A stretch of DNA of 64,000 bases from an uncultured Bacteroidota bacterium (GTDB lineage: Bacteria; Bacteroidota; Bacteroidia; B-17B0; Aurantibacillaceae), in assembly GCA_937873155.1 (NCBI GenBank), contig CALMVZ010000011.1, forward strand, positions 372,001-436,000. Reading direction: 5' to 3'. This document shows positions 1 to 64,000 of this stretch, one piece after another. The notes beneath the pieces are model-generated. The model saw only the letters and a program-made list of their open reading frames with translations, ran no database searches and was not told the origin of the DNA. Within the stretch, counting starts at the first letter, position 1. Each line of letters starts with the position of its first letter. The position numbers and the translations under genes were made by a program.

Positions 1-2
1 GA

Positions 3-908
3 ACTTTAAAATATGAAGGTCCTTATGCAGATGGTTACGCTGTAGGAACACATTACCATTATAAACAAAAATACCAGTGTGATTCTTTATTATTCCGTCG
101 AGATGACAGTACTGAGGTCTGGATCCGTAAATGGGTTTGCAGGAATGTTCCTGTTCCTGATTCGGCAATCACATATTTCGAAGGAATTATTATTGAAAAA
201 GGCCCGGTAGATAGTATCAGGCAAAAAACAGGTACGTGGATAGAATATCATAACACCGGAGAATTCAGGGCAAAAGGATTATGTGCAGGCGGAAACAGGA
301 TAGGAGAATGGATATTCTATTATCCGAATGGAAAAATAGAACAAAGAGGATTGTATGATAAAAAAGGCAGGCCTAAAGGCGCGTGGAAATGGTTCTATGA
401 GAATGAAGCTTTGATGCGCGAAGAATTTTATGTGAACGGAAAACGCGAAGGCCCTATGACAGATTACGGCGAAGACGGAAAGATCTTAACCAAGGGAGAA
501 TATTTTGATAACATGCAGGAAGGAATTTGGGTATATGAAACGCCTGAATATAAAGAGATAGGAAAATACACTAATGACAAACAAGATAGTACCTGGAGGA
601 GTTTTTATATGCCGAAAGGAAAACCGCGTTTTGAAGGAAAATTCCTGAATGGGGAACCGGAAGGATTACATACCTGGTATTATGAGAATGGACAAAGAAT
701 GTTCTATGGAAATTATGCGGGCGGTATGAGGCAAGGCGACTGGTTCTTTTATGATGAGAATGGGTATAATTATTTACGTATCACTTATGACAACGACATT
801 GAAATAAAATTCCAGGGACAAAAGATAAAACCAACCTACGAGGAAAGCCTTCGCGATTATTCCAGTACGATCAAGAAAAAGAAAAAAGACGAAGAGGGTG
901 AGCAATAA
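3..908 (+). CDS. YwqK/MORN-like repeat protein, 5' end outside the window
   Basis: The frame is open from the first bases of the window to the TAA at 906-908, so only the C-terminal ~301 residues are seen. They consist of repeated units of roughly 20-24 residues with the pattern G-x-W-x-x-Y/F-x-x-N/D-G, for example WKWFYENEALMREEF and HTWYYENGQRMFYGNY. These resemble the MORN-variant repeats of the YwqK family and form an elongated beta structure. The tail is Lys/Glu-rich. The last 11 nt overlap the start of the following histidine kinase gene, so the two are probably co-translated. No enzymatic motif is visible. In Bacteroidota such proteins are often exported, but the N-terminus that would show this is missing. 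The function is unknown, and an antitoxin role is not supported by the sequence. Confidence 0.8.
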   Translation, partial: TLKYEGPYADGYAVGTHYHYKQKYQCDSLLFRRDDSTEVWIRKWVCRNVPVPDSAITYFEGIIIEKGPVDSIRQKTGTWIEYHNTGEFRAKGLCAGGNRIGEWIFYYPNGKIEQRGLYDKKGRPKGAWKWFYENEALMREEFYVNGKREGPMTDYGEDGKILTKGEYFDNMQEGIWVYETPEYKEIGKYTNDKQDSTWRSFYMPKGKPRFEGKFLNGEPEGLHTWYYENGQRMFYGNYAGGMRQGDWFFYDENGYNYLRITYDNDIEIKFQGQKIKPTYEESLRDYSSTIKKKKKDEEGEQ

Positions 909-3900
909 GAAGAAAATATCTGAGCCATTCCGCACCGATGCTTTAGATAACTTACCGGTAGCTGTTATTATTTTCGACAATAGCAGGATCTATTATATAA
1001 ACAAACTGGGACAAGATATTTTAGGTTCAAAAAGATCTAAAGATTTTTTGAAAGAAAAAGTCTCGGTATTTGATTTTCTATTACCGGAGTACCGTAAGAT
1101 TATTAAAGCTAATAATGTAAAAATACTTAACGGTAAACCACACGAAAGATTAGAGTTCAAGATCAAGAACCTTAAAGGAAAAGTATTACATTTTGAATCA
1201 AGTTCTAACCGAATCGAATTCAATGGTAAGAAGGTAATTCAAACCACGCTGCAGGAAGTTACCGGTAGAAAAGCGCAGGAAGAAGAATTAAAGGAGATCC
1301 GAGAAAAATTCAAGATCATTTCTGATAACGCCCACGATGTAATTTATTTTTTTACATACTCTCCAAAACCAAAGTACCTTTACATCAGCCCTTCTGTTGA
1401 AAAAGTATTAGGCTATAAGGTTGAGAATTTTTACAAAGACCCTTTCTTTCTGAATAAAAAAACCATTGGCCAAAATAATGAATTAAAAAAACACGAGCGC
1501 TCTGCTTCCGCCCTTCAAAAGAAAAACACACTCAAGCAAAAGAAAGTGGTTTATCAGTTAGTAGGCAAAGACGGTAAAAAAATATGGATGGAAGACCATA
1601 TTCTGCCAGTAAAGGACGCAAAAGGAAAAATAAAATTTGTATTTGGGATTGTAAGAGATATCACAGACCTTAAGAGTAAAGAGGAAGAGATCAAGCAGAA
1701 GTGGGGCAACTATCAAACCATGTTGGATCAATCCCCGTTCGCGTTTTTCATTCACAGGAATGGAAACTGCGAGATGTGTAATAAAGAAGCCGCAAGGATA
1801 CTCGGCTACAATTCTCCTGAAAAAGTGTATGGCAAATACCTTATAAATTTTATCGTACCCGAGCAAAGAGAGAGGGCTTTGTTGCGCCTCAAGGATGCAT
1901 TGGCAGGAAAAGAATTGGATTTTATTCCTTACCAGATCACTAACATAAAAGGAAAAAAAGTCAGCGTGGAATTAAAATCAATGCCAATGATTTTTAGCGG
2001 TAACAATTGTGTGCTAACGATCATGCAGGACGTTACTAATAAAGAAATATACGCGAAAGAAAAGATGCGAGCCGAGTTAGCCGAAGAGCACAATAAAGGC
2101 CTTATAAAAGAAATTGCTCTCCGCAAGAAAGTCGAAGCGAAATTAATTGAGAACGAAAAAGAATTGATCAACCAGGCCGCTAAATTAAGCGCGATCTTCG
2201 AAAGCAGTTCGCATTTAGTTTGGACTGTTAATCAAAATTTTGAGCTCACTTATTTTAATAATAATTACTTCAACACATTTAAAAGCAAATATGGAATTGA
2301 GCCCGTATTAGGAAAGGTCGCTTTTGATTTTATACCGGCGCCGTTTAAGGAGGAAAATAAAGCGATATGGCACCCCCTTTATACGCATGTGTTAACCGGG
2401 AAGCAGGTTGTTTTTGAACGTAAAGACAAAAACTCGAAAGGCGAAGAAGTTTACAGGGAGGTTTTTTTAAGTCCTATCAGGAACGAAAAAGGCAAGGTAT
2501 TTGAAATTGCCTGTTTGGCCCATGACATCACTGAAAATAAGCGCTACGAAAAAGAAAATGTAGAGCAGGCCTCAAAGATCAAAGCTATTTTCGAAAGCGG
2601 TACGCATATTATGTGGACCGTGAATAAGAACATGGCGTATACCTCCTTCAACAAAAATTTTTCTGACGCGATCTGGGACCTTTACAATAAGCGACCGGAA
2701 AAGAATAAAGAACTTACACGGCCCGATAACCAATACGCGAGCGCGGAATATCATACTTTTTGGAATGGAAAATACGAAGAAGCATTCAAAGGAAAAGAAA
2801 TTGAATTTTTAAGCGAGCGCACAAACGCAAACGGACAAAAGGTTTTCAGGCAGATCTATTTACACCCCATCTATAACGACCGGGAGGTTATAGAAGTTTC
2901 CGGAATGGGGATTGACATTACAGACAAGATCATAAACGAACAAAAAATAGTTAACCAGGCCGCAAAACTGAACGCGGTATTTGACGGAAGTTCGCATTAC
3001 ATCTGGACAATAGACGGAGACAGCAGGCTAACCTCTTTTAATAAGAATTACGTGGAACTGATCACTAGAACTTATGGCGCTGTCCCGCAAATAGGAATGT
3101 GTATCAATGCAGAACCCTTCGTTAGCACGGAGGAGTATAATAAGTGGTGGGTAGAGCAATTAAAAAAAGCATTAAGCGGAGAAAGATTGAATTTTGAAAC
3201 TGTATTTACGGATGAAGAGAATAATAAAATTTACCTGGACGTGTTTCTGAACCCGATCTATCATGATAACAAGATCATTGAGGTTTCGGGAATTGCTCAC
3301 GACATTACAGAGCGAGTTCATCATGAAGAAAGAGTTCAGCAATCGCTAAAGGAAAAAGAGGTTCTTTTAAAAGAGGTGCACCATCGTGTAAAAAATAACA
3401 TGCAGGTGATCTCGAGTATTTTGAATTTACAATCGTCGTACGTTACGGATCAATACGCCCTCAATCTTTTAAAGGAAAGCCAGAACAGGATCAAGACCAT
3501 GGCTTATATTCACGAGTCGTTGTATCAGAACAAAACTTTTACAAGCATTAATTTTTCAGAGTACATTTCTACTCTAAGCAGTAATATTTTACAATCATAC
3601 GCAGCTTCCAGTCAAAAAGTAAAATTGGAGCTGGATATTCAAAAGATCATCCTTAACCTGGATACCTCTATCCCGGCAGGCCTGATCATCAATGAATTGG
3701 TTACAAACTCCATAAAACACGCCTTTACGGAGTCGAACGAAGGGATTATTTTAATAAATTTGCACACTAAGGATAATGTCTTATTTTTGGAGGTATCCGA
3801 CAACGGGAAAGGTTTCCCGAAAGAGGTAGACTTTAAGAACACAAACTCTTTAGGGCTTCAATTAGTTAACACGCTGGTTGAGCAACTTAACGGCAAACTG

Positions 3901-3957
3901 GAACTAAGTGTCAACAAGAACGGGGGAACTAGTTTTTATATAAATTTCCCAATGTAA
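898..3957 (+). CDS. Soluble multi-PAS sensor histidine kinase (HisKA_2 type)
   Basis: 1019 residues from a GTG that overlaps the upstream gene by 11 nt; no ATG is available. I count six PAS-like domains at about residues 15-130, 140-260, 268-385, 430-555, 560-680 and 690-810, most ending in D-I-T or D-V-T followed by a short coiled linker. Next comes a HisKA_2 dimerisation/phosphoacceptor motif (EVHHRVKNNMQV, His about 829) and a HATPase_c domain with N box NELVTNSIKHAF, DNGKGFP and LGLQLV. There is no signal peptide or membrane segment, so it is predicted to be a cytosolic sensor of redox state or a small ligand. Only 6 nt separate it from the LytTR response regulator, the likely phosphotransfer partner. 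PAS4, PAS5 and PAS6 share the pattern AxFxxxSHxxWT and look like internal duplications. The signal sensed is unknown. Confidence 0.93.
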   Translation: MSNKKKISEPFRTDALDNLPVAVIIFDNSRIYYINKLGQDILGSKRSKDFLKEKVSVFDFLLPEYRKIIKANNVKILNGKPHERLEFKIKNLKGKVLHFESSSNRIEFNGKKVIQTTLQEVTGRKAQEEELKEIREKFKIISDNAHDVIYFFTYSPKPKYLYISPSVEKVLGYKVENFYKDPFFLNKKTIGQNNELKKHERSASALQKKNTLKQKKVVYQLVGKDGKKIWMEDHILPVKDAKGKIKFVFGIVRDITDLKSKEEEIKQKWGNYQTMLDQSPFAFFIHRNGNCEMCNKEAARILGYNSPEKVYGKYLINFIVPEQRERALLRLKDALAGKELDFIPYQITNIKGKKVSVELKSMPMIFSGNNCVLTIMQDVTNKEIYAKEKMRAELAEEHNKGLIKEIALRKKVEAKLIENEKELINQAAKLSAIFESSSHLVWTVNQNFELTYFNNNYFNTFKSKYGIEPVLGKVAFDFIPAPFKEENKAIWHPLYTHVLTGKQVVFERKDKNSKGEEVYREVFLSPIRNEKGKVFEIACLAHDITENKRYEKENVEQASKIKAIFESGTHIMWTVNKNMAYTSFNKNFSDAIWDLYNKRPEKNKELTRPDNQYASAEYHTFWNGKYEEAFKGKEIEFLSERTNANGQKVFRQIYLHPIYNDREVIEVSGMGIDITDKIINEQKIVNQAAKLNAVFDGSSHYIWTIDGDSRLTSFNKNYVELITRTYGAVPQIGMCINAEPFVSTEEYNKWWVEQLKKALSGERLNFETVFTDEENNKIYLDVFLNPIYHDNKIIEVSGIAHDITERVHHEERVQQSLKEKEVLLKEVHHRVKNNMQVISSILNLQSSYVTDQYALNLLKESQNRIKTMAYIHESLYQNKTFTSINFSEYISTLSSNILQSYAASSQKVKLELDIQKIILNLDTSIPAGLIINELVTNSIKHAFTESNEGIILINLHTKDNVLFLEVSDNGKGFPKEVDFKNTNSLGLQLVNTLVEQLNGKLELSVNKNGGTSFYINFPM

Positions 3958-3963
3958 AGCTAT

Positions 3964-4722
3964 ATGGAAAAACTGAATATTTTTATTGTTGAAGACGAGA
4001 GCATCGTTGCAAAAGACATCCAGAATAATCTTATAAAATTAGGCTATAATGTTTTGGGAATTGCCAATAACGGAAAAGACGCTATTGAACAAATAAAGGA
4101 AACCAATCCTGATGTGGTATTAATGGACATCATGATCAAGGGTGACCTGACCGGAATAGAAGTTGCTGAACAGGTTCGTAAATTCATTAGCGTTCCGGTT
4201 ATATTTTTAACCGCTTACGCTGACGAGAGCACCTTAAGCCGCGCAAAAGTTACTGAGCCTTACGGATACATTTTAAAGCCATTCAAGGAGATCGATCTTC
4301 ACAGTACGATCGAAATGGCGGTGTACAAACATCAAAAGGATTCAGCGCTACAAAAAGAACGTGATTTTTTATACTCATTAGTTGAGAATAAGGACGGATC
4401 ACAAAGCGATATTTTATTTGTAAAAGCGAACAGCCGTTTAGTAAAAGTTTATTTAAAAGATATTTATTACGTTGAAGCGCTGAAAGATTATGTGATCATC
4501 AATACTCAATACGCTCGCTATACTGTTCATTCAACCATGAAAGATATTGAGAAGAAACTAGGCACATTAGAATTTATCCGAGTTCACCGTTCTTACATAG
4601 TGCGCATTGATAAAATTCAGGCTATCGAGAACCAAACGGTTGTTTTAGAGAATGAGAAAAAAGCACTTCCTGTTGGAGGATCTTACCGTGATGAACTTTT
4701 AGGAAAGTTAAATTTATTATAA
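3964..4722 (+). CDS. LytTR-family DNA-binding response regulator
   Basis: 252 residues. The N-terminal receiver domain (about 4-120) has the expected acidic pocket E10/D11, phosphoacceptor D55 (VVLMDIM), T83 (FLTAY) and K105 (ILKPF). The C-terminal LytTR domain (about 148-250) carries the typical IYYVEALKDYVII and FIRVHRSYIV segments that place a beta-type DNA-binding domain in the major groove. It sits 6 nt behind the six-PAS kinase and is probably co-transcribed and phosphorylated by it. A strong hairpin terminator at 4741-4770 closes the unit. The regulated genes cannot be told from this window. Assignment to the receiver-LytTR architecture is firm. Confidence 0.95.
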   Translation: MEKLNIFIVEDESIVAKDIQNNLIKLGYNVLGIANNGKDAIEQIKETNPDVVLMDIMIKGDLTGIEVAEQVRKFISVPVIFLTAYADESTLSRAKVTEPYGYILKPFKEIDLHSTIEMAVYKHQKDSALQKERDFLYSLVENKDGSQSDILFVKANSRLVKVYLKDIYYVEALKDYVIINTQYARYTVHSTMKDIEKKLGTLEFIRVHRSYIVRIDKIQAIENQTVVLENEKKALPVGGSYRDELLGKLNLL

Positions 4723-4740
4723 GAAACCATTATTAAAAGA

Positions 4741-4770
4741 AAAGCCCCTTCTGTTCGGAGGGGCTTTTTT
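4741..4770 (+). terminator. Rho-independent terminator after the kinase-regulator operon
   Basis: The stem AAAGCCCCT / AGGGGCTTT with loop TCTGTTCGG is followed by a run of T. It lies 19 nt after the regulator stop. The 5' arm begins with AAA, so it may also work for the converging minus-strand gene ending at 4816. Confidence 0.85.
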
Positions 4771-4815
4771 ATTTCTCAAAATCAGTTCGTCTCCCGTGGC
4801 GGAGAAGCTGCGAAC

Positions 4816-6306
4816 TTATTTATTATTGATCAGCTTAATACTTCCTGCAGCCGAGCCATCTGTGAATAACGAAGCCACATAAACGCCTTCTGATAAATTT
4901 CCTGCATCAAAAACAACGGAAGTTTTTCCGCGTTCCATCATATAAATTGTTTTGATGGTTTTACCTGTCAGATCTGTAATTGTGATATGCGCTTCTTTTG
5001 CCGTTTCTAAAATGTAAGCATCAATTGTTGTTGATCCAATGAACGGGTTCGGATAGTTTTGTAATAAAGACGATTTAACCACGTCGATCCCGGTTAAAGG
5101 CTCTGCACTTTTCTTTTCAAAATATGTTGCCTGATCGCCAATGATCTTTAATTCTACTCTTCTGTTCAGGATTTTTCCTTTTTCATTTGTATTATCATAA
5201 GCAGGCATTGTTTCGCCTTTGCAATTGATCGTGATTTTTTCTGCCGCAACGCCTTTACCTTGTAAATAGGCAGAAATGTTATTTGCTCGATCGCAGCTTA
5301 ATTCTTCGCTGCTTTCATTATCTGTATGGCCGGTCAATAAGATTTTTCCGCCATAGCTTTTGTATTGTTTTGCTAAAGCGTCTAATAAATTCTTATAGGT
5401 TTCGTCAATTGCTTTTTCGTCTTTGTCAAAAAGAACATTGTAACGTTTTTCATAACTAACAATGCTTCTGCCTTCTAACAATACACCCGAGTCGTACGCA
5501 TTATCGCCAACGTCGGCGATCGCTAATTTAATATGGTAAGTTTTGTAAGGGACAACAGCCTGGCGGATCTCCATTAATTTGGTCATACCATCATATTCTA
5601 ATCCCATGCTTCCGTCTAAATTACTTACATAAAAAGCAGAGTTGTTGGCTTTTGTGCGGGCATAACTATTAACAGCCCCATTATTGATGTTGTTTACGCT
5701 GACAGGAGTTTTTGTATTTGGAACAACTGCCAGGTTCTGTACATCCTTAATTCCTTCGCCACTGATAAAGAAACCAAACACATCGTTGTATTCAGAACCA
5801 ACATACTCGTCATATTCTTCTGATCCGAACACATAATTAAAGCTCAAAGAATCAGAGGTTGGCACAACATCTAATTCAATAACACAAGCATCAAAAGTTT
5901 TCTTACCCTTTTCTAAAAGTTTTTCCAGATCAGCGCAGCCCGTTGCCTGGTCTGGCTTAGTTCCCCTGCCCTCTGCGTTAGCGTGTGTATTGTTTGATGT
6001 GCTGCCCGACATATTCTTTGATGAAAGGCCAACAATTCCTCCTGTAGTCATCACCAATCCTTTGCTCATACCGAGGCGGGCTTTCTTGTCTTCAAAAAAG
6101 CCGTAAGCTTCGTCGCTCGAGGTTTTGGTGATCGAATAACTTTTAAGCACTACTCCATCGCCAACCATGCTTTGCAATAGTTTCTGAACACTCATGTGGC
6201 TACTCGGATTTGGATCGGCTTTAAATACTTTAAAATCGGCCGCGTATTGTGCGTTTAAACAAAGACTAAATAAACTTGTGGCTGTGGTAAGGTATAATTT
6301 TCTCAT
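4816..6306 (-). CDS. Choice-of-anchor L / OmpA-domain / T9SS type A protein
   Basis: 496 residues with a signal peptide ending near LNAQ. Residues ~40-290 form a choice-of-anchor L domain, marked by GLVMTTGG and FGSEEYDEYVGSEYNDVFGF. Residues ~300-400 resemble an OmpA-like peptidoglycan-binding domain (ILLTGHTDNE...CDRAN...NRRVEL). The C-terminus (~420-496) is a T9SS type A sorting domain starting at QNYPNPF and containing LSEGVYVASL. The sorting domain predicts export across the outer membrane, which sits oddly with a peptidoglycan-binding module. It stands alone between two plus-strand units. A role in cell-surface anchoring or structure is inferred; the substrate is unknown. Confidence 0.85.
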   Translation of the reverse strand: MRKLYLTTATSLFSLCLNAQYAADFKVFKADPNPSSHMSVQKLLQSMVGDGVVLKSYSITKTSSDEAYGFFEDKKARLGMSKGLVMTTGGIVGLSSKNMSGSTSNNTHANAEGRGTKPDQATGCADLEKLLEKGKKTFDACVIELDVVPTSDSLSFNYVFGSEEYDEYVGSEYNDVFGFFISGEGIKDVQNLAVVPNTKTPVSVNNINNGAVNSYARTKANNSAFYVSNLDGSMGLEYDGMTKLMEIRQAVVPYKTYHIKLAIADVGDNAYDSGVLLEGRSIVSYEKRYNVLFDKDEKAIDETYKNLLDALAKQYKSYGGKILLTGHTDNESSEELSCDRANNISAYLQGKGVAAEKITINCKGETMPAYDNTNEKGKILNRRVELKIIGDQATYFEKKSAEPLTGIDVVKSSLLQNYPNPFIGSTTIDAYILETAKEAHITITDLTGKTIKTIYMMERGKTSVVFDAGNLSEGVYVASLFTDGSAAGSIKLINNK

Positions 6307-6439
6307 GGCTAAAGGTTTTTGTAATAACTTTTAAATTGAGATGCGGTTACGGAGAACTTTCCATAAAAGTATTTTAAGTTTTTGATCTGCTATTAAACTA
6401 AGCCAATTAACGTTTAACCCCTATGCCATTAAAATGTCC

Positions 6440-6447
6440 TATCTTTG
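6440..6447 (+). promoter_or_regulatory. Bacteroidota -7 promoter element TATCTTTG before mnmG
   Basis: Perfect match to TANNTTTG. It lies downstream of the ATG at 6423 that would give the longest mnmG frame and 8 nt upstream of an in-frame TTG at 6456. No clear -33 TTG is seen at the expected distance. It argues that mnmG translation starts at the TTG. Confidence 0.5.
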
Positions 6448-6455
6448 CAAAAGTT

Positions 6456-8339
6456 TTGACTCAACAATATGATATAATTGTAGTAGGCGCCGGTCATGCC
6501 GGCTGCGAGGCTGCCGCTGCCGCTGCCAACATGGGATCCAAAGTGCTTTTAGTGACCATGAACATGCAGACCATTGCCCAGATGAGTTGCAACCCCGCTA
6601 TGGGTGGAATCGCCAAAGGCCAGATCGTAAGAGAAATTGATGCCCTTGGCGGGTACAGCGGTATCGTTTCTGATTTTTCGGCTATCCAATTCAGGATGCT
6701 GAACAGAAGTAAGGGCCCCGCAATGTGGAGCCCAAGAACTCAAAACGACCGGATGATGTTTGCCGCGAAGTGGAGAGAAATGCTGGAGCAAACACCAAAT
6801 GTTGATTTCTGGCAGGACACGGTTCACTCTTTAATTATCAGTAAAGACGGCAAGCGCGTTGAAGGGATCATCACCGGAATGGGTATGGAATTCAAAGCGA
6901 AAGCGGTTGTACTAACCAACGGAACTTTCTTAAACGGAATAATTCATATAGGAGAAAAACAATTAGGTGGCGGAAGAACCGGGGAATCGGCATCACACGG
7001 AATCACTGAACAATTGGTAAAGTTGGGCTTCGAAAGCGGGCGCATGAAAACCGGAACGCCTCCTCGAATTGACGGTAGATCTTTAGATTATTCGAAGATG
7101 GAGGTCCAGGATGGAGATGATGCGTTCGCGAAGTTTTCTTTCGAAGAAGGGCATTCTCCTTTTCAAAGCGGAGACAAAAAGCAACTCCCTTGTCACATTA
7201 CTTACACCAACGAAAAAGTTCACGAAATTCTAAGAACGGGATTTGAAAAATCTCCAATGTTCCAGGGGAGAATTCAAGGGTTAGGGCCGAGATATTGTCC
7301 GAGTATAGAAGATAAAATAACGCGCTTTTCAGAGAGAGAGCGACATCAGCTGTTTGTAGAGCCTGAAGGGTGGAATACTGTTGAGATATACGTGAATGGA
7401 TTTTCTACTTCTTTACCAGAAAGCACTCAGTATCAGGCGCTTAGGTTAATTCCGGGTTTTGAGTGCGCAAAAATGTTCCGTCCGGGCTACGCTATTGAAT
7501 ATGATTACTTCCCTCCTACTCAATTAGGATTAACGCTCGAGACGAAGCTAATCGACAATTTATATTTCGCAGGACAGATCAACGGAACAACCGGATATGA
7601 AGAAGCGGCTTGCCAGGGATTAATGGCGGGAATAAATGCGCACTTAAAAATTAAAGAGAAGCCTTCTTTTGTATTAAATCGTTATGAGGCTTATATCGGA
7701 GTTCTCATCGATGACCTTGTTACAAAAGGGACAGAGGAACCATACCGCATGTTCACTTCCCGCGCGGAATATCGCTTGCTTTTAAGGCAAGATAATGCGG
7801 ACACACGCCTAACTCCTTTAGCTTATAAAATGGGGCTGGCATCAGAAAGCCGCTTCAAAAGAGTTGAACAGAAAGTTGAGAACACACAAAGGCTGATCAA
7901 ATATTTTAAGAATACAAGCGCTGAGCCCAACCAAATAAATCCATATTTGGAAAGCCTTAACTCTGCCCCGGTTTCACAAAAGTTGAGGTATTATAATATT
8001 TTGTCCAGGCCGGATGTTTCTATAAAGGGAATCCTTGAGCATAGTCCCGATGTACAAAATGCTGTTACCGGAATAGACGAAGAGACTATTGAGCAAGCCG
8101 AGATCTTAATGAAATATGAAGGCTATCTGGAACGTGAGCAGGAGAACGCCGAAAAGCTAAAACGCCTGGAAGACCTTAAAATAAAGCCGGACTACAACTA
8201 CGACTCAATAGTTAGTTTGGGCACAGAAGCTAAAGAGAAACTTAAGAAATTTAAACCCGCCTCTATCGGACAAGCAAGCCGGATCTCGGGAATTAATCCT
8301 GCGGACATCTCGGTTCTCTTGGTTCATATGGGCCGTTAA
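6456..8339 (+). CDS. mnmG: tRNA uridine-5-carboxymethylaminomethyl(34) synthesis enzyme MnmG
   Basis: FAD-dependent subunit of the MnmE-MnmG complex, which modifies U34 of tRNAs reading NNA/NNG codons. The N-terminal FAD-binding motif DIIVVGAGHAGCEAA follows the start almost directly. MSCNPAMGGIAKGQIVREIDALGG and the C-terminal GINPADISVLLVH are family hallmarks. About 627 residues, the usual length. The frame extends upstream to an ATG at 6423 (638 residues), but a TATCTTTG promoter element at 6440-6447 lies inside that extension, so I prefer the TTG at 6456; the start is uncertain. A parS-like site follows the stop directly. In many bacteria mnmG (gidA) lies near the replication origin and parAB. 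Confidence 0.96.
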   Translation: MTQQYDIIVVGAGHAGCEAAAAAANMGSKVLLVTMNMQTIAQMSCNPAMGGIAKGQIVREIDALGGYSGIVSDFSAIQFRMLNRSKGPAMWSPRTQNDRMMFAAKWREMLEQTPNVDFWQDTVHSLIISKDGKRVEGIITGMGMEFKAKAVVLTNGTFLNGIIHIGEKQLGGGRTGESASHGITEQLVKLGFESGRMKTGTPPRIDGRSLDYSKMEVQDGDDAFAKFSFEEGHSPFQSGDKKQLPCHITYTNEKVHEILRTGFEKSPMFQGRIQGLGPRYCPSIEDKITRFSERERHQLFVEPEGWNTVEIYVNGFSTSLPESTQYQALRLIPGFECAKMFRPGYAIEYDYFPPTQLGLTLETKLIDNLYFAGQINGTTGYEEAACQGLMAGINAHLKIKEKPSFVLNRYEAYIGVLIDDLVTKGTEEPYRMFTSRAEYRLLLRQDNADTRLTPLAYKMGLASESRFKRVEQKVENTQRLIKYFKNTSAEPNQINPYLESLNSAPVSQKLRYYNILSRPDVSIKGILEHSPDVQNAVTGIDEETIEQAEILMKYEGYLEREQENAEKLKRLEDLKIKPDYNYDSIVSLGTEAKEKLKKFKPASIGQASRISGINPADISVLLVHMGR

Positions 8340-8355
8340 AGTTCCACGTGGAACT
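8340..8355. promoter_or_regulatory. parS-like ParB-binding site 1
   Basis: AGTTCCACGTGGAACT, a perfect 16-bp palindrome, starts at the base after the mnmG stop. Its core GTTCCACGTGGAAC matches the broadly conserved chromosomal parS half-sites around CACGTG. It is the first of three such sites in 923 bp. Confidence 0.75.
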
Positions 8356-8361
8356 ATATTT

Positions 8362-9237
8362 ATGCTGCAAAAAATTACCAGCTGCCCGGTTTGTAAGGGC
8401 ACCGACTTCGAACATTTCTTAAGCTGCAAGGATTATACAGTAAGCCTGGAAAGCTTCAATATTGTATCATGCAAGGCCTGTAACTTTAAGTTCACCAACC
8501 CTCGCCCTTCAGATTCTGAGATCGGGAAATACTATAAGTCGGAAGATTACGTTTCGCATTCCGATACCAAGAAAGGACTAATAAATCGCCTTTATCATGT
8601 AGTCCGAACCAGAACCTTAAAGCAAAAACTGAACTTGATCAGCGCATATGTTTCACGTGGAACAATCCTTGATTACGGTTGTGGTACCGGGATGTTCTTA
8701 AAGACCTGCGCTGATGCTGGCTGGAAATCTTTCGGTTTTGAACCAGACCCCGACGCTAAGAAATTGGCGGAAGGAAAAGACTTAAGCGTGGCTACTACCA
8801 AGGAAGCCTTGACCGGAACCAAGTTTGATATTATTAGTTTGTGGCACGTATTGGAGCATGTAACTGACCTGGATGAAACGCTTCAGTTCTTTTCCAAAAG
8901 CATTGCAGACAATGGCCGCCTTATCATTGCGGTCCCTAATTACACGTCAGCCGATGCAAAACATTACGGGGAGTTTTGGGCGGGCTACGACGTTCCAAGG
9001 CACATTTATCATTTCGAAATTAAAACCCTTAAGAAGCTTTTAGGGAATTATGGGTTTGAATTGCAAGAAACCAAACCAATGGTCTTCGATAGTTATTACG
9101 TTAGCATGCTTTCCGAAAAATATAAAACAGGCTCTATAAACTATTTTAAAGCCTTTATCAGCGGCTTCAAGTCTAATTCCTCGGCCAAGGATCCTTCGCA
9201 ATACTCAAGCGTTGTATACGTCTTTAAAAGGGCGTAA
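8362..9237 (+). CDS. Class I SAM-dependent methyltransferase with N-terminal zinc-ribbon-like Cys motif
   Basis: 291 residues. The N-terminus has CPVC (C8, C11) and CKAC (C37, C40), a plausible zinc knuckle often fused to Methyltransf_23-like enzymes. The SAM-binding motif I is ILDYGCGTG (about residues 102-110), followed by FGFEPD (acidic ribose-binding residue) and SLWHVLEHV. The acceptor cannot be predicted; similar proteins act on sugars, lipids or small molecules. It lies 22 nt behind mnmG with a parS-like site between them, and carries a second parS-like site inside codons 96-101. The run ends with a third site and a terminator. Confidence 0.85.
   Translation: MLQKITSCPVCKGTDFEHFLSCKDYTVSLESFNIVSCKACNFKFTNPRPSDSEIGKYYKSEDYVSHSDTKKGLINRLYHVVRTRTLKQKLNLISAYVSRGTILDYGCGTGMFLKTCADAGWKSFGFEPDPDAKKLAEGKDLSVATTKEALTGTKFDIISLWHVLEHVTDLDETLQFFSKSIADNGRLIIAVPNYTSADAKHYGEFWAGYDVPRHIYHFEIKTLKKLLGNYGFELQETKPMVFDSYYVSMLSEKYKTGSINYFKAFISGFKSNSSAKDPSQYSSVVYVFKRA
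8649..8664 (-). promoter_or_regulatory. parS-like ParB-binding site 2 (inside the methyltransferase gene)
   Basis: The minus strand reads TGTTCCACGTGAAACA, identical to the commonly quoted Bacillus-type parS consensus TGTTNCACGTGAAACA. It is embedded in the codons for Y96-V-S-R-G-T101 of the methyltransferase without disturbing the frame. Confidence 0.85.
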
Positions 9238-9246
9238 AGGTTATAA

Positions 9247-9262
9247 TGTTTCACGTGGAACA
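9247..9262 (-). promoter_or_regulatory. parS-like ParB-binding site 3
   Basis: Identical 16-mer to site 2 (minus strand TGTTCCACGTGAAACA), located 9 nt after the methyltransferase stop and 5 nt before the terminator hairpin. Exact duplication of a 16-mer 598 bp apart is very unlikely by chance and supports a ParB/Spo0J loading zone. Confidence 0.87.
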
Positions 9263-9267
9263 ATCTT

Positions 9268-9292
9268 AAAGGGACTTCGGTCCCTTTTCTTT
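9268..9292 (+). terminator. Rho-independent terminator with TTCG tetraloop
   Basis: Stem AAAGGGAC / GTCCCTTT closed by the stable tetraloop TTCG, followed by TTCTTTT. It ends the mnmG-methyltransferase unit. Confidence 0.88.
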
Positions 9293-9999
9293 TGTGCTTC
9301 ACTTAATTCTTTGCTTTAGGACGGTTATTGACCGTCCACTTGAGTTAAGAATGTTCCAGACGCAAGTACTTAAGTTAAACTTTTAACAAATGTATTCTTT
9401 ACAACCCTCTTTTGCGACTAAAGAAATATTTAACATTGAATAGAATAACTTGAATTCCTCTAGTGCGCTAAAATCAATTATTAGCATATTATAATCTGTT
9501 ATAAAAACTTATTTTTCATAGTCATGATATAAATATAAAGATGTTTAAACAACTTGTTAAAACCTTAACTTAACACCTCTTTCCTTTTGTTTCCTTAACT
9601 AATCGTTAAAGTCAGGGAGAATAATTGTATTCCAAAAGCTTTGATGAAACCAACATACACTTTGCCTCTAATAGATGACAAATAGCAAAACTTTATGGTC
9701 GCTACAAGAAAACACCTGACTCGAGAATTTGGAATGTATTAGCGAAAGCCGAAAGGACAATTAAACAAAACAATTCCAAACACCATCCTAAGAGGAGCCG
9801 GAGAATCCGGTATTAATTACTTTTTAGAAGCTTGAGATTGATAAGAATAATTTATCCGGGTCGAGGAGCCGGGTTTTAAATTGTGTTCCGCAAACAAACA
9901 AACAAGCCGTATAAAGGAAATGAATCTTAAAAGGAAGCTCTGTTTTAATTCCGTTTTTGTCTGTTTTTATTTAGTACTTTGGTTGAAGCGTTGGCCTCA
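9293..9999. other. ~0.7 kb non-coding, AT-rich region next to the parS cluster
   Basis: I find no open frame longer than about 15 codons with a usual start on either strand. The part from about 9420 to 9600 is very AT-rich and contains the palindrome TGTTTAAACA at 9542-9551. The distal part holds small GC-rich hairpin-like segments: GAGGAGCCGG occurs at about 9791 and again, preceded by a C, at about 9863, the first followed by GAATCCGG. No convincing DnaA box (TTATCCACA-like) is visible. It could be an origin-proximal spacer, a small RNA gene or a long leader for the phosphatase pair; none is proven. Confidence 0.5.
9319..9337. repeat. Inverted repeat GGACGGT-TATTG-ACCGTCC
   Basis: Perfect 7-bp arms around a 5-nt spacer. 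It lies 27 nt beyond the methyltransferase terminator and lacks a T-run, so it looks more like a protein-binding site or RNA hairpin than a terminator. Confidence 0.6.
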
Positions 10000-12183
10000 A
10001 TGAAAACTAAATTAAAATACCTTTTCCTCCTTTTGTTTTCTTCAGCGCTCGCCTACTCTCAAAACACAGAAAGCATTTCGCGATCTTTAAGAAAGCTTCA
10101 GAAAAAGGACCTTCATGATACGAGTAAGATCAGCATATATCTGACATTGGCCTCAGAATATATTTCCTACTACAACGACAGCTCACTTTGTTTCCTTGAT
10201 GCAGCAGACGATCTTTTAAAAGTTCGCCGCGATCCAAAAGCAGAACGCGACGCAAAGTATTTACGCTCAATAGTTTACTATACAACCTCTGACTTTGACA
10301 AAGCCCAATGGCCTCTAAACCAAGCGATTAAGTTGGCCAGGGAAGCTAATGACAATGAGATTTTAGCGCAGTCGTATAATTTAATGGGCGCGATTCAATT
10401 TAACTTGGGAAATTATCCGGAAGCAATAAAACAATACAACAATAAATTAGAAATCGTAAAAGCAATTGGTGATACGATCTCGATCATCGAAACGTATTAT
10501 AATATTTCGTTGATCAATAATGCAGAGGGAAGTTATTGCCAATCCCTCGAAAACAATTATGCGGCATTAAGTCTGTCTGAAAAAAAGAGAGATTCTGTCA
10601 GTATGATGGTAGTATACGAGGGCCTCGGAATTTCATACACCAAAATAAACGATACTAAAAAAGCCATTATCAATTTAAAAAAGGCTTTACAGATCGCTAT
10701 TAATTACGGGAAGACCTATGAAGAAGCCGGCATTTGGGTAGATCTCGGAAACGTTTACCAGGCCAAAGGCGAACAGGAAAAAGCGCTCTACTATTATAAA
10801 AGGGGAGAGGAAACAGCAAAACGGAACGGCGATAAATTAGTAGAATCGATAGCGCTTTCCGGTAAAGGGGTTTCATTAATGAAGATGAAAAAGTATGAAG
10901 AGGCACTTTCTATTTTTGATCTCGCAAACATAATTCATAACGACGTCGCATATAAAAAGGGGATAGCCGAAAACCAATTGCACATGTCAGAGTGCAATAT
11001 CGGTCTTGGAAAATATAAGGAAGCCAGGGTGCTGGCCTTGAATTCTTTGTTAGAATCGAAACAGATCGGCGAAAGGAAACTGGAAGGGGACGCCTACTAT
11101 TCTTTGAGCGCGATCTATGAGAAATTAAACAATTGGGATAGTGCGTATTTCTGCTTCAAGAAACATATTCAAATAGACTCTGCGCTTAGCGATCAGAACA
11201 TGATAAAGAAAATTGCTGATTTTGAAGCGGCCCGCGAAAAAGAGAAAAAAGACGAAGAACAAAAGAACGCAGAAAGATTAGCTCAGGCGGAATTCGAAAA
11301 GCAAAAACAAATCCGAAACATTATCTTGGCCGCCTCAGGAATTGTTTTGCTTCTCTTGTTGTTTTATTACCGGAACTTTAAAAAGAATCAAAAAGCCAAT
11401 ATTGAGATCAAAGAAAAGAAAACAGATATTGAACATAAGAATAAAGATATCCTTGACAGTATTAATTATGCGAAACGTCTGCAACAGGCAATCTTGCCTG
11501 ATAACCGGGAAATAAAACAGCTTTTGCCGGGAGCCTTCGTGATCTATAAACCAAAAGAAATCGTAAGCGGTAATTTTTATTATGCCGAGCGAGATGAAGA
11601 GAATGTGATCCATGTGGCGGTTGCTGATAGCGCCAAGCAAGGTGTGCCCGGAGCCTTCATGAGCATCTCGGTTTATAATACGTTAAAACAAGCTTTGAAA
11701 AAGAAAGACAAAAAGGATCCGGCCGCGGTTTTGAACGACGTTGATAAAGGCCTAAATGATTTTTTGAGAAATAATGCGGGCGCCAAACATAAAGAGGGAG
11801 TTATAATGGCGTATTGCAATATTGATCTGAAAGAAAAAAAACTAAGATTTTCCGGCAGTGGAATACCATTATGGATTTCAAGGACAGGAAACGAAGTAAT
11901 CGGCGAAGAAATAAATTCTGACGGGAAGAGAAAACTCTATGAACTGAAAACAATAGCGCTGCCGCTCGGAAAAGATCAAACCGCAAAGAAGTTCGAGGCC
12001 CACGAAATAACTATTGAAAGCGGGGACAGGGTCTGTTTTTTCACAGAAGGTGCGCTTTCCCAAACACAAGAGCTTTCTGTTCTATTAAACAACGAATCAG
12101 CAACAGAAGAAAACATAATTAATGCATTTAACACAAAAGCATCCCAGCTGAAAGATGTTTGTTTAATGACTATCAGGTTTTGA
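10000..12183 (+). CDS. TPR / SpoIIE-like protein with degenerate phosphatase site (putative pseudophosphatase)
   Basis: 727 residues from ATG 10000; an in-frame TTG at 9979 is less likely because the signal peptide (MKTKLKYLFLLLFSSALAYSQ) starts here. Order: signal peptide, about 8 TPR-like repeats (~30-400) predicted to face the periplasm, one membrane helix (~437-455), a coiled coil, and a C-terminal SpoIIE/PP2C-like domain (~490-727). Compared with its downstream paralogue, the metal-binding and catalytic signatures are altered: VSGNFY for VSGDFY (N525), ADSAKQG for ADCTGHG (D543 kept), EGVIMAYC for DGMDIAFC, FTEG for FTDG, KDV for DDV. It is probably inactive as a phosphatase and may sense or regulate. 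It overlaps the next gene. Confidence 0.85.
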   Translation: MKTKLKYLFLLLFSSALAYSQNTESISRSLRKLQKKDLHDTSKISIYLTLASEYISYYNDSSLCFLDAADDLLKVRRDPKAERDAKYLRSIVYYTTSDFDKAQWPLNQAIKLAREANDNEILAQSYNLMGAIQFNLGNYPEAIKQYNNKLEIVKAIGDTISIIETYYNISLINNAEGSYCQSLENNYAALSLSEKKRDSVSMMVVYEGLGISYTKINDTKKAIINLKKALQIAINYGKTYEEAGIWVDLGNVYQAKGEQEKALYYYKRGEETAKRNGDKLVESIALSGKGVSLMKMKKYEEALSIFDLANIIHNDVAYKKGIAENQLHMSECNIGLGKYKEARVLALNSLLESKQIGERKLEGDAYYSLSAIYEKLNNWDSAYFCFKKHIQIDSALSDQNMIKKIADFEAAREKEKKDEEQKNAERLAQAEFEKQKQIRNIILAASGIVLLLLLFYYRNFKKNQKANIEIKEKKTDIEHKNKDILDSINYAKRLQQAILPDNREIKQLLPGAFVIYKPKEIVSGNFYYAERDEENVIHVAVADSAKQGVPGAFMSISVYNTLKQALKKKDKKDPAAVLNDVDKGLNDFLRNNAGAKHKEGVIMAYCNIDLKEKKLRFSGSGIPLWISRTGNEVIGEEINSDGKRKLYELKTIALPLGKDQTAKKFEAHEITIESGDRVCFFTEGALSQTQELSVLLNNESATEENIINAFNTKASQLKDVCLMTIRF

Positions 12184-14438
12184 GATATTGGATCATCATA
12201 TTTATCTTTTTTGTTTTTGACCTGCCGGCCCAGAAGGAAAAACCGCAACCAAAATATTCAGCTGCTGACACGGCTGCAATACGACTAATGATCAATAAAG
12301 GAACCGATCACGCCTCTAATAATAACGATAGCGCAATGTGGTACGCCGATAAAGCAATTGACGTCTCGCTTAAGATCAGGAACGATATTTTGCTTGCCAA
12401 TGGATTTTACCTGAAAGCCAAAGTATATTATTTTGGTTCCGATTTTAGTTCGGCGCAATTCTATCAATACAAAAGCCTGGTTTTGGCACAAAAATTGGGA
12501 GAGCGGGACCTTGAGTCAAGAGCTTATAATCTTGGTGGCGCCATCTTTTTCAATCTTGGGAAATATGATGACGCCCTAAAACAATATAACAACCGTTTAA
12601 AGATCAGCTCCTCGCTAAAAGACACAAGTTCGGTTATACAGGCTTATTTCAACATCGCCCTTCTGTATAACACAAAGGGCTTACACGACCGGGCGGTAGA
12701 AATGAATTATAAAGCGGTAGAGATCGCAGAAAAGCGCCACGACACGATCAACATGATGGCCCTGTATGAGGGATTGGGGCAATCTTATTATCAAATGAAA
12801 GACAAAGCAAAAGCAACGGCCTTTCTGAACAAAGCGTATCAGCTTGCCCTTATTAAAAATCAAGAATATGAACAGGGTGGAATATTGATCGATCTCGGGA
12901 ATATCTATCAGCAGGACGGATATATCAATAAGAAGGAGGGAGAACAATACCAGGCGATCTATTATTATAACGATGCGATCAGAATTACAAAAAAGAACGG
13001 GGACAAAAGGAGACAAAGCACGGCAACCTCGAACAAAGCGAAATCTTATCTTATTTTAAAAAGATATAAAGACGCCCTGGCCTTCAATGAAGAAGCAACG
13101 AAGATCAACATTGAGATCAATTATACAAAGGGGATCTGCGACGGTTTTGTAACCAAGGCTGAATGTTATTTAGAAACAGGGAAGGAAAAGGAAGCCGAAG
13201 AAGCGGCGTTGAAGGCACTGGAAATCGCAAATAATTTAAAGTCTGAAAAAGAACAACACGATTGTTGCGTTCTCCTAAGCAGGATATATGAAAATAGAAA
13301 AGATCCAAAGAACGCTTACAAATATTATAAAAAAGCAATAGAGCTGAACGATACAATCGAAGACAGGACGAAGATCAAATCAATAGCAGAGCGCGGTCTC
13401 GAATACGAGCGAAAAAAAACAGAGCGACAACAGGAGTTCAAAGTATTGGAAGAAAAAGCGCGCCTTAGAAAGCAAAAACAGATCCGGAATGTTTTTCTCG
13501 GCGGCGGAATTATTATGTTGGTCATTCTTTTGTTCATTGTAAGGATCTATCTAAAAACACGGCGTGCCAATGCGGAGATCGCCAGGCAAAATAAAATACT
13601 TGAAGAAACGAACGCAAGAATTATCGAGAGCATAGATTATTCGCAGAACATTCAACAAAGTATTTTGCCGCAGCGCAATGCAATCGATAGGCTCTTTCCG
13701 GATTATTTTGTTCTGTACAAACCTAAAGATATTGTTAGCGGGGATTTTTATTTTATAGAACCAATACAAACTACCAGGGTAAGCTTAATAGCTTTTGCGT
13801 TAGCGGATTGTACCGGTCACGGTGTTCCGGGCGCGCTAATGAGTTTAATGGGACACAGCATTTTAAAAGAGTGTTTAAAGGCACCCGAAGTAAATAGTCC
13901 GGGCGAAGGATTGGATTATTTAAATAGAGAACTCTATTCGTTCTTGCGCCAGGGACAAAAAGAAGAACATATCATGGACGGAATGGATATTGCGTTTTGT
14001 ACAATTGATATGGTAACCGGAGAGGTCATGTTCTCCGGAGCAAATAATCCGTTATGGATCGCAAGCAGGAGAAAGAACATAAAAGATAGTTCAGGAAATG
14101 AGTTGAAGTTAAATAATGAAATGAATGGAAACTATCTGTACGAGATAAAAGCTACTAAGCAGCCCATCGGTTTTAACGAGAACCCGAAACAATTCTTAAA
14201 TCACAAATTAAGATTAGAGAAGGGCGATACGCTGTATTTATTCACTGATGGATTTGCTGATCAGTTCGGAGGCCCCAAAGGAAAGAAATTCAAATACAAA
14301 CAACTTGGTGAGGTTCTTTTGAATTCAACAAACAAAACGATGCCGGAACAGAAACGCGACCTTGAAAATTCATTTGCGAACTGGAAAGGAAATTTAGAAC
14401 AGGTAGATGATGTTAGTGTTCTGGGAATCCGTTTCTAA
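12180..14438 (+). CDS. TPR / membrane / SpoIIE-type (PP2C) serine phosphatase
   Basis: About 752 residues. There is no ATG. The TTG at 12180 overlaps the upstream TGA and gives a good signal sequence (MRYWIIIFIFFVFDLPAQ); a TTG at 12159 is possible. Order: TPR repeats (~35-400), membrane helix (~440-460), coiled coil, SpoIIE domain (~485-752). The catalytic set is intact: D522 (VSGDFY), D543 (ADCTGHGVPGA), D603 (DGMDIAFC), D690 (LFTDG), D743/D744 (DDVSVLGIRF). It is therefore a likely Mn/Mg-dependent Ser/Thr phosphatase of the RsbU type, controlled by an extracytoplasmic TPR sensor. It is a tandem duplicate of the preceding degenerate gene and probably co-translated with it. The substrate is unknown; no anti-sigma antagonist gene is nearby. 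Confidence 0.9.
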   Translation: MRYWIIIFIFFVFDLPAQKEKPQPKYSAADTAAIRLMINKGTDHASNNNDSAMWYADKAIDVSLKIRNDILLANGFYLKAKVYYFGSDFSSAQFYQYKSLVLAQKLGERDLESRAYNLGGAIFFNLGKYDDALKQYNNRLKISSSLKDTSSVIQAYFNIALLYNTKGLHDRAVEMNYKAVEIAEKRHDTINMMALYEGLGQSYYQMKDKAKATAFLNKAYQLALIKNQEYEQGGILIDLGNIYQQDGYINKKEGEQYQAIYYYNDAIRITKKNGDKRRQSTATSNKAKSYLILKRYKDALAFNEEATKINIEINYTKGICDGFVTKAECYLETGKEKEAEEAALKALEIANNLKSEKEQHDCCVLLSRIYENRKDPKNAYKYYKKAIELNDTIEDRTKIKSIAERGLEYERKKTERQQEFKVLEEKARLRKQKQIRNVFLGGGIIMLVILLFIVRIYLKTRRANAEIARQNKILEETNARIIESIDYSQNIQQSILPQRNAIDRLFPDYFVLYKPKDIVSGDFYFIEPIQTTRVSLIAFALADCTGHGVPGALMSLMGHSILKECLKAPEVNSPGEGLDYLNRELYSFLRQGQKEEHIMDGMDIAFCTIDMVTGEVMFSGANNPLWIASRRKNIKDSSGNELKLNNEMNGNYLYEIKATKQPIGFNENPKQFLNHKLRLEKGDTLYLFTDGFADQFGGPKGKKFKYKQLGEVLLNSTNKTMPEQKRDLENSFANWKGNLEQVDDVSVLGIRF

Positions 14439-14474
14439 TAGCGTGAAATCACTTTCTGTTTAACATAATAAAAA

Positions 14475-14849
14475 TTATTTAGGCTCCCACAATTGAATTT
14501 TGTTCCCATCGTTATCCATAATATGAACGAATTTTCCGTAATCGTAAGATTCAATGTTATCACAAACAGTAACGCCTTCTTTTTTTAATTCCTCCACTAA
14601 TTTTTCAAGATCTTCAACACGATAATTGATCATGAAATCTTTTTTAGAAGGCTCAAAATATTTTGTCTCTTGCTTAAAAGCGTTCCAGGCAGTAGATCCG
14701 ATCCTTTCATGATCATCTTTTTCGCGCCATTCAAAATTCGCCCCGTAAGGACTTATATCTATGCCAAGATGTTTAGCATACCATTCATTTGTTTTTTTAG
14801 GATCAGTGCTTTTGAAAAACACCCCGCCAATTCCCGTTACGCGTTTCAT
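14475..14849 (-). CDS. VOC-family (glyoxalase/bleomycin-resistance-like) protein
   Basis: 124 residues. The pattern FFKSTDPKKTNEWYAKHLG at the N-terminus and GKFVHIMDNDGNKIQLWEP at the C-terminus are typical of a two-module beta-alpha-beta-beta-beta VOC fold, with possible metal ligands near the C-terminal Glu. The substrate is not predictable. It begins 5 nt after the stop of the upstream Xaa-Pro aminopeptidase gene, so the two form an operon on the minus strand. Confidence 0.88.
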   Translation of the reverse strand: MKRVTGIGGVFFKSTDPKKTNEWYAKHLGIDISPYGANFEWREKDDHERIGSTAWNAFKQETKYFEPSKKDFMINYRVEDLEKLVEELKKEGVTVCDNIESYDYGKFVHIMDNDGNKIQLWEPK

Positions 14850-14854
14850 AAAAA

Positions 14855-16147
14855 CTATTTTGAGTTCATTAAGTCTTCAATTTCTCCTGCTTCCAAAGGA
14901 ATATTCTTCATCAGGTCCATTTGCCCTTTCGAAGTGATCAGGATATTATTCTCGAGACGAATTCCTAAATTCTCTTCGGGAATATAAATGCCCGGTTCAA
15001 CCGTAAATACCATTCCCGGGCGCATCGGCTCTGCAAAGAAACCAACGTCGTGAACATCCAATCCTAAAAAGTGAGAGGTCCCATGCATGAAATATTTTTT
15101 GTAAGCAGGCCATGCCGGATTTTGTTTTTTTACATCGCTTGCTTTAAGTAAACGCAATTTCAATAATTCTTCCGTCATTAATTCGCCAACAGCTTTATTG
15201 TATTTCTCAAATGTATTCCCGTCTTTCAACATTTTCGTTGCTGCTTTCATCACCCTTAGAACAGCATCGTAAACGTTGCGCTGGCGTTTTGTGAATTTTC
15301 CACTCACAGGCAAACAACGGGTAAGATCACTCGCATAATTTGCGTATTCCGCAGCCGTATCTAATAGTAAAACGTCTCCCGCTTTACATTGTTTGTTGTT
15401 CTCAACATAATGTAAAACACAAGCGCTTGCACCGCTTGCAATAATTGGTCCGTAAGCAAAGCCCTGGCTTCTGTTGCGGATAAATTCATGAATTAATTCT
15501 GCTTCAATTTCATGTTCCCAAACTCCTGGCTTCACAAATTTCAATAACCTCCGGAATCCTTTTTCGGTGATATCGCAAGCCTGTTGAATCAGTTCAATCT
15601 CAACAGCGCTCTTTATAGAGCGGATCTTGTGCATGATAGGAGCAGAGCGCTCGTATTTATGCAATGGATATTTTTGCTGCATCCATTTATTGAAACGCAT
15701 CTCTGCGGTTTCGGTATTTATATAACGACGCGTATGTTCATTGGTGTTCAGATAAATATTTTCCGCCTGGAAAACGAATGACTGAAACACTTTTTCAAAT
15801 TCGTGATGCCAGTAAATGTGTTCGATGCCACTAACTTTTGTGGCTTGTTCTTTAGTTAATTTCGCGCCTTCCCAAATGGCAATTAACTCACTTGTTTCTT
15901 TTATAAAGAGAACTTCTTTGTGTTTTCCATCTTTTACATCAGGGAATATCATCAGAACAGTATCTTCCTGATCAACTCCTGATAAATAGAAAAGATCGCT
16001 GTTCTGACGAAATCCAATTGCGCCATCAGCGTTGGTCGGCAGAATATCATTACTCACAAAAAGACCAAGCGAGCCCGGTTTTAATAATTGTTTGTATTTC
16101 CTTCTGTTCTCAACAAACAGGCTTTTATTTATCGGCGAGTATTTCAT
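14855..16147 (-). CDS. Xaa-Pro aminopeptidase (M24B)
   Basis: 430 residues from the ATG at 16147; a longer frame to 16195 adds 16 residues of low quality. An aminopeptidase P N-terminal domain (~1-150, with NADGAIGFRQNSDLFYLSG) precedes the pita-bread catalytic domain. Dinuclear metal ligands are visible: D in LLLDTAAEY, D in ASDLTRCLP, H in HGTSHFLGLDVHD, E in FTVEPGIY, E in GIRLENNI. It removes N-terminal residues next to proline and is cytosolic. An imperfect -7 element (TATATTCG on the minus strand) lies about 20 nt upstream. The downstream VOC gene is only 5 nt away. Confidence 0.93.
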   Translation of the reverse strand: MKYSPINKSLFVENRRKYKQLLKPGSLGLFVSNDILPTNADGAIGFRQNSDLFYLSGVDQEDTVLMIFPDVKDGKHKEVLFIKETSELIAIWEGAKLTKEQATKVSGIEHIYWHHEFEKVFQSFVFQAENIYLNTNEHTRRYINTETAEMRFNKWMQQKYPLHKYERSAPIMHKIRSIKSAVEIELIQQACDITEKGFRRLLKFVKPGVWEHEIEAELIHEFIRNRSQGFAYGPIIASGASACVLHYVENNKQCKAGDVLLLDTAAEYANYASDLTRCLPVSGKFTKRQRNVYDAVLRVMKAATKMLKDGNTFEKYNKAVGELMTEELLKLRLLKASDVKKQNPAWPAYKKYFMHGTSHFLGLDVHDVGFFAEPMRPGMVFTVEPGIYIPEENLGIRLENNILITSKGQMDLMKNIPLEAGEIEDLMNSK

Positions 16148-16213
16148 AATGAAATTTTTATTACACGAATATACATTTAATACAGAGTAAAACAAATCCC
16201 TACTACCGGGGGA

Positions 16214-17254
16214 TTATTTTACAAAAACATAAGCTTCCTGAAGCTCGTCTTTAAAATCATTTACTTTTTCTGCGCTCACAAAGGCGGTCTCTTCAAAAAG
16301 CTCGCCGTCATCGCTAAAGAAATAAAGATTGATCAGCCCGATATCATCTTCGTTGGTAAAAAAATCTGACCTTATGATCTGTGGCGGAGAAACAATTATT
16401 GTATCGCGGCCTTTAAAAAGCAAAAAACCTTTTGTCAGAACTAACTTATTATCGAGCATTCCGAAACGGGAATAATGAAAATCACTTCGCGTATAAAGAC
16501 CGGCCGAAAGCAGCAACATAAAGAGAGACGCGAACGAGAAGACGCCCGCGTTCACAATGGTAAAAATGGCAAGCGCGATACAAATGACCGATGGAAAATA
16601 GGGAGGTTTGTTTATAAAACGAATATCATTAAATGGCTTAAAATGTTTTTCCTGTTCAATTATTTCTTGTTTTATAACACCTATTTGTGTTATTGTTTTA
16701 TCTGTTTTCTGATTGAGCAGGATCGCAGTAGCCGAATAGAGCAGGGGTAATTCGTTTTTAAATTCTTCCGGCGATTCAAAAAAATGTTCAACCACCACAC
16801 TTAAGAATTCATTGATGTTTACACCACCGTATTTACGGAAGATGCTCTCGCGGCCCTTTTTCAGATCCCGGAATTCTTTACGCGCGTAAATAAACCACTT
16901 TGGAAAATAGGAGTTAAAGAACTCGTCTGTTTCGTGACCGCGAACACCATTAAAGCGAAGGGCATGAGTAAATTCGTGAAGGCCTAAATTTAAATTATCA
17001 TCGGTTATCTTATAGCCTTCAATAAAACCCTTCCAGCTAAAGGATACAAAGCCGGATAAATTAGTTTCGCCCCTTAAAGTTAAACCGCTGATATGATTTT
17101 TAAAATCTGAAGGAAATAAAATAATGGTTTCAAAATAATCGAGCCGCCATTCTTTTAATCCAAGCGTTAATTGAACAGCCGATGCCGAGAGTATAACTTT
17201 TACTTTGTTATTGACCGCTAACCCTTTTTGCGCAACAAAATATTTTGAATTCAC
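16214..17254 (-). CDS. MtfA-like zinc peptidase with C-terminal membrane and PH-like extension; true N-terminus probably upstream
   Basis: 346 residues if the GTG at 17254 is used. The zinc site is HEFTH (LHEFTHALRFNG) with a later Glu in VVVEHFFESPEEF, as in MtfA peptidases (M90). Two hydrophobic segments follow (PYFPSVICIALAIFTIV and FASLFMLLLSAGLY), then a ~90-residue domain that looks PH-like. Ordinary MtfA is ~265 residues and lacks this tail. The reading frame continues upstream to 17386 and encodes residues matching the conserved MtfA N-terminus (YYNTLDKRWKSVFRARVIDF), but with no ATG, GTG or TTG there before an in-frame TAG at 17387-17389. A TAGCTTTG promoter element at 17444-17451 fits a start near 17380, perhaps CTG. 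Confidence 0.75.
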   Translation of the reverse strand: MNSKYFVAQKGLAVNNKVKVILSASAVQLTLGLKEWRLDYFETIILFPSDFKNHISGLTLRGETNLSGFVSFSWKGFIEGYKITDDNLNLGLHEFTHALRFNGVRGHETDEFFNSYFPKWFIYARKEFRDLKKGRESIFRKYGGVNINEFLSVVVEHFFESPEEFKNELPLLYSATAILLNQKTDKTITQIGVIKQEIIEQEKHFKPFNDIRFINKPPYFPSVICIALAIFTIVNAGVFSFASLFMLLLSAGLYTRSDFHYSRFGMLDNKLVLTKGFLLFKGRDTIIVSPPQIIRSDFFTNEDDIGLINLYFFSDDGELFEETAFVSAEKVNDFKDELQEAYVFVK

Positions 17255-17443
17255 AAAATCGATAACACGAGCCCTGAATACCGATTTCCATCTCTTGTCG
17301 AGCGTGTTATAATAGGCAAAAAACTGACTTAAAAACGGGTCAAGCTGTTCGTGTGTAAGCGATATGTCTATTGGCTCTATCAGAGGCTAAATATTTACAA
17401 AATAAGAAAAAACCTCAATAAAACGGCGTTTCGTTGAGTGGAG

Positions 17444-17451
17444 CAAAGCTA
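17444..17451 (-). promoter_or_regulatory. -7 promoter element TAGCTTTG for the MtfA-like gene
   Basis: Exact TANNTTTG on the minus strand, ~55 nt upstream of where the conserved N-terminal coding frame opens. It supports a protein start upstream of the GTG at 17254. Confidence 0.45.
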
Positions 17452-17516
17452 TTAATTATCCTGTGAATTGCCTCCGACGGATGAAGGGTGTAAATTGTAG
17501 CTGGAAAACTACTATC

Positions 17517-17912
17517 ATGGAAAAGAAGAAATTACATTTTTTACTGGCTTTTTTAGTGTGCGGCTTTTTTGCAAACGCGCAAACAAGCTCAATAGCCAAA
17601 CGCTGGTACGAAGCCCCTGAAAATTCGAAGGGCGATACAATATGTTTCAAAACCACGCCTCATGTATTAGCGCCAAACGACGACCCCGCATACCATTGGT
17701 CTGATTTTACATTGAATGTAAATAATTCATTTGATATTAAATACTGGAGATTTTGTCCGAGCGGTAATTACGCGTATATGGGAACCTGGTCAGGTCCGAC
17801 TTCCGGAAAAGTGATCCTTGATTTCGGGGCAGGAAAATCTAAATGCGAAATGCAGGTCATTTCAGTTAACGCTACTGAACTTAAAGCGATCATAAAAGAA
17901 ACTACAAACTAA
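17517..17912 (+). CDS. Small secreted lipocalin-like protein
   Basis: 131 residues from ATG 17517; the frame continues upstream to 17463 but the signal peptide MEKKKLHFLLAFLVCGFFANAQ begins here. The mature part is predicted to be all beta, with KYWRFCPSGNYAYMGTWSG and two further Cys residues (ICF, KCEMQV). It resembles lipocalin-like domains but no family is certain. It lies 12 nt upstream of the giant T9SS type B gene and may be co-transcribed with it. Confidence 0.8.
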   Translation: MEKKKLHFLLAFLVCGFFANAQTSSIAKRWYEAPENSKGDTICFKTTPHVLAPNDDPAYHWSDFTLNVNNSFDIKYWRFCPSGNYAYMGTWSGPTSGKVILDFGAGKSKCEMQVISVNATELKAIIKETTN

Positions 17913-17924
17913 TTCTTACATCCA

Positions 17925-20900
17925 ATGAAACGAATTTATTCACTTTTAATTTTACTGATCGCTTTCAGCGCAAAGGTTGGTTATTCCCAATTGCAAACAG
18001 CGAAATGGTATTTTGGCGCACAGGCGGGGTGGGACTTTATGGGAATGCCTACCGTTCTTACGAATGGAATGATGAATCCCTGGGAAGGTTGTGCGAGTAT
18101 TGCTGATAACACAGGAGCGTTATTGTTCTATACAGATGGAATTACAGTTTGGAATAAAACTCATGCTGTAATGGCAAACGGAACAGGTTTATTCGGGAAC
18201 GGCTCTTCAACGCAATCAGGTGTAATTGTACAGAGACCCGGCAGTACTAACATCTATTATATTTTTACTGTCGATGCACAAGCGGCACCGAACGGATTAA
18301 GATACTCAACGGTTGATATGAGTTTAGCTGCCGGGAACGGATCAGTAACCGTAAAGAACACGCCGCTGCAAACGCCTAGTACCGAAAAGATAACCGCAGT
18401 TCGTCATTGTAACGGTGTTGATATTTGGGTTGTGACACACGATTGGTTATCGAATAATTTCAGATGTTTTTTAGTAACAGCTGCAGGCGTTGGCGCTCCG
18501 GTGAACACCGCTATTGGAACCGTACACAATGGTAGTAACGCTAACACTATCGGGCAAATGAAAGCTTCCCCGAACGGAAGGAAGTTAGCCTTAGCAATTC
18601 ATGACGCCCCATTCAATTCATTTGAAACCTTTGATTTTGATAACGCAACAGGAGTTGTAAGTAACCCTTTAACATTAGGAACAACATTCCCGTGGGCATA
18701 TGGTGTAGAATTTTCTCCAGACGGAACAAAATTATATGGCGCGTATTATGGGGGCGGTTCTTACAGAATGTATCAATGGAACATGTGCGCCGGATCGAAC
18801 GCGGCCATTATTGCATCGCAGTATTTAGTGTTCACGCTTCCTGTTATGCCTTTTTCAATCCAGGCAGCATTGAACGGCAAACTTTATGTTTGCCGCTATC
18901 AGCAACAGATCAACGGTGTAATTAATGCACCGAACGCTTTAGGTGCCGCGTGTAATTATGTCGACTTAGGGCAATCTACCGCGCCACGAATAAATAATTT
19001 AGGCTTACCGAATTTTGTAACAAGCTATTTAAAAGCGCCGCCGCCGCCATTCACATATACGGTAAACGCGGCAGTTAGCTGTCTAACGGCCTCCTTCTCT
19101 CCCCCTGCTATTTCAACAGTGGCAGCGACATGTTCTTCGGCAGGATTTTCTGTAACCGGAATGACCTGGACATTCGGAGATCCGGGATCCGGGCCCGCAA
19201 ACACATCAACTTTAACTAACCCCGGTCACACATATCCGGGGCCAGGAACATATACTGCGCAGCTGATCATTAAATACGCTTGTAATGCGGATACAATAAA
19301 ATTACCGGTTACGTTAACCTCACCAACAATCGCGATCAATACAACATCAGCAACCTGTTCAACCCCGGGCTCAGCCACGGTTACTGCCGGTGCCGGAACC
19401 GGACCGTATTCATATACTTGGACGCCAACTGCGCAAACAACTTCTGTGGCAACTAATCTTTCGCCAGGCATTTACACGGTTACTGTAAAAGATAACGGCG
19501 GCGGATGTGTTGTGACAGGAACGGCCAATCTTGGAACGCAAAGCGTGATGACCGCAACAGCTACTTCTTCGAGTGTTACTTGTAATGGCGCTTCAACAGG
19601 ATCGGCAACATTAGCAATAACCGGATCGGGACCTTTCAATTATACATGGACGCCAAGCGCTCAAACAACATCTGTAGCAAGTAATCTTGCCGCAGGGGTG
19701 TACACCGTTACAGGACAAAATAGTGTTAGTGGTTGCAGCGTAACGCAAACAGTGAATGTTGCCCAGCCGACCTCATTGGCATTGAACATTGCGTCGAGTT
19801 CGCCAACCGCCTGTGCAGGAAGCAATATCACCTTAACAGCGACAGCAAGCGGCGGAACCCCCAACTACAATTATCAATGGACCGCAGGGCCAACGAACTC
19901 TGTTTATACGGTTTCACAAGCAACAGGCGGAAATTATACTTATACCGCAACAACAACTGATGCGAATAGTTGTGCGCGCACAACTACTTTTGCGGTTACG
20001 TTTGTAAATAATCCAACGCTTGCAGCTACAAGTTCAACCGTTTGTATTGGTAACACCGCAACTTTAACAGCAAGCGGCGCTTCAACTTATACGTGGAATC
20101 CCGGAAATTTTGTAGGAAGCTCTTATACTTCAGCGCCTGCGACCACAACAACAATGAGTGTGATTGGGGCAATCGGCGCGTGTACTGCAACTGCAAACGC
20201 TATCATCACTGTTAATCCTTTACCTGTACCAAACGCAACTAATACAGGGCCTTATTGCCCGGGAAATACAATTCAATTGAATGTAGGGCCATTTAGCTCG
20301 TATTCGTGGGCCGGCCCGAACTCGTTTACTTCTAACATTCAAAACGCAACGCAAGCGAACGCACAAACCACAAATGGCGGAAATTACATTGTAACAGTTA
20401 CTGACGCAAACGGATGCTCAAACACTTCGACTACAAATGTTGTTGTTAATCCTACTCCTGTGGTTAATGTCGGAAGCAACAGCCCTGTTTGTATCAATAC
20501 AGCGATCAATTTAACCTCAACGGGCGGCGGAACTTATACATGGGCTGGCCCGAATTCATTCAGTTCAACATTACAAAACCCAACAATTCCTGCCGCAACA
20601 ACAGCTGAAGCCGGAGTTTATACAGTTACCGTAACCACTTTGGGATGTACAAATACAGGAACCGTGAGTGTAACGGTTACCACCCCTACAGCTTCAGCCG
20701 CTAACACGGGCCCTTATTGTGCAGGAGCAACAATGAGCCTTAGCTCTTCTGCCGCATCAACTTATACATGGAGCGGCCCCGGCTTTTCTTCAAACGCTCA
20801 AAACCCTACTCAGGCGAATTCAACACCTGCAATGTCTGGAACATATACTGTGATGGTGTCGATAGGAAGTTGTACGGCAAGCGCAACTACAAATGTTGTT

Positions 20901-23078
20901 GTGAATGCCTTACCAACTCCAACCGCAGGAAGCAATAGCCCTGTTTGTGTAGGTCAAGCGATTAATTTTACTTCCAGCAATGCGGTTTCTCATGCATGGG
21001 CTGGCCCCGGCGGATTTACATCCAGCGTTCAGAATCCTGTTATCTCTGTTTGTGGAATGATAAACAACGGAACAAATACTTTAACCGTTACCGATGCAAA
21101 CGGATGTTCAAATTTTGTTACGGTTAACGTTGTAGTTAATCCGCTTCCAAGCATTACTGTAAATAACCCAACCGTTTGTGTGAACCAGGCGATCAATTTT
21201 ACTGCAACCGGCGGCACAACTTATTTCTGGGCCGGACCAAACAGTTTTACTTCGAATGTACAGAACCCAACCATTCCAAGCGCAGCATCAAACATGTCAG
21301 GACAATATACTGTTGTTGCGATCAGCGCAGCGGGATGTTCAAACACGGCAGTATCAAACGCAACCGTTTTCCCTTTACCGAGTCCAAATATTACAAGCAA
21401 CAGCCCTGTTTGTGTCGGAGGAACTTTAAACTTACAAGGTAGCGGCGGCGCAAGTTATGCATGGAGCGGTCCAGGTTACACAGGATTAAATCAAAATCCA
21501 ACTATTAATAATGTTGCGGCTTCAGCAAGCGGAGTTTATACATTATTAGTAAGTTCAGGAAGTTGTACGGCAAGCACAACCTTTACTGTTGTTATTAATC
21601 CGTTGCCAGTGTTTAGTTTCACCGGAAGCAATGTATTGTGTAACGGACAAAGTAACGGAACCTCAACAGTGAATGTTACTGTTGGTACAGGACCTTTTAA
21701 TTATAACTGGAGCACTATTCCATCTCAAACTACACAAGACGCTTCTAATTTAGCTGCGGGAACTTATACTTGTGTTGTAACAGACGCGAACGGTTGTACA
21801 AGTATGGCGTCAACACAGATCACACAACCAACAGCGTTCTCGGTTTCTATCAACAGCACTACGTTTTCTGCTTGTGCAAATACACCCATCAATGTAACGG
21901 CAATTGGCGCAGGCGGAACGGGCCCTTATAATTACAATTGGGTATCAGGCCCTGCAGCATCAGGATACGCAGTGAACGAAACTGTTTCAGGAAATTATAT
22001 TTATACTGTTAACGCAACGGATGCATTTAATTGCCCGGCGACAAATGTGATCAACCTAACGTTCCATCCTCAACCAACAGTGAGCGCGACCAGTGCAACG
22101 GTTTGTTCAGGACAATCAGCGGCACTTACTGCAAGCGGAGCTAATACATATGTATGGCAGCCGGGCAATGTCACAGGACCAACCTATCCTTATAATGGAA
22201 ATACTTCTATTAACGTGAGCGTTGTTGGTACATCAAACGGGTGTAGTAATTCAGCGAACACAAATATCATGGTAAATCCGAATCCTAACTCTAGTATTAG
22301 TTTAGGAAGCGCAAAAGGTTGTGTGCCCGCTTGTGTTACTTTTACTGCCGGTTCAAGTCCATCGATCTCAAGTTATAACTGGATATTGAATGGCGCAGGA
22401 ATTACGGGGTCGGTGAACGGCGCTTTCTGTTTTGATGAAGCGGCACAATATACTTTAGGATTAACAGTGATGGATGCATTTGGTTGTACAAGCACGGTTG
22501 TTCCTGTAACAATTGATATTTATCCGCAACCCGTTGCAGATTTCAACCACGCTCCGATCAAGCCAATTGTAAATCAGGATCCGTTCGTAACGTTTACCGA
22601 TGCATCATGGGGAACTCCGATTGTTAGTTGGAACTGGTATTTCATGAATACAGCTCAATACACTTCTGTTGAACAAAATCCGACTTTCGCTTATACAGAG
22701 CCGGGAACGTATCCTGTTGTTTTAGTTGTGAAGAGCGATAGAGGTTGTACTGATACTTTGGTCCGTCCTTTAGTTGTGGGAGAAGATTTTGGAATTTATG
22801 TTCCGAATGCATTTACGCCAAATGGTGACGGGTTAAACGACATCTTCCAGCCAAAAGGATTTGGTGTTGTGAAATATGAGATCAATATATTCGACAGATG
22901 GGGAGAGAAAGTTTTCTCGACTAAAGAGTTTGAAAAAGGATGGGACGGAACTATGCAATCTAAGAACGATGTGAAATATGGAATTATAGAAGAAGGGGTT
23001 TATACCTGGCTGATCAATGCGACTAGTGTATTCGGTAAATCACACGAACTTAAAGGGCACGTTACATTAATGAAATAA
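17925..23078 (+). CDS. Giant T9SS type B surface protein with propeller, PKD, SprB-like and Ig-like repeats
   Basis: 1717 residues. Signal peptide to about residue 21 (GYSQ). Residues ~22-365 look like a beta-propeller. A PKD-type domain follows (~380-465), then SprB-like repeats containing GPFNYTWTPSAQTTSVASNLAAGVYTV. Six Ig-like units of ~77 residues with the core WAGPNSFTS..QNPT lie at about residues 765-1229. More SprB-like and PKD domains follow, and the C-terminus (~1625-1717) is a gliding-motility-associated C-terminal domain (VPNAFTPNGDGLNDIF...FDRWGEKVF...GVYTWLI), the T9SS type B signal. It is predicted to be exported by T9SS and attached or released at the surface, likely in adhesion or gliding. 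A strong terminator follows. Confidence 0.92.
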   Translation: MKRIYSLLILLIAFSAKVGYSQLQTAKWYFGAQAGWDFMGMPTVLTNGMMNPWEGCASIADNTGALLFYTDGITVWNKTHAVMANGTGLFGNGSSTQSGVIVQRPGSTNIYYIFTVDAQAAPNGLRYSTVDMSLAAGNGSVTVKNTPLQTPSTEKITAVRHCNGVDIWVVTHDWLSNNFRCFLVTAAGVGAPVNTAIGTVHNGSNANTIGQMKASPNGRKLALAIHDAPFNSFETFDFDNATGVVSNPLTLGTTFPWAYGVEFSPDGTKLYGAYYGGGSYRMYQWNMCAGSNAAIIASQYLVFTLPVMPFSIQAALNGKLYVCRYQQQINGVINAPNALGAACNYVDLGQSTAPRINNLGLPNFVTSYLKAPPPPFTYTVNAAVSCLTASFSPPAISTVAATCSSAGFSVTGMTWTFGDPGSGPANTSTLTNPGHTYPGPGTYTAQLIIKYACNADTIKLPVTLTSPTIAINTTSATCSTPGSATVTAGAGTGPYSYTWTPTAQTTSVATNLSPGIYTVTVKDNGGGCVVTGTANLGTQSVMTATATSSSVTCNGASTGSATLAITGSGPFNYTWTPSAQTTSVASNLAAGVYTVTGQNSVSGCSVTQTVNVAQPTSLALNIASSSPTACAGSNITLTATASGGTPNYNYQWTAGPTNSVYTVSQATGGNYTYTATTTDANSCARTTTFAVTFVNNPTLAATSSTVCIGNTATLTASGASTYTWNPGNFVGSSYTSAPATTTTMSVIGAIGACTATANAIITVNPLPVPNATNTGPYCPGNTIQLNVGPFSSYSWAGPNSFTSNIQNATQANAQTTNGGNYIVTVTDANGCSNTSTTNVVVNPTPVVNVGSNSPVCINTAINLTSTGGGTYTWAGPNSFSSTLQNPTIPAATTAEAGVYTVTVTTLGCTNTGTVSVTVTTPTASAANTGPYCAGATMSLSSSAASTYTWSGPGFSSNAQNPTQANSTPAMSGTYTVMVSIGSCTASATTNVVVNALPTPTAGSNSPVCVGQAINFTSSNAVSHAWAGPGGFTSSVQNPVISVCGMINNGTNTLTVTDANGCSNFVTVNVVVNPLPSITVNNPTVCVNQAINFTATGGTTYFWAGPNSFTSNVQNPTIPSAASNMSGQYTVVAISAAGCSNTAVSNATVFPLPSPNITSNSPVCVGGTLNLQGSGGASYAWSGPGYTGLNQNPTINNVAASASGVYTLLVSSGSCTASTTFTVVINPLPVFSFTGSNVLCNGQSNGTSTVNVTVGTGPFNYNWSTIPSQTTQDASNLAAGTYTCVVTDANGCTSMASTQITQPTAFSVSINSTTFSACANTPINVTAIGAGGTGPYNYNWVSGPAASGYAVNETVSGNYIYTVNATDAFNCPATNVINLTFHPQPTVSATSATVCSGQSAALTASGANTYVWQPGNVTGPTYPYNGNTSINVSVVGTSNGCSNSANTNIMVNPNPNSSISLGSAKGCVPACVTFTAGSSPSISSYNWILNGAGITGSVNGAFCFDEAAQYTLGLTVMDAFGCTSTVVPVTIDIYPQPVADFNHAPIKPIVNQDPFVTFTDASWGTPIVSWNWYFMNTAQYTSVEQNPTFAYTEPGTYPVVLVVKSDRGCTDTLVRPLVVGEDFGIYVPNAFTPNGDGLNDIFQPKGFGVVKYEINIFDRWGEKVFSTKEFEKGWDGTMQSKNDVKYGIIEEGVYTWLINATSVFGKSHELKGHVTLMK
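20211..21612 (+). repeat. Six tandem ~231-bp (77-aa) Ig-like repeat units
   Basis: The core encoding W-A/S-G-P..F-S/T..QNPT recurs at about 20308, 20540, 20770, 20998, 21229 and 21461, spaced 228-233 bp. Each unit starts with a variant of NPLPxPxxxSNSPVC and ends with VTVTDANGCSN..VVVNPLP. Units are diverged at the DNA level, so duplication is old or under diversifying change. Confidence 0.85.
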
Positions 23079-23097
23079 TACATCATCATACTAAAAC

Positions 23098-23125
23098 AAA
23101 AAGGGGCTTTGCGGCCCCTTTTTTT
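23098..23125 (+). terminator. Rho-independent terminator after the giant surface gene
   Basis: AAAAAGGGGC / GCCCCTTTTTTT around loop TTTGCG, 20 nt after the stop. The A-rich 5' arm makes it potentially bidirectional for the converging lipoprotein gene. Confidence 0.9.
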
Positions 23126-23143
23126 ATTTCATGTCAGAACGGT

Positions 23144-23545
23144 TTAATTATAAATTCCTTCTGCAGATGCAACGCCGCCTTCTTCATCAGTTGTTCCTGA
23201 TTTAAAAAGAACGCCGTTAACATAGATCTCAACAGTTACAGCTTTAGTTGAAGCTACCACATTCGAAGCGTGTAAGCTAAGCGTCTCCCCTTTACTCCAC
23301 TCGAACGAAAAAGAATAAGTTAATCTGTTAACAGTTGTTTTAACGGTTTTCACAACGCCGCCTTCATTAAAAGTATATTTAACACTCATTTGTCCGCTAG
23401 GCGCGCTAACACGATATTGAACTTTAATGGTTTTGTCTTCAGGCACGGCAGATGAGGTTGCGCTTTCAGGTGCAGTTGTTTTCTTTTTGCAAGAACCGAA
23501 AGAGATAATAGTTAAAAGAAGGGCGATGGTGATAATGTTTTTCAT
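23144..23545 (-). CDS. Small lipoprotein, function unknown
   Basis: 133 residues from ATG 23545. Lipobox-like end LLLTIISFGSC followed by KKK predicts lipidation at the Cys. The mature part has short beta strands (KTIKVQYRVSAPSG, VTVEIYVNGVLF) resembling small MmpS-like or Ig-like lipoproteins of Bacteroidota. The frame is open upstream to 23731, but that part reads as non-coding and overlies a promoter and terminator. A -7 element TACTTTTG lies at 23582-23589. Confidence 0.82.
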   Translation of the reverse strand: MKNIITIALLLTIISFGSCKKKTTAPESATSSAVPEDKTIKVQYRVSAPSGQMSVKYTFNEGGVVKTVKTTVNRLTYSFSFEWSKGETLSLHASNVVASTKAVTVEIYVNGVLFKSGTTDEEGGVASAEGIYN

Positions 23546-23581
23546 TGCTTTTTTAGATTTTAGATTTGTTTTAATCGGGCA

Positions 23582-23589
23582 CAAAAGTA
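23582..23589 (-). promoter_or_regulatory. -7 promoter element TACTTTTG for the lipoprotein gene
   Basis: Exact TANNTTTG on the minus strand, 36 nt before ATG 23545. It excludes the longer upstream reading of the frame. Confidence 0.55.
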
Positions 23590-23688
23590 CTATTAATCTG
23601 AGAAAATCCAAATCTCGTCGAAAACCTAGGGGCTTTAGTCTAAGAATTAAGGCGATTGGTGCTGAAAGCCAGACAATTGGAGTCAAAC

Positions 23689-23714
23689 AAAAAGGGCCGC
23701 CACAGCCCCTTTTT
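23689..23714 (-). terminator. Terminator of the six-gene minus-strand operon
   Basis: AAAAAGGG / CCCTTTTT with a 10-nt loop. Read on the minus strand it ends in a T-run and lies 24 nt beyond the SDR stop at 23739. Confidence 0.75.
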
Positions 23715-23738
23715 ATAAAACAAAACACCAACTACACA

Positions 23739-24542
23739 TTACTCCTTATTTTTTTGTGATAACCTGCTCGTATAAGCAATTACCCATGGGGCAATACCTG
23801 CAGTTATCGAGAGAAAAACCCCTACAACCGATAATGTTTTTTTATTTACCCGGTTTTTAGCCATTAACAGAACATTTTTGGCAACCTCGTTTTGAGTTTG
23901 CTGTAATAAACGCGGACGTTCAGGTACAGGCAACCAGGCGCCATCATCAGACATTAATTTTTTCTGTGGGTCATTCTCGGTGAATCCAACATATAAAATA
24001 CCAACATGGATCCCGTCTTCATGAAGTTCGGATCGCAAGCTTTGCTGGAGTGCTGTCAATGCCATTTTCCCTGCACTATAAGCTGATGCGGTAGGCATCC
24101 CGTAAATTCCGGCGAGTGAACTGATAAAAATTACAGAACCTTTTGTTTGTTTTAGAATATCCATACACGCAAACAAAGGAGATGTTGCACCATAAATATT
24201 ACTGTCTAAAATTTTTTTAAACATCTCGGGATCCATTTTATCGAACCGCGCGTTCATACTAATGCCGGCGTTTGTTACCAATACATTTATAGTTCCAAAA
24301 GTTTTGATAGTAAAAGCAACCATTTCTTTACAAGCCTGCAGATCTGTGATATCTGCCACAAAATAATCTACACTATATCCTAATGCTTTGAACTCGTTTG
24401 TTGTGATTTTTAGTTTGTCTTCGTTGCGGCCATTCAATATCACGCTTGCGCCGCTTTTACAAAATTCTGCAGCTGTGGCTTTTCCGATCCCGCTTCCGGA
24501 ACCGGTAACAACAACAACTTTATTTAAAAAAGATATTGACAT
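23739..24542 (-). CDS. SDR-family oxidoreductase
   Basis: 267 residues. Classical short-chain dehydrogenase: the NAD(P) motif VVVTGSGSGIGKA near the N-terminus, NAGIS, catalytic Ser in VIFISSLAGIYG, and YSAGK (Tyr and Lys of the active site). A hydrophobic C-terminal stretch (VGVFLSITAGIAPWVIAYTS) could tether it to the membrane, as seen in some DHRS7-like proteins. It begins 3 nt after the epimerase stop and is the last gene of the operon. Substrate unknown. Confidence 0.9.
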   Translation of the reverse strand: MSISFLNKVVVVTGSGSGIGKATAAEFCKSGASVILNGRNEDKLKITTNEFKALGYSVDYFVADITDLQACKEMVAFTIKTFGTINVLVTNAGISMNARFDKMDPEMFKKILDSNIYGATSPLFACMDILKQTKGSVIFISSLAGIYGMPTASAYSAGKMALTALQQSLRSELHEDGIHVGILYVGFTENDPQKKLMSDDGAWLPVPERPRLLQQTQNEVAKNVLLMAKNRVNKKTLSVVGVFLSITAGIAPWVIAYTSRLSQKNKE

Positions 24543-24545
24543 ATA

Positions 24546-25568
24546 TTATTTTTTATGTAATAGATTTTTCTTTTGTAACCAGTTGTAGCACTCGCTTATT
24601 GCTGTTTCAATTTGCGTTTGGGGCATACGCAGTTCGGTTATAGCCTTTGTGCAATCATAATAAAAACCTTCATTGGCAATGCGCGCCATTTGAAAATTCA
24701 CAGGCATTGGTTTTTTTAAAACCGATGAGATAAAAGAACAAAGCGCACCATAACTCAATACAACAAATTTTGGCATTTTAATTGCCGGGGCTTTTGATCC
24801 TATGGTTTTAGCGATCAATCCAAACGCCGTTTTGTAATCCATATTCTTATTCCCAAGAATGTATGACTCGCCTACTTTTCCTAATACAATAGCGTTAACA
24901 ACCGCAACTGCAACATCGGCAACATAAACATAATTCCTGCCGCCGGCAGAATAACCGGGAAGCTTTTCGCTATGTACCGAAACAACCATTGCGCCGGAAC
25001 CCGGCTTTGAGTCATATTTGCCAAGCATAAATGTTGGACAAACTATAACAGCAGGAAGCTGATTATATTTAACGGAATTTAAAACACGTTGATGAGCCTC
25101 AAACTTACTGTCAATATAATCTAATCCGAATTTCCCGCCGGAGAACGGTTTTGTTTCGTTGCCCGGATCTTCTAAAGAACCGTAACCAAATGTGTTTGCA
25201 CTGCCAACATAGATCAATTTTTTTACAGAATGAGTCAGCGCGGCATTAATAATGTTCTGGGTTCCTGAGATATTAATATTGTTTATAGTTTGAGATCGGG
25301 CGGGAATAACCGCGGTATTTGCTGCCGCGTGAATTATATAATCGCAATTGCCAGAAGCCGCCAAAACTTCTTCCCTGCTTAAAATGTTCCCGTAAACAAT
25401 TTGAACGCCTTCTAATCCTGCCAGAGTTTCGGGTGCCGTTCCGCTCTCTACAAAAGCAATCACGGAATAGCTGCGTAATAAAAGTTCGCGGGTTACGTGA
25501 CTTCCTAATAATCCTGCGGCACCGGTTACGAACACTTTGTTTTTATAAGACCTTGTTTGGTTTTCCAT
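24546..25568 (-). CDS. NAD-dependent epimerase/dehydratase family protein
   Basis: 340 residues of extended SDR type. N-terminal VFVTGAAGLLGSHV (TGxxGxxG), IIHAAANTA, and the active-site pair YIDSK. Similar proteins are called dihydroflavonol-4-reductase-like or 3-beta-HSD-like. Located between a small membrane protein gene (6 nt) and the SDR gene (3 nt), so both oxidoreductases are co-transcribed and may act on the same lipid, sterol-like or sugar substrate. The exact reaction is not predictable. Confidence 0.88.
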   Translation of the reverse strand: MENQTRSYKNKVFVTGAAGLLGSHVTRELLLRSYSVIAFVESGTAPETLAGLEGVQIVYGNILSREEVLAASGNCDYIIHAAANTAVIPARSQTINNINISGTQNIINAALTHSVKKLIYVGSANTFGYGSLEDPGNETKPFSGGKFGLDYIDSKFEAHQRVLNSVKYNQLPAVIVCPTFMLGKYDSKPGSGAMVVSVHSEKLPGYSAGGRNYVYVADVAVAVVNAIVLGKVGESYILGNKNMDYKTAFGLIAKTIGSKAPAIKMPKFVVLSYGALCSFISSVLKKPMPVNFQMARIANEGFYYDCTKAITELRMPQTQIETAISECYNWLQKKNLLHKK

Positions 25569-25574
25569 ACCGAT

Positions 25575-26048
25575 CTAGTTATATAATTGATTATATCTTT
25601 GAATTGCTTTTTTATAGTTTTTGTTCTTCACGAACTTGAAACACAAACTGGAACTTAGACAAACGGCGCTAAGCGCTACCAGTCCAATGCCAATGCTTCT
25701 TTGCTGAATGTTGCCTTTGTTTGAAGCTGCGGCCGCACCAATTAATCCACCGCCTAATAAAGCTTCGGGGATTGCAGAAAAGCCAATGTTCTTAAATGTT
25801 TTGGAGAGTTTGAAATTCTTAACCAGTTTGTTGATCTCCGAATCATCTTTTTCTTTCAGGATCATCAGCACTTCTTTTTCATTCATTACCGGCATCAGGA
25901 TCAATGAATTTTCCTGTTTGATAAAAGCGGATTCAATTTTTTCTGAGGCTTCAAATGAAATTTTTCCGCCATTATAGCAATATGAACTATCCTGTGCTTT
26001 TGAAATAAAAGCGAAGAAAAAAAGAGGAATAAACAAAATAGTTTTCAT
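25575..26048 (-). CDS. Small exported/membrane protein, function unknown
   Basis: 157 residues from ATG 26048, with an alternative TTG 6 nt upstream. Signal peptide MKTILFIPLFFFAFISKAQ. A mid-section rich in charged residues (MNEKEVLMILKEKDDSEINKL) is followed by two hydrophobic stretches (IPEALLGGGLIGAAAAS and IGIGLVALSAVCLSSSLCF), and the end is basic. No recognised family. It starts 2 nt after the stop of the 54-codon gene. Confidence 0.75.
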   Translation of the reverse strand: MKTILFIPLFFFAFISKAQDSSYCYNGGKISFEASEKIESAFIKQENSLILMPVMNEKEVLMILKEKDDSEINKLVKNFKLSKTFKNIGFSAIPEALLGGGLIGAAAASNKGNIQQRSIGIGLVALSAVCLSSSLCFKFVKNKNYKKAIQRYNQLYN

Positions 26049-26050
26049 GA

Positions 26051-26215
26051 TCAATTGATAAATGAATTAATAAAATGTAGTGTTTGCCCTTTTGCATGAT
26101 TTAAAAATTCAATACGCAAGAACTTATAATCTTGTATTATGAACTTTACTGAAACGAAAACGTTTAGCGCTATAAGACCGCTAATTAAAATAGCTTGGAG
26201 TTTTTTGGCTTTCAT
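26051..26215 (-). CDS. 54-residue membrane microprotein
   Basis: ATG at 26215, TGA at 26051-26053. The product begins MKAKKLQAILISGLIALNVF and continues through a hydrophobic helix (~7-26), then a basic/aromatic tail ending HFINSFIN. It fits exactly between two operon genes: 5 nt after the stop at 26221 and 2 nt before the ATG at 26048. That tight fit, and the membrane-helix composition, argue that it is real. No family is recognised. Confidence 0.65.
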   Translation of the reverse strand: MKAKKLQAILISGLIALNVFVSVKFIIQDYKFLRIEFLNHAKGQTLHFINSFIN

Positions 26216-26220
26216 GATTT

Positions 26221-26577
26221 TTAGTTTTGACGTTTAAAAGTTGCGCGTTTACCGGTATCTGTATCAATGATGGTCAGCGTATCTTTTTCAGTTATATTCT
26301 CAAATACCCAGGTGATATAACTGAAATCATTATACAAAGAATAGCTTTGTTGATAATAACACTTATTAAAAGGCTCGCACTTTTCTGTATAGAAATATGT
26401 CAATGTTAGAGTATCTTTAAAAACAGAGTCACCTTTAAAGCAAACCCATTTGCTGTTATATCCATAAGGTCCAAAATTTTCGTGAACAGGCTCTGATTTT
26501 GGAAGAGCAGGAGAGTAGGTTTCTTTTCCGCAAGAGAACAGAATTGCACTTGCAAGTATTAATATAAGTTTTTTCAT
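26221..26577 (-). CDS. Small lipoprotein, function unknown
   Basis: 118 residues. MKKLILILASAILFSCGKE is a lipoprotein signal with Cys at the lipobox. The mature part has a beta-rich pattern (DSVFKDTLTLTYFYTEKCEPF, TEKDTLTIIDTDTGKRATF) and two Cys (CEPFNKC). It is the second gene of the operon, 17 nt after the outer-membrane protein gene. Confidence 0.8.
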   Translation of the reverse strand: MKKLILILASAILFSCGKETYSPALPKSEPVHENFGPYGYNSKWVCFKGDSVFKDTLTLTYFYTEKCEPFNKCYYQQSYSLYNDFSYITWVFENITEKDTLTIIDTDTGKRATFKRQN

Positions 26578-26594
26578 AGTTTTATTTTTAAAAA

Positions 26595-27467
26595 TTAAAA
26601 TCTGTAACCAAAGTGTAGTCCCGCATGAACAGCAAGCCCCCTGTTCATATTTCCAACATATATTCCGTCTCCTGAAGGCCCGTCAAGCGCCGTTGTTCTT
26701 TTGATGAATGTTCCGACAGCAACATTCAACATCATATTAAACTTCGGCGTGAATCTGTATAAGAAGCCGTTGTTAAGCATTAAAGAAGTTTCATTCATGC
26801 TGAACGTACTCTGGCCGCCGCGGAAATCAGCGCTATTGTAATAGTTATAAGTGCCGGAGTATTGTGCATTGCGTATAAGCGGACCAATAAAATGAGTAAT
26901 AGAGCGTTTTCCGCTGGTAGCTACATATAATCCCAGGCCTAGATCGTATTGAGTTTGTTTTAACGAGAATCCGCCGGAGTTGAAAGCCCCCAAAGCGTTA
27001 TCAAGTTCAGGTGATTTAAAAGAGCGGGCAAAAGGAACGTGAACAAGAATTTTGTTATCACATACTTCCCTCATATATGAAACTCCAATTCCTGAATTCA
27101 ATAATTCTACTGTATTAAAGAAGACAACATTTTTATTTTGTGTTACCTGGTTGTATCTCTTTAGTTTTTTACTAAGAACAACCGAATCATTATACAAAGG
27201 AGAAGAATAGCCGGGAGTATTAACCGGTTGAACCGGCGATTTTACAACCTCATGTTGTCCGTTCTGATAAACAATCAAAGCAACAGTGTTTTTTGAAATA
27301 GTATAAAGCGGGCCATTAGGGTTAGCGAACACTTTATACTTAATGGTTGTTTCAGTCACTTCTGCAACTTTTACTTCCAGCTTGGTATTGTCTGTTTTAT
27401 ATAAAACATCCTGAGCCGAAACCAAAACCGGCATTAAGGATAAAAAGGAGATAATCAATGTTTTCAT
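26595..27467 (-). CDS. Predicted outer-membrane beta-barrel protein
   Basis: 290 residues from ATG 27467; the longer frame to TTG 27488 runs into the promoter element. Signal peptide MKTLIISFLSLMPVLVSAQ. A small N-terminal domain (DVLYKTDNTKLEVKVAEVTE...IVYQNGQ) is followed by alternating amphipathic strands ending in aromatic HAGLHFGYRF, typical of an outer-membrane barrel. It is the first gene of a six-gene operon. Confidence 0.78.
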   Translation of the reverse strand: MKTLIISFLSLMPVLVSAQDVLYKTDNTKLEVKVAEVTETTIKYKVFANPNGPLYTISKNTVALIVYQNGQHEVVKSPVQPVNTPGYSSPLYNDSVVLSKKLKRYNQVTQNKNVVFFNTVELLNSGIGVSYMREVCDNKILVHVPFARSFKSPELDNALGAFNSGGFSLKQTQYDLGLGLYVATSGKRSITHFIGPLIRNAQYSGTYNYYNSADFRGGQSTFSMNETSLMLNNGFLYRFTPKFNMMLNVAVGTFIKRTTALDGPSGDGIYVGNMNRGLAVHAGLHFGYRF

Positions 27468-27485
27468 GGCGTTTGTTTTATGATT

Positions 27486-27493
27486 CAAAACTA
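27486..27493 (-). promoter_or_regulatory. -7 promoter element TAGTTTTG of the six-gene operon
   Basis: Exact TANNTTTG on the minus strand, 18 nt before ATG 27467. It is the only obvious promoter for the genes down to 23739, whose spacings are 2-17 nt. Confidence 0.55.
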
Positions 27494-27683
27494 CGTCAGC
27501 CGTGAAGCCCGGTGAAACTGATTTGCGCCCCTCGCGTTTGTAAAACAGTGTGTTACGCGATTTCTAAAATTTTTAGTAGGATTTCTATGAGCCCTTTTGC
27601 GTTTTTCGCAAATCGAGAAAATCAACCTTGCTTTTTATGTAAAAACCAGTACCTTTAATTATTACATCCAACAAAAAATAGTA

Positions 27684-28685
27684 ATGGCAAAAACCTTAAA
27701 AAACCTGCCTCTACAGAATATTTTTATTCAAAAACTAAAAGAAAGCTTACCGAAAAATGTTGGTCTCGCTGAAGAAATGGCAGAGATATTAGAAATCAGT
27801 ACAGATAGTGCCTATCGCCGTATACGCGGGGAAACCGATCTGAGTATTGATGAGGTGTACCGCTTAACCAAAAAATACAATATTTCAGTTGATAGTGTTT
27901 TTTCAAACTTGAGCGATACCGTTACGTTCGCTTATACAAAGCTGACAGATAGCGCTGAGAATTTCGAAAAGTATTTAATGCGCATTTTAAATCATCTTAA
28001 ATTATTGAATACGCTTGAAGAGCGTAAACTCGTGTATGTTGCTGAAGAAGTTCCGATCTTTCATTCGTTCTATAGTCAGAAATTCATCGAGTTCAAATTA
28101 TTCTATTGGCAAAGAAGTGTTTTAAATGTACCCGATTACCAGGGAAAAAAATTTGAATTCGGTTTTGTGCCTGATAACCTGATCAATATTGCGCTGGAAT
28201 GTTCAAAGGAATATAAAAAAGTTCCTTCTGTTGAGATCTGGACACACGAAACGATCTTAACCGCAACAAAACAATTGGAGTTTTATGCCGATAGCGGAGT
28301 GTTCAAGAATAAAAATGACGCTTTGGAAATATTGGAAGAAATAAAAAAGATGGTTCAGTATCTTGAACAAAGCGCTGAATCAGGCCGTAAGGAAGTAAGT
28401 TCTAAGAACGAAAACTATCAATTGTATTGTAGCGAGGTTGTGTTAGGAACAAATTGTATTTATGTAAGCATGCCAAATGTAAACTACACGTATATATCTT
28501 TTAATACAATGAACTCATTAACCACGAATAACCACGAGTTCTGTGATGAGACCGAACACTGGATGAGGAACATAATAAAAAAGAGCACTTTAATAAGCGG
28601 TGTTGCAGAAAAAGAAAGATATCGCTTCTTCAGCGGCATGTACAAAAACATAGAGAATTGTCACACTAAACTGAAATCAGTATAA
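27684..28685 (+). CDS. HTH-domain protein, putative transcriptional regulator
   Basis: 333 residues from ATG 27684; an upstream extension to 27597 looks non-coding. A helix-turn-helix lies at about residues 27-70 (LAEEMAEILEISTDSAYRRIRG then LSIDEVYRLTKKYNIS), resembling BetR/Xre-like folds. The remaining ~260 residues are mostly helical with no known domain. No membrane segment. The gene stands alone, with a promoter for the next gene just after its stop. The target is unknown. Confidence 0.8.
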   Translation: MAKTLKNLPLQNIFIQKLKESLPKNVGLAEEMAEILEISTDSAYRRIRGETDLSIDEVYRLTKKYNISVDSVFSNLSDTVTFAYTKLTDSAENFEKYLMRILNHLKLLNTLEERKLVYVAEEVPIFHSFYSQKFIEFKLFYWQRSVLNVPDYQGKKFEFGFVPDNLINIALECSKEYKKVPSVEIWTHETILTATKQLEFYADSGVFKNKNDALEILEEIKKMVQYLEQSAESGRKEVSSKNENYQLYCSEVVLGTNCIYVSMPNVNYTYISFNTMNSLTTNNHEFCDETEHWMRNIIKKSTLISGVAEKERYRFFSGMYKNIENCHTKLKSV

Positions 28686-28695
28686 TAAAAAACAC

Positions 28696-28703
28696 TACAT
28701 TTG
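28696..28703 (+). promoter_or_regulatory. -7 promoter element TACATTTG
   Basis: Exact TANNTTTG, 46 nt before the DUF5606 gene start, so this gene has an ordinary leader. Confidence 0.55.
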
Positions 28704-28749
28704 TCCCGAAATAGGGATGCCAATGGCAAGTCCAAAAAATTAAAAGCAC

Positions 28750-29295
28750 ATGATCGATCTAACAGGGATAATTTCAATTTCAGGCCAGCCCGGATTATTT
28801 AAAATTATTGCGCAAAGCAAGAACGGTATTATTATTGAAGGCTTAGCTGATAAGAAAAGAACGAATATTTATTCTACAACTAAAGTATCAACTTTAGCTG
28901 ATATCGGAATGTATACAACAGGTGATGATAAGCCAATGGAAGAAATTATCACAGCAATTTTCGAAAAAGAAAAAGGCGGGCCATGCGTTGATGCAAAAGC
29001 TGACGATAAGGCGATAACAGCATATTTTGCTTCAGTATTACCTGATTATGATAAAGAACGTGTTTACGTAAGCAATATGCGTAAATTATTCAACTGGTAT
29101 ACTATTCTTCAAACCACAGGGAATTTAAAAGAAAAAGACGCTAATGCAGCAGAAACAGAAGAAAGTAAAGCGTTAAAAGCTGCGGCTGATAAAAACAAAG
29201 TCGCAAAAACGAATTTGAAAGACAGCAGTAAGAATGTAAAAACAAGCGCAGGCGTAACTAAAACCGCAGGCGTGAGAAAAACAGGAACTGCTTAA
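28750..29295 (+). CDS. DUF5606-family protein
   Basis: 181 residues. The N-terminal ~130 residues (MIDLTGIISISGQPGLFKI...MRKLFNWYTILQ) match the DUF5606 family found widely in Bacteroidota, with an SH3-like start. The C-terminal 50 residues are Ala/Lys/Thr-rich and probably disordered. Function unknown. A terminator shared with the converging gmk follows. Confidence 0.87.
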   Translation: MIDLTGIISISGQPGLFKIIAQSKNGIIIEGLADKKRTNIYSTTKVSTLADIGMYTTGDDKPMEEIITAIFEKEKGGPCVDAKADDKAITAYFASVLPDYDKERVYVSNMRKLFNWYTILQTTGNLKEKDANAAETEESKALKAAADKNKVAKTNLKDSSKNVKTSAGVTKTAGVRKTGTA

Positions 29296-29318
29296 TAGAA
29301 TAGAATTTTTAATGAAAG

Positions 29319-29349
29319 AATCCTTCTCCGAAACGAGAGGGATTTTTTA
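29319..29349. terminator. Bidirectional terminator between DUF5606 gene and gmk
   Basis: 10-bp stem AATCCTTCTC / GAGAGGGATT (one T-G pair) with loop CGAAAC, followed by TTTTT on the plus strand. It abuts the gmk stop at 29347. Confidence 0.8.
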
Positions 29350-29931
29350 TTTAGCAGGCTCGCAATTCAAAAATTCGCCAACAACTTTTTCTGCCTTTTT
29401 AAGAGCGTGGGCAAGATCTTCATTCAGGATTGATGTGTCAAATAATTCTGAGGTTCTTATTTCAGCTTCCGCTTTTGCAACCCGGCGCGCAATACTTTCA
29501 GGACTATCAGTGCTTCTTGAATTCAAGCGTTCTTCTAAAATTTTTATACTTGGCGGCATTACAAAAACAGCGAGTGCGTTTTTTCCGAATTGATTTTTCA
29601 GGTTCAAACCGCCCTCCACATCAATATCGAAGATCACAGCTTTGCCTTTTGCCCAAATAGACTCTACTTCGCTTCGTAAAGTGCCGTAACAAGCGCCGGC
29701 ATAAACCTCTTCCCACTCTAAAAAATCACCCGCATCTACTTTTTTCTTGAATTCTTCAGGGCTTAAATAATGATAGTCTTTACCGTTCTCTTCAACCCCT
29801 CTTTTAGGGCGGCTGGTGGCTGAAATAGAAAAACCCAGCGCACCCGGGAAAACCTTTAGTAAGTGCCTGACAATAGTGGTCTTACCCGATCCTGAAGGGG
29901 CTGAGAATATGACCAGTTTGCCGTTTTCCAT
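29347..29931 (-). CDS. gmk: Guanylate kinase
   Basis: 194 residues from ATG 29931. Catalyses ATP + GMP to ADP + GDP. The P-loop FSAPSGSGKTT is near residue 10, GMP-binding SRPKRGVEENGKDYHYLS follows, and IFDIDVEGG is present; length and motifs are standard. The -7 element TATCTTTG ends only 3 nt before the ATG, so its mRNA may be leaderless. A TTG 6 nt upstream is unlikely because it sits in the promoter. Transcribed against neighbouring housekeeping genes. Confidence 0.96.
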   Translation of the reverse strand: MENGKLVIFSAPSGSGKTTIVRHLLKVFPGALGFSISATSRPKRGVEENGKDYHYLSPEEFKKKVDAGDFLEWEEVYAGACYGTLRSEVESIWAKGKAVIFDIDVEGGLNLKNQFGKNALAVFVMPPSIKILEERLNSRSTDSPESIARRVAKAEAEIRTSELFDTSILNEDLAHALKKAEKVVGEFLNCEPAK

Positions 29932-29934
29932 AGT

Positions 29935-29942
29935 CAAAGATA
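29935..29942 (-). promoter_or_regulatory. -7 promoter element TATCTTTG of gmk
   Basis: Exact TANNTTTG on the minus strand with only ACT between it and the ATG. No clear -33 TTG is seen. Confidence 0.55.
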
Positions 29943-29992
29943 AAGCAAAAAGCGCCTCCTTTGTTTAAAACCCTGTTTTTTGTTGAAAAAGC

Positions 29993-30023
29993 TTGTATAA
30001 ACTCCCCTAATAGCCTATCTTTG
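29993..30023 (+). promoter_or_regulatory. Promoter of rplU-rpmA
   Basis: -33 TTG at 29993-29995, 20-nt spacer, -7 TATCTTTG at 30016-30023: a full Bacteroidota-type promoter, 33 nt before the rplU start. Confidence 0.75.
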
Positions 30024-30056
30024 CCCTCCCAATTTATTAACTAAAAAAAGATACCC

Positions 30057-30530
30057 ATGTATGCAATTGTAGAAATAGCCGGGCAACAGTTTAAAGTGGA
30101 ACGTGGAAATAAAGTATACGTTCACCGCCTTGAGGCTAACGAGGGTTCTAAAGTGGAGTTTGACAAAGTGTTACTAGTTGACAACGATGGCAAAATTTCA
30201 GTTGGAAATCCTACCGTGGATGGCGCCAAAGTAGCGGCCACCGTTATTGAGCACCTGAAAGGTGACAAAGTTATTGTGTTTAAAAAATTACGCCGTAAAG
30301 GGTACCAGAAATGGAACAACCACCGTCAATCTTTTACACAAATTTTAATTCAAGGTGTTTTAGGAAAAGGCGAAACTTTAAAAGACGAAATTAAAGTTGA
30401 GAAAAAAGTTCGCGTTGGTACTCCTGCAAAAAACACTAAAGAAGTTGCTGAAGTAAAAGAAGCGCCTGCAAAGAAAGCTCCCGCTAAAAAAGCAGCAGCA
30501 AAAAAAGTAACTAAGAAAAAAGAAGATTAA
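30057..30530 (+). CDS. rplU: 50S ribosomal protein L21 with basic C-terminal tail
   Basis: 157 residues. The L21 core (~1-105) is clear: [15 protein letters not shown] at the N-terminus and the signature [21 protein letters not shown]. The remaining ~50 residues are a Lys/Ala-rich tail ([21 protein letters not shown]) that ordinary L21 (about 103 residues) lacks; similar tails occur in some Bacteroidota. It binds 23S rRNA in the large subunit. First gene of the classical rplU-rpmA pair. Confidence 0.97.
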
Positions 30531-30605
30531 TAAACTGAATGCAGAATTAAAAATGTAGAACGCAAAATTCTTAATTCTTAACTCTCAATTCTTAATTTTA
30601 AAAAA

Positions 30606-30866
30606 ATGGCACACAAAAAAGGCGAAGGTAAAGTAAAGAACGGTCGCGAATCACACAGCAAACGCTTAGGCGTTAAAATTTTCGGTGGTGAAACTTGTAT
30701 CTCAGGAAACATCATCGTGCGTCAACGCGGAACTAAACACAATCCGGGCGAGAACGTAGGTATGGGAAAAGATCATACTTTGTTCGCATTAACTGATGGC
30801 GTTGTAGTTTTCAAAAAGAAAAGAAACGATAAATCGTACGTTTCGGTTGTTCCTGCTAAAGCATAA
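30606..30866 (+). CDS. rpmA: 50S ribosomal protein L27
   Basis: 86 residues. [22 protein letters not shown] and [19 protein letters not shown] are the L27 signatures; its N-terminus reaches the peptidyl-transferase centre. It lies 75 nt behind rplU and is followed by a strong terminator. No N-terminal propeptide for cleavage is present. Confidence 0.98.
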
Positions 30867-30896
30867 GAAAAACCCGAACGCTTAATAATTATTATT

Positions 30897-30928
30897 AAAA
30901 GCCCTCCGGTTTTTCGGCGGGCTTTTTT
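30897..30928 (+). terminator. Rho-independent terminator after rpmA
   Basis: AAAAGCCC-t-CCG / CGG-c-GGGCTTTT with one mismatch, followed by further T residues. Confidence 0.88.
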
Positions 30929-30946
30929 ATTTATATTTATAATACC

Positions 30947-32221
30947 ATGTTACAATTAAATTACATCCGCGAGAATAAAGACGAAGTATTAAAACGTTTA
31001 GCGATCAAGAATTTCAAAGACGCAGAGACCATCATCAATAAGGTGATGGAACTGGATAATGCCCGACGCGCTTCTCAAAAAGAAGGCGATGCTATAAAAG
31101 CTGAAGCAAACGCGATCGCAAAGCAAATCGGCGAGTTAATGAAAAGCGGCAAGAAAGAAGAAGCTGAAATCCAAAAGGCAAAAACCGCAGAGTTAAAACA
31201 AAAAGAAAAACAACTGGACGAATCTTTAAAAGGAATTGAAGACGAGATCCATAAATTATTAGTGCAGGTTCCAAATACGCCAAGCACAAAAGTTCCTGCA
31301 GGAAAAACACCTGAAGATAACGAAGTTGTTTTCGAACATGGCGCTAAACCAACGTTGCCTCCTGGTTCTGTTCCGCATTGGGAATTGACAACGAAATATA
31401 ATTTAATTGATTTTGAATTAGGCGTTAAACTAACAGGTGCAGGATTTCCTGTTTACAAAGGAAAAGGCGCAAGACTGCAACGCGCATTAATAAATTATTT
31501 TTTAGATAAGGCAACTTCTGCAGGTTATATGGAAATTCAACCGCCGATCATGGTGAATGAGGACAGCGGTTATGGCACAGGACAATTACCGGATAAAGAA
31601 GGGCAAATGTACCATGTACAAATTGATAATTTGTATTTGATCCCGACGGCTGAGGTTCCTATTACAAATATTTACCGTGACGTTATTTTGAAAGAAAGCG
31701 ATCTGCCAATTAAAAATTGCGGATACACGCCATGCTTCAGAAGAGAAGCTGGCAGTTACGGAAAAGATGTACGAGGATTAAATCGTTTACATCAGTTTGA
31801 TAAAGTAGAGATCGTTCAAATAGCGCATCCCGATAAAAGTTACGAAACACTGGAAGGCATGCGTGAATTTGTTGCAGGCATTTTAAAAGAATTAGAATTG
31901 CCATTCCGCACTTTAAAGCTATGCGGAGGAGATATGAGTTTTGCTTCAGCTTTAACTTATGATATGGAAGTTTGGAGCGCCGCACAGCAACGCTGGTTAG
32001 AGGTTAGTTCTGTAAGCAACTTCGAAACGTTTCAAACCAATCGTTTAAAATGCCGCTTTAAAGGTGCAGATGGAAAAACTCAATTAGCACACAGCTTGAA
32101 CGGAAGCGCATTAGCATTACCGCGTATTGTTGCTTCTTTATTGGAGAATAACCAAACCCCGGAAGGAATTAAATTGCCAAAAGTATTAGTGCCTTACGCA
32201 GGATTTGAGATCATCAACTAA
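30947..32221 (+). CDS. serS: Serine--tRNA ligase
   Basis: 424 residues, standard length. The N-terminal antiparallel coiled coil (~30-105) binds the long variable arm of tRNA-Ser. Class II catalytic motifs are visible: motif 2 CFRREAGSYGKDVRGLNRLHQF and motif 3 NGSALALPRIVASLLENNQ. It charges tRNA-Ser and tRNA-Sec-like substrates with serine. The next lipoprotein gene starts 1 nt after its stop, so serS leads a three-gene operon. Confidence 0.97.
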   Translation: MLQLNYIRENKDEVLKRLAIKNFKDAETIINKVMELDNARRASQKEGDAIKAEANAIAKQIGELMKSGKKEEAEIQKAKTAELKQKEKQLDESLKGIEDEIHKLLVQVPNTPSTKVPAGKTPEDNEVVFEHGAKPTLPPGSVPHWELTTKYNLIDFELGVKLTGAGFPVYKGKGARLQRALINYFLDKATSAGYMEIQPPIMVNEDSGYGTGQLPDKEGQMYHVQIDNLYLIPTAEVPITNIYRDVILKESDLPIKNCGYTPCFRREAGSYGKDVRGLNRLHQFDKVEIVQIAHPDKSYETLEGMREFVAGILKELELPFRTLKLCGGDMSFASALTYDMEVWSAAQQRWLEVSSVSNFETFQTNRLKCRFKGADGKTQLAHSLNGSALALPRIVASLLENNQTPEGIKLPKVLVPYAGFEIIN

Positions 32222-32222
32222 A

Positions 32223-32801
32223 ATGCGGAACCTTTTTTTAATAATAACTCTGTCTTCACTTTTTTTTGTGAAGTGTGGCCACACGAATTATTATGAAAAA
32301 GAAACTTCTATCCTCGACAGTACAAAGATTGTTCTACAGGTAAAACTAAGTGAATTAAAAAAGTCTGAACAGGTAATGGAATCGCTACAGTATTCGAAAT
32401 ACGAAACGTATGCAGCTTTCCTGAAGAATAATGTTAAAGATACGATCGGGAAAACGGAAGGAAATGCTTTACAGATGTTCGTTAAAGCTGGCGAGACCAT
32501 CAAAGGATTTAATAAAAGCAAGCCGGAGCTGGTAAAACAAACCGAGATCAGCATCACGCAAATTCAAAAGCTATCTTCTGATCTGAAAGAAAATAATGTA
32601 CAGATAAATGTCGTTCAGCCGTATTATAATTCAGAAAGAGGGCATGCAGACGAATTGATCAAAACCATTGAGCAAAATGTAAAAGCGCTTAATCTTAGTT
32701 TAAATAATTATAAAAATTCACTTCCGAGAACAGAAGAATATATAAAGCGTATCAATAACGGTCAGCTCCCAACCGTAGTGGCGGATTCTACTTTAGATTA
32801 A
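32223..32801 (+). CDS. Lipoprotein, mostly helical, function unknown
   Basis: 192 residues from ATG 32223, 1 nt after the serS stop. MRNLFLIITLSSLFFVKCGH is a lipoprotein signal (Cys after VK). The rest is predicted to be long helices (LQVKLSELKKSEQVMESL, ELIKTIEQNVKALNLSLNNY). Its stop codon overlaps the ybeY ATG (TAATG), so the two are translationally coupled. No family is recognised. Confidence 0.82.
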   Translation: MRNLFLIITLSSLFFVKCGHTNYYEKETSILDSTKIVLQVKLSELKKSEQVMESLQYSKYETYAAFLKNNVKDTIGKTEGNALQMFVKAGETIKGFNKSKPELVKQTEISITQIQKLSSDLKENNVQINVVQPYYNSERGHADELIKTIEQNVKALNLSLNNYKNSLPRTEEYIKRINNGQLPTVVADSTLD

Positions 32802-33226
32802 TGGCAATTCATTTTTCAAACGATAATATTACTTTTAAGCTGGAGAATAAGGCTAAATTAAAATTATGGATCGCCTCCGTAGTAAAAAAAGAGAAATGTA
32901 GTTTGGGGCAACTGAATTATACGTTCATGTCAGACGATTCGCTTCTTAAGATCAACATCGAATATTTGAAGCATAACACTTATACGGATATTATCACTTT
33001 CAACTACAACGAAGGGGAAAAGATCTCCGGGGATATTTTTATTAGTATTGACCGCATTAAAGAGAATGCGGAAAAATTCAAAACAGACTTCCGGGAAGAA
33101 CTTCACAGGGTGATGATCCACGGCGTTCTGCACCTTTGCGGGTATAAAGACAAAGCCAAAACCGATTCAGATTTAATGCGCAAGAAGGAAAATGCTTCGC
33201 TCCGACTATTGAAACAGTCGAAATAA
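32801..33226 (+). CDS. ybeY: Endoribonuclease YbeY (rRNA maturation)
   Basis: 141 residues. The zinc-site segment HRVMIHGVLHLCGYKDK matches the UPF0054/YbeY signature; the canonical third His is Lys here, as I recall for Bacteroidota homologues. It processes 16S rRNA 3' ends and takes part in ribosome quality control. It overlaps the upstream lipoprotein stop by 1 nt and ends the serS operon. Confidence 0.93.
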   Translation: MAIHFSNDNITFKLENKAKLKLWIASVVKKEKCSLGQLNYTFMSDDSLLKINIEYLKHNTYTDIITFNYNEGEKISGDIFISIDRIKENAEKFKTDFREELHRVMIHGVLHLCGYKDKAKTDSDLMRKKENASLRLLKQSK

Positions 33227-33311
33227 TGAGGTAAAAATCTTGCAAAAGCAGTAAATTAGGATATATTTGTCATATAGTGATGCCTTCGGCAATTTCACAA
33301 AATTTATCCTG

Positions 33312-35504
33312 ATGAAGAAATTTTTACTCCTTGTGTTTTCTTTAATTTTAAGTTCAGGTTTGTTTTCACAAAACACTTCCGATGCGGCCGTTCAGATAAC
33401 CGCTACAACCAATAGTACCACACCACAGATCACGTTGAACTGGGTTGGGAACGCAACAACCACACAATACACAGTTTACCGCAAATTAAAAACAGCTACT
33501 TCGTGGGGAGCAGTACTCGCAACTGTGAGCGGAACAGTGAATCAATATGTAGATAATGCTGTTACTACAGGAACAAATTACGAATACAGAATTATAAGAA
33601 CAGGCAGCGGCTATACCGGGTATGGATACATCAACTCAGGGATTAATATTCCGGCAGTAGATAAGAAAGGCAAATTAATTTTATTAGTTGATAGTACTTT
33701 TATCACATCACTTTCAGCAGAACTGAAACGTTTGGAAGACGATCTTGAAGGCGACGGTTGGACAGTTATCCGCCATAATGTTTTAAGAAGCGGAACAGTT
33801 ACGCATGTGAAATCATTCGTAGTAGCCGATTACGCATTGGATCCTATGAATACAAAAGCGATTTTTATTGTCGGGCACGTTCCGGTTCCTTATAGCGGCA
33901 ATTTAAATCCGGATGGACATCCGGATCATTTAGGCGCATGGCCAACAGATACGTATTATGGGGATGTAAACGGAACATGGACAGACGTTTCAGTTACTTC
34001 AACAACAGTTTCTCCGCCGCGAACACAGAACGTTCCGGGCGATAAAAAATTCGATCAAAGCGCGATCCCATCTGACCTCGAGTTACAAGTCGGGCGTGCT
34101 GATTTCGCAAACCTTCCTTCTTTTGCAGCAACGGAACAAACCTTATTGAAAAATTATTTAGACCAGGATCACGATTTCCGAATGAAAATATATTCTCCAG
34201 TAAGACGCGCCACCATTGATGATAATTTCGGGTACTTCGGGGGGGAAGCCTTTGCTGCCAGCGGCTATAAAAATTTTGCGCCGCTTGTCGGTTCTTCTAA
34301 TATAATAGCCGGAGATTATTTTACCGATATGACAGCAGGGTCTTATTTGTGGTCTTATGGTTGTGGCGGCGGAACTTATACAAGCGCATCAGGCGTAGGT
34401 TCAACGGCAAATTTCGTTACATCTAATTTGCAAGGTGTATTCACTATGTTATTTGGTTCGTACTTTGGTGATTGGGATGCAACAGATGACTTTTTAAGAG
34501 CAGCACTTGCACAAGGAAAGATCCTGACGAATGTTTGGTCAGGGCGCGTGCATTATCAGTTGCATCATATGGGATTGGGAGAGAATATTGGTTATAGCGT
34601 CATGCAAACGCAAAATAATATTGGTTCCGTTTATTTCGGAAGCCCAACAGGAATTACAGGAAGATGGGTGCACCATGGATTAATGGGAGATCCAACTTTG
34701 AAGAATGATGTTGTGGGCCCCGTTTCAAATGTAGTTGCCACTAAAGCGGGAAATAACTGTAACATTACCTGGAGCGCTTCAACAGAAACCGCTATCGCCG
34801 GATATAATATTTACATGAAGAATGACACGAACACAGCTTACGTAAAACTGAACGCATCTCCAATTGCCGCAACGAACTATACAGACCTTTGTTTGTTATA
34901 TAAGGGAATTTATAAATATATGGTTCGTACAGTGAAATTAGAAACAACACCAAGCGGAACCTATTATAATTTAAGTGACGGAGTTTCAGATACCGCAATG
35001 AATAATAATAATTTAAAAGTGAATGCGGCCTTTACACAAAGTGCAATTAGTAACACTGTGAATTTTACGAATACATCAGCAGGCGCTGCAACTTACTTGT
35101 GGAATTTCGGGGATGCTACAACAAGTATAGCAACAAGCCCTGCTCATACATATACTGCAAATGGAACCTACACCGTAACTTTGATCGGATATAATTCATG
35201 CAATAGCGATACTGCAAAACTTGTTGTGACGATCTTATCTGCAGGACTTGATGAGCTGGCATTAAGTAACAGTGTTATACTTTCTCCAAATCCGAGCAGC
35301 GGAAAACTAACATTATCTATTAATACTATTTCTGACTCGTTCCGGGCAATTATTTTCAATGCTGAAGGAAAAGAAGTGTTCAGACAAGAGGGAATTAAAG
35401 AAACGCAAGGGATCGATCTTTCAGGAGTAGGAGCAGGAATTTACTTTCTTCAGTTGAAGAATGAGGCCGGAACAATGATCACCAGGAAATTTTTCATTGA
35501 ATAA
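33312..35504 (+). CDS. T9SS type A protein with FnIII, C25-like and PKD domains
   Basis: 730 residues from ATG 33312. Signal peptide ends GLFSQ. An FnIII-like domain (~20-110) leads into a region that resembles the gingipain (C25) caspase-like fold: KLILLVDS, IFIVGHVPVPY and TDTYYGDVNG. Where C25 enzymes have GHG and a catalytic Cys, this protein has SYGCGGG (C351) and LFGSYFGDW (S383), so it may be inactive or use a different mechanism. A second FnIII, a PKD domain (ATYLWNFGDATTS) and a T9SS type A sorting domain (LSPNPSSGKL...GAGIYFLQL) follow. Predicted to be a surface or secreted protein. Confidence 0.82.
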   Translation: MKKFLLLVFSLILSSGLFSQNTSDAAVQITATTNSTTPQITLNWVGNATTTQYTVYRKLKTATSWGAVLATVSGTVNQYVDNAVTTGTNYEYRIIRTGSGYTGYGYINSGINIPAVDKKGKLILLVDSTFITSLSAELKRLEDDLEGDGWTVIRHNVLRSGTVTHVKSFVVADYALDPMNTKAIFIVGHVPVPYSGNLNPDGHPDHLGAWPTDTYYGDVNGTWTDVSVTSTTVSPPRTQNVPGDKKFDQSAIPSDLELQVGRADFANLPSFAATEQTLLKNYLDQDHDFRMKIYSPVRRATIDDNFGYFGGEAFAASGYKNFAPLVGSSNIIAGDYFTDMTAGSYLWSYGCGGGTYTSASGVGSTANFVTSNLQGVFTMLFGSYFGDWDATDDFLRAALAQGKILTNVWSGRVHYQLHHMGLGENIGYSVMQTQNNIGSVYFGSPTGITGRWVHHGLMGDPTLKNDVVGPVSNVVATKAGNNCNITWSASTETAIAGYNIYMKNDTNTAYVKLNASPIAATNYTDLCLLYKGIYKYMVRTVKLETTPSGTYYNLSDGVSDTAMNNNNLKVNAAFTQSAISNTVNFTNTSAGAATYLWNFGDATTSIATSPAHTYTANGTYTVTLIGYNSCNSDTAKLVVTILSAGLDELALSNSVILSPNPSSGKLTLSINTISDSFRAIIFNAEGKEVFRQEGIKETQGIDLSGVGAGIYFLQLKNEAGTMITRKFFIE

Positions 35505-35545
35505 ATCACCCAAAAAGGGTTAATATATAATTAGGGAAAATCAGG

Positions 35546-35553
35546 TAACTTAG
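35546..35553 (+). promoter_or_regulatory. Imperfect -7 element TAACTTAG of the M1 peptidase gene
   Basis: One mismatch to TANNTTTG and only 4 nt from the ATG at 35558. The same TTAG variant and spacing occur before the gene at 53818. Confidence 0.35.
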
Positions 35554-35557
35554 GGCT

Positions 35558-37180
35558 ATGCGTGTTGCGGCCCTTTTTTTATTATTCCCATTCTTTGTCC
35601 TTTCGCAAAGCAAATACACGCATGCAGATTCTTTAAAAGGAAAGATCACTAAAGAGCGTGAATGGTGGAATGTGTTGCATTACGAATTACGAGCGTCTTT
35701 CAACGAAAAGGATAGTTCGGTAAAAGGATCCAACAAAACAACCTATAAAGTGCTATCTTCAAACCAGGTCATGCACATTGATCTTCGTGAACCAATGATC
35801 CTTGACAGTGCTGTTCAGAATAATAAAATGTGTAAATGGAAAAAAGATGGCGATGCCTATTTTATATTGCTTTCGAATGCACAAAAAGAAAACGATCAAC
35901 AGCAAATAACTTTTTATTTTCATGGCAAACCACGCGTTGCAAAATTGCCGCCGTGGGACGGAGGCTTGATCTGGAAAAAAGACCGGAATAAAAATCCGTG
36001 GATCTCTATTGCCTGTCAGGGCATGGCAGGAAGTGTTTGGTTCCCGAATAAAGATCATATGTATGATGAGCCCGACAGCGTTTCGTTTTTTATTACAGCA
36101 CCGAAAGAATTAGTTGCCGTTGCCGGAGGAAGATTACGATCGGTAGTTGAAAATAATGATAACACTAAAACATACAATTGGGCAGTTGTAAATCCGATCA
36201 ATAATTACAGTATTATTCCGTACATCGGGAAGTATGTAAACTTTAAGGATACATTCAATGGAAAGGGAGGGGTTCTGGATGTAAACTATTGGGTTCTCGA
36301 TTATAATTTAGAAAAAGCAAAAGAACATTTTAAAGAAACAAAAACAATGTTACGCTGTTTTGAAGACTGGTTCGGGAAATATCCTTTTTATGAAGACGGA
36401 TACAAACTTGTAGAATCTCCTCATTTGGGGATGGAACACCAGAGTGCAGTTGCTTATGGGAACAATTACGTAAAAGGATACATGGGCCGCGATCTTTCAG
36501 AAACAGGCTGGGGATTGAAATGGGATTTTATTATCATTCATGAATCAGGACACGAATGGTTCGGGAATAATATCTCCGTAAAAGATGTAGCTGACAATTG
36601 GGTACATGAAGGATTCACAGCGTATTCAGAAAATCTGTATACCGAATATTTATTTGGTAAAGAAGCAGGAGCAGATTATGTGATCGGTACGAGGAGAGGG
36701 ATTGACAATGATGTGCCGATAATTGGTGATTATGAAGTGAACCGTGATGGTTCGGGCGATATGTATTATAAAGCGGCCAATATGCTGCACATGATCCGGC
36801 AGCTTGTAAATAATGATTCTGTATGGAAATTATTTTTGCGCGATATCAATAAAACGTTCTGGCATACCACAACCACAAGTAAAGATGTGGAAACGTATAT
36901 GATAAATTATTTGAAACTGGACCTGGCAAAAGTATTCGACCAGTATTTACGTACCGTTCAAATTCCCGAGCTGGAATATTCCTGGAAAAACAAAATACTG
37001 TCTGTAAGATGGAATAATTGTGTGAAAGGATTTAACATGCCGGTCCGAATAAATATCGGAAAGAATAGTTTATTACTTCGTCCGACAGAGAAGTGGAACT
37101 CCTTAGGCTTACCTGAAGAGGCTGAAGTAACGGTTAACCGCAATTGTTATGTGAACATCAGGAAAGTCAAAAAGGATTGA
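35558..37180 (+). CDS. M1-family metallopeptidase (aminopeptidase N-like)
   Basis: 540 residues. Signal peptide MRVAALFLLFPFFVLSQ. The zinc motif HESGHEWFGNN with a distal Glu in NWVHEGFTAY is the M1 signature, and LGMEHQSAVAYG replaces the usual GAMEN exopeptidase loop. It lacks the long C-terminal helical domain of classical PepN, so it is a short exported M1 enzyme that probably trims peptides in the periplasm or outside. No partner genes are evident. Confidence 0.93.
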   Translation: MRVAALFLLFPFFVLSQSKYTHADSLKGKITKEREWWNVLHYELRASFNEKDSSVKGSNKTTYKVLSSNQVMHIDLREPMILDSAVQNNKMCKWKKDGDAYFILLSNAQKENDQQQITFYFHGKPRVAKLPPWDGGLIWKKDRNKNPWISIACQGMAGSVWFPNKDHMYDEPDSVSFFITAPKELVAVAGGRLRSVVENNDNTKTYNWAVVNPINNYSIIPYIGKYVNFKDTFNGKGGVLDVNYWVLDYNLEKAKEHFKETKTMLRCFEDWFGKYPFYEDGYKLVESPHLGMEHQSAVAYGNNYVKGYMGRDLSETGWGLKWDFIIIHESGHEWFGNNISVKDVADNWVHEGFTAYSENLYTEYLFGKEAGADYVIGTRRGIDNDVPIIGDYEVNRDGSGDMYYKAANMLHMIRQLVNNDSVWKLFLRDINKTFWHTTTTSKDVETYMINYLKLDLAKVFDQYLRTVQIPELEYSWKNKILSVRWNNCVKGFNMPVRINIGKNSLLLRPTEKWNSLGLPEEAEVTVNRNCYVNIRKVKKD

Positions 37181-37265
37181 GTTAATGAATGTTCAGGTAG
37201 TTTTTCCCAATGAAAAGGCAAAACCGACATGCAAATTCAAATCTAATATGCTGAATATCATAGTA

Positions 37266-37287
37266 ATACAATACATCCTTATTGTAT
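37266..37287. repeat. Inverted repeat ATACAATA-CATCCT-TATTGTAT
   Basis: Perfect 8-bp arms, 6-nt spacer, no T-run, upstream of the imelysin operon promoter. Possible operator or RNA hairpin. Confidence 0.55.
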
Positions 37288-37294
37288 AAAAGAA

Positions 37295-37316
37295 AAATAC
37301 CATTTTTTAGGTATTT
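37295..37316. promoter_or_regulatory. Candidate operator AAATACC-N8-GGTATTT before the imelysin operon
   Basis: A 7-bp inverted repeat that ends at the expected -33 position of the promoter at 37337. It contains TTAGGTAT, which also occurs in the DtxR-like box at 44629-44642, suggesting common control by the regulator encoded at 43927-44610. Confidence 0.45.
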
Positions 37317-37336
37317 CGTAATCCTTTCATTATCCG

Positions 37337-37344
37337 AATCTTTG
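37337..37344 (+). promoter_or_regulatory. -7-like element AATCTTTG of the imelysin operon
   Basis: One mismatch to TANNTTTG, 26 nt before ATG 37371, with TTTCG at the -33 distance next to the candidate operator. Confidence 0.4.
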
Positions 37345-37370
37345 CCCTATAATTTAAAACCATTCTAAAT

Positions 37371-38486
37371 ATGGAAAGAGTACTTGTTTCACTTACTATT
37401 TTGATCGCACTAACTTCTGCCGGTTGCAGAAAAGATACCGGCCCGGAACCCGAGCCGGAGCCAATTTCAACAGGACCAACTTATACAATTCCTACTTCTT
37501 ACACTTTTGCTAATGTAAATTATAGCGGACAAACAACCCGCCTGGATATGATGGCAGAAATGAAAGCTTATATGAGTACAGGAAATACTTCATTAACTGT
37601 ATTATCAGCACAAAAATTAAAAGACATGTATGCGAACGCAAACAGCCAGTTCACAAATACAGCATTAAATACTTCAGGTAAAGACATCAAGTCGAAAACT
37701 TTTTTAGTGGATCAAAACGTGTATGAAACGTATATGGATAACCTTGAGGCGGCCTCTCAATCAACCGTTGCAGGAAGTAATGGTGTTGCAGGTGTTGTAA
37801 CAAGTCCTGTCACGTCTTCAAAAAAATATTTATGTGATGCAAATGGTGTTGAGTGGACACAGGTAATTGAAAAAGGATTGATGGGATCATTAATGTATTA
37901 TCAAACTACAGCTGTTTATTTAGATGCGTCAAAGATCGGGAATGGCGTTGATAATTCAACCGTTGTTGCCGGACAAGGAACGGCGATGGAGCATGGTTGG
38001 GATGAAGCGTTCGGGTACTTCGGTGTGCCGGTTGATTTTCCAACAAACACCGCGGGCATCCGTTTTTGGGGGAAATATTGTAACGACAGAAACACGATCT
38101 TATCTACAAATGCTTTGGTCATGAATGCATTTTTAAAAGGACGCGCTGCAATTTCAAATAAAGATTATACTACCCGCGATGAACAAGTTGCAGTTGTACG
38201 CGATGGCTGGGAGAAAGTAATCGCTGCAACAATTATCAGTTATGTAAATTCAACAAAAACAAATATTACCGACGACGCTGTGCGCAATCACAATCTTTCG
38301 GAGATAAAAGGGTTCTTAATGAATTTGAAATGCAACCCTACTAAAAAGATCACAACTGCACAGATCTCTTCACTTGAAACGCTTTTAGGAACGAATTTCT
38401 ATACCATAACAATTGCAAATCTTGACCAGATAAAAGACGATCTGAGTAATATTTATGGTTTGAACAGTGTAAAGAACAGTTTGTAA
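37371..38486 (+). CDS. DUF4856 lipoprotein
   Basis: 371 residues. Lipoprotein signal ending TSAGCRKD. EHGWDEAFGYFGVP and FWGKYCNDRN are marks of DUF4856, a family commonly found beside imelysin genes in Bacteroidota. It is mostly helical. It is 1 nt upstream of the imelysin-family gene and heads an operon with HTTM and TonB-receptor genes, so a role in periplasmic or surface metal (probably iron) acquisition is inferred. Confidence 0.88.
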   Translation: MERVLVSLTILIALTSAGCRKDTGPEPEPEPISTGPTYTIPTSYTFANVNYSGQTTRLDMMAEMKAYMSTGNTSLTVLSAQKLKDMYANANSQFTNTALNTSGKDIKSKTFLVDQNVYETYMDNLEAASQSTVAGSNGVAGVVTSPVTSSKKYLCDANGVEWTQVIEKGLMGSLMYYQTTAVYLDASKIGNGVDNSTVVAGQGTAMEHGWDEAFGYFGVPVDFPTNTAGIRFWGKYCNDRNTILSTNALVMNAFLKGRAAISNKDYTTRDEQVAVVRDGWEKVIAATIISYVNSTKTNITDDAVRNHNLSEIKGFLMNLKCNPTKKITTAQISSLETLLGTNFYTITIANLDQIKDDLSNIYGLNSVKNSL

Positions 38487-38487
38487 A

Positions 38488-39582
38488 ATGAATTACAAGT
38501 TATTTATTGCCATACTGGTTATTTGTTTAGTTTCCTGCCGGAAGAAAGGGCAGGAAGAAGAGCCTGTTGACCCATACGATAAACAGGCTCTTCTTACTAA
38601 TATGGCGGATAATGTGATCCTTCCTAACTACAATGCATTTAAACTTTCACTTGATAGTTTAATAAACGCTTATAATACATTTAAAACCTCTGAACTTCAA
38701 AGCGACTACCAGATCGTTAAGCAAAAGCTCCACGCGGCCTGTGTAAATTATCAGCGCATCAGTCCTTATGAATTTGGTCCAGCCGAAACGGTGATCGTAA
38801 GGATGAATTTTAATGTTTTTCCGACGGATACTGCGCAGATAAAATCTAACATCTCATCAGGTGTTTACACTTTGGACGCAGCTTCTAATTTAGATGCAAA
38901 AGGATTTCCTTCATTGGATTATTTGTTCTACGGCAATAATCAGAGCGAATCCGCAATGATCCAGTTGTTCGTGAATAGTGCAAACAGAAAACAATACGTA
39001 ACCGACCTGCTGAACGACATGTCAGTAAAACTGAATACTGTTATTAACGGCTGGAATACCTCTTACCACAATACTTTTGTGAACTCACTTGGGACTGATG
39101 TAGGAAGCTCGATAGGTTTTTTAGTTAATCAGTTGAATTTTGAATTGGATTATTTGAAGAATGCAAAGATCGGCACTCCTTTAGGGAAGAAAACTTTAGG
39201 CATAGCCATACCTGATAAATGTGAAGCTTATTATGGAGCACAATCACTACAATATGCTTATGAAACCTTGCTTGCTATCGAAAATGTTTATTTAGGAAGA
39301 AGCAAAAGCGGAATTAACGGCGAGGGCTTTGATGATTACCTTATTCATTTACGCGCTGAATACAATGGTGTTTCCTTGAATGATGCCATTAATAACCAGT
39401 TCGCTGTTTGTAAAACAAAACTTAGCGCTATTGCAAATCCTCTTTCAAGCCAAGTAACCGCGAACCCAGGTGTAGTTGATGCTGCCTATGTAGAATTGGT
39501 AAAACTTCTTGTTCTGCTTAAAACCGACATGCCATCCAATCTTGGGGTAATAATTACCTACCAGGACGGAGATGGCGATTAA
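38488..39582 (+). CDS. Imelysin-family (EfeO/IrpA-like) lipoprotein
   Basis: 364 residues. Lipoprotein signal MNYKLFIAILVICLVSCRKK. The helical imelysin fold is indicated by SPYEFGPAE, GFPSLDYLFYG and a second repeat with CEAYYGAQSLQYAYETLLAIENVYLG. The canonical GxHxxE metal motif is not obvious, so metal binding is uncertain. Its end overlaps the HTTM gene by 11 nt. Known relatives are iron-regulated. Confidence 0.88.
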   Translation: MNYKLFIAILVICLVSCRKKGQEEEPVDPYDKQALLTNMADNVILPNYNAFKLSLDSLINAYNTFKTSELQSDYQIVKQKLHAACVNYQRISPYEFGPAETVIVRMNFNVFPTDTAQIKSNISSGVYTLDAASNLDAKGFPSLDYLFYGNNQSESAMIQLFVNSANRKQYVTDLLNDMSVKLNTVINGWNTSYHNTFVNSLGTDVGSSIGFLVNQLNFELDYLKNAKIGTPLGKKTLGIAIPDKCEAYYGAQSLQYAYETLLAIENVYLGRSKSGINGEGFDDYLIHLRAEYNGVSLNDAINNQFAVCKTKLSAIANPLSSQVTANPGVVDAAYVELVKLLVLLKTDMPSNLGVIITYQDGDGD

Positions 39583-40906
39583 ACTGACAACATATATAAA
39601 TCAAAAAGTAAGCATTGCCCCGCTTGTTATTTTCAGGATAGCATTCGGGGCTTTGATGTTCATTTCCATTTCGCGTTTCATTTTAAAAGGCTGGGTATAC
39701 AATATGTATGTGGCCCCGAAAATGTTCTTTCCTTTTTATGGATTCGAATGGGTAAAGCCTTTACCGGAAGCGGGAATGTATATTGTTTTCGGGGCTCTTT
39801 TATTTGCTTCCCTTGGTATATTGTTGGGGGCATTATACAGGTTTTGTGCCGTTGTGTTTTTTATCCTGTTCACTTACGTAGAGCTGATCGATAAAACAAA
39901 CTATCTTAACCATTATTATTTCATAAGCCTTATTTCTTTTATCCTTGTATTTTTACCCTGCGCTAAAAACTTTTCTTTCGATAATAAATTCTTTAAAAGA
40001 ACTGAGCTCACTAATATCCCGCATTTTTTTGTTTTGTTGCCACAGCTGCAAATGTTCCTTGTTTATTTTTTTGCAGGAGTTGCAAAGATCAATTATGATT
40101 GGTTATTCGAAGCCCAGCCGCTTAAAATGTGGCTTCCTGCTTTTTCACATTATTCTTTGATTGGCGATTTTATGGAAAAGGATTGGGTGGCTTACGTGTT
40201 CTCGTGGTTCGGCTGCATTTATGATCTCCTGATCGGCTTTTTTCTTTTTAACAGACGGACTGTTAATGTTGCTTACATCTTTGTCATTATTTTTCATGCC
40301 GCAACAGCGCTGTTCTTTAACATAGGAATGTTCCCTTATATAATGATGACCATCACAATTATTTTTTTCAGGGAAGAATTTCACATCGCGGCAGTAAGGC
40401 AGTTAAAGGCATTAACCGGTTACAAGGATGAGACCGGCTCAGCCTATTCGAACGGGCTGAACAGACCACTTAAATTCATATTTGCGGCCTACTTTATCCT
40501 TCAATTCGTTTTACCATTCAGATATGCATTGTATGATGGAAAATTATTCTGGACCGAACAAGGCTATCGTTTTTCATGGAGAGTTATGTTAATGGAAAAA
40601 GCGGGCACCGCGTTTTTTTATGTAAAGGATAATAAGTCGGGTCGGGAAGTTGAAGTGGACAATAAAAAATATTTAACCTATATGCAGGAGAAGATGATGG
40701 CTACTCAACCTGACATGATGGTGGATTACGCGAAATTCCTAAAGCAGGAATTCGTAAAAAGTGGATTCACAGATCCGACAGTCCGGGCCCAGAGTTTCGT
40801 AACCCTGAACGGTAGCGGTTCAAGGGAATTTATCGATTCGCAAATTGATCTAAGCGCGCAAAGCAATTCGTTTTTAAAGAATAAAGATTGGGTGAAAAGT
40901 TATTAA
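39572..40906 (+). CDS. HTTM-domain membrane protein (vitamin K carboxylase-like)
   Basis: 444 residues, with 6-8 membrane helices in the first ~330 residues (LVIFRIAFGALMFISI, FILFTYVELIDKTNYLNHYYF, QMFLVYFFAGVAKINYDWL). This matches the HTTM domain related to vitamin K-dependent gamma-glutamyl carboxylase; NYLNHYYF and GVAKIN.DW are family marks. The C-terminal ~120 residues are soluble. It overlaps both neighbours (11 nt and 1 nt), so it belongs firmly to the imelysin-TonB receptor operon. The reaction is unknown. Confidence 0.9.
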   Translation: MAIKLTTYINQKVSIAPLVIFRIAFGALMFISISRFILKGWVYNMYVAPKMFFPFYGFEWVKPLPEAGMYIVFGALLFASLGILLGALYRFCAVVFFILFTYVELIDKTNYLNHYYFISLISFILVFLPCAKNFSFDNKFFKRTELTNIPHFFVLLPQLQMFLVYFFAGVAKINYDWLFEAQPLKMWLPAFSHYSLIGDFMEKDWVAYVFSWFGCIYDLLIGFFLFNRRTVNVAYIFVIIFHAATALFFNIGMFPYIMMTITIIFFREEFHIAAVRQLKALTGYKDETGSAYSNGLNRPLKFIFAAYFILQFVLPFRYALYDGKLFWTEQGYRFSWRVMLMEKAGTAFFYVKDNKSGREVEVDNKKYLTYMQEKMMATQPDMMVDYAKFLKQEFVKSGFTDPTVRAQSFVTLNGSGSREFIDSQIDLSAQSNSFLKNKDWVKSY

Positions 40907-43119
40907 TGAGAATTCTTATCTTAATATTTATCTTTATTTCTGTGAATTTATTTTCACAGCACGACTCGATCCCTGGAGATTCTATCGGAAAGAAAAGGAA
41001 GTTAGTTGACCTCAGTGAAGTTGAGGTTAGCGTAGAGAAAGATAATACATTCGGCATTTCGCGATTGAATAATGTTGAGGGAACCGCTATTTACGCCGGA
41101 AAGAAAACAGAAGCAGTTTATGTTGGCGATCTCAATGCAAATCTCGCTGCAAACAACAGCCGACAGATTTTTTCTAAAGTAGCAGGCATCAATATTTTTG
41201 AGAATGATGGTTCCGGAAACAGTATTGGAATAGGAGGGAGAGGCTTAAATCCCAACAGGATATCTAATTTTAATACGCGCCAAAACGGATATGATATTTC
41301 AGCCGACGCTTTAGGATACCCGGAGAGTTATTATACCCCGCCAACAGAAGCAATTGAGCGGATCGAAGTATTGCGCGGGGCTGCAAGTTTACAGTACGGC
41401 ACACAATTTGGCGGAATGATCAATTATAAATTCAATGATGCCCCGGTTTCAAAAAAACTCTCAGGAAATTTTCGTCAGACAGGAGGAACTTTCGGATTTG
41501 TAAATTCATTCAATCAACTTTCAGGAACCGTTTCCAAAATTTCTTATAATGCATTTTATCAATTCAAACATTATGAAGGATGGAGGCGCCGCTCTGAATC
41601 GAACAGCCATAATGCATTCGCCTCCTTAAAATACCAGGTGAACGAACGCTTGTATATAAAAGGCGAATACACTTTTATGAATTACACAGCACAACAACCG
41701 GGTGGCTTAACAGATAAACAATTTGATAAAGATCCCAGCTTCGTTAGCCGGGACAGAAATTGGTTCAGGGTAAACTGGAATTTATTTTCTCTCTCAGCAG
41801 ACTATAAAGTAACTGATAAAACACGTATAAATTTAATGATGTTCGGATTGAAAGCAGGAAGAGATGCGCTTGGTGTTTTAGGCCGTATCGACAGGGCTGA
41901 TGATACTACAGCAAACAGAAACTTACTGAGTGACGTTTATAATAATTATGGAGCGGAGTTAAGATTACTTCAGCGATATATGTTATTGGGAAATAATTGT
42001 AATTTTTTAATCGGGGCGCGGTATTACAACGGACAAACGGTTCGTAAGCAAGGTGATGCCGATAAAACCAACCAACCAAATTTTAAATTTTTGAATCCGG
42101 ACGACCTTGAGAACTCTTCCTATGTATTTCCGTCTCAAAATTATGCTGTGTTCGCGGAGAATATTTTTCAGCTCACGAAGAAATGGAATTTAACTCCCGG
42201 GGTCCGTTATGAATATATCAGCACAAATTCAGACGGGTATTATAGGCTTTTAAATAAAGACCTGGCCGGAAATGTTTTGCTGGACATGAAAGTAAATGAT
42301 GCACGGGAAAATGCAAGACAATTTGTTTTATTAGGAATGGGGTCACAATTAAAACTTACTAAAGCAATTGAGCTGTATGCTAATTTTAGCCAGAATTACC
42401 GCTCTATAAACTTTAATGATATGCGCGTATTAAATGCAAATTTTCAGATCGATCCGAATTTAAAAGATGAAAGTGGTTTTACAGCAGACGGGGGATTACG
42501 CGGAACAATCAAAGATGTTTTATATTTTGATATCAGCGGCTTTATGATAGGGTATAATAACCGGATCGGAACTGTCCTAAAAGTTGACAGTAACACATTT
42601 CAGATAGTTCGCTACAGAACAAATGTAGGAACAAGCCAAAATCTGGGGGCTGAAGCTTTTGCAGAATTAGATTGGATAAAGTTATTCCGAAAAAACTCAA
42701 AACATAAATTGTCAACTTTCGTGAATGCAGCATATATCAACGCAAGGTATACCGATAGTAAACAAACCGCGTATTATAATAAAAAAGTGGAATATGTTCC
42801 GGACCTGATCTTTCGTTGCGGGGTAACTTATGGATTCAAAAAGTTTTCCTTCACCTATCAATATTCATATACCGGCGAACAATTCTCTGATGCAACAAAT
42901 TCCAAAACATCTACTTCCGCTATATATGGCATTATCCCCGAATATATTGTTATGGACGCATCAGCATCTTATACCTGGAAGTTTTTGGGAATATATGCAG
43001 GAGTGAATAATTTAAACAACGAGAAATATTTTACTCGTAGGGCAGAAGGGTATCCCGGCCCCGGCATTTTGCCCGCCGACCCGTTGAACATTTATGTAAC
43101 TCTACGACTGAAATTTTAA
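40906..43119 (+). CDS. TonB-dependent receptor (FecA-like)
   Basis: 737 residues from ATG 40906 (TAATG overlap with the HTTM gene). Signal peptide MRILILIFIFISVNLFSQ. A plug domain (~50-160: VAGINIFENDGSG, IGGRGLNPNR, IERIEVLRGAASLQYGTQFGG) precedes a 22-strand barrel that ends in YVTLRLKF. No carboxypeptidase-regulatory N-terminal domain, so it is not of the SusC type. Likely imports a ferric chelate or other metal complex, energised by TonB (not in the window). Confidence 0.93.
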   Translation: MRILILIFIFISVNLFSQHDSIPGDSIGKKRKLVDLSEVEVSVEKDNTFGISRLNNVEGTAIYAGKKTEAVYVGDLNANLAANNSRQIFSKVAGINIFENDGSGNSIGIGGRGLNPNRISNFNTRQNGYDISADALGYPESYYTPPTEAIERIEVLRGAASLQYGTQFGGMINYKFNDAPVSKKLSGNFRQTGGTFGFVNSFNQLSGTVSKISYNAFYQFKHYEGWRRRSESNSHNAFASLKYQVNERLYIKGEYTFMNYTAQQPGGLTDKQFDKDPSFVSRDRNWFRVNWNLFSLSADYKVTDKTRINLMMFGLKAGRDALGVLGRIDRADDTTANRNLLSDVYNNYGAELRLLQRYMLLGNNCNFLIGARYYNGQTVRKQGDADKTNQPNFKFLNPDDLENSSYVFPSQNYAVFAENIFQLTKKWNLTPGVRYEYISTNSDGYYRLLNKDLAGNVLLDMKVNDARENARQFVLLGMGSQLKLTKAIELYANFSQNYRSINFNDMRVLNANFQIDPNLKDESGFTADGGLRGTIKDVLYFDISGFMIGYNNRIGTVLKVDSNTFQIVRYRTNVGTSQNLGAEAFAELDWIKLFRKNSKHKLSTFVNAAYINARYTDSKQTAYYNKKVEYVPDLIFRCGVTYGFKKFSFTYQYSYTGEQFSDATNSKTSTSAIYGIIPEYIVMDASASYTWKFLGIYAGVNNLNNEKYFTRRAEGYPGPGILPADPLNIYVTLRLKF

Positions 43120-43151
43120 CTTTTATTTAGTTTTCATTGGGATTAAGCGCT

Positions 43152-43159
43152 TATCTTTG
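43152..43159 (+). promoter_or_regulatory. -7 promoter element TATCTTTG
   Basis: Exact TANNTTTG, 9 nt before ATG 43169. It rules out a longer reading from the TTG at 43157. Confidence 0.5.
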
Positions 43160-43168
43160 TCGGGCTCG

Positions 43169-43930
43169 ATGATAAGAAGCAAGATCATAATTATACTTTC
43201 TGTCTTACCTTTTCTTTATTTTGCACAGGTAAAACGACAATATGCTGAACACAATCACGGTTGGTATATGTTCTTTGGTACTTTTAAGTTCAGTGAAAAG
43301 ATCGGCTTGCATACAGAGGCTCAATGGCGGCGCAGCAATTTTATTTTAGACAATCAACAATTGCTTTTAAGAACCGGGTTAAATTTTCATTTCAACAAAC
43401 AAGTAGTTGCAACAGCGGGTTATTGTTTTGTGCAAACGCATCCTTACGGTGAATTTCCTTCAAAGATCATGTTCCCTGAACACCGCATTTGGGAGCAGCT
43501 ACAATTCACAAGCCGTTTTGGGAAATTAGAAATGGTCAATCGTTTTCGTTTGGAACAACGTTATGTTTACCCGCCCGTTTTAAAAGACGGAAAATATATT
43601 GTCGGCAGCGATGTTTATACAAACCGTTTCCGTTTGTTAACGCGTTTTTCAATTCCTTTTAAAGGACAAACGATCGAAGACAAAACATTTTACATAACTG
43701 CCTACGAGGAATTCTTTATAAATTTCGGAGAGAATGTCGCTTACAATATTTATGATCAGAACCGTGCCTATATTGCTTTAGGATATAAAGTCCCGAAACT
43801 CGGAAAAGTAGAATTAGGGTATTTAAATCAATTGGTATTTAAAAGTAATGGCATCCAGGTTGAAAATAATCATACGCTGCAATTCTCTATAACTACTTCT
43901 TTAAACCTCTATAAGAAAAAAGAAAGTTAG
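43169..43930 (+). CDS. DUF2490 outer-membrane protein
   Basis: 253 residues from ATG 43169. Signal peptide ends PFLYFAQ. GLHTEAQWRRSNFILDNQQLLLRTGL and MVNRFRLEQRYV are typical of DUF2490, a family of outer-membrane barrels. It has its own promoter, 49 nt after the TonB-receptor gene, and converges with the DtxR-like regulator with a 4-nt overlap of stop codons. A role in the metal locus is inferred from position only. Confidence 0.85.
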   Translation: MIRSKIIIILSVLPFLYFAQVKRQYAEHNHGWYMFFGTFKFSEKIGLHTEAQWRRSNFILDNQQLLLRTGLNFHFNKQVVATAGYCFVQTHPYGEFPSKIMFPEHRIWEQLQFTSRFGKLEMVNRFRLEQRYVYPPVLKDGKYIVGSDVYTNRFRLLTRFSIPFKGQTIEDKTFYITAYEEFFINFGENVAYNIYDQNRAYIALGYKVPKLGKVELGYLNQLVFKSNGIQVENNHTLQFSITTSLNLYKKKES

Positions 43931-44610
43931 TTCTTACAAGGACAATTCGGTTTAATACAAGTCACCTGAATTTTTTCAGCTACTTTCGGGGAAAGAATTA
44001 CACTTTCATTGTTCCGGTATTTTATTTTCATGGATCCATCGAAAACGAACACCTTTTCTACAATTAATTTCTCGTTCAATCCGATTTTCAGGTCGGTCAG
44101 GTAATTTAAGAATTCGTTGCTGTCTTCATTCACACCAAGCACCACACATTTACACCCGTCAACACTATTTAATAAAGGCCGTCTTTCACTCACGGGGAGC
44201 TTTCCGCTCTTATCAGGAATAGGGTCTCCGTGAGGATCGAATTTCGGAGTTCCGCTCAGATCATAGATACGGTCAATTAGTTTTTCGGAATTCACATTTT
44301 GTAATTGTTCAGCAAGTTCATGCACTTCACTCCAGCTGAATTTACAGATCTTATGTAAGAAGGTTTCCCAGATACGGTGCTTTCTTACAACATTCAAAGC
44401 TTCTTTTTCTCCGGTTTTTGTCAGGTGGATCCCATCTGTTTTTTTGTAAGTGATCCATTTTTCACTTTGGAGGACATGAACCCGTTCAAGCACAGTTGGC
44501 GGCTTCAGGTCGAGATAATAAGCCAGCTCACTTAGGCTCACCTTATTGTTTTTATCCTCACTTAAGTGATAAATAGCTCTCAGATACTTTTCATCCGATG
44601 TCTTGATCAT
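43927..44610 (-). CDS. DtxR/MntR-family metal-dependent transcriptional repressor
   Basis: 227 residues. N-terminal winged HTH (~1-65: SLSELAYYLDLKPPTVLERVHVLQSEKWI), dimerisation and metal-binding domain (~66-140: VVRKHRIWETFL, WSEVHELAEQL, PHGDPIP) and a C-terminal FeoA/SH3-like domain ending in IKPNCPCKN. It senses Fe2+ or Mn2+ and represses uptake genes. Its promoter (TATGTTTG, 4 nt before the ATG) faces the di-heme operon promoter with palindromic boxes between them, so it probably autoregulates and controls the divergent operon. Confidence 0.94.
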   Translation of the reverse strand: MIKTSDEKYLRAIYHLSEDKNNKVSLSELAYYLDLKPPTVLERVHVLQSEKWITYKKTDGIHLTKTGEKEALNVVRKHRIWETFLHKICKFSWSEVHELAEQLQNVNSEKLIDRIYDLSGTPKFDPHGDPIPDKSGKLPVSERRPLLNSVDGCKCVVLGVNEDSNEFLNYLTDLKIGLNEKLIVEKVFVFDGSMKIKYRNNESVILSPKVAEKIQVTCIKPNCPCKN

Positions 44611-44614
44611 AAGG

Positions 44615-44622
44615 CAAACATA
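44615..44622 (-). promoter_or_regulatory. -7 promoter element TATGTTTG of the DtxR-like gene
   Basis: Exact TANNTTTG on the minus strand with 4 nt (CCTT) to the ATG at 44610; leaderless mRNA predicted. Confidence 0.55.
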
Positions 44623-44628
44623 CTAAAA

Positions 44629-44642
44629 TTAGGTATGCCTAA
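44629..44642. promoter_or_regulatory. DtxR/MntR-like operator 1
   Basis: TTAGGTATGCCTAA: 5-bp arms TTAGG/CCTAA around 4 nt, close to the DtxR/IdeR box half-sites. It covers the -33 region of the di-heme promoter and lies 6 nt beyond the regulator's -7 element. Confidence 0.65.
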
Positions 44643-44649
44643 CAATTAA

Positions 44650-44661
44650 TTTTAGGCTAAA
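44650..44661. promoter_or_regulatory. DtxR/MntR-like operator 2
   Basis: TTTTAGGCTAAA, a second near-palindromic TTAG..CTAA box, 7 nt after box 1 and 2 nt before the di-heme -7 element. The pair would let one repressor control both directions. Confidence 0.55.
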
Positions 44662-44663
44662 TG

Positions 44664-44671
44664 TATATTTG
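44664..44671 (+). promoter_or_regulatory. -7 promoter element TATATTTG of the di-heme operon
   Basis: Exact TANNTTTG, 4 nt before ATG 44676, so the mRNA is probably leaderless. Confidence 0.55.
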
Positions 44672-44675
44672 TGCC

Positions 44676-45866
44676 ATGAAAAGAAATATACTTTTTTTGG
44701 TATTCGGACTTGTGGTATTATTTTCCTGTAAAAAAATTATGCCGAAAGCGCCACCCGACGATGAATTGCTGGATGGCCCGGTTGAAGGATTAACCACCGA
44801 AGAAACAAAACAGTTTTTAGCCGGTGATATAGCTTTTAACGACGACGTGTTCACGGCACAAAACGGACTAGGCCCGTTGTTTGTTGCGAACTCCTGCGGA
44901 AGCTGTCACGCCGGTGATGGCAAGGGACACCCGTTTACAACCTTAACACGCTTCGGACAAATTGATAGCACGGGAAATCAGTTTATCAATCAGGGCGGGC
45001 CACAGTTACAAAACCGCGCGATCCCGGGCTATAGTCCTGAACAAATTCCTTCAGGTGCTACCTCAACAAAAATTTTACCGCCTGCAAATACAGGATTAGG
45101 ATTTTTGGATGCGATTTCCGATGCTGATATTCTTGCTAATGCAGATCCGAACGATGCAGACGCTGATGGTATTAGCGGTGTTCCAAATTGGATCACGCCT
45201 CCTTATTATTGTTCTTTCCGGCCAAATACTCTTTTACAGGGAGGAAAATACATTGCACGCTTTGGAAAAAAAGGAGCAGCATACGATCTGTTACAACAAA
45301 CAGCTAACGCCTACAACCAGGATATGGGGATCAGTTCTTATTTTGAACCTATCGATACATATTCAAAACTGGAAGTTGATCCTGAAATAAGTAATCAAAC
45401 TGTATACGATGTTGTATTTTATTTAAAAACTTTAAAAGCACCCGTTCAGCGTAACGCCAATGATCCGGATGTGAAAGCCGGGAAACAATTATTTATTGAT
45501 ATCGGCTGTGAAAAATGTCACACAGCACAATTTAAAACGGGCCATTCGTCAATTTCAGCGCTGGCAAATAAAACAATCGCTCCTTATACGGATATGTTGT
45601 TACATGATATGGGACCGGGATTAGACGACGGATACACAGAAGGCTCGGCAAAAACATACGAATGGAAAACGCCGCCGTTATGGGGATTAGGTTTAGCAAA
45701 AAATTCGCAGGGCGGAAGTTATTTCTTAATGCATGACGGAAGAGCAGCCGGTATTGAATCCGCAATTCTTATGCATGGCGGCGAAGGCACTCAAAGCAAA
45801 ATGAACTTCGAGAACCTTAGCACATCCGATAAAGCCAAAATAGTAAAGTTCTTAGAAAGCCTTTAA
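44676..45866 (+). CDS. Di-heme oxidoreductase family (thiol-oxidoreductase-like) lipoprotein
   Basis: 396 residues from ATG 44676; an in-frame ATG at 44661 overlaps the promoter. Lipoprotein signal ends VLFSCKK. Two c-type heme motifs CGSCH (~70) and CEKCH (~270), plus FVANSCGSCH.GDGKG and PPLWGLG, mark the di-heme oxidoreductase (DUF1111) family. Relatives occur with imelysins in iron-regulated loci of other bacteria. Its stop overlaps the Rieske gene start by 1 nt. Confidence 0.92.
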   Translation: MKRNILFLVFGLVVLFSCKKIMPKAPPDDELLDGPVEGLTTEETKQFLAGDIAFNDDVFTAQNGLGPLFVANSCGSCHAGDGKGHPFTTLTRFGQIDSTGNQFINQGGPQLQNRAIPGYSPEQIPSGATSTKILPPANTGLGFLDAISDADILANADPNDADADGISGVPNWITPPYYCSFRPNTLLQGGKYIARFGKKGAAYDLLQQTANAYNQDMGISSYFEPIDTYSKLEVDPEISNQTVYDVVFYLKTLKAPVQRNANDPDVKAGKQLFIDIGCEKCHTAQFKTGHSSISALANKTIAPYTDMLLHDMGPGLDDGYTEGSAKTYEWKTPPLWGLGLAKNSQGGSYFLMHDGRAAGIESAILMHGGEGTQSKMNFENLSTSDKAKIVKFLESL

Positions 45867-46306
45867 TGCAGCGGAGAGAGTTTATAAAAACAACATGTTT
45901 GACATGCGCAGGAACTTTTGCTGTAAGTGCATTTTTAGCTGCGTGCAAGAGTTCGAAATATATTACAAATTACACAAATGAAAATAAAAAGCTTTCTATC
46001 AAGAAATCGGAATTTTTCGTTGCCGAAAAAGGAAATCAGAGATCACTAAAGAATATTTTGTTGAAACCTGCCGAATTGCAATTCCCTATCGTAGTCTATA
46101 AATTAAGCGACACGGAATATAAAACTATATATATGCAATGCTCACATCAGGGCTGTGAACTGAATGCTTTTGAAACCGCCCTTGTTTGTCCATGCCATGG
46201 AGCTGAATTCAACAACAGAGGACAAGTAACACAGGGGCCTGCTGAAAATGACCTTAAAACATTTGTAACAACACACGACAATGAGAACATTTATATACAA
46301 CTCTAA
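45866..46306 (+). CDS. Rieske [2Fe-2S] protein with Tat-like signal
   Basis: 146 residues. The N-terminus RREFIKTTCLTCAGTFAVSAF resembles a Tat signal with a following lipobox-like AAC. The Rieske cluster motifs are CSHQGC and CPCHGAEF (two Cys and two His ligands plus the disulfide Cys pair). Likely a periplasmic electron carrier partnering the di-heme protein upstream. Overlaps both neighbours (1 nt and 26 nt). Confidence 0.92.
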   Translation: MQRREFIKTTCLTCAGTFAVSAFLAACKSSKYITNYTNENKKLSIKKSEFFVAEKGNQRSLKNILLKPAELQFPIVVYKLSDTEYKTIYMQCSHQGCELNAFETALVCPCHGAEFNNRGQVTQGPAENDLKTFVTTHDNENIYIQL

Positions 46307-47525
46307 ATTAAAATTTGTTTTAGGTTTTGTGCTGATCCAAATTTCTTTAACAGGACAGAATGATTCTGCCGGAATTCATCATGTTTCAACAGACTCTACG
46401 AAACTCTTATTGAATCTGGATGCGGTTTATAACCGTCCGTTCCTGCAATACGGAAAAATTCCTGTAGCGATAGGAGGGTACGTAGAAGCGAATACAAATT
46501 ATGCAGTAACAGACGGAGTGACGGAAGGATTTTCATTTCAGATGCGGCGAATGACCTTATTCCTGTCTTCATCAATTCACAGGAAAATAAAGTTTTTAAC
46601 CGAGATAGAGTTTGAAGATGGCACGAAAGAGATAAATATTGAATTTGCTTCAGTTGATTTTCAGTTTCATCCTATGTTTAATTTCCGGGGAGGAATTATC
46701 ATGAATCCCATCGGAGGTTTCAATCAAAACCACGATGGGCCTAAGTGGGAATTTATTGACCGTCCGATCTCAGCAACACAATTACTGCCCTCTACATTTA
46801 GTAATGTTGGTTTTGGGTTCTTTGGAAAAATGTATAAACCGGATTTTGTTTTTGCTTATGAATTGTATTTGACCAACGGGTTCAATGAGAATATCATTTC
46901 AAATTCAGAGAACAAAACATTTTTACCGACAACCAAATTAGATCCTGACCGTTTTGAAGAAAGTTTTAATGGCGAACCGCTTACAAACGCAAAAGTATCT
47001 TTGCGTCATCGTAAGATAGGAGAACTCGGGCTTTCCTATATGGGAGGGTGTTATAATAAATTCCAGGAAGACGGATTGGTTCTTGATGTGAGGAGAAATG
47101 CAAATATTTATGCTGTCGATTTTAATACAAGTATTCCAAAAGCTAAAACAAGTATCGTAGCAGAATGGGCGTGGGTATTTGTAGATGTTCCGGACACCTA
47201 CACTCAGCAATTTGGAAAGAAACAATACGGTGGATTTATAGACATTGTTCAGCCGATCATAAGGAAAAAAATGTTTGGTTTTGAAAAAGCATCTTTGAAC
47301 CTGGCTTTCCGTACAGAGTATGTGGATTGGAATGTTGGCACTTTTAACGAAACCGGCGGCAACATTTCCGATGAAGTTGTGGCAATCGTTCCCGGAATCA
47401 GCTTCCGCACTTCACCACAAACGGTGATCCGTTTTAATTACCGCTATCAATGGCAAAAAGACATTTTGGGAAACCCTGCTGCCAGAACCGCCGCTATTCA
47501 GTTTGGGGTTTCGAGTTATTTTTAG
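46281..47525 (+). CDS. Porin-like outer-membrane beta-barrel protein
   Basis: 414 residues. Signal peptide ends SLTGQ. Alternating strands (VAIGGYVEANTNYAV, FSFQMRRMTLFLSSSIHRKIKFLTEIEFEDG, NIEFASVDFQFHPMFNFRGGI) and a terminal aromatic (SSYF) fit a 16-strand porin of the phosphate-selective or BBP2-like kind. It overlaps the Rieske gene by 26 nt and completes the operon, suggesting uptake of the substrate processed by the redox proteins. Confidence 0.85.
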   Translation: MRTFIYNSKLKFVLGFVLIQISLTGQNDSAGIHHVSTDSTKLLLNLDAVYNRPFLQYGKIPVAIGGYVEANTNYAVTDGVTEGFSFQMRRMTLFLSSSIHRKIKFLTEIEFEDGTKEINIEFASVDFQFHPMFNFRGGIIMNPIGGFNQNHDGPKWEFIDRPISATQLLPSTFSNVGFGFFGKMYKPDFVFAYELYLTNGFNENIISNSENKTFLPTTKLDPDRFEESFNGEPLTNAKVSLRHRKIGELGLSYMGGCYNKFQEDGLVLDVRRNANIYAVDFNTSIPKAKTSIVAEWAWVFVDVPDTYTQQFGKKQYGGFIDIVQPIIRKKMFGFEKASLNLAFRTEYVDWNVGTFNETGGNISDEVVAIVPGISFRTSPQTVIRFNYRYQWQKDILGNPAARTAAIQFGVSSYF

Positions 47526-47599
47526 ACTGGTAGATAGTAAAGTGCTTTGAAACTTTTAGTCGAATCACTTGATTTAGGGTATAATCGTCCGGATCTCTG

Positions 47600-47630
47600 T
47601 TGCTTTTTAGTCCGAATTTTACTATATTTA
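47600..47630 (+). promoter_or_regulatory. Promoter of the T9SS cargo gene pair
   Basis: -33 TTG at 47600-47602, 20-nt spacer, -7 TATATTTA at 47623-47630 (one mismatch), 27 nt before ATG 47658. Confidence 0.45.
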
Positions 47631-47657
47631 CTTCTTACAGCATTAAGTTTTAGCCTA

Positions 47658-48338
47658 ATGAAAAGGATACTTATAGGATTGCTAACTGCCGGATTTCTTT
47701 CCCTGTGCTTTAATAATTCATTTGGGCAAAATATTGTATATAGCAAAAGCGAACCGGATGTTGTTGGTGAACCGGGACTGATGTTAGTTGGATATGTAAC
47801 GTTTTATAATTCCGACTCTGATACTATTGAGATCAAGGCGGACCGTTGTTATAAAAACCTCCCTCCGAATTGGTTAAGTTGTTTTTGTTTTATCCAATGC
47901 TATCCCTATGCAGTAGATGTGGTTAATTATTTTCTTGCGCCGGGAGAAAAAGTTACTTTAGGCCTTGGTTTTACAACGGATACAATTCCGGGTACAGGAT
48001 ATATAAAAGTTACCCTTGAACAAGTAGGAGGGGCACAAAAAGACACCCTTTATTTTTCCGCAAGCACTATTGCTTCAGGCATAAACGAGTTTGGTATTTC
48101 AGAACCGTCACGGTTTTATCCCAATCCTTCCTGCGATAAGATTGTGTTTAGTACCGCGTCTTCCGAAGTATACTCTGTTCGTTTAATGGATATCACCGGC
48201 AAAGTAATTGAACAGCAGTCTGGGATCACTACAAAGCAACACACCATCAATATTGAAAACATGCCAACCGGAGAATATTTTTTAAACGTGCAATACAAAT
48301 CAGGAAAAACAGAAACACAAAAACTAATAAAAAACTAA
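47658..48338 (+). CDS. T9SS type A sorting-domain protein, function unknown
   Basis: 226 residues from ATG 47658; the frame is open upstream to 47547 but the signal peptide begins here and ends NSFGQ. A ~130-residue beta-sandwich-like domain contains a Cys-rich stretch (SCFCFIQCYPY). The C-terminal T9SS type A signal starts FYPNPSCDKI and has MPTGEYFLNVQ. It lies 4 nt upstream of the thioredoxin-like T9SS gene, so both are exported together. Confidence 0.83.
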   Translation: MKRILIGLLTAGFLSLCFNNSFGQNIVYSKSEPDVVGEPGLMLVGYVTFYNSDSDTIEIKADRCYKNLPPNWLSCFCFIQCYPYAVDVVNYFLAPGEKVTLGLGFTTDTIPGTGYIKVTLEQVGGAQKDTLYFSASTIASGINEFGISEPSRFYPNPSCDKIVFSTASSEVYSVRLMDITGKVIEQQSGITTKQHTINIENMPTGEYFLNVQYKSGKTETQKLIKN

Positions 48339-48342
48339 TCAC

Positions 48343-49125
48343 ATGAAAAAACTAATACTTTTAATCTCTGGTCTTTTAACTATCACCTCTTTCGGACAAA
48401 CCGCAACTAATTTTAACGTTAATGATTGTTCGGGGATCAATCATGATCTGTTCACCGAACTAAATTCAGGGAAGGTGGTTGTTATGGTATGGGTAATGCC
48501 GTGTGCAAGCTGTATTAACGGAGCGCTTTCCGCTCAGTCTGCGGTTCAAAGCTTTTCTACTTCCAATCCCGGACAGGTTTATTTTTACTGTGTAGATGAC
48601 TATGCTAATACGTCATGCGGCACGCTTTCAAGTTGGTGTACTGCCAACGGAGTTATTAATACAACCGCTAAATTTTCAAATGCTGCAATTAACATGTCGA
48701 ATTACGGAACGGCCGGAATGCCAAAAGTTGTGGTACTTGGCGGATCAGCCCACACGGTTTATTATAACCAGAATAATGCAGCTATCACTACTTCCGGTAT
48801 TACAAACGCGATCAATTCAGCGCTGTCTGCAATTGCGGCAGGCGTCGAAGAAAACAGTAACCCGGTTTTTAACTCTATGAATGTTTTCCCTAATCCTTCA
48901 AACAATCTTTCTAAAGTTAATTTTACCCTTTCAAAAGAATCTAAAGTGGTGATCGAAGTTCAAAATCAATTGGGCCAGAAAGTGACTACAGCGTTCAATG
49001 GTGATCTTCAAAAGGGCGAAAACACTGTAACTATAAACACATCGGAATTAAGCCCCGGAAATTATTTGATCAATGTGTCTGATGGCGATGTTTCCAAAAA
49101 ACTAAAATTAGTAGTTGTCCGTTAA
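48343..49125 (+). CDS. Thioredoxin-fold protein with T9SS type A sorting domain
   Basis: 260 residues. Signal peptide ends TSFGQ. The segment VVMVWVMPCASCINGALSAQ places a CxxC (C-A-S-C) at the thioredoxin active-site position, and later GTAGMPKVVVLGG resembles the cis-Pro loop. The C-terminal sorting domain is VFPNPSNNLSKV...LSPGNYLINVS. It is thus an exported redox or metallochaperone-like protein. It follows its partner by 4 nt and precedes an outer-membrane protein with a CC motif. Confidence 0.85.
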   Translation: MKKLILLISGLLTITSFGQTATNFNVNDCSGINHDLFTELNSGKVVVMVWVMPCASCINGALSAQSAVQSFSTSNPGQVYFYCVDDYANTSCGTLSSWCTANGVINTTAKFSNAAINMSNYGTAGMPKVVVLGGSAHTVYYNQNNAAITTSGITNAINSALSAIAAGVEENSNPVFNSMNVFPNPSNNLSKVNFTLSKESKVVIEVQNQLGQKVTTAFNGDLQKGENTVTINTSELSPGNYLINVSDGDVSKKLKLVVVR

Positions 49126-49190
49126 TTTGCTTGTTAAGTTTTAAATAAGGCCGGCAAACAATTTTGTTTGGTGGCTTTTTTCGTAAGTAT

Positions 49191-50231
49191 ATGTTTGAAA
49201 AACCGTTTATTCGCACTGTTTGTATTCTGGTGTTGGTACTGTATTCGTGCGCTCGATCCTATTCGCAGGGTTGTTGTTCGGGCGGCAGCGGAAGCCCGAT
49301 AGCAGGCGGCGCTTCACAAGGAGTTTTAAAGGAAAAACAGTTCGAGATCGCCCCGAATTATCAGTATACCGGTACAAATAAGTTCTATGTCGGCGATCGT
49401 GATACTACCAGGATGCTCGATTATCTTTTTACTAATTATTTATACTTGCGCCTCGCCTATGGCGTGACTGATAAATTCACTATGTCTGTCGAATCGGGTT
49501 ACTTTTTTAATAAGACACAGTATGGTTACCAAAAAGCCGACACGGTCACTTCGAATGGTGTAGGCGATCTGATCATATTTCCCCGGTACAGCATTTATAC
49601 ACGCAATACTGAGAAAACAAGAACAGAGATAACATTGGGACTTGGCTACAAAATTCCTTTAGGTAAATACAACGATTCTACACTTGTATTTACAGATCCC
49701 AACAACGGTAAAAAGTATTATACAACGTCTCCGCCAACCGTTCAGCCAACGACAGGTTCACAGGATATAATTTTTTATGGATTCCTTTATCGAGGCTGGC
49801 CCGATAAAAAATTCAGGGTTTTTGCTAATATGCTTTACATTAAAAAAGGCTGGAATGCGCTTGGACAAAAATTTGGTGATTATGCAAGCCTTGGCCTTTT
49901 CGCAGGTCATACCTTCTTTAAAAAATTAGGTGTTACATTGCAGATAAGAGGCGAGTGGGTTGACTCGATGAAATATGATAAGAACATCGACATGCTTGCT
50001 TTGTATAATGTAGATGTTAGATCAACGGGAAGTAAAAAAATATTTTTCAGTCCGCAAATTAGTTTTAATCACAATGATTTCACGGTATATGCGCTTAGCG
50101 AAATACCCTTGTACCAATACATGAACGGCACACAAATTGGATCAGGAGTTCAACATACTGCGGGACTTTCTTATCGTTTCTTTGTAAAAAGAAAGATAAA
50201 GGAGCCCGGTACAGATAATGGAGCCAAGTAA
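49191..50231 (+). CDS. Outer-membrane beta-barrel protein with N-terminal CCSGG motif
   Basis: 346 residues from ATG 49191. The mature end starts at QGCCSGGSGSPIAGGASQG, a short Cys-Cys motif, then a barrel of 12-14 strands (YLRLAYGVTDKFTMSVESGYF, RTEITLGLGYKIPLGKY). The family recurs in Bacteroidota and is called a transporter or conserved OMP. The link to the thioredoxin-like gene upstream is positional; a metal or redox role is only a guess. Confidence 0.8.
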   Translation: MFEKPFIRTVCILVLVLYSCARSYSQGCCSGGSGSPIAGGASQGVLKEKQFEIAPNYQYTGTNKFYVGDRDTTRMLDYLFTNYLYLRLAYGVTDKFTMSVESGYFFNKTQYGYQKADTVTSNGVGDLIIFPRYSIYTRNTEKTRTEITLGLGYKIPLGKYNDSTLVFTDPNNGKKYYTTSPPTVQPTTGSQDIIFYGFLYRGWPDKKFRVFANMLYIKKGWNALGQKFGDYASLGLFAGHTFFKKLGVTLQIRGEWVDSMKYDKNIDMLALYNVDVRSTGSKKIFFSPQISFNHNDFTVYALSEIPLYQYMNGTQIGSGVQHTAGLSYRFFVKRKIKEPGTDNGAK

Positions 50232-50238
50232 CTAAGAA

Positions 50239-53200
50239 TTACCATAATTCATAATCCAACACTGTATTCTCAACACGATAGGTAGGCGTTTGCTTTCCAT
50301 TTGAAAGTTGATTCACTTCTTCGGCTACAAATTTCTGTAGCTCACTTAACATTATTTTTTTATCTTTATTAGTATCCGCTTTGCCGTTTGTCATCCCGTC
50401 GATGAGACAATGCGTGAACAATCCGTTATTCCATTTCTCACCTTCAAATGCAGCTTCTGTTCCGCCTGCTGATGAAATGATTGTAGCACCTGAGTTTTGA
50501 CGGAGATCAGAAAAAATAGACTTCGACATTTCTAAAGCCGTACTTTGTACAAAAGTTGTTCCTGAAATTCTTATATCACGCTGATCTTTTTTCTTTTGGT
50601 CATTGCCATCCATTTCGTAAATATCTTCATCAACTTCCCCGCTGAAACAAGCGTCAACAAACATCAGTTTACGTATCGGTTTCATTTCTTTAAATAGCTT
50701 TTCAAATTCTTTAAAATTCACCGAATTTATTTTCGGGTCAGTAAAGTCAGTATAGTAAGTCGGGAAATAATAACTGAGATCATCATCCAGGTACCCATGC
50801 CCTGCAAAGAAAACCATCACAACATCATTGATAGTTGATTTAGCAAAGAACTCTTTCAAAAGTTTCACGGAATCCGTATCGAATGAAGTATTAAATAATT
50901 TTTTTACTTCTATTTTACCGAACGACTTTGAATTCGTCATTGTTTTCGAAACATCACTGGCGTCTTTAACCGCATAGGCTAAATTAAATTTCGTATTCTT
51001 GAATTTCTCGCTGGCTATAACCACTAAATACAAATTCGGCTTAATATTGCTCGTATTGTTGTATAAACGCGGTACGCGCGGGCCTTCTAACCCCGCCTCA
51101 TCTTTCACAATAAACTCAAAACGGTTAATACCTGTTGTGCTTTCAAAACTTATGGTTTTCTCGAAATGCGAGCTTAAACTCTCGGGAATCATTTCTGTAT
51201 GAACCAATGTTCCGTTATTTAAAACATCGAGTTGCTTTAATTTACCGGCACCTTTATTTATACTCACGCTAAAATTTACTTTGTTGTCTTTTTCCTCCTG
51301 TAGCTTTACGTATTGAAATTCAGGCGCTGCTGCAAAGTTGATACTACTTCCGGGCTTTATTCCTAACACACGCATCCGTTTCAAATAAGCCGTTTCATAA
51401 GCTTTCATTAAAGCCGTGTCTTTACAACCAAAGGCTTGTAACACTTTGTGAGGCTGATTCAAATAGGCATCGAACTGTTCGAAACTAAAGATCTCACTTT
51501 TCCTTTTGAAGCGAATGTTCTTAATAAAATCTTTTGATCCCATGTAATGAAGGTCAGGCGTGATCATAAAGAAGTTATCATTCATTGCGTTCGCGATCTG
51601 GCCAATTATCTTTTTCTTTTTCAGATCAACGAATGTCGCTAACGAAGACGATGAACCTGTCATGATCAATTGATCTAATTCCTCAATAAAAAAACAGTTC
51701 GGCATTATGGTCTTAGTGTCGCTGAGATCAATGATCTCTTCTCCGGCCAGATTAAAAACCTTGAAATTCTTTCCCATCGCATCACTCAAAGCAAAATAGT
51801 TTCCGTTGTCACTGGTATAGTGGAAGGGAGGCAGTTCTTTTGTAGATACTAACAATTTAGAAACGATCTCTTTCCCGGTCTCAGTATCGTATTCAGTATA
51901 CATGCTTTCCTGGTCGGTGCTGCTGCTTCCTACATTATACTTTAAATACCAGATCGCAATTGTTTTTCCACCGTTCTTTATTTTTATATCGTATGGATAA
52001 TAAGTTTCTGCAAAATCTTTCACCACTTTCTTCTGAGTCATATCAATTTTTACAATAGCATTCAGAGGCATGTCCATCTCATAATTGTTGATGGTTTTCT
52101 TTTTTGTGATCTGCGCTGAAGTATAAACATATCTTCCATCCGGACTCAAAACCACGGGAGCCGTGACTAACCAGCTTGTGCTTTCATATTCTGTTTTTTT
52201 CGTTTTTCGGTTAACGATCTTGAATTTCCCTGCATCGGGAATAAAAACAAGATCCTTGGTAAAATTGACGACCTTGTACTGATTACTTACAGCCATGGAA
52301 TAAAGTCCATCGTACTTCTCTTCGGCCATAGTTTTTAAATTGATAATGTGAAGACTTGTGTAATCCGCGTAATAGAATTCTCCATTCATAAAACCACAAG
52401 CGGCAGCGGTCACGTTTTTCTTTATGGTCTTTGTAAATTTCTTTTTAGCGATATTATAAATGGCTAAATTGAAATTGGGGTAGGCCTTACCCGAGTTTAC
52501 TACAACTTCCGAATCATTTAAAAAGAAAACCGTATAAACCATTGCAGAATCTTTGTTACTCGGATCTTTTATTTCGGCGTACTTACTGAAATTGTTCAGG
52601 TCCCAGATGTAAGCCGACGTGTTTCCTTTTGTGTACAACCACCTTTTATTCGGACTGATTCCTGCAAAGTAGATCGGATTATCCATTGCCGGACGCTCTG
52701 AAATAATTTGCATGTTATCCGGTTTGTAAATGCGAAGTGCCTTATATGAGATCCAGCCATTAGCGATCAAACGTTTTCCTTCGGAAGAAAATTTTATGTG
52801 TTGAAAAACGCCGGCAGTTTGTTTGGTAAGTTGTCCTGTTTTAATATCAATGAATTTTATGCCCTTGTAAGTAGCGAAAGCAACTTGTGAAGTCCCTGGC
52901 CAAAGATCCATATCAGAAATATACTCTTCAGTAAAATTTTTTGTGTCGGGTGTACCAAGTGCGCGAGGCTTTCTTAAATACTGCTGACTTTGCGGGGCCG
53001 AATACCAAGCGGTATATTGCTTTGGCATCATTATTTCGTAAATAATTTTATTAGTTTCGAGATTATAGACAAAAAAATTATCGGCCGTGGAACAAAACAA
53101 TAAAGAATCACGGACTTTTAATCTTGTCACGGACGCGACATCTTTTATTAAAGAAATAGTTTGCGATAAATTACTAAGGGGTTGTTTTACGAGGGAAGTT

Positions 53201-53778
53201 ATAGTGCCCGAAGTGATGACCATGATCACTTCCTGTTTTTTTGCATAAGGCACAGCATGATAAACATAATCTGTTTGAGGAAGAGAATTTGATGAAATGG
53301 CCCTTTTCTCATTAATATCAAACAATAAACTAAAAGAACCAACGCTGATGTAAACTGTATTACCTTTTCCTGTAAAATAACAACCGCTTATCGCTAAGCT
53401 TCCATACCATTCACTATTCGGTTGCCCTTTTATTAATTCTCCTGTAGTCGATTTAAAAAATAATTCCAGCTTTTGATCTTTAAAACTATATACTAATAAT
53501 TCATTATTAGCGCACACCATTAACAGATCTCCCGAAGGGTTGATAGAAAGATTTTTGGCAAGATAAGGGAGATCCACTTCATCAATAACTTCTGAAGTTT
53601 CAGTATTTAGAATGGTTAATGCGTTAGAACAAACCGCAAAATGTTTTTCTCCCGGCAGGAACTGGACGAAATCCATATAAGAAAAACCAAAATCCTTTGG
53701 AATGATGATCTTGATATCCTGAAGTTGTGAGACCGAGAAAAAGGGAGTAAGTATAAGGAGGAATAAAAAGCGTTTCAT
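50239..53778 (-). CDS. Beta-propeller / caspase-family (C14) protein
   Basis: 1179 residues. Signal peptide MKRFLFLLILTPFFSVSQ. Residues ~20-780 form WD40-like propeller repeats (LSPDGRYVYTSA, ISPNKRWLYTKG). Residues ~910-1179 are a caspase domain: His in FFAGHGYL (~993) and Cys in FVDACFSGE (~1043), with SSAGGTEAAFE and the C-terminal EF-hand-like ADTNKDKKIMLSEL. It is a secreted orthocaspase-like peptidase, probably Arg/Lys-specific. Divergent from a TPM-domain gene with 39 nt between them. Confidence 0.9.
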   Translation of the reverse strand: MKRFLFLLILTPFFSVSQLQDIKIIIPKDFGFSYMDFVQFLPGEKHFAVCSNALTILNTETSEVIDEVDLPYLAKNLSINPSGDLLMVCANNELLVYSFKDQKLELFFKSTTGELIKGQPNSEWYGSLAISGCYFTGKGNTVYISVGSFSLLFDINEKRAISSNSLPQTDYVYHAVPYAKKQEVIMVITSGTITSLVKQPLSNLSQTISLIKDVASVTRLKVRDSLLFCSTADNFFVYNLETNKIIYEIMMPKQYTAWYSAPQSQQYLRKPRALGTPDTKNFTEEYISDMDLWPGTSQVAFATYKGIKFIDIKTGQLTKQTAGVFQHIKFSSEGKRLIANGWISYKALRIYKPDNMQIISERPAMDNPIYFAGISPNKRWLYTKGNTSAYIWDLNNFSKYAEIKDPSNKDSAMVYTVFFLNDSEVVVNSGKAYPNFNLAIYNIAKKKFTKTIKKNVTAAACGFMNGEFYYADYTSLHIINLKTMAEEKYDGLYSMAVSNQYKVVNFTKDLVFIPDAGKFKIVNRKTKKTEYESTSWLVTAPVVLSPDGRYVYTSAQITKKKTINNYEMDMPLNAIVKIDMTQKKVVKDFAETYYPYDIKIKNGGKTIAIWYLKYNVGSSSTDQESMYTEYDTETGKEIVSKLLVSTKELPPFHYTSDNGNYFALSDAMGKNFKVFNLAGEEIIDLSDTKTIMPNCFFIEELDQLIMTGSSSSLATFVDLKKKKIIGQIANAMNDNFFMITPDLHYMGSKDFIKNIRFKRKSEIFSFEQFDAYLNQPHKVLQAFGCKDTALMKAYETAYLKRMRVLGIKPGSSINFAAAPEFQYVKLQEEKDNKVNFSVSINKGAGKLKQLDVLNNGTLVHTEMIPESLSSHFEKTISFESTTGINRFEFIVKDEAGLEGPRVPRLYNNTSNIKPNLYLVVIASEKFKNTKFNLAYAVKDASDVSKTMTNSKSFGKIEVKKLFNTSFDTDSVKLLKEFFAKSTINDVVMVFFAGHGYLDDDLSYYFPTYYTDFTDPKINSVNFKEFEKLFKEMKPIRKLMFVDACFSGEVDEDIYEMDGNDQKKKDQRDIRISGTTFVQSTALEMSKSIFSDLRQNSGATIISSAGGTEAAFEGEKWNNGLFTHCLIDGMTNGKADTNKDKKIMLSELQKFVAEEVNQLSNGKQTPTYRVENTVLDYELW

Positions 53779-53804
53779 TTATACAATAAATATAAAAATC
53801 TTTT

Positions 53805-53812
53805 TACCTTAG
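53805..53812 (+). promoter_or_regulatory. Imperfect -7 element TACCTTAG before the TPM gene
   Basis: One mismatch to TANNTTTG, 5 nt from the ATG at 53818; same variant and spacing as at 35546. Confidence 0.35.
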
Positions 53813-53817
53813 TCCTA

Positions 53818-54702
53818 ATGTTAAAACGCCTCCTGATATTTAGTTTATTTCTGCCTCTTTTTATTAAAGGACAAAATTATCCCGCCAAGCCAGGCAATTA
53901 TGTTACAGATGAAACACGCACATTAACGAAAGAGCAGGAAGGATTATTAAACGCCAAATTAAAAGCATTCGAGGACACTACAACTAACCAGGTCTTTGTT
54001 TATATGACAGCCTCGCTGAATGGCGAGGATATGGCGCAATTTTGTCAAACTATTTTTCATGAGTGGCATATTGGTCAAAAAGACAAGAACAACGGTGTGC
54101 TTATTGCTGTTTTTAAAGATGATCATAAATTCAGGATACAAACAGGTTACGGATTAGAAGGGCAACTACCTGATCTTCTCACTAAGCGGATCCAGGATAA
54201 TGATATGCGTCCGCTTTTTAAGCAAGGCGATTATTTCGGCGGGATAAATACAGGAATTGATCTTCTTGCTTATTATTCTTGCCATGCTTTTAGTCCGGAT
54301 CCGGTTAAAGAAAATGAAACAAAGTCGATAGCACCACTTCCTCCTGCAGAATTTGATTACGGAAAAGGATTGTCGGGCCTGTTGATCGGTTATGGCATCA
54401 ACGGTCTGATGTTATTCTTGTATATCCGTCAGCTAAGAAAGAAAAATAGAGACAGGCCCACCCGAAAAGTAATTTTCATGACCATTGCGATCATATTTGC
54501 GCTTTTCCCATGCTTTGGGTCTATACTTTTATTTTTTATGCTTCTCTTTATTCAAGACACTAAAGGTATTTCGAGTAGCGGGAGTTATTCTTCGTACAGC
54601 GGATCTTCCTGGAGCAGTTCAGATTCTTCTTCTTTCTCTTCTGATTTCGGAGGTGGTGGAGGGGGAGATTCCGGTGGCGGTGGAAGCAGCAGTGATTGGT
54701 AA
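53818..54702 (+). CDS. TPM-domain (YgcG-like) membrane protein
   Basis: 294 residues. Signal peptide ends FIKGQ. TPM domain (~22-160: VTDETRTLTKEQEGLLN, NNGVLIAVFKDDHKFRIQTGYGLEG). Two membrane helices follow (GLLIGYGINGLMLFLYI and IFALFPCFGSILLFFMLL), then a Ser/Gly-rich low-complexity tail ending GGGGSSSDW, typical of the family. TPM domains have been reported with acid phosphatase activity and in photosystem repair. It is transcribed away from the caspase gene. Confidence 0.9.
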   Translation: MLKRLLIFSLFLPLFIKGQNYPAKPGNYVTDETRTLTKEQEGLLNAKLKAFEDTTTNQVFVYMTASLNGEDMAQFCQTIFHEWHIGQKDKNNGVLIAVFKDDHKFRIQTGYGLEGQLPDLLTKRIQDNDMRPLFKQGDYFGGINTGIDLLAYYSCHAFSPDPVKENETKSIAPLPPAEFDYGKGLSGLLIGYGINGLMLFLYIRQLRKKNRDRPTRKVIFMTIAIIFALFPCFGSILLFFMLLFIQDTKGISSSGSYSSYSGSSWSSSDSSSFSSDFGGGGGGDSGGGGSSSDW

Positions 54703-54753
54703 GAGTTCGCGAGCCTGAAGATTGACTTCCTGTTACCGATATGTCGCCCCTTG

Positions 54754-55146
54754 TTATTTTAAGATGGCCTTGAATTCATCTTCAATTTTTTTCTTGCAAG
54801 AGGCATTCATTTTCAAGATCGCCTTTTTCTTAAGCTTACCTTTTGAGTATTTCCCAATTTGAGCAGTGCCCATTTCTCTCTTTTCTTGTTGCTGATCTTT
54901 GGCAGACATTGCCTTATCAAGCATAGCAGAAAGATTTTTAAAAGCGTCAATTGTTATTTCAGCTCTCTTCGCTTTTCCCCCGCTGTAAGTGCCACTTGAA
55001 CTTTCTTCAGGATTAACAGGCGTATAAACCAATTTCATTTCATCGAGCGTGTAACTGTTAGAATTCCCATCCGAATAAACATAATACGTTTGCGAATTCG
55101 CTTTAAAAAGAAAAGCCATAAACAATAGCAGAAATGATTTTTTCAT
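54754..55146 (-). CDS. Small secreted protein, function unknown
   Basis: 130 residues. Signal peptide MKKSFLLLFMAFLFKANSQ. YYVYSDGNSNSYTLDEMKLVYTPV followed by a Ser/Gly segment and a basic helical C-terminus (KKKAILKMNASCKKKIEDEF). No family is recognised. It starts 9 nt after hutU and may be read from the same transcript, though a functional link to histidine degradation is not evident. Confidence 0.72.
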   Translation of the reverse strand: MKKSFLLLFMAFLFKANSQTYYVYSDGNSNSYTLDEMKLVYTPVNPEESSSGTYSGGKAKRAEITIDAFKNLSAMLDKAMSAKDQQQEKREMGTAQIGKYSKGKLKKKAILKMNASCKKKIEDEFKAILK

Positions 55147-55155
55147 GATAGATAT

Positions 55156-57168
55156 TTAAAACAATCCGTCGAGGGTTTTATCGTCAACTAAATTCGGAAG
55201 TGTTACTTTTAAATTCGGTGTACGTTCCATTTCGCGTTTAATAGCGAAAAGAGCCTCTTTATTTCTGGCCCAGCTTCTTCTTGCGATCCCATTGTTCACA
55301 TCCCAGAACAACATTTGTTTTAATCTACGATCGGCATCGTTGCTGCCGTCTAACACTAAACCAAACCCACCATTAATTACTTCACCCCAACCAACGCCAC
55401 CACCATTGTGTAAACTGATCCAGGTCGCACCACGGAATCCGTCACCGACAAAATTTTGTACGGCCATATCGGCAGTAAATTTAGAGCCGTCATAAATATT
55501 TGAAGTTTCCCTATACGGCGAGTCGGTTCCGCTCACATCATGATGGTCTCTTCCTAAAACAACAGGAGCAGTAATTTTACCTTCCGCAACTGCTTTGTTC
55601 ATCGCTTCTGCAATTCTAACACGGGCTTCGCTGTCTGCGTAAAGAATTCGCGCTTGTGATCCAACAACTAAATTATTTTTCATCGCATCGCGGATCCAAA
55701 TAATATTATCGCTGAGCTGCTGTTTAATTTCTTCAGGAGCGTTTTTATGCATGTCTTCTAAAACACCTAATGCGATTTCATCTGTTTTACGAAGATCATT
55801 TTCATTAGCGCTTGTACATACCCATCGGAAAGGACCAAATCCATAATCAAAACACATCGGGCCTAAAATATCCTGTACATATGAATTGTATCTGAAATCT
55901 TCTTTGCTTCCTTTTTTAAACACATCTCCACCCGCACGGGATACTTCTAATAAGAACGCATTTCCATAATCAAAGAAGTACATTCCGTTAGCGTGAAGTG
56001 TATTTACAGCATTGATGTGGCGGACAAGAGTTTTCTGAACTTCTGTTTTAAATTTGGCAGGTTCGTCCGCCATCATCTTATTGCTTTCCTCTAATGAGAA
56101 ACCTACAGGATAATATCCGCCCGCCCAGGGATTATGTAAGGATGTCTGATCCGAACCAATATCAACTTTAATATTTTCTTTTACCAAACGTTCCCACAGA
56201 TCAACTACATTTCCCTGGTAAGCTAAAGAAACCGCTTCTTTCGATCCAACTGCTTTTTTAATCCTCGGAATCAACAAATCTAAACTTTCAAAAACTTCAT
56301 CCACCCATTTTTGTGAATGTCGGGTGTTCACAGCTTTAGGATTTATTTCAGCAGTAACAGAAACTAATCCGGCAATGCGTGCTGCTTTTGGTTGTGCACC
56401 ACTCATGCCGCCTAACCCTGCAGTTACAAATAATTTTCCTTTTCTGTCTTCTTCCGATGTCGAAATTTTTCTCGCAGCATTCATCACGGTGATAGTAGTT
56501 CCGTGTACAATTCCTTGCGGACCGATGTACATAAACGAACCCGCTGTCATTTGTCCATACTGTGTTACACCAAGAGCGTTGAATTTTTCCCAGTCATCCG
56601 GTTTGCTGTAATTCGGGATCATCATTCCATTAGTAACAACAACTCTCGGCGCATCTTTATGCGATGGAAACAATCCCATCGGATGTCCGCTGTAAAGAAC
56701 CAAAGTTTGCTCATCTGTCATTGCCGACAAATACTGCATAGTTAATAAATATTGCGCCCAGTTTTGGAATACAGCGCCATTTCCTCCGTAAGTTATTAAT
56801 TCATGAGGATGTTGGGCAACAGCATGATCCAAATTATTACTGAGCATGTGCATGATCGCAGCAGCTTGTTTGCTTTTGTGCGGATATTCGTTGATAGGAC
56901 GCGCGAAAATTTTATAATCAGGACGAAAACGATACATGTAAATTCGTCCATATGTTTTTAATTCGTCTGCAAATTCTTTGGCAAGCGTTGAATGGTGTTC
57001 TGAATCAAAATAACGCAGCGCGTTCCTGACCGCTAATTTTTTTTCATCTGCACTTAAAATATCTTTACGCTTCGGGGCGTGATTAATGGTCGTTTCGTAT
57101 GGCTTTGTATCAGGAAGTTCTGTTGGAATCCCTTCTGATACTTTTTTCTTAAACTCTTCTGCTGTCAT
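55156..57168 (-). CDS. hutU: Urocanate hydratase (long form)
   Basis: 670 residues, about 110 longer than the classical ~555-residue enzyme, as in a known Bacteroidota form. It converts urocanate to imidazolone propionate with NAD+ as electrophile. Motifs: YGGNGAVFQNWAQY, SGHPMGLFPSH, TVMNAARK, GLGGMSGAQPKA and, near the end, ISLHNGGGVGWGEVINGG. No other hut gene is in the window, so the pathway must be completed elsewhere. Confidence 0.95.
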   Translation of the reverse strand: MTAEEFKKKVSEGIPTELPDTKPYETTINHAPKRKDILSADEKKLAVRNALRYFDSEHHSTLAKEFADELKTYGRIYMYRFRPDYKIFARPINEYPHKSKQAAAIMHMLSNNLDHAVAQHPHELITYGGNGAVFQNWAQYLLTMQYLSAMTDEQTLVLYSGHPMGLFPSHKDAPRVVVTNGMMIPNYSKPDDWEKFNALGVTQYGQMTAGSFMYIGPQGIVHGTTITVMNAARKISTSEEDRKGKLFVTAGLGGMSGAQPKAARIAGLVSVTAEINPKAVNTRHSQKWVDEVFESLDLLIPRIKKAVGSKEAVSLAYQGNVVDLWERLVKENIKVDIGSDQTSLHNPWAGGYYPVGFSLEESNKMMADEPAKFKTEVQKTLVRHINAVNTLHANGMYFFDYGNAFLLEVSRAGGDVFKKGSKEDFRYNSYVQDILGPMCFDYGFGPFRWVCTSANENDLRKTDEIALGVLEDMHKNAPEEIKQQLSDNIIWIRDAMKNNLVVGSQARILYADSEARVRIAEAMNKAVAEGKITAPVVLGRDHHDVSGTDSPYRETSNIYDGSKFTADMAVQNFVGDGFRGATWISLHNGGGVGWGEVINGGFGLVLDGSNDADRRLKQMLFWDVNNGIARRSWARNKEALFAIKREMERTPNLKVTLPNLVDDKTLDGLF

Positions 57169-57215
57169 TTCAGTACTAATATAACTTATTTCACTAAATC
57201 CTATACCCTAAATCC

Positions 57216-57398
57216 TTAATCCTTTTTGTTCTCATCTTTTTTATCAAATTTCCCCGTATTCTTATTATAACCATATGGACAATGTTTACAACCGCTTTTG
57301 CAACAATGCCCGCGTTTCAAATGGTACTTTTCAGTGAACACAATATAACCTTCAGGACTCAGGTAATAATCTTCAGGATCTAACCTCTTGTTGAACAT
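57216..57398 (-). CDS. DUF5522 Cys-rich small protein
   Basis: 60 residues. YYLSPEGYIVFTEKYHLKRGHCCKSGCKHCPYGY is the DUF5522 core, with a CCxxxCxxCP cluster that could bind zinc or an Fe-S centre. The -7 element TACTTTTG ends 4 nt before the ATG, so the mRNA is probably leaderless. Lies 47 nt upstream of hutU. Confidence 0.87.
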   Translation of the reverse strand: MFNKRLDPEDYYLSPEGYIVFTEKYHLKRGHCCKSGCKHCPYGYNKNTGKFDKKDENKKD

Positions 57399-57402
57399 AT
57401 TA

Positions 57403-57410
57403 CAAAAGTA
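57403..57410 (-). promoter_or_regulatory. -7 promoter element TACTTTTG of the DUF5522 gene
   Basis: Exact TANNTTTG on the minus strand, 4 nt from the ATG at 57398. Confidence 0.55.
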
Positions 57411-57441
57411 CGATTACCCCTTGTAAAGCGAAAGAATTTCT

Positions 57442-57449
57442 TAGTTTTG
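57442..57449 (+). promoter_or_regulatory. -7 promoter element TAGTTTTG of the porin gene
   Basis: Exact TANNTTTG, 5 nt (TATCA) before ATG 57455. Confidence 0.55.
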
Positions 57450-57454
57450 TATCA

Positions 57455-58591
57455 ATGAAAAAGCATTTCTTTTGGTTTTCTGTGATCGTCGGCTTTTTCA
57501 TTCCTGATACTTTTTACGGGCAGGACACGCTAAAGAGATCCTTTGTGATGGAAAAAGATTCCGGTCATTTTGGAGGTGTAAACATCATTGAAAGACGCAG
57601 TGGTGCAATACTTCATCTTAACGGCTACGTAAGTATTTATTATGCTTACTATACGGATGAGATAACTAATAACGGAATGGTTCAAATTCCTGTAATGGCG
57701 CCCAGGAATAAACAATTGGGATTGAATATGGCGATGGGTTCTTTACAATATACTTCTAAAAATGTGCGCGGTAATTTTGCTTTACATTATGGCGATATTC
57801 CCCTGGCTATTTGGCCTTCCGATCTTAATATGGTACAGGAAGCCAACGCGGGAGTAAGAGTAACAAAAGGGCTTTGGTTGGATGCCGGCATCTTCCGTTC
57901 GCACATTGGGGTTGAAAGTATAGAGCCGAGAGAAAATATCTCGTCAACCACATCCTTGGTCAACAATTATGAACCCTATTATTTTACCGGAGCCAAATTA
58001 ACGTACGCATTAAATTCAAAACTGTCATTTCAGGTAAATGCATTTAATAGTTTCAATACTTTAACCGAAACTAATAAGGATAAATTACTGGGTTTTTCGT
58101 GCGTGTTTGAACCAACCGATGATGTGTCACTTACTTATAATTTTCTTACCGGGGATGAAACGCCCGATACGGAAACAAAAAAGCACAGGCGCTTTTACAA
58201 TAATATTTATGCAACCTTAAAGTTCAATAAATTGACAATAGCTGCTGAGGTAAATTATGGTTGGCAGGAGAATTCCATGTTAAAAGATTCCTCAGGTACC
58301 GCGAGGGTATCCAGCGATCTGATCATAGCCAAATACCAGGTTCTTAAAAAAGCCGCCGTTTATATCAGGCAGGAATTTTTATCGGATCCTGAAGGCGTTC
58401 TTACAGGCAGTCTTAATTTTGGTAAAAACGTGTCAGGGACAACCGGCGGAGTAGAATATAAACCATTTAAAACCGTAGCTTTGAGTCTTGAAGGGCGGAT
58501 GTTGCAGGCAGAAAACAAAGTGTTCGCGGAAAACGGAAGACGGACCAATAAACGTTATGAATGTATTTTGTGCCTGGACGTATCTTTTTAA
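57455..58591 (+). CDS. Outer-membrane porin of the BBP2-like type
   Basis: 378 residues. Signal peptide ends DTFYGQ. HLNGYVSIYYAYYTDE, RNKQLGLNMAMGSLQYTSKNVRGNFALHYGD and LWLDAGIFRSHIG are marks of the beta-barrel porin-2 group; the protein ends in a terminal Phe (LDVSF). Its stop is directly followed by the TTG start of murI, so the two form an operon. Confidence 0.83.
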   Translation: MKKHFFWFSVIVGFFIPDTFYGQDTLKRSFVMEKDSGHFGGVNIIERRSGAILHLNGYVSIYYAYYTDEITNNGMVQIPVMAPRNKQLGLNMAMGSLQYTSKNVRGNFALHYGDIPLAIWPSDLNMVQEANAGVRVTKGLWLDAGIFRSHIGVESIEPRENISSTTSLVNNYEPYYFTGAKLTYALNSKLSFQVNAFNSFNTLTETNKDKLLGFSCVFEPTDDVSLTYNFLTGDETPDTETKKHRRFYNNIYATLKFNKLTIAAEVNYGWQENSMLKDSSGTARVSSDLIIAKYQVLKKAAVYIRQEFLSDPEGVLTGSLNFGKNVSGTTGGVEYKPFKTVALSLEGRMLQAENKVFAENGRRTNKRYECILCLDVSF

Positions 58592-59425
58592 TTGAGCGAC
58601 AAAAAAACATATTCACCTATTGGGGTTTTCGATTCCGGTTATGGAGGACTTACTATTTTAAAAGAAATAGTGAAAGAACTGCCCGAACATGATTTTTTGT
58701 ATTTGGGAGACAACGCGCGCGCTCCATATGGTTCGAAGAGTTTCGAAGAAGTTTATGATCTAACATTAGAATGCGTGAAGCAATTATTTGATCAGGGGTG
58801 TCATTTAGTTGTTCTCGCTTGCAACACAGCTTCGGCAAAGGCATTAAGAAATATTCAGCAAAAGGATCTTCCGAATATTGATCCGACAAGAAGAGTTTTA
58901 GGTGTAATTCGTCCGACAACAGAACTTGCCGGAAATTACACGAAGACAAAACATATTGGCGTATTAGGAACTGCCGGAACGGTTTTGTCTCAATCTTATC
59001 CAATAGAAGTTTCAAAATTCCATCCTGAAATAAAGGTTTACCAGGAAGCCTGTCCGTTATGGGTGCCAATAGTTGAAAGCGGAAAACAAAACGCGGACGA
59101 TACTGATGCAGAAGTGAAAAAGCATATAGATGTGTTAATGAGCCGCTCACCTAAAATTGATACGATCATATTAGGCTGTACGCATTATCCTTTACTCATA
59201 AATAAAATAAAAAAGTTTGTACCTGAGTACGTAACTTTGATCACACAAGGAGAAATTGTAGCAAAAGGCCTGAAAGATTATTTGCAGCGCCATCCTGAAA
59301 TGGAAGCTAAGTGTTCCAAAAATTCATCAATAGAGTTTTTAACTACGGGAGATGCAAGTTTCTTCGATGAGAATGGCGGGAAATTTTTCGGCAAGGAAAT
59401 CAAATCAAAACACTTACAGCTCTAA
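58592..59425 (+). CDS. murI: Glutamate racemase
   Basis: 277 residues from a TTG that immediately follows the porin stop; no ATG is available near it. Interconverts L- and D-glutamate for peptidoglycan. Motifs: GVFDSGYGGLT, GDNARAPYG, LACNTAS (C77) and ILGCTHYPLL (C196), the two catalytic Cys. Tyr replaces the usual Val in the first motif. Confidence 0.95.
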   Translation: MSDKKTYSPIGVFDSGYGGLTILKEIVKELPEHDFLYLGDNARAPYGSKSFEEVYDLTLECVKQLFDQGCHLVVLACNTASAKALRNIQQKDLPNIDPTRRVLGVIRPTTELAGNYTKTKHIGVLGTAGTVLSQSYPIEVSKFHPEIKVYQEACPLWVPIVESGKQNADDTDAEVKKHIDVLMSRSPKIDTIILGCTHYPLLINKIKKFVPEYVTLITQGEIVAKGLKDYLQRHPEMEAKCSKNSSIEFLTTGDASFFDENGGKFFGKEIKSKHLQL

Positions 59426-59487
59426 TTGTATTAACTGTTATAACTAACATCAAACGATTCGTATATTCGACCCAATTCGTATCGTAG

Positions 59488-60000
59488 TTATTTGAACCAA
59501 CCGCTATACATTAAATAGTTGTTCGCGATACGGTTTATTTCACCGTTAATTAATTCCTGTGAGATATCTTTTAATTTTTTAGCCGGCACTCCGGCAAAGA
59601 TACAGCCGCTTGGCACAACAGTTCCTTCAGTTACAACAGCGCCTGCGGCAATTATTGTATTGCTGCCGATCTCGCAATTATCCATCACAATAGCACCCAT
59701 GCCTATTAATACGTTATCATGTACTTTGCAACCGTGAACGATCGCGTTATGTCCGATAGAAACATTATCACCCAAATGCACTTTTGTTTTTTCGTAAGTA
59801 CAGTGCAGAACAGCGCCGTCTTGTATATTCACTTTGTTTCCGATTCGGATACTATTTACATCGCCACGCACTACAGCATTGAACCAGATACTGCAATCAT
59901 CACCAATAACAACATCGCCAACAACGGTTGCGTTAGGCGCGATAAAACAATTTTTTCCGAACTGCGGGGAAACACCTTTTACGGGGAGGATAACTGGCAT
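59488..60000 (-). CDS. Gamma carbonic anhydrase-like hexapeptide-repeat protein
   Basis: 170 residues from ATG 60000; a GTG at 60030 is less likely. Left-handed beta-helix of hexapeptide repeats (VVGDVVIGDDCSIWFNAVVRGD, NIQDGAVLHC, IGHNAIVHGCKVHDNVLIGMGA). The three zinc His of gamma-CA/PaaY/YrdA type are present in VLHC, SIGHN and IVHGC. Catalytic CA activity is uncertain for this subgroup. Confidence 0.92.
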   Translation of the reverse strand: MPVILPVKGVSPQFGKNCFIAPNATVVGDVVIGDDCSIWFNAVVRGDVNSIRIGNKVNIQDGAVLHCTYEKTKVHLGDNVSIGHNAIVHGCKVHDNVLIGMGAIVMDNCEIGSNTIIAAGAVVTEGTVVPSGCIFAGVPAKKLKDISQELINGEINRIANNYLMYSGWFK

Positions 60001-60140
60001 AAGATCTGGTTTAAAGTTTGAAATTAACACTTTTTTACAAATTCAGCCCAACTGTTGGAGATAAGCAGGCGTATAGTTGGGTAAGAAGCACAATAACCCC
60101 TTATGAAAACACTACTACTTTTTAAATCATATATTTATGA

Positions 60141-60192
60141 AATGAAGTAAAAATTTGTTTTCATCAGATTTCCGACCAAATTTTACTTCATT
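60141..60192. repeat. Long imperfect hairpin, 16-bp arms
   Basis: Arms AATGAAGTAAAAATTTG (60141-60157) and CAAATTTTACTTCATT (60177-60192) are complementary except for one extra A. The 19-nt loop is TTTTCATCAGATTTCCGAC. It lies between divergent genes, has no T-run, and could be an operator or leader structure of the gene at 60226. Confidence 0.7.
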
Positions 60193-60225
60193 CCATACAG
60201 GCATTAAACAACTAAAATTAGCTGT

Positions 60226-60789
60226 ATGAAAACCACAAAAAGTGTAGTGTTATGCGCAATGATAATTGTGCAAACTGTTAAAGGTCAAAACAACAATCAC
60301 AAAGTTTATTTAGAAGGAAGTATTTCAGGCGGTATTCAGAACACAGCGGCGGTTGCCGGCGTTAGCGGTGCCTTAGGAATATTTTTAAACAAGCACAGCA
60401 GCGTGGATATCAGGGCAAGAGAAGTGTACAATTTCGCTAATATGGATATTGTCGGGCCGATCACATTTAACTATCGCTACAACTTAAATAACGGTTTATT
60501 TTTTGGCGGAGGTTTTGCGCATCATCATGAAGTCGGGCATCATACTTATATGCAGCATCCCGGAGAATCTGTAATGGGAAGCCACCCTAATATTTTTCAC
60601 CGCAGTGGAGTAGGATTAGACATTGGCTACAATTTTAAACCATTCTATAAAAAAGGATTCTTCAGCTGGATATATCCTGCAATTAACGTGAACTACACCC
60701 ACATGTTCATGGACAACGGAAGAAATCCGTTGGTGACTGTTAATCTTGGCCTAAGAGTCGGATTGAAGAAATTCGCAGCAGCGAATTAG
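60226..60789 (+). CDS. Small outer-membrane beta-barrel-like protein, His-rich loop
   Basis: 187 residues. Signal peptide ends TVKGQ. Eight or so amphipathic strands; a loop is His-rich (GFAHHHEVGHHTYMQHPGE), suggesting metal binding. No family is certain. Its stop overlaps the stop of the converging gene by 4 nt (TTAG). The long hairpin at 60141 lies just upstream. Confidence 0.75.
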   Translation: MKTTKSVVLCAMIIVQTVKGQNNNHKVYLEGSISGGIQNTAAVAGVSGALGIFLNKHSSVDIRAREVYNFANMDIVGPITFNYRYNLNNGLFFGGGFAHHHEVGHHTYMQHPGESVMGSHPNIFHRSGVGLDIGYNFKPFYKKGFFSWIYPAINVNYTHMFMDNGRNPLVTVNLGLRVGLKKFAAAN

Positions 60790-63700
60790 AGTTTGATCAG
60801 TTTAACGGACCTTAAGTAATCACCGGATTGTAATTGAACATAGTAAACACCTGAAGAAAATTCCGAAGTGTTTATATGGAAGGTTTGGTGTGTATTGAAC
60901 TTCGACATCAACTTACCTGTTACATCATAAACCGTTATGTTAAGAAAAACATTATTCGGATTTGTAATTGTGAATTCGTTCGAGAAAGGATTTGGGAATA
61001 CTTCCAGAGAATACAATATTTCTTCTTTGATATTAGTACACAAATTTACTGTGATGGATTCGCAGTCTGAGTAAGAGCAACCATAAGTATCAACATAGTT
61101 ATAAGTGACCGAATAAGAACCTGCAGATGTTGGCGTGAAAACATTTCCACTTAAAAAAGGACCGCTTAAACTTCCTCCGCTTGGAGTGTAGGTGATAGTT
61201 GAAGATTGTCCTGTACATATCGAATCCGGGGAAGCGTTCGTAATGACACATTGTTGTGGAAAAACTGTAAAAACGGCAGTTGCGGTATTCGGACATGGGG
61301 ATGTTATTTTGTACCCAACGCTATAGGTGCCTGGTGTAGTTAAGTAAATTGTATTGGATGTTACTCCGGGCGTGGTATAAGACCCACCGGTCGGGCTTGG
61401 ATTTAATATAACAGGTGTTGTTGAATAAGGACAAATTGTATTTGTTGACGCAGTGAGGGATACCGTGGGAGTGGGATTTACAGTTACTGTAATAACTTTT
61501 GTAACGTTACAATAAGGACCAAAACTTGTGCATGAATAAGACGTTGTTGAGCTTGGTGCAACCCACGCAGTATCTTGTATACTTCCGTTACTCCATAAAA
61601 AATTATAATAATCAGCACTGTATACGTTTAATAAACTCAGATTGCCCGGACAAATCGGATTGCTAACGCAATTAATGCTTAAAGTTGGCATTGGAGAAAG
61701 ATAAATCAACTTTGACGCAGATGAACTACAGCCATTAGTAGCCGTTCCTGTAACTGAAAATGTAGTTGGAGACGAAACGGGGGAAATATTAAGTGTATTC
61801 GTTGTCGGACCAGTGTTCCATGAATAAGTAGAGGCGCCTGAAGCCGTGAGGACAGAAGTGCTTCCGGCACACATAATAGATGCCCCGCTAATGGAGGTTA
61901 AAGGTGAAGGAATAAATGTTACTGTATAAAGTGCTGACATGGCCTTGCAACCCGCGCTGTTTGCTCCGATAACGTAATAGTTAGATACTCCGGGAGTGCT
62001 GTTGGTCACATTAACGGTTGGTGATACATAACTTGTAGACCATGTATACGAAGAGGCTCCGGAAGCTGTTAGACTTACGTATCCACCAATAGTGCACGCA
62101 ACTGAACTTGTTCCGGTTATAGAAACTGTTGGATACGGCAGAGGAGAAACTGTAATGGTTCGCGTTGCAGTCATTGTGCCACATAAAGAATTATTTACGT
62201 CTACCGTGTAAGTGGTAGTAACAGTTGGAGAAACGACAGTCGACTGGGTTGTGGTGCCGGTACTCCAACTATATGTTGTGGGAGTTGAAAACATAGTGGC
62301 ACTTAGGCTTACTGTAGCGCCAACACATATGGATACCGAACTGACTCCGATATTGGCAGACGCTGGATCGGCCTTTACGGTGTGATTAGCAAATGGCCCT
62401 TGACATCCATTGGCATCAGCTCCCAAAAGAAAATATGTAGAAACGGTAAATGGAGATACAGTTAAAGTCGGACCGGTTCCGATTGGTGTAAATGAGCTGT
62501 TGGTCCATGTATAAGTATTGGCGCCTGATGCTGTTAATGTGGCGGTTTGCCCAAAACAAATTAGCGTTGGTCCGCTTATTGAAAGCGTTGGCATAGGGGC
62601 AGCTGAAATAGGGAATACCGACATTGTTTTACACCCTCCTGCATCAGTAGCTGTAACCGAAAAATTAGTGGTTGTCGGTGAGTTAACGCTTGCAGTAATA
62701 GAATTGCCACTATAAGTGTTAGTACCGAAAGTATAAGTGTACGAACTAAACCCTGAAGCGCTGACCGGAAATGAGCCGCCTGTACAAACGGTAGCAGGTG
62801 AGGTGACCGTTAGTGTGTTACCGGATGGAGAATTTACAGTGACCTGTACGGTTTTTGTGACCGGACCGCAAGTGCTGCCAATTGATACTGAATAGATCGT
62901 TGTAGAAGTTGGTTTTACATAGGTTGAGTAGGTGGTGGCTCCGGAGCTCCATAAATAGGAGCTTTGACCGATAGAAGACGATAATAAGGTTGAATCCCCA
63001 ACACAAAGAACACTTTTTGTTGCTAATGCAAAGACATTTGTGTTTGTGGGCACAGCCTGAATTGTAACTGATTTGGTAGTTCCTTTACACCCCTGAAGAC
63101 TAGTTCCATTTACCGTATACGTTGTATTAACCGATGGAGAAACCGTGATCGAAGGCGTATTGGCTCCCGTACTCCAGGTATAACTTGAAGCTCCGCTGGC
63201 TCCGATTGAAATAGGACTTCCGATGCAAACAGAAGCATTTCCTGAAACAGAAATTGTAGGAGTAGGATAAATTGTTATGGATTGCGTAGCTGAACTTTTA
63301 CATACCTTGCTCTGGCTTGATCCTGTTAAAGTATGAACAACAGATGCAGACGAGGCTATAGATAATATTGTGGCAGTGCTAATTGAGGGAAACCATGTAT
63401 AAGTTGCTGCGCCACTCGCTGTAAGCGTATATGCGGAACCCAAGCATGCAGATGTAGTGCCGCTATTAATAGAGACAGTTGGAGATAAATTTATTTTCCA
63501 ATGTTTTTCGAAGTTACAACCAGTGGTGAAACTCATAGCTAAAGAATAATAACCTTCATTGGAAGTTGTTATCGACTGCGAGCCGTATCCGGTAGATGAA
63601 GTTACCCAACTGTAACTTGACGCACCATTGGGAGCTGAAATTGTACAGGGATCATTAAAGCACGTGAAATCAAAATTAGAATGGAAAGGATAAGATAAAC

Positions 63701-64000
63701 TATTAATAGTTATTGAATTGGAGAATGCAGATGAACCGGCAGAATATAGTCCTGCATCAAAATAAGCGTAACCATAATGCCCTGTAAATACACAATCCCC
63801 AACAGCAACTTTCAAAGTCACGGTTTGACCTAAATAAGGCGAAAGGTCAAAACATAAAGTGTGCCATGGTGTATAGGCTCCGGTAAAAGCAAACTTATTT
63901 ATACCTGGACAAGCTCCATCTTGGTTCAGTGAGTAAAATTCGTGAAGAACAGTAGACTCATCACAACCTAACACCTGTATCTTAATATATGGATTGTCCT
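60786..64000 (-). CDS. Large T9SS type A surface protein with Ig-like repeats, 5' end beyond the window
   Basis: The frame is open to the right edge, so only the C-terminal ~1070 residues are seen. The N-terminal part visible includes a jelly-roll-like region (TPWHTLCFDLSPYLGQTVTLKVAVGD) typical of choice-of-anchor domains. It is followed by about ten Ig-like repeats with the pattern C.G..ATLTASGA.TYTW.....P.TVSP and TTTYTV. The C-terminus is a type A sorting domain (LEVFPNPFSNEF...FSSGVYYVQLQSG). Export to the surface and a role in adhesion are inferred. Confidence 0.88.
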   Translation of the reverse strand, partial: DNPYIKIQVLGCDESTVLHEFYSLNQDGACPGINKFAFTGAYTPWHTLCFDLSPYLGQTVTLKVAVGDCVFTGHYGYAYFDAGLYSAGSSAFSNSITINSLSYPFHSNFDFTCFNDPCTISAPNGASSYSWVTSSTGYGSQSITTSNEGYYSLAMSFTTGCNFEKHWKINLSPTVSINSGTTSACLGSAYTLTASGAATYTWFPSISTATILSIASSASVVHTLTGSSQSKVCKSSATQSITIYPTPTISVSGNASVCIGSPISIGASGASSYTWSTGANTPSITVSPSVNTTYTVNGTSLQGCKGTTKSVTIQAVPTNTNVFALATKSVLCVGDSTLLSSSIGQSSYLWSSGATTYSTYVKPTSTTIYSVSIGSTCGPVTKTVQVTVNSPSGNTLTVTSPATVCTGGSFPVSASGFSSYTYTFGTNTYSGNSITASVNSPTTTNFSVTATDAGGCKTMSVFPISAAPMPTLSISGPTLICFGQTATLTASGANTYTWTNSSFTPIGTGPTLTVSPFTVSTYFLLGADANGCQGPFANHTVKADPASANIGVSSVSICVGATVSLSATMFSTPTTYSWSTGTTTQSTVVSPTVTTTYTVDVNNSLCGTMTATRTITVSPLPYPTVSITGTSSVACTIGGYVSLTASGASSYTWSTSYVSPTVNVTNSTPGVSNYYVIGANSAGCKAMSALYTVTFIPSPLTSISGASIMCAGSTSVLTASGASTYSWNTGPTTNTLNISPVSSPTTFSVTGTATNGCSSSASKLIYLSPMPTLSINCVSNPICPGNLSLLNVYSADYYNFLWSNGSIQDTAWVAPSSTTSYSCTSFGPYCNVTKVITVTVNPTPTVSLTASTNTICPYSTTPVILNPSPTGGSYTTPGVTSNTIYLTTPGTYSVGYKITSPCPNTATAVFTVFPQQCVITNASPDSICTGQSSTITYTPSGGSLSGPFLSGNVFTPTSAGSYSVTYNYVDTYGCSYSDCESITVNLCTNIKEEILYSLEVFPNPFSNEFTITNPNNVFLNITVYDVTGKLMSKFNTHQTFHINTSEFSSGVYYVQLQSGDYLRSVKLIKL

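Follow-up and report, generated by a model that had tools for sequence, protein, structure and literature searches.

Two overlapping genes lie on the forward strand of the 64,000-nucleotide stretch of DNA that we analyzed (the window). Gene A (10000..12183), which starts with an ATG at 10000 and stops at 12183, encodes a 727-aa protein predicted to be a membrane TPR pseudo-PP2C of the SiaA/SpoIIE type. Gene B (12180..14438), which starts with a TTG at 12180 and stops at 14438, encodes a 752-aa TPR SiaA/SpoIIE phosphatase of the active type. The tetranucleotide TTGA (12180..12183) holds both the stop of A and the start of B, an overlap that suggests translational coupling and has counterparts in the ATGA overlaps of a second operon described below. 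An alternative TTG start for B is present at 12159; residues are numbered here from 12180, the start that fits the numbers given in an earlier first-pass annotation of this DNA. That annotation described adjacent paralogs sharing a signal–TPR–TM–coiled-coil–SpoIIE architecture, with an intact upstream frame and overlapping genes, and our results agree: both frames are open, the shared architecture is recovered by Pfam and by the sequences themselves, and the phylogenetic tree confirms that A and B are sister paralogs. In both proteins, a signal-like N-terminus is followed by TPR repeats and a single hydrophobic segment; a helical linker then leads to a SpoIIE/PP2C domain (PF07228). They are 38% identical over most of their length, and both belong to the PF07228 family (43.1 bits for A and 71.1 bits for B against a gathering cut-off of 25).

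The N-terminus of A is a signal-like segment (MKTKLKYLFLLLFSSALAYSQ; 10000..10062) that would direct export. It is followed by a TPR superhelix (residues ~40–398; 10117..11193), recognized by TPR_12 and other Pfam families and by the helices of the AlphaFold2 model, which the signal–TM topology places, by prediction, outside the cytoplasm as a sensor. A hydrophobic run (IILAASGIVLLLLLFYY; ~441–457; 11320..11370) within a continuous helix marks the transmembrane segment. The helical linker, or alpha0 (~459–505; 11374..11514), is the best conserved part of A, as judged by identity to its ortholog A′ (see below) and by profile scores, and it leads into the degenerate PP2C domain (506–727; 11515..12180), the C-terminal half of which is eroded. 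In B, the corresponding parts are a TPR superhelix (~28–393; 12261..13358; Pfam and AlphaFold2), a transmembrane segment (~438–456; 13491..13547; sequence and AlphaFold2), a helical linker/alpha0 (13548..13679; profile scoring and AlphaFold2) and a PP2C domain (13680..14435).

The neighbors of the pair in the window are mnmG, methyltransferase, VOC, aminopeptidase P and M90 genes; SiaB, SiaC and STAS genes were sought beside A and B within the window, and none were found. An intergenic stretch of 762 bases (9238–9999) precedes A. A search for regulatory RNA upstream of A gave no Rfam match, and the Bacteroidota promoter pattern was absent there and no more common than chance in the window.

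The closest solved structure to the PP2C part of both proteins is P. aeruginosa SiaA (6k4e; E = 9e-19 for A and 7e-32 for B). AlphaFold2 models made with locus-derived alignments reached a pLDDT of 89 for A and 87 for B, and Foldseek matched them to 6k4e with TM-scores, normalized by the PP2C target, of 0.78–0.80 and 0.89–0.90, respectively. In the model of A, a single helix (399–498) crosses the membrane and continues as far as the PP2C domain. According to these models, A probably still folds as a complete TPR–helix–PP2C protein; with a fold that is predicted to be kept and catalytic residues that are lost, it has the properties of a pseudophosphatase. The first-pass annotation had proposed aligning the C-terminal domains with RsbU/SpoIIE structures as a check; among phosphatases, SiaA proved to be the best match in both structure and sequence, with the active site intact in B and degraded in A.

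SiaA is also the top NCBIfam match of both proteins (NF038263; 101 bits for A and 172 bits for B), through the PP2C and linker region only, and neither reaches the equivalog cut-off of 700 bits. Like SiaA of the SiaABC(D) system, A and B appear to be membrane-bound with a helical segment ahead of the PP2C domain, B has all of the active-site residues, and the source genome carries SiaB/SiaC-family genes beside related SiaA-like copies. On the other hand, the sensor of A and B is a TPR superhelix with one transmembrane segment and a linker, whereas SiaA has a two-TM region and HAMP; furthermore, no SiaB, SiaC or SiaD gene adjoins A–B, and A appears dead from its residues. An operon with a SiaB kinase and SiaC is found not at A–B but at the paralogous second operon on contig C38. 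The second-best NCBIfam match of both is the FimS-type TPR sensor histidine kinase of P. gingivalis, which shares the TPR, transmembrane and helical linker parts; its output is, however, a histidine kinase rather than PP2C, and A and B score far under its cut-off. Similarly, RsbU and SpoIIE of B. subtilis, PPM phosphatases acting on STAS proteins, share the PF07228 fold and the logic of linker- and helix-driven dimerization and switch-helix activation, but they have other sensors, are active and homodimeric, and have no dead paralog as a partner.

The metal-ligand Asps of SiaA are D474, D600 and D653, and the roles of its active-site residues have been described (PMC7647112). In our alignments, SiaA D457, D474, G477, D600, G601 and D653 correspond to D522, D543, G546, D690, G691 and D743 of B, so that all six are kept, as are D603 (SiaA D534) and D694; D744 is also present. 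The six Asps that the first-pass annotation had listed for B (D522, D543, D603, D690 and D743/D744) are among these. The matching columns of A read N525, D543, S544, K546, Q547, G548, I602, E683, G684, S687, K718 and D719. N525 (11572..11574) replaces SiaA D457, K546-Q547 (11635..11640) replaces the Gly-His that begins at G477, I602 (11803..11805) replaces the third Asp (SiaA D534), and E683 (12046..12048) and K718 (12151..12153) replace the metal ligands D600 and D653. Thus, of the six SiaA active-site residues, only D543 and G684 remain in A, and D543 (11626..11628; SiaA D474) is the only one left of the three metal-ligand Asps. After the FTEG motif, A has deletions of ~18 and ~8 residues. 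The substitutions reported earlier for A (VSGN, AKQG in place of TGHG, Ile for the third Asp, FTEG and KDV) all reappear in the alignment; the retention of the motif-2 metal Asp and the relationship to SiaA had been missed. By its metal-ligand Asps (D543, D690 and D743), B belongs with the active enzymes, and A, with D543, E683 and K718, does not. Judged from these residues, A is very probably a member of the PP2C fold but not an active member, and catalysis by A is very unlikely. Since A retains D543 and is still acidic at position 683, we infer the inactivity of A rather than assert it.

Has the degenerate copy been kept? The best match of A outside the source genome, among 87 family genomes, is a 46% identical protein, A′, from another genome of the same genus (G001). 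There, the order mnmG–methyltransferase–A′ runs to one contig end, and the order B′–aminopeptidase P (pepP)–M90-like gene runs from another, as in the window. The A′ contig end shows no fold-back. The first ~250 bases of the B′ contig (C202, L062 1–314) form an 82% near-palindrome that overlaps the 5′ part of B′ and is probably an assembly end artifact; because of this near-palindrome and the two contig ends, we infer the junction of A′ and B′ from the flanking gene order. The active site of B′ is complete, and A′ is apparently dead through changes other than those of A: D457 of SiaA is kept, but D474 has become N, G477 D, D600 G, G601 A and D653 N (the contig stops a few residues short of the C-terminus of A′). 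Neither A nor A′ contains a stop codon, A′ being open to the contig end, at 46% identity and with saturated synonymous sites; because of this saturation, the dN/dS figures below come from SiaA1 and SiaA2 only.

In a tree of 151 TPR-SpoIIE proteins, A groups with A′ (support 1.0) and B with B′ (0.999), the two clades are sisters (0.94), and their nearest outgroup is a single active gene of another genome (G065). This grouping indicates that A and B had already duplicated before the two species separated and that only the A branch has lost activity. The A–B pair occurs in 2 of the 87 family genomes. A search of the remaining six genomes from this genus, three of them 75–84% complete, did not recover it, and the pair therefore seems dispensable for the group. 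The expectation that the pair would occur in relatives thus holds for the syntenic pair of G001 but not across the family. The earlier proposal that the degenerate copy is being kept fares better: G001 holds an ortholog of A that is syntenic, dead and yet intact in frame, and in the second operon dN/dS is well below 1. These comparisons of sequences support the view that A has been kept under selection.

Which part of A has been conserved? We scored A and B against a profile of the other family members, in bits per column. In the linker/alpha0, A scored 2.39 compared with 1.16 for B, and in beta1–beta2 the two scored 1.61 and 1.81, respectively. In the switch helices, A scored 0.72 compared with 1.11 for B, in the rest of the PP2C domain 0.09 compared with 2.07, and in the catalytic columns −1.1 compared with 3.95. 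Similarly, A and A′ are 64% identical in the TM–linker segment (434–505), 46% in the TPR domain and 40% in the PP2C domain, whereas the corresponding values for B and B′ are 46%, 43% and 59%. A conserved linker together with an eroded catalytic half fits a subunit that receives and passes on a signal without catalysis.

Dead copies are rare. Among 249 unique near-complete SpoIIE domains from the loci collected in this lineage, five lack a metal-ligand Asp, and they belong to two locus types. All five directly adjoin an active sibling (A′ on the assumption that the two contigs join), although, with a sample biased to matches of A and to arrays and with A itself picked for its neighbor, this count does not give a probability of adjacency. 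Given this rarity and the sister relationship of A and B, the broken site of A is beyond chance. Of 41 SpoIIE domains in the source genome, 39 keep the three metal-ligand Asps, the exceptions being A and SiaA2 of the second operon. In another genome (G007), all 56 recovered SpoIIE domains keep them, including those in tandem arrays of two to four. We therefore rejected the idea that tandem arrays generally hold a dead copy; the idea that dead copies are widespread in the family was likewise rejected, on the count of five in 249 and two locus types. A family-wide scan for VSGN-type motif-I loss by DNA pattern gave matches at about the control rate and was too unspecific.

The SpoIIE domain is expanded in the source genome and its genus, at ~40–59 matches per genome. 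One domain of the source genome (C10:494541-495137; L058) has Val for the third Asp and keeps all metal ligands. In G001, a TPR-SpoIIE gene (C149:14599-16466) is broken by an in-frame TAA and, unlike A, is a decaying copy. Against its 41 SpoIIE domains, the source genome has 5 SiaC, 4 SiaB-type and 2 STAS matches, and the targets of the phosphatases are therefore probably shared.

The second operon, on contig C38 of the source genome (G000; L108 2927-10132), has the order SiaB–SiaC–SiaA1–SiaA2–SiaA3, with three TPR-SpoIIE genes joined by 4-base ATGA overlaps. Its SiaB-family kinase matches NF038262 above the cut-off, and its SiaC gene matches PF09345. No SiaD was seen in this operon, which sits downstream of a gene for a large PKD/T9SS-type protein. 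Of the three SiaA proteins, SiaA1 is intact, whereas the active-site columns of SiaA2 (N, D, E-K-G, D, N, G, E, D) predict a dead protein. SiaA3 keeps its metal ligands but has G-E-G where G-H-G is expected, and its C-terminal half is shortened. In G004, SiaB and SiaC are followed by an active SiaA1 and a SiaA2 with FTNG and the same metal-ligand loss as in G000, and in G005 an active SiaA1 is followed by a dead ortholog of SiaA3 (K, E-N-G, E). Thus, a live SiaA1 followed by a broken SiaA2 or SiaA3 is found in three species. In another genus (G034), the operon has the same five genes and all three SiaA proteins are intact, which indicates that the loss of activity is secondary in this genus. 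Between G000 and G004, the NG86 dN/dS of SiaA2 was 0.095 overall (N-terminal part, 0.076; PP2C domain, 0.14), compared with 0.035 in the PP2C domain of the active SiaA1; with dS being high, these values are rough.

Could A serve as a dead partner of its active sibling? In RsbU, linker-driven dimerization through alpha0–alpha2 switches the phosphatase on; this mechanism has been proposed to be general, and such dimers are predicted for other phosphatases as well (PMC12143880). The PP2C domain of SiaA likewise forms a dimer (PMC7647112). By analogy with this dimer mechanism, the conserved linker helix of A suggests that A may act as a regulator or heterodimer partner. We consider it an even proposition that A is a dead partner of B, assembling with it through the TM–linker/alpha0 and modulating the action of B on a SiaC- or STAS-like target. 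The tree and the synteny show that A and B arose when the gene for a membrane TPR phosphatase of the SiaA type was duplicated in tandem; as their sequences indicate, B has since remained catalytic and A has not. Selection would have retained A for sensing and dimerizing parts that are still in use. A would then most likely assemble with co-translated B through the TM helix and the linker/alpha0 dimer interface, and its TPR domain might bring in a second signal or set the output of B, either in a heterodimer with one active site or by titrating B from active homodimers. The phosphorylation state of the SiaC-like or STAS-like target would be set by B, with A contributing only through its effect on B. 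Nevertheless, the TM–linker segments of A and B share only 43% identity, and homodimers may therefore be preferred; moreover, most tandem arrays of this lineage are fully active, so that adjacency alone does not imply heterodimers.

An unlikely alternative is that A acts as a decoy or substrate trap and that its PP2C domain, though dead, binds a phosphorylated SiaC- or STAS-like target, or the kinase, and shields the target from B. The predicted retention of the PP2C fold, the presence of SiaB and SiaC in cis in the second operon with dead copies, and the excess of 41 SpoIIE domains over 5 SiaC and 2 STAS matches, which makes competition for shared targets plausible, would all suit such a decoy. 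However, metal-mediated phosphate binding by A should be lost, and the C-terminal half and the active-site loops are its most eroded parts, with deletions. Erosion around the active site makes trapping of a substrate less likely.

It is quite improbable, in our estimate, that A is instead an adaptor independent of B, which would sense through its TPR domain as a homodimer and bind a different effector with its dead PP2C domain. The precedent is E. coli RssB, a dead member of the superfamily with a C-terminally truncated PPM domain that became a protease adaptor (PMC12143880), and the highly conserved linker of A would suit this role. Like A, RssB joins a sensor and a helical linker to an inactive phosphatase domain that goes back to an active relative, and its linker and alpha1 are regulatory. 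On the other hand, RssB is single, soluble and C-terminally truncated, with a receiver domain, and serves ClpXP; A has TPR repeats, a transmembrane segment and an untruncated domain, and would be a full-length membrane protein encoded beside its active paralog. By architecture, A is therefore not of the RssB type. Furthermore, every dead copy that we found directly adjoins an active sibling, which a free-standing adaptor would not need.

We also regard it as quite improbable that A is simply decaying, a redundant duplicate among ~40 such phosphatases that is becoming a pseudogene under relaxed selection. Duplicates are abundant, a related gene of G001 carries an in-frame stop, the PP2C half of A is eroded and evolves faster, and A and A′ lost different residues, as decay would predict. 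However, A and A′ are full-length and open despite synonymous saturation, their sequence is conserved outside the catalytic half, and the low, if rough, dN/dS of the SiaA2 pair extends to its PP2C domain. Weak or altered catalysis through D543, E683 and D719 with a single metal is the least probable reading, and highly so. These three acidic residues are present in A, but they stand beside Lys for the SiaA D653 ligand, Lys-Gln for Gly-His and Asn for D457. In A′, D543 and E683 are matched by Asn and Gly, respectively, so that no residual set is conserved.

Returning to A as a dead partner of B, the first-pass annotation had gone further and proposed a new two-protein signaling module. The part of this proposal that stands is a dead A kept beside a live B; as a general module it reaches too far, given a pair in 2 of 87 genomes and tandem arrays that are mostly live. 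The pattern is better described as a loss of catalysis that recurs among SiaA-type tandem duplicates. In the open-access literature, we found no description of a TPR-SiaA pair that includes a dead member or of overlapping tandem dead/live membrane SiaA-type phosphatases. A dead phosphatase of the superfamily is already known in RssB; what appears to be new, from the sequences, is the recurrence of tandem pseudo-SiaA phosphatases beside live siblings. More tentatively, and with some doubt, we suggest that tandem SiaA-type duplication in this lineage has repeatedly made heteromeric two-sensor receptors, in which a dead TPR protomer would add a second ligand input and gate its co-translated active sibling. 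In eukaryotic receptor pairs, dead kinase subunits gate their partners likewise.

Dead phosphatases of bacteria are little studied, and E. coli RssB is the main precedent that we found. Here, two loci in one genus hold broken membrane phosphatases beside live siblings, and the loss of activity can be placed on the tree because the second locus has live orthologs in another genus. If the dead copy gates its sibling, phosphatases of the SiaA/RsbU type could act as heteromeric receptors, and the pair would offer a simple test of whether dimer coupling needs one active site or two. The finding also bears on how inputs are diversified in a genome with 41 SpoIIE-domain proteins and about five SiaC-type targets.
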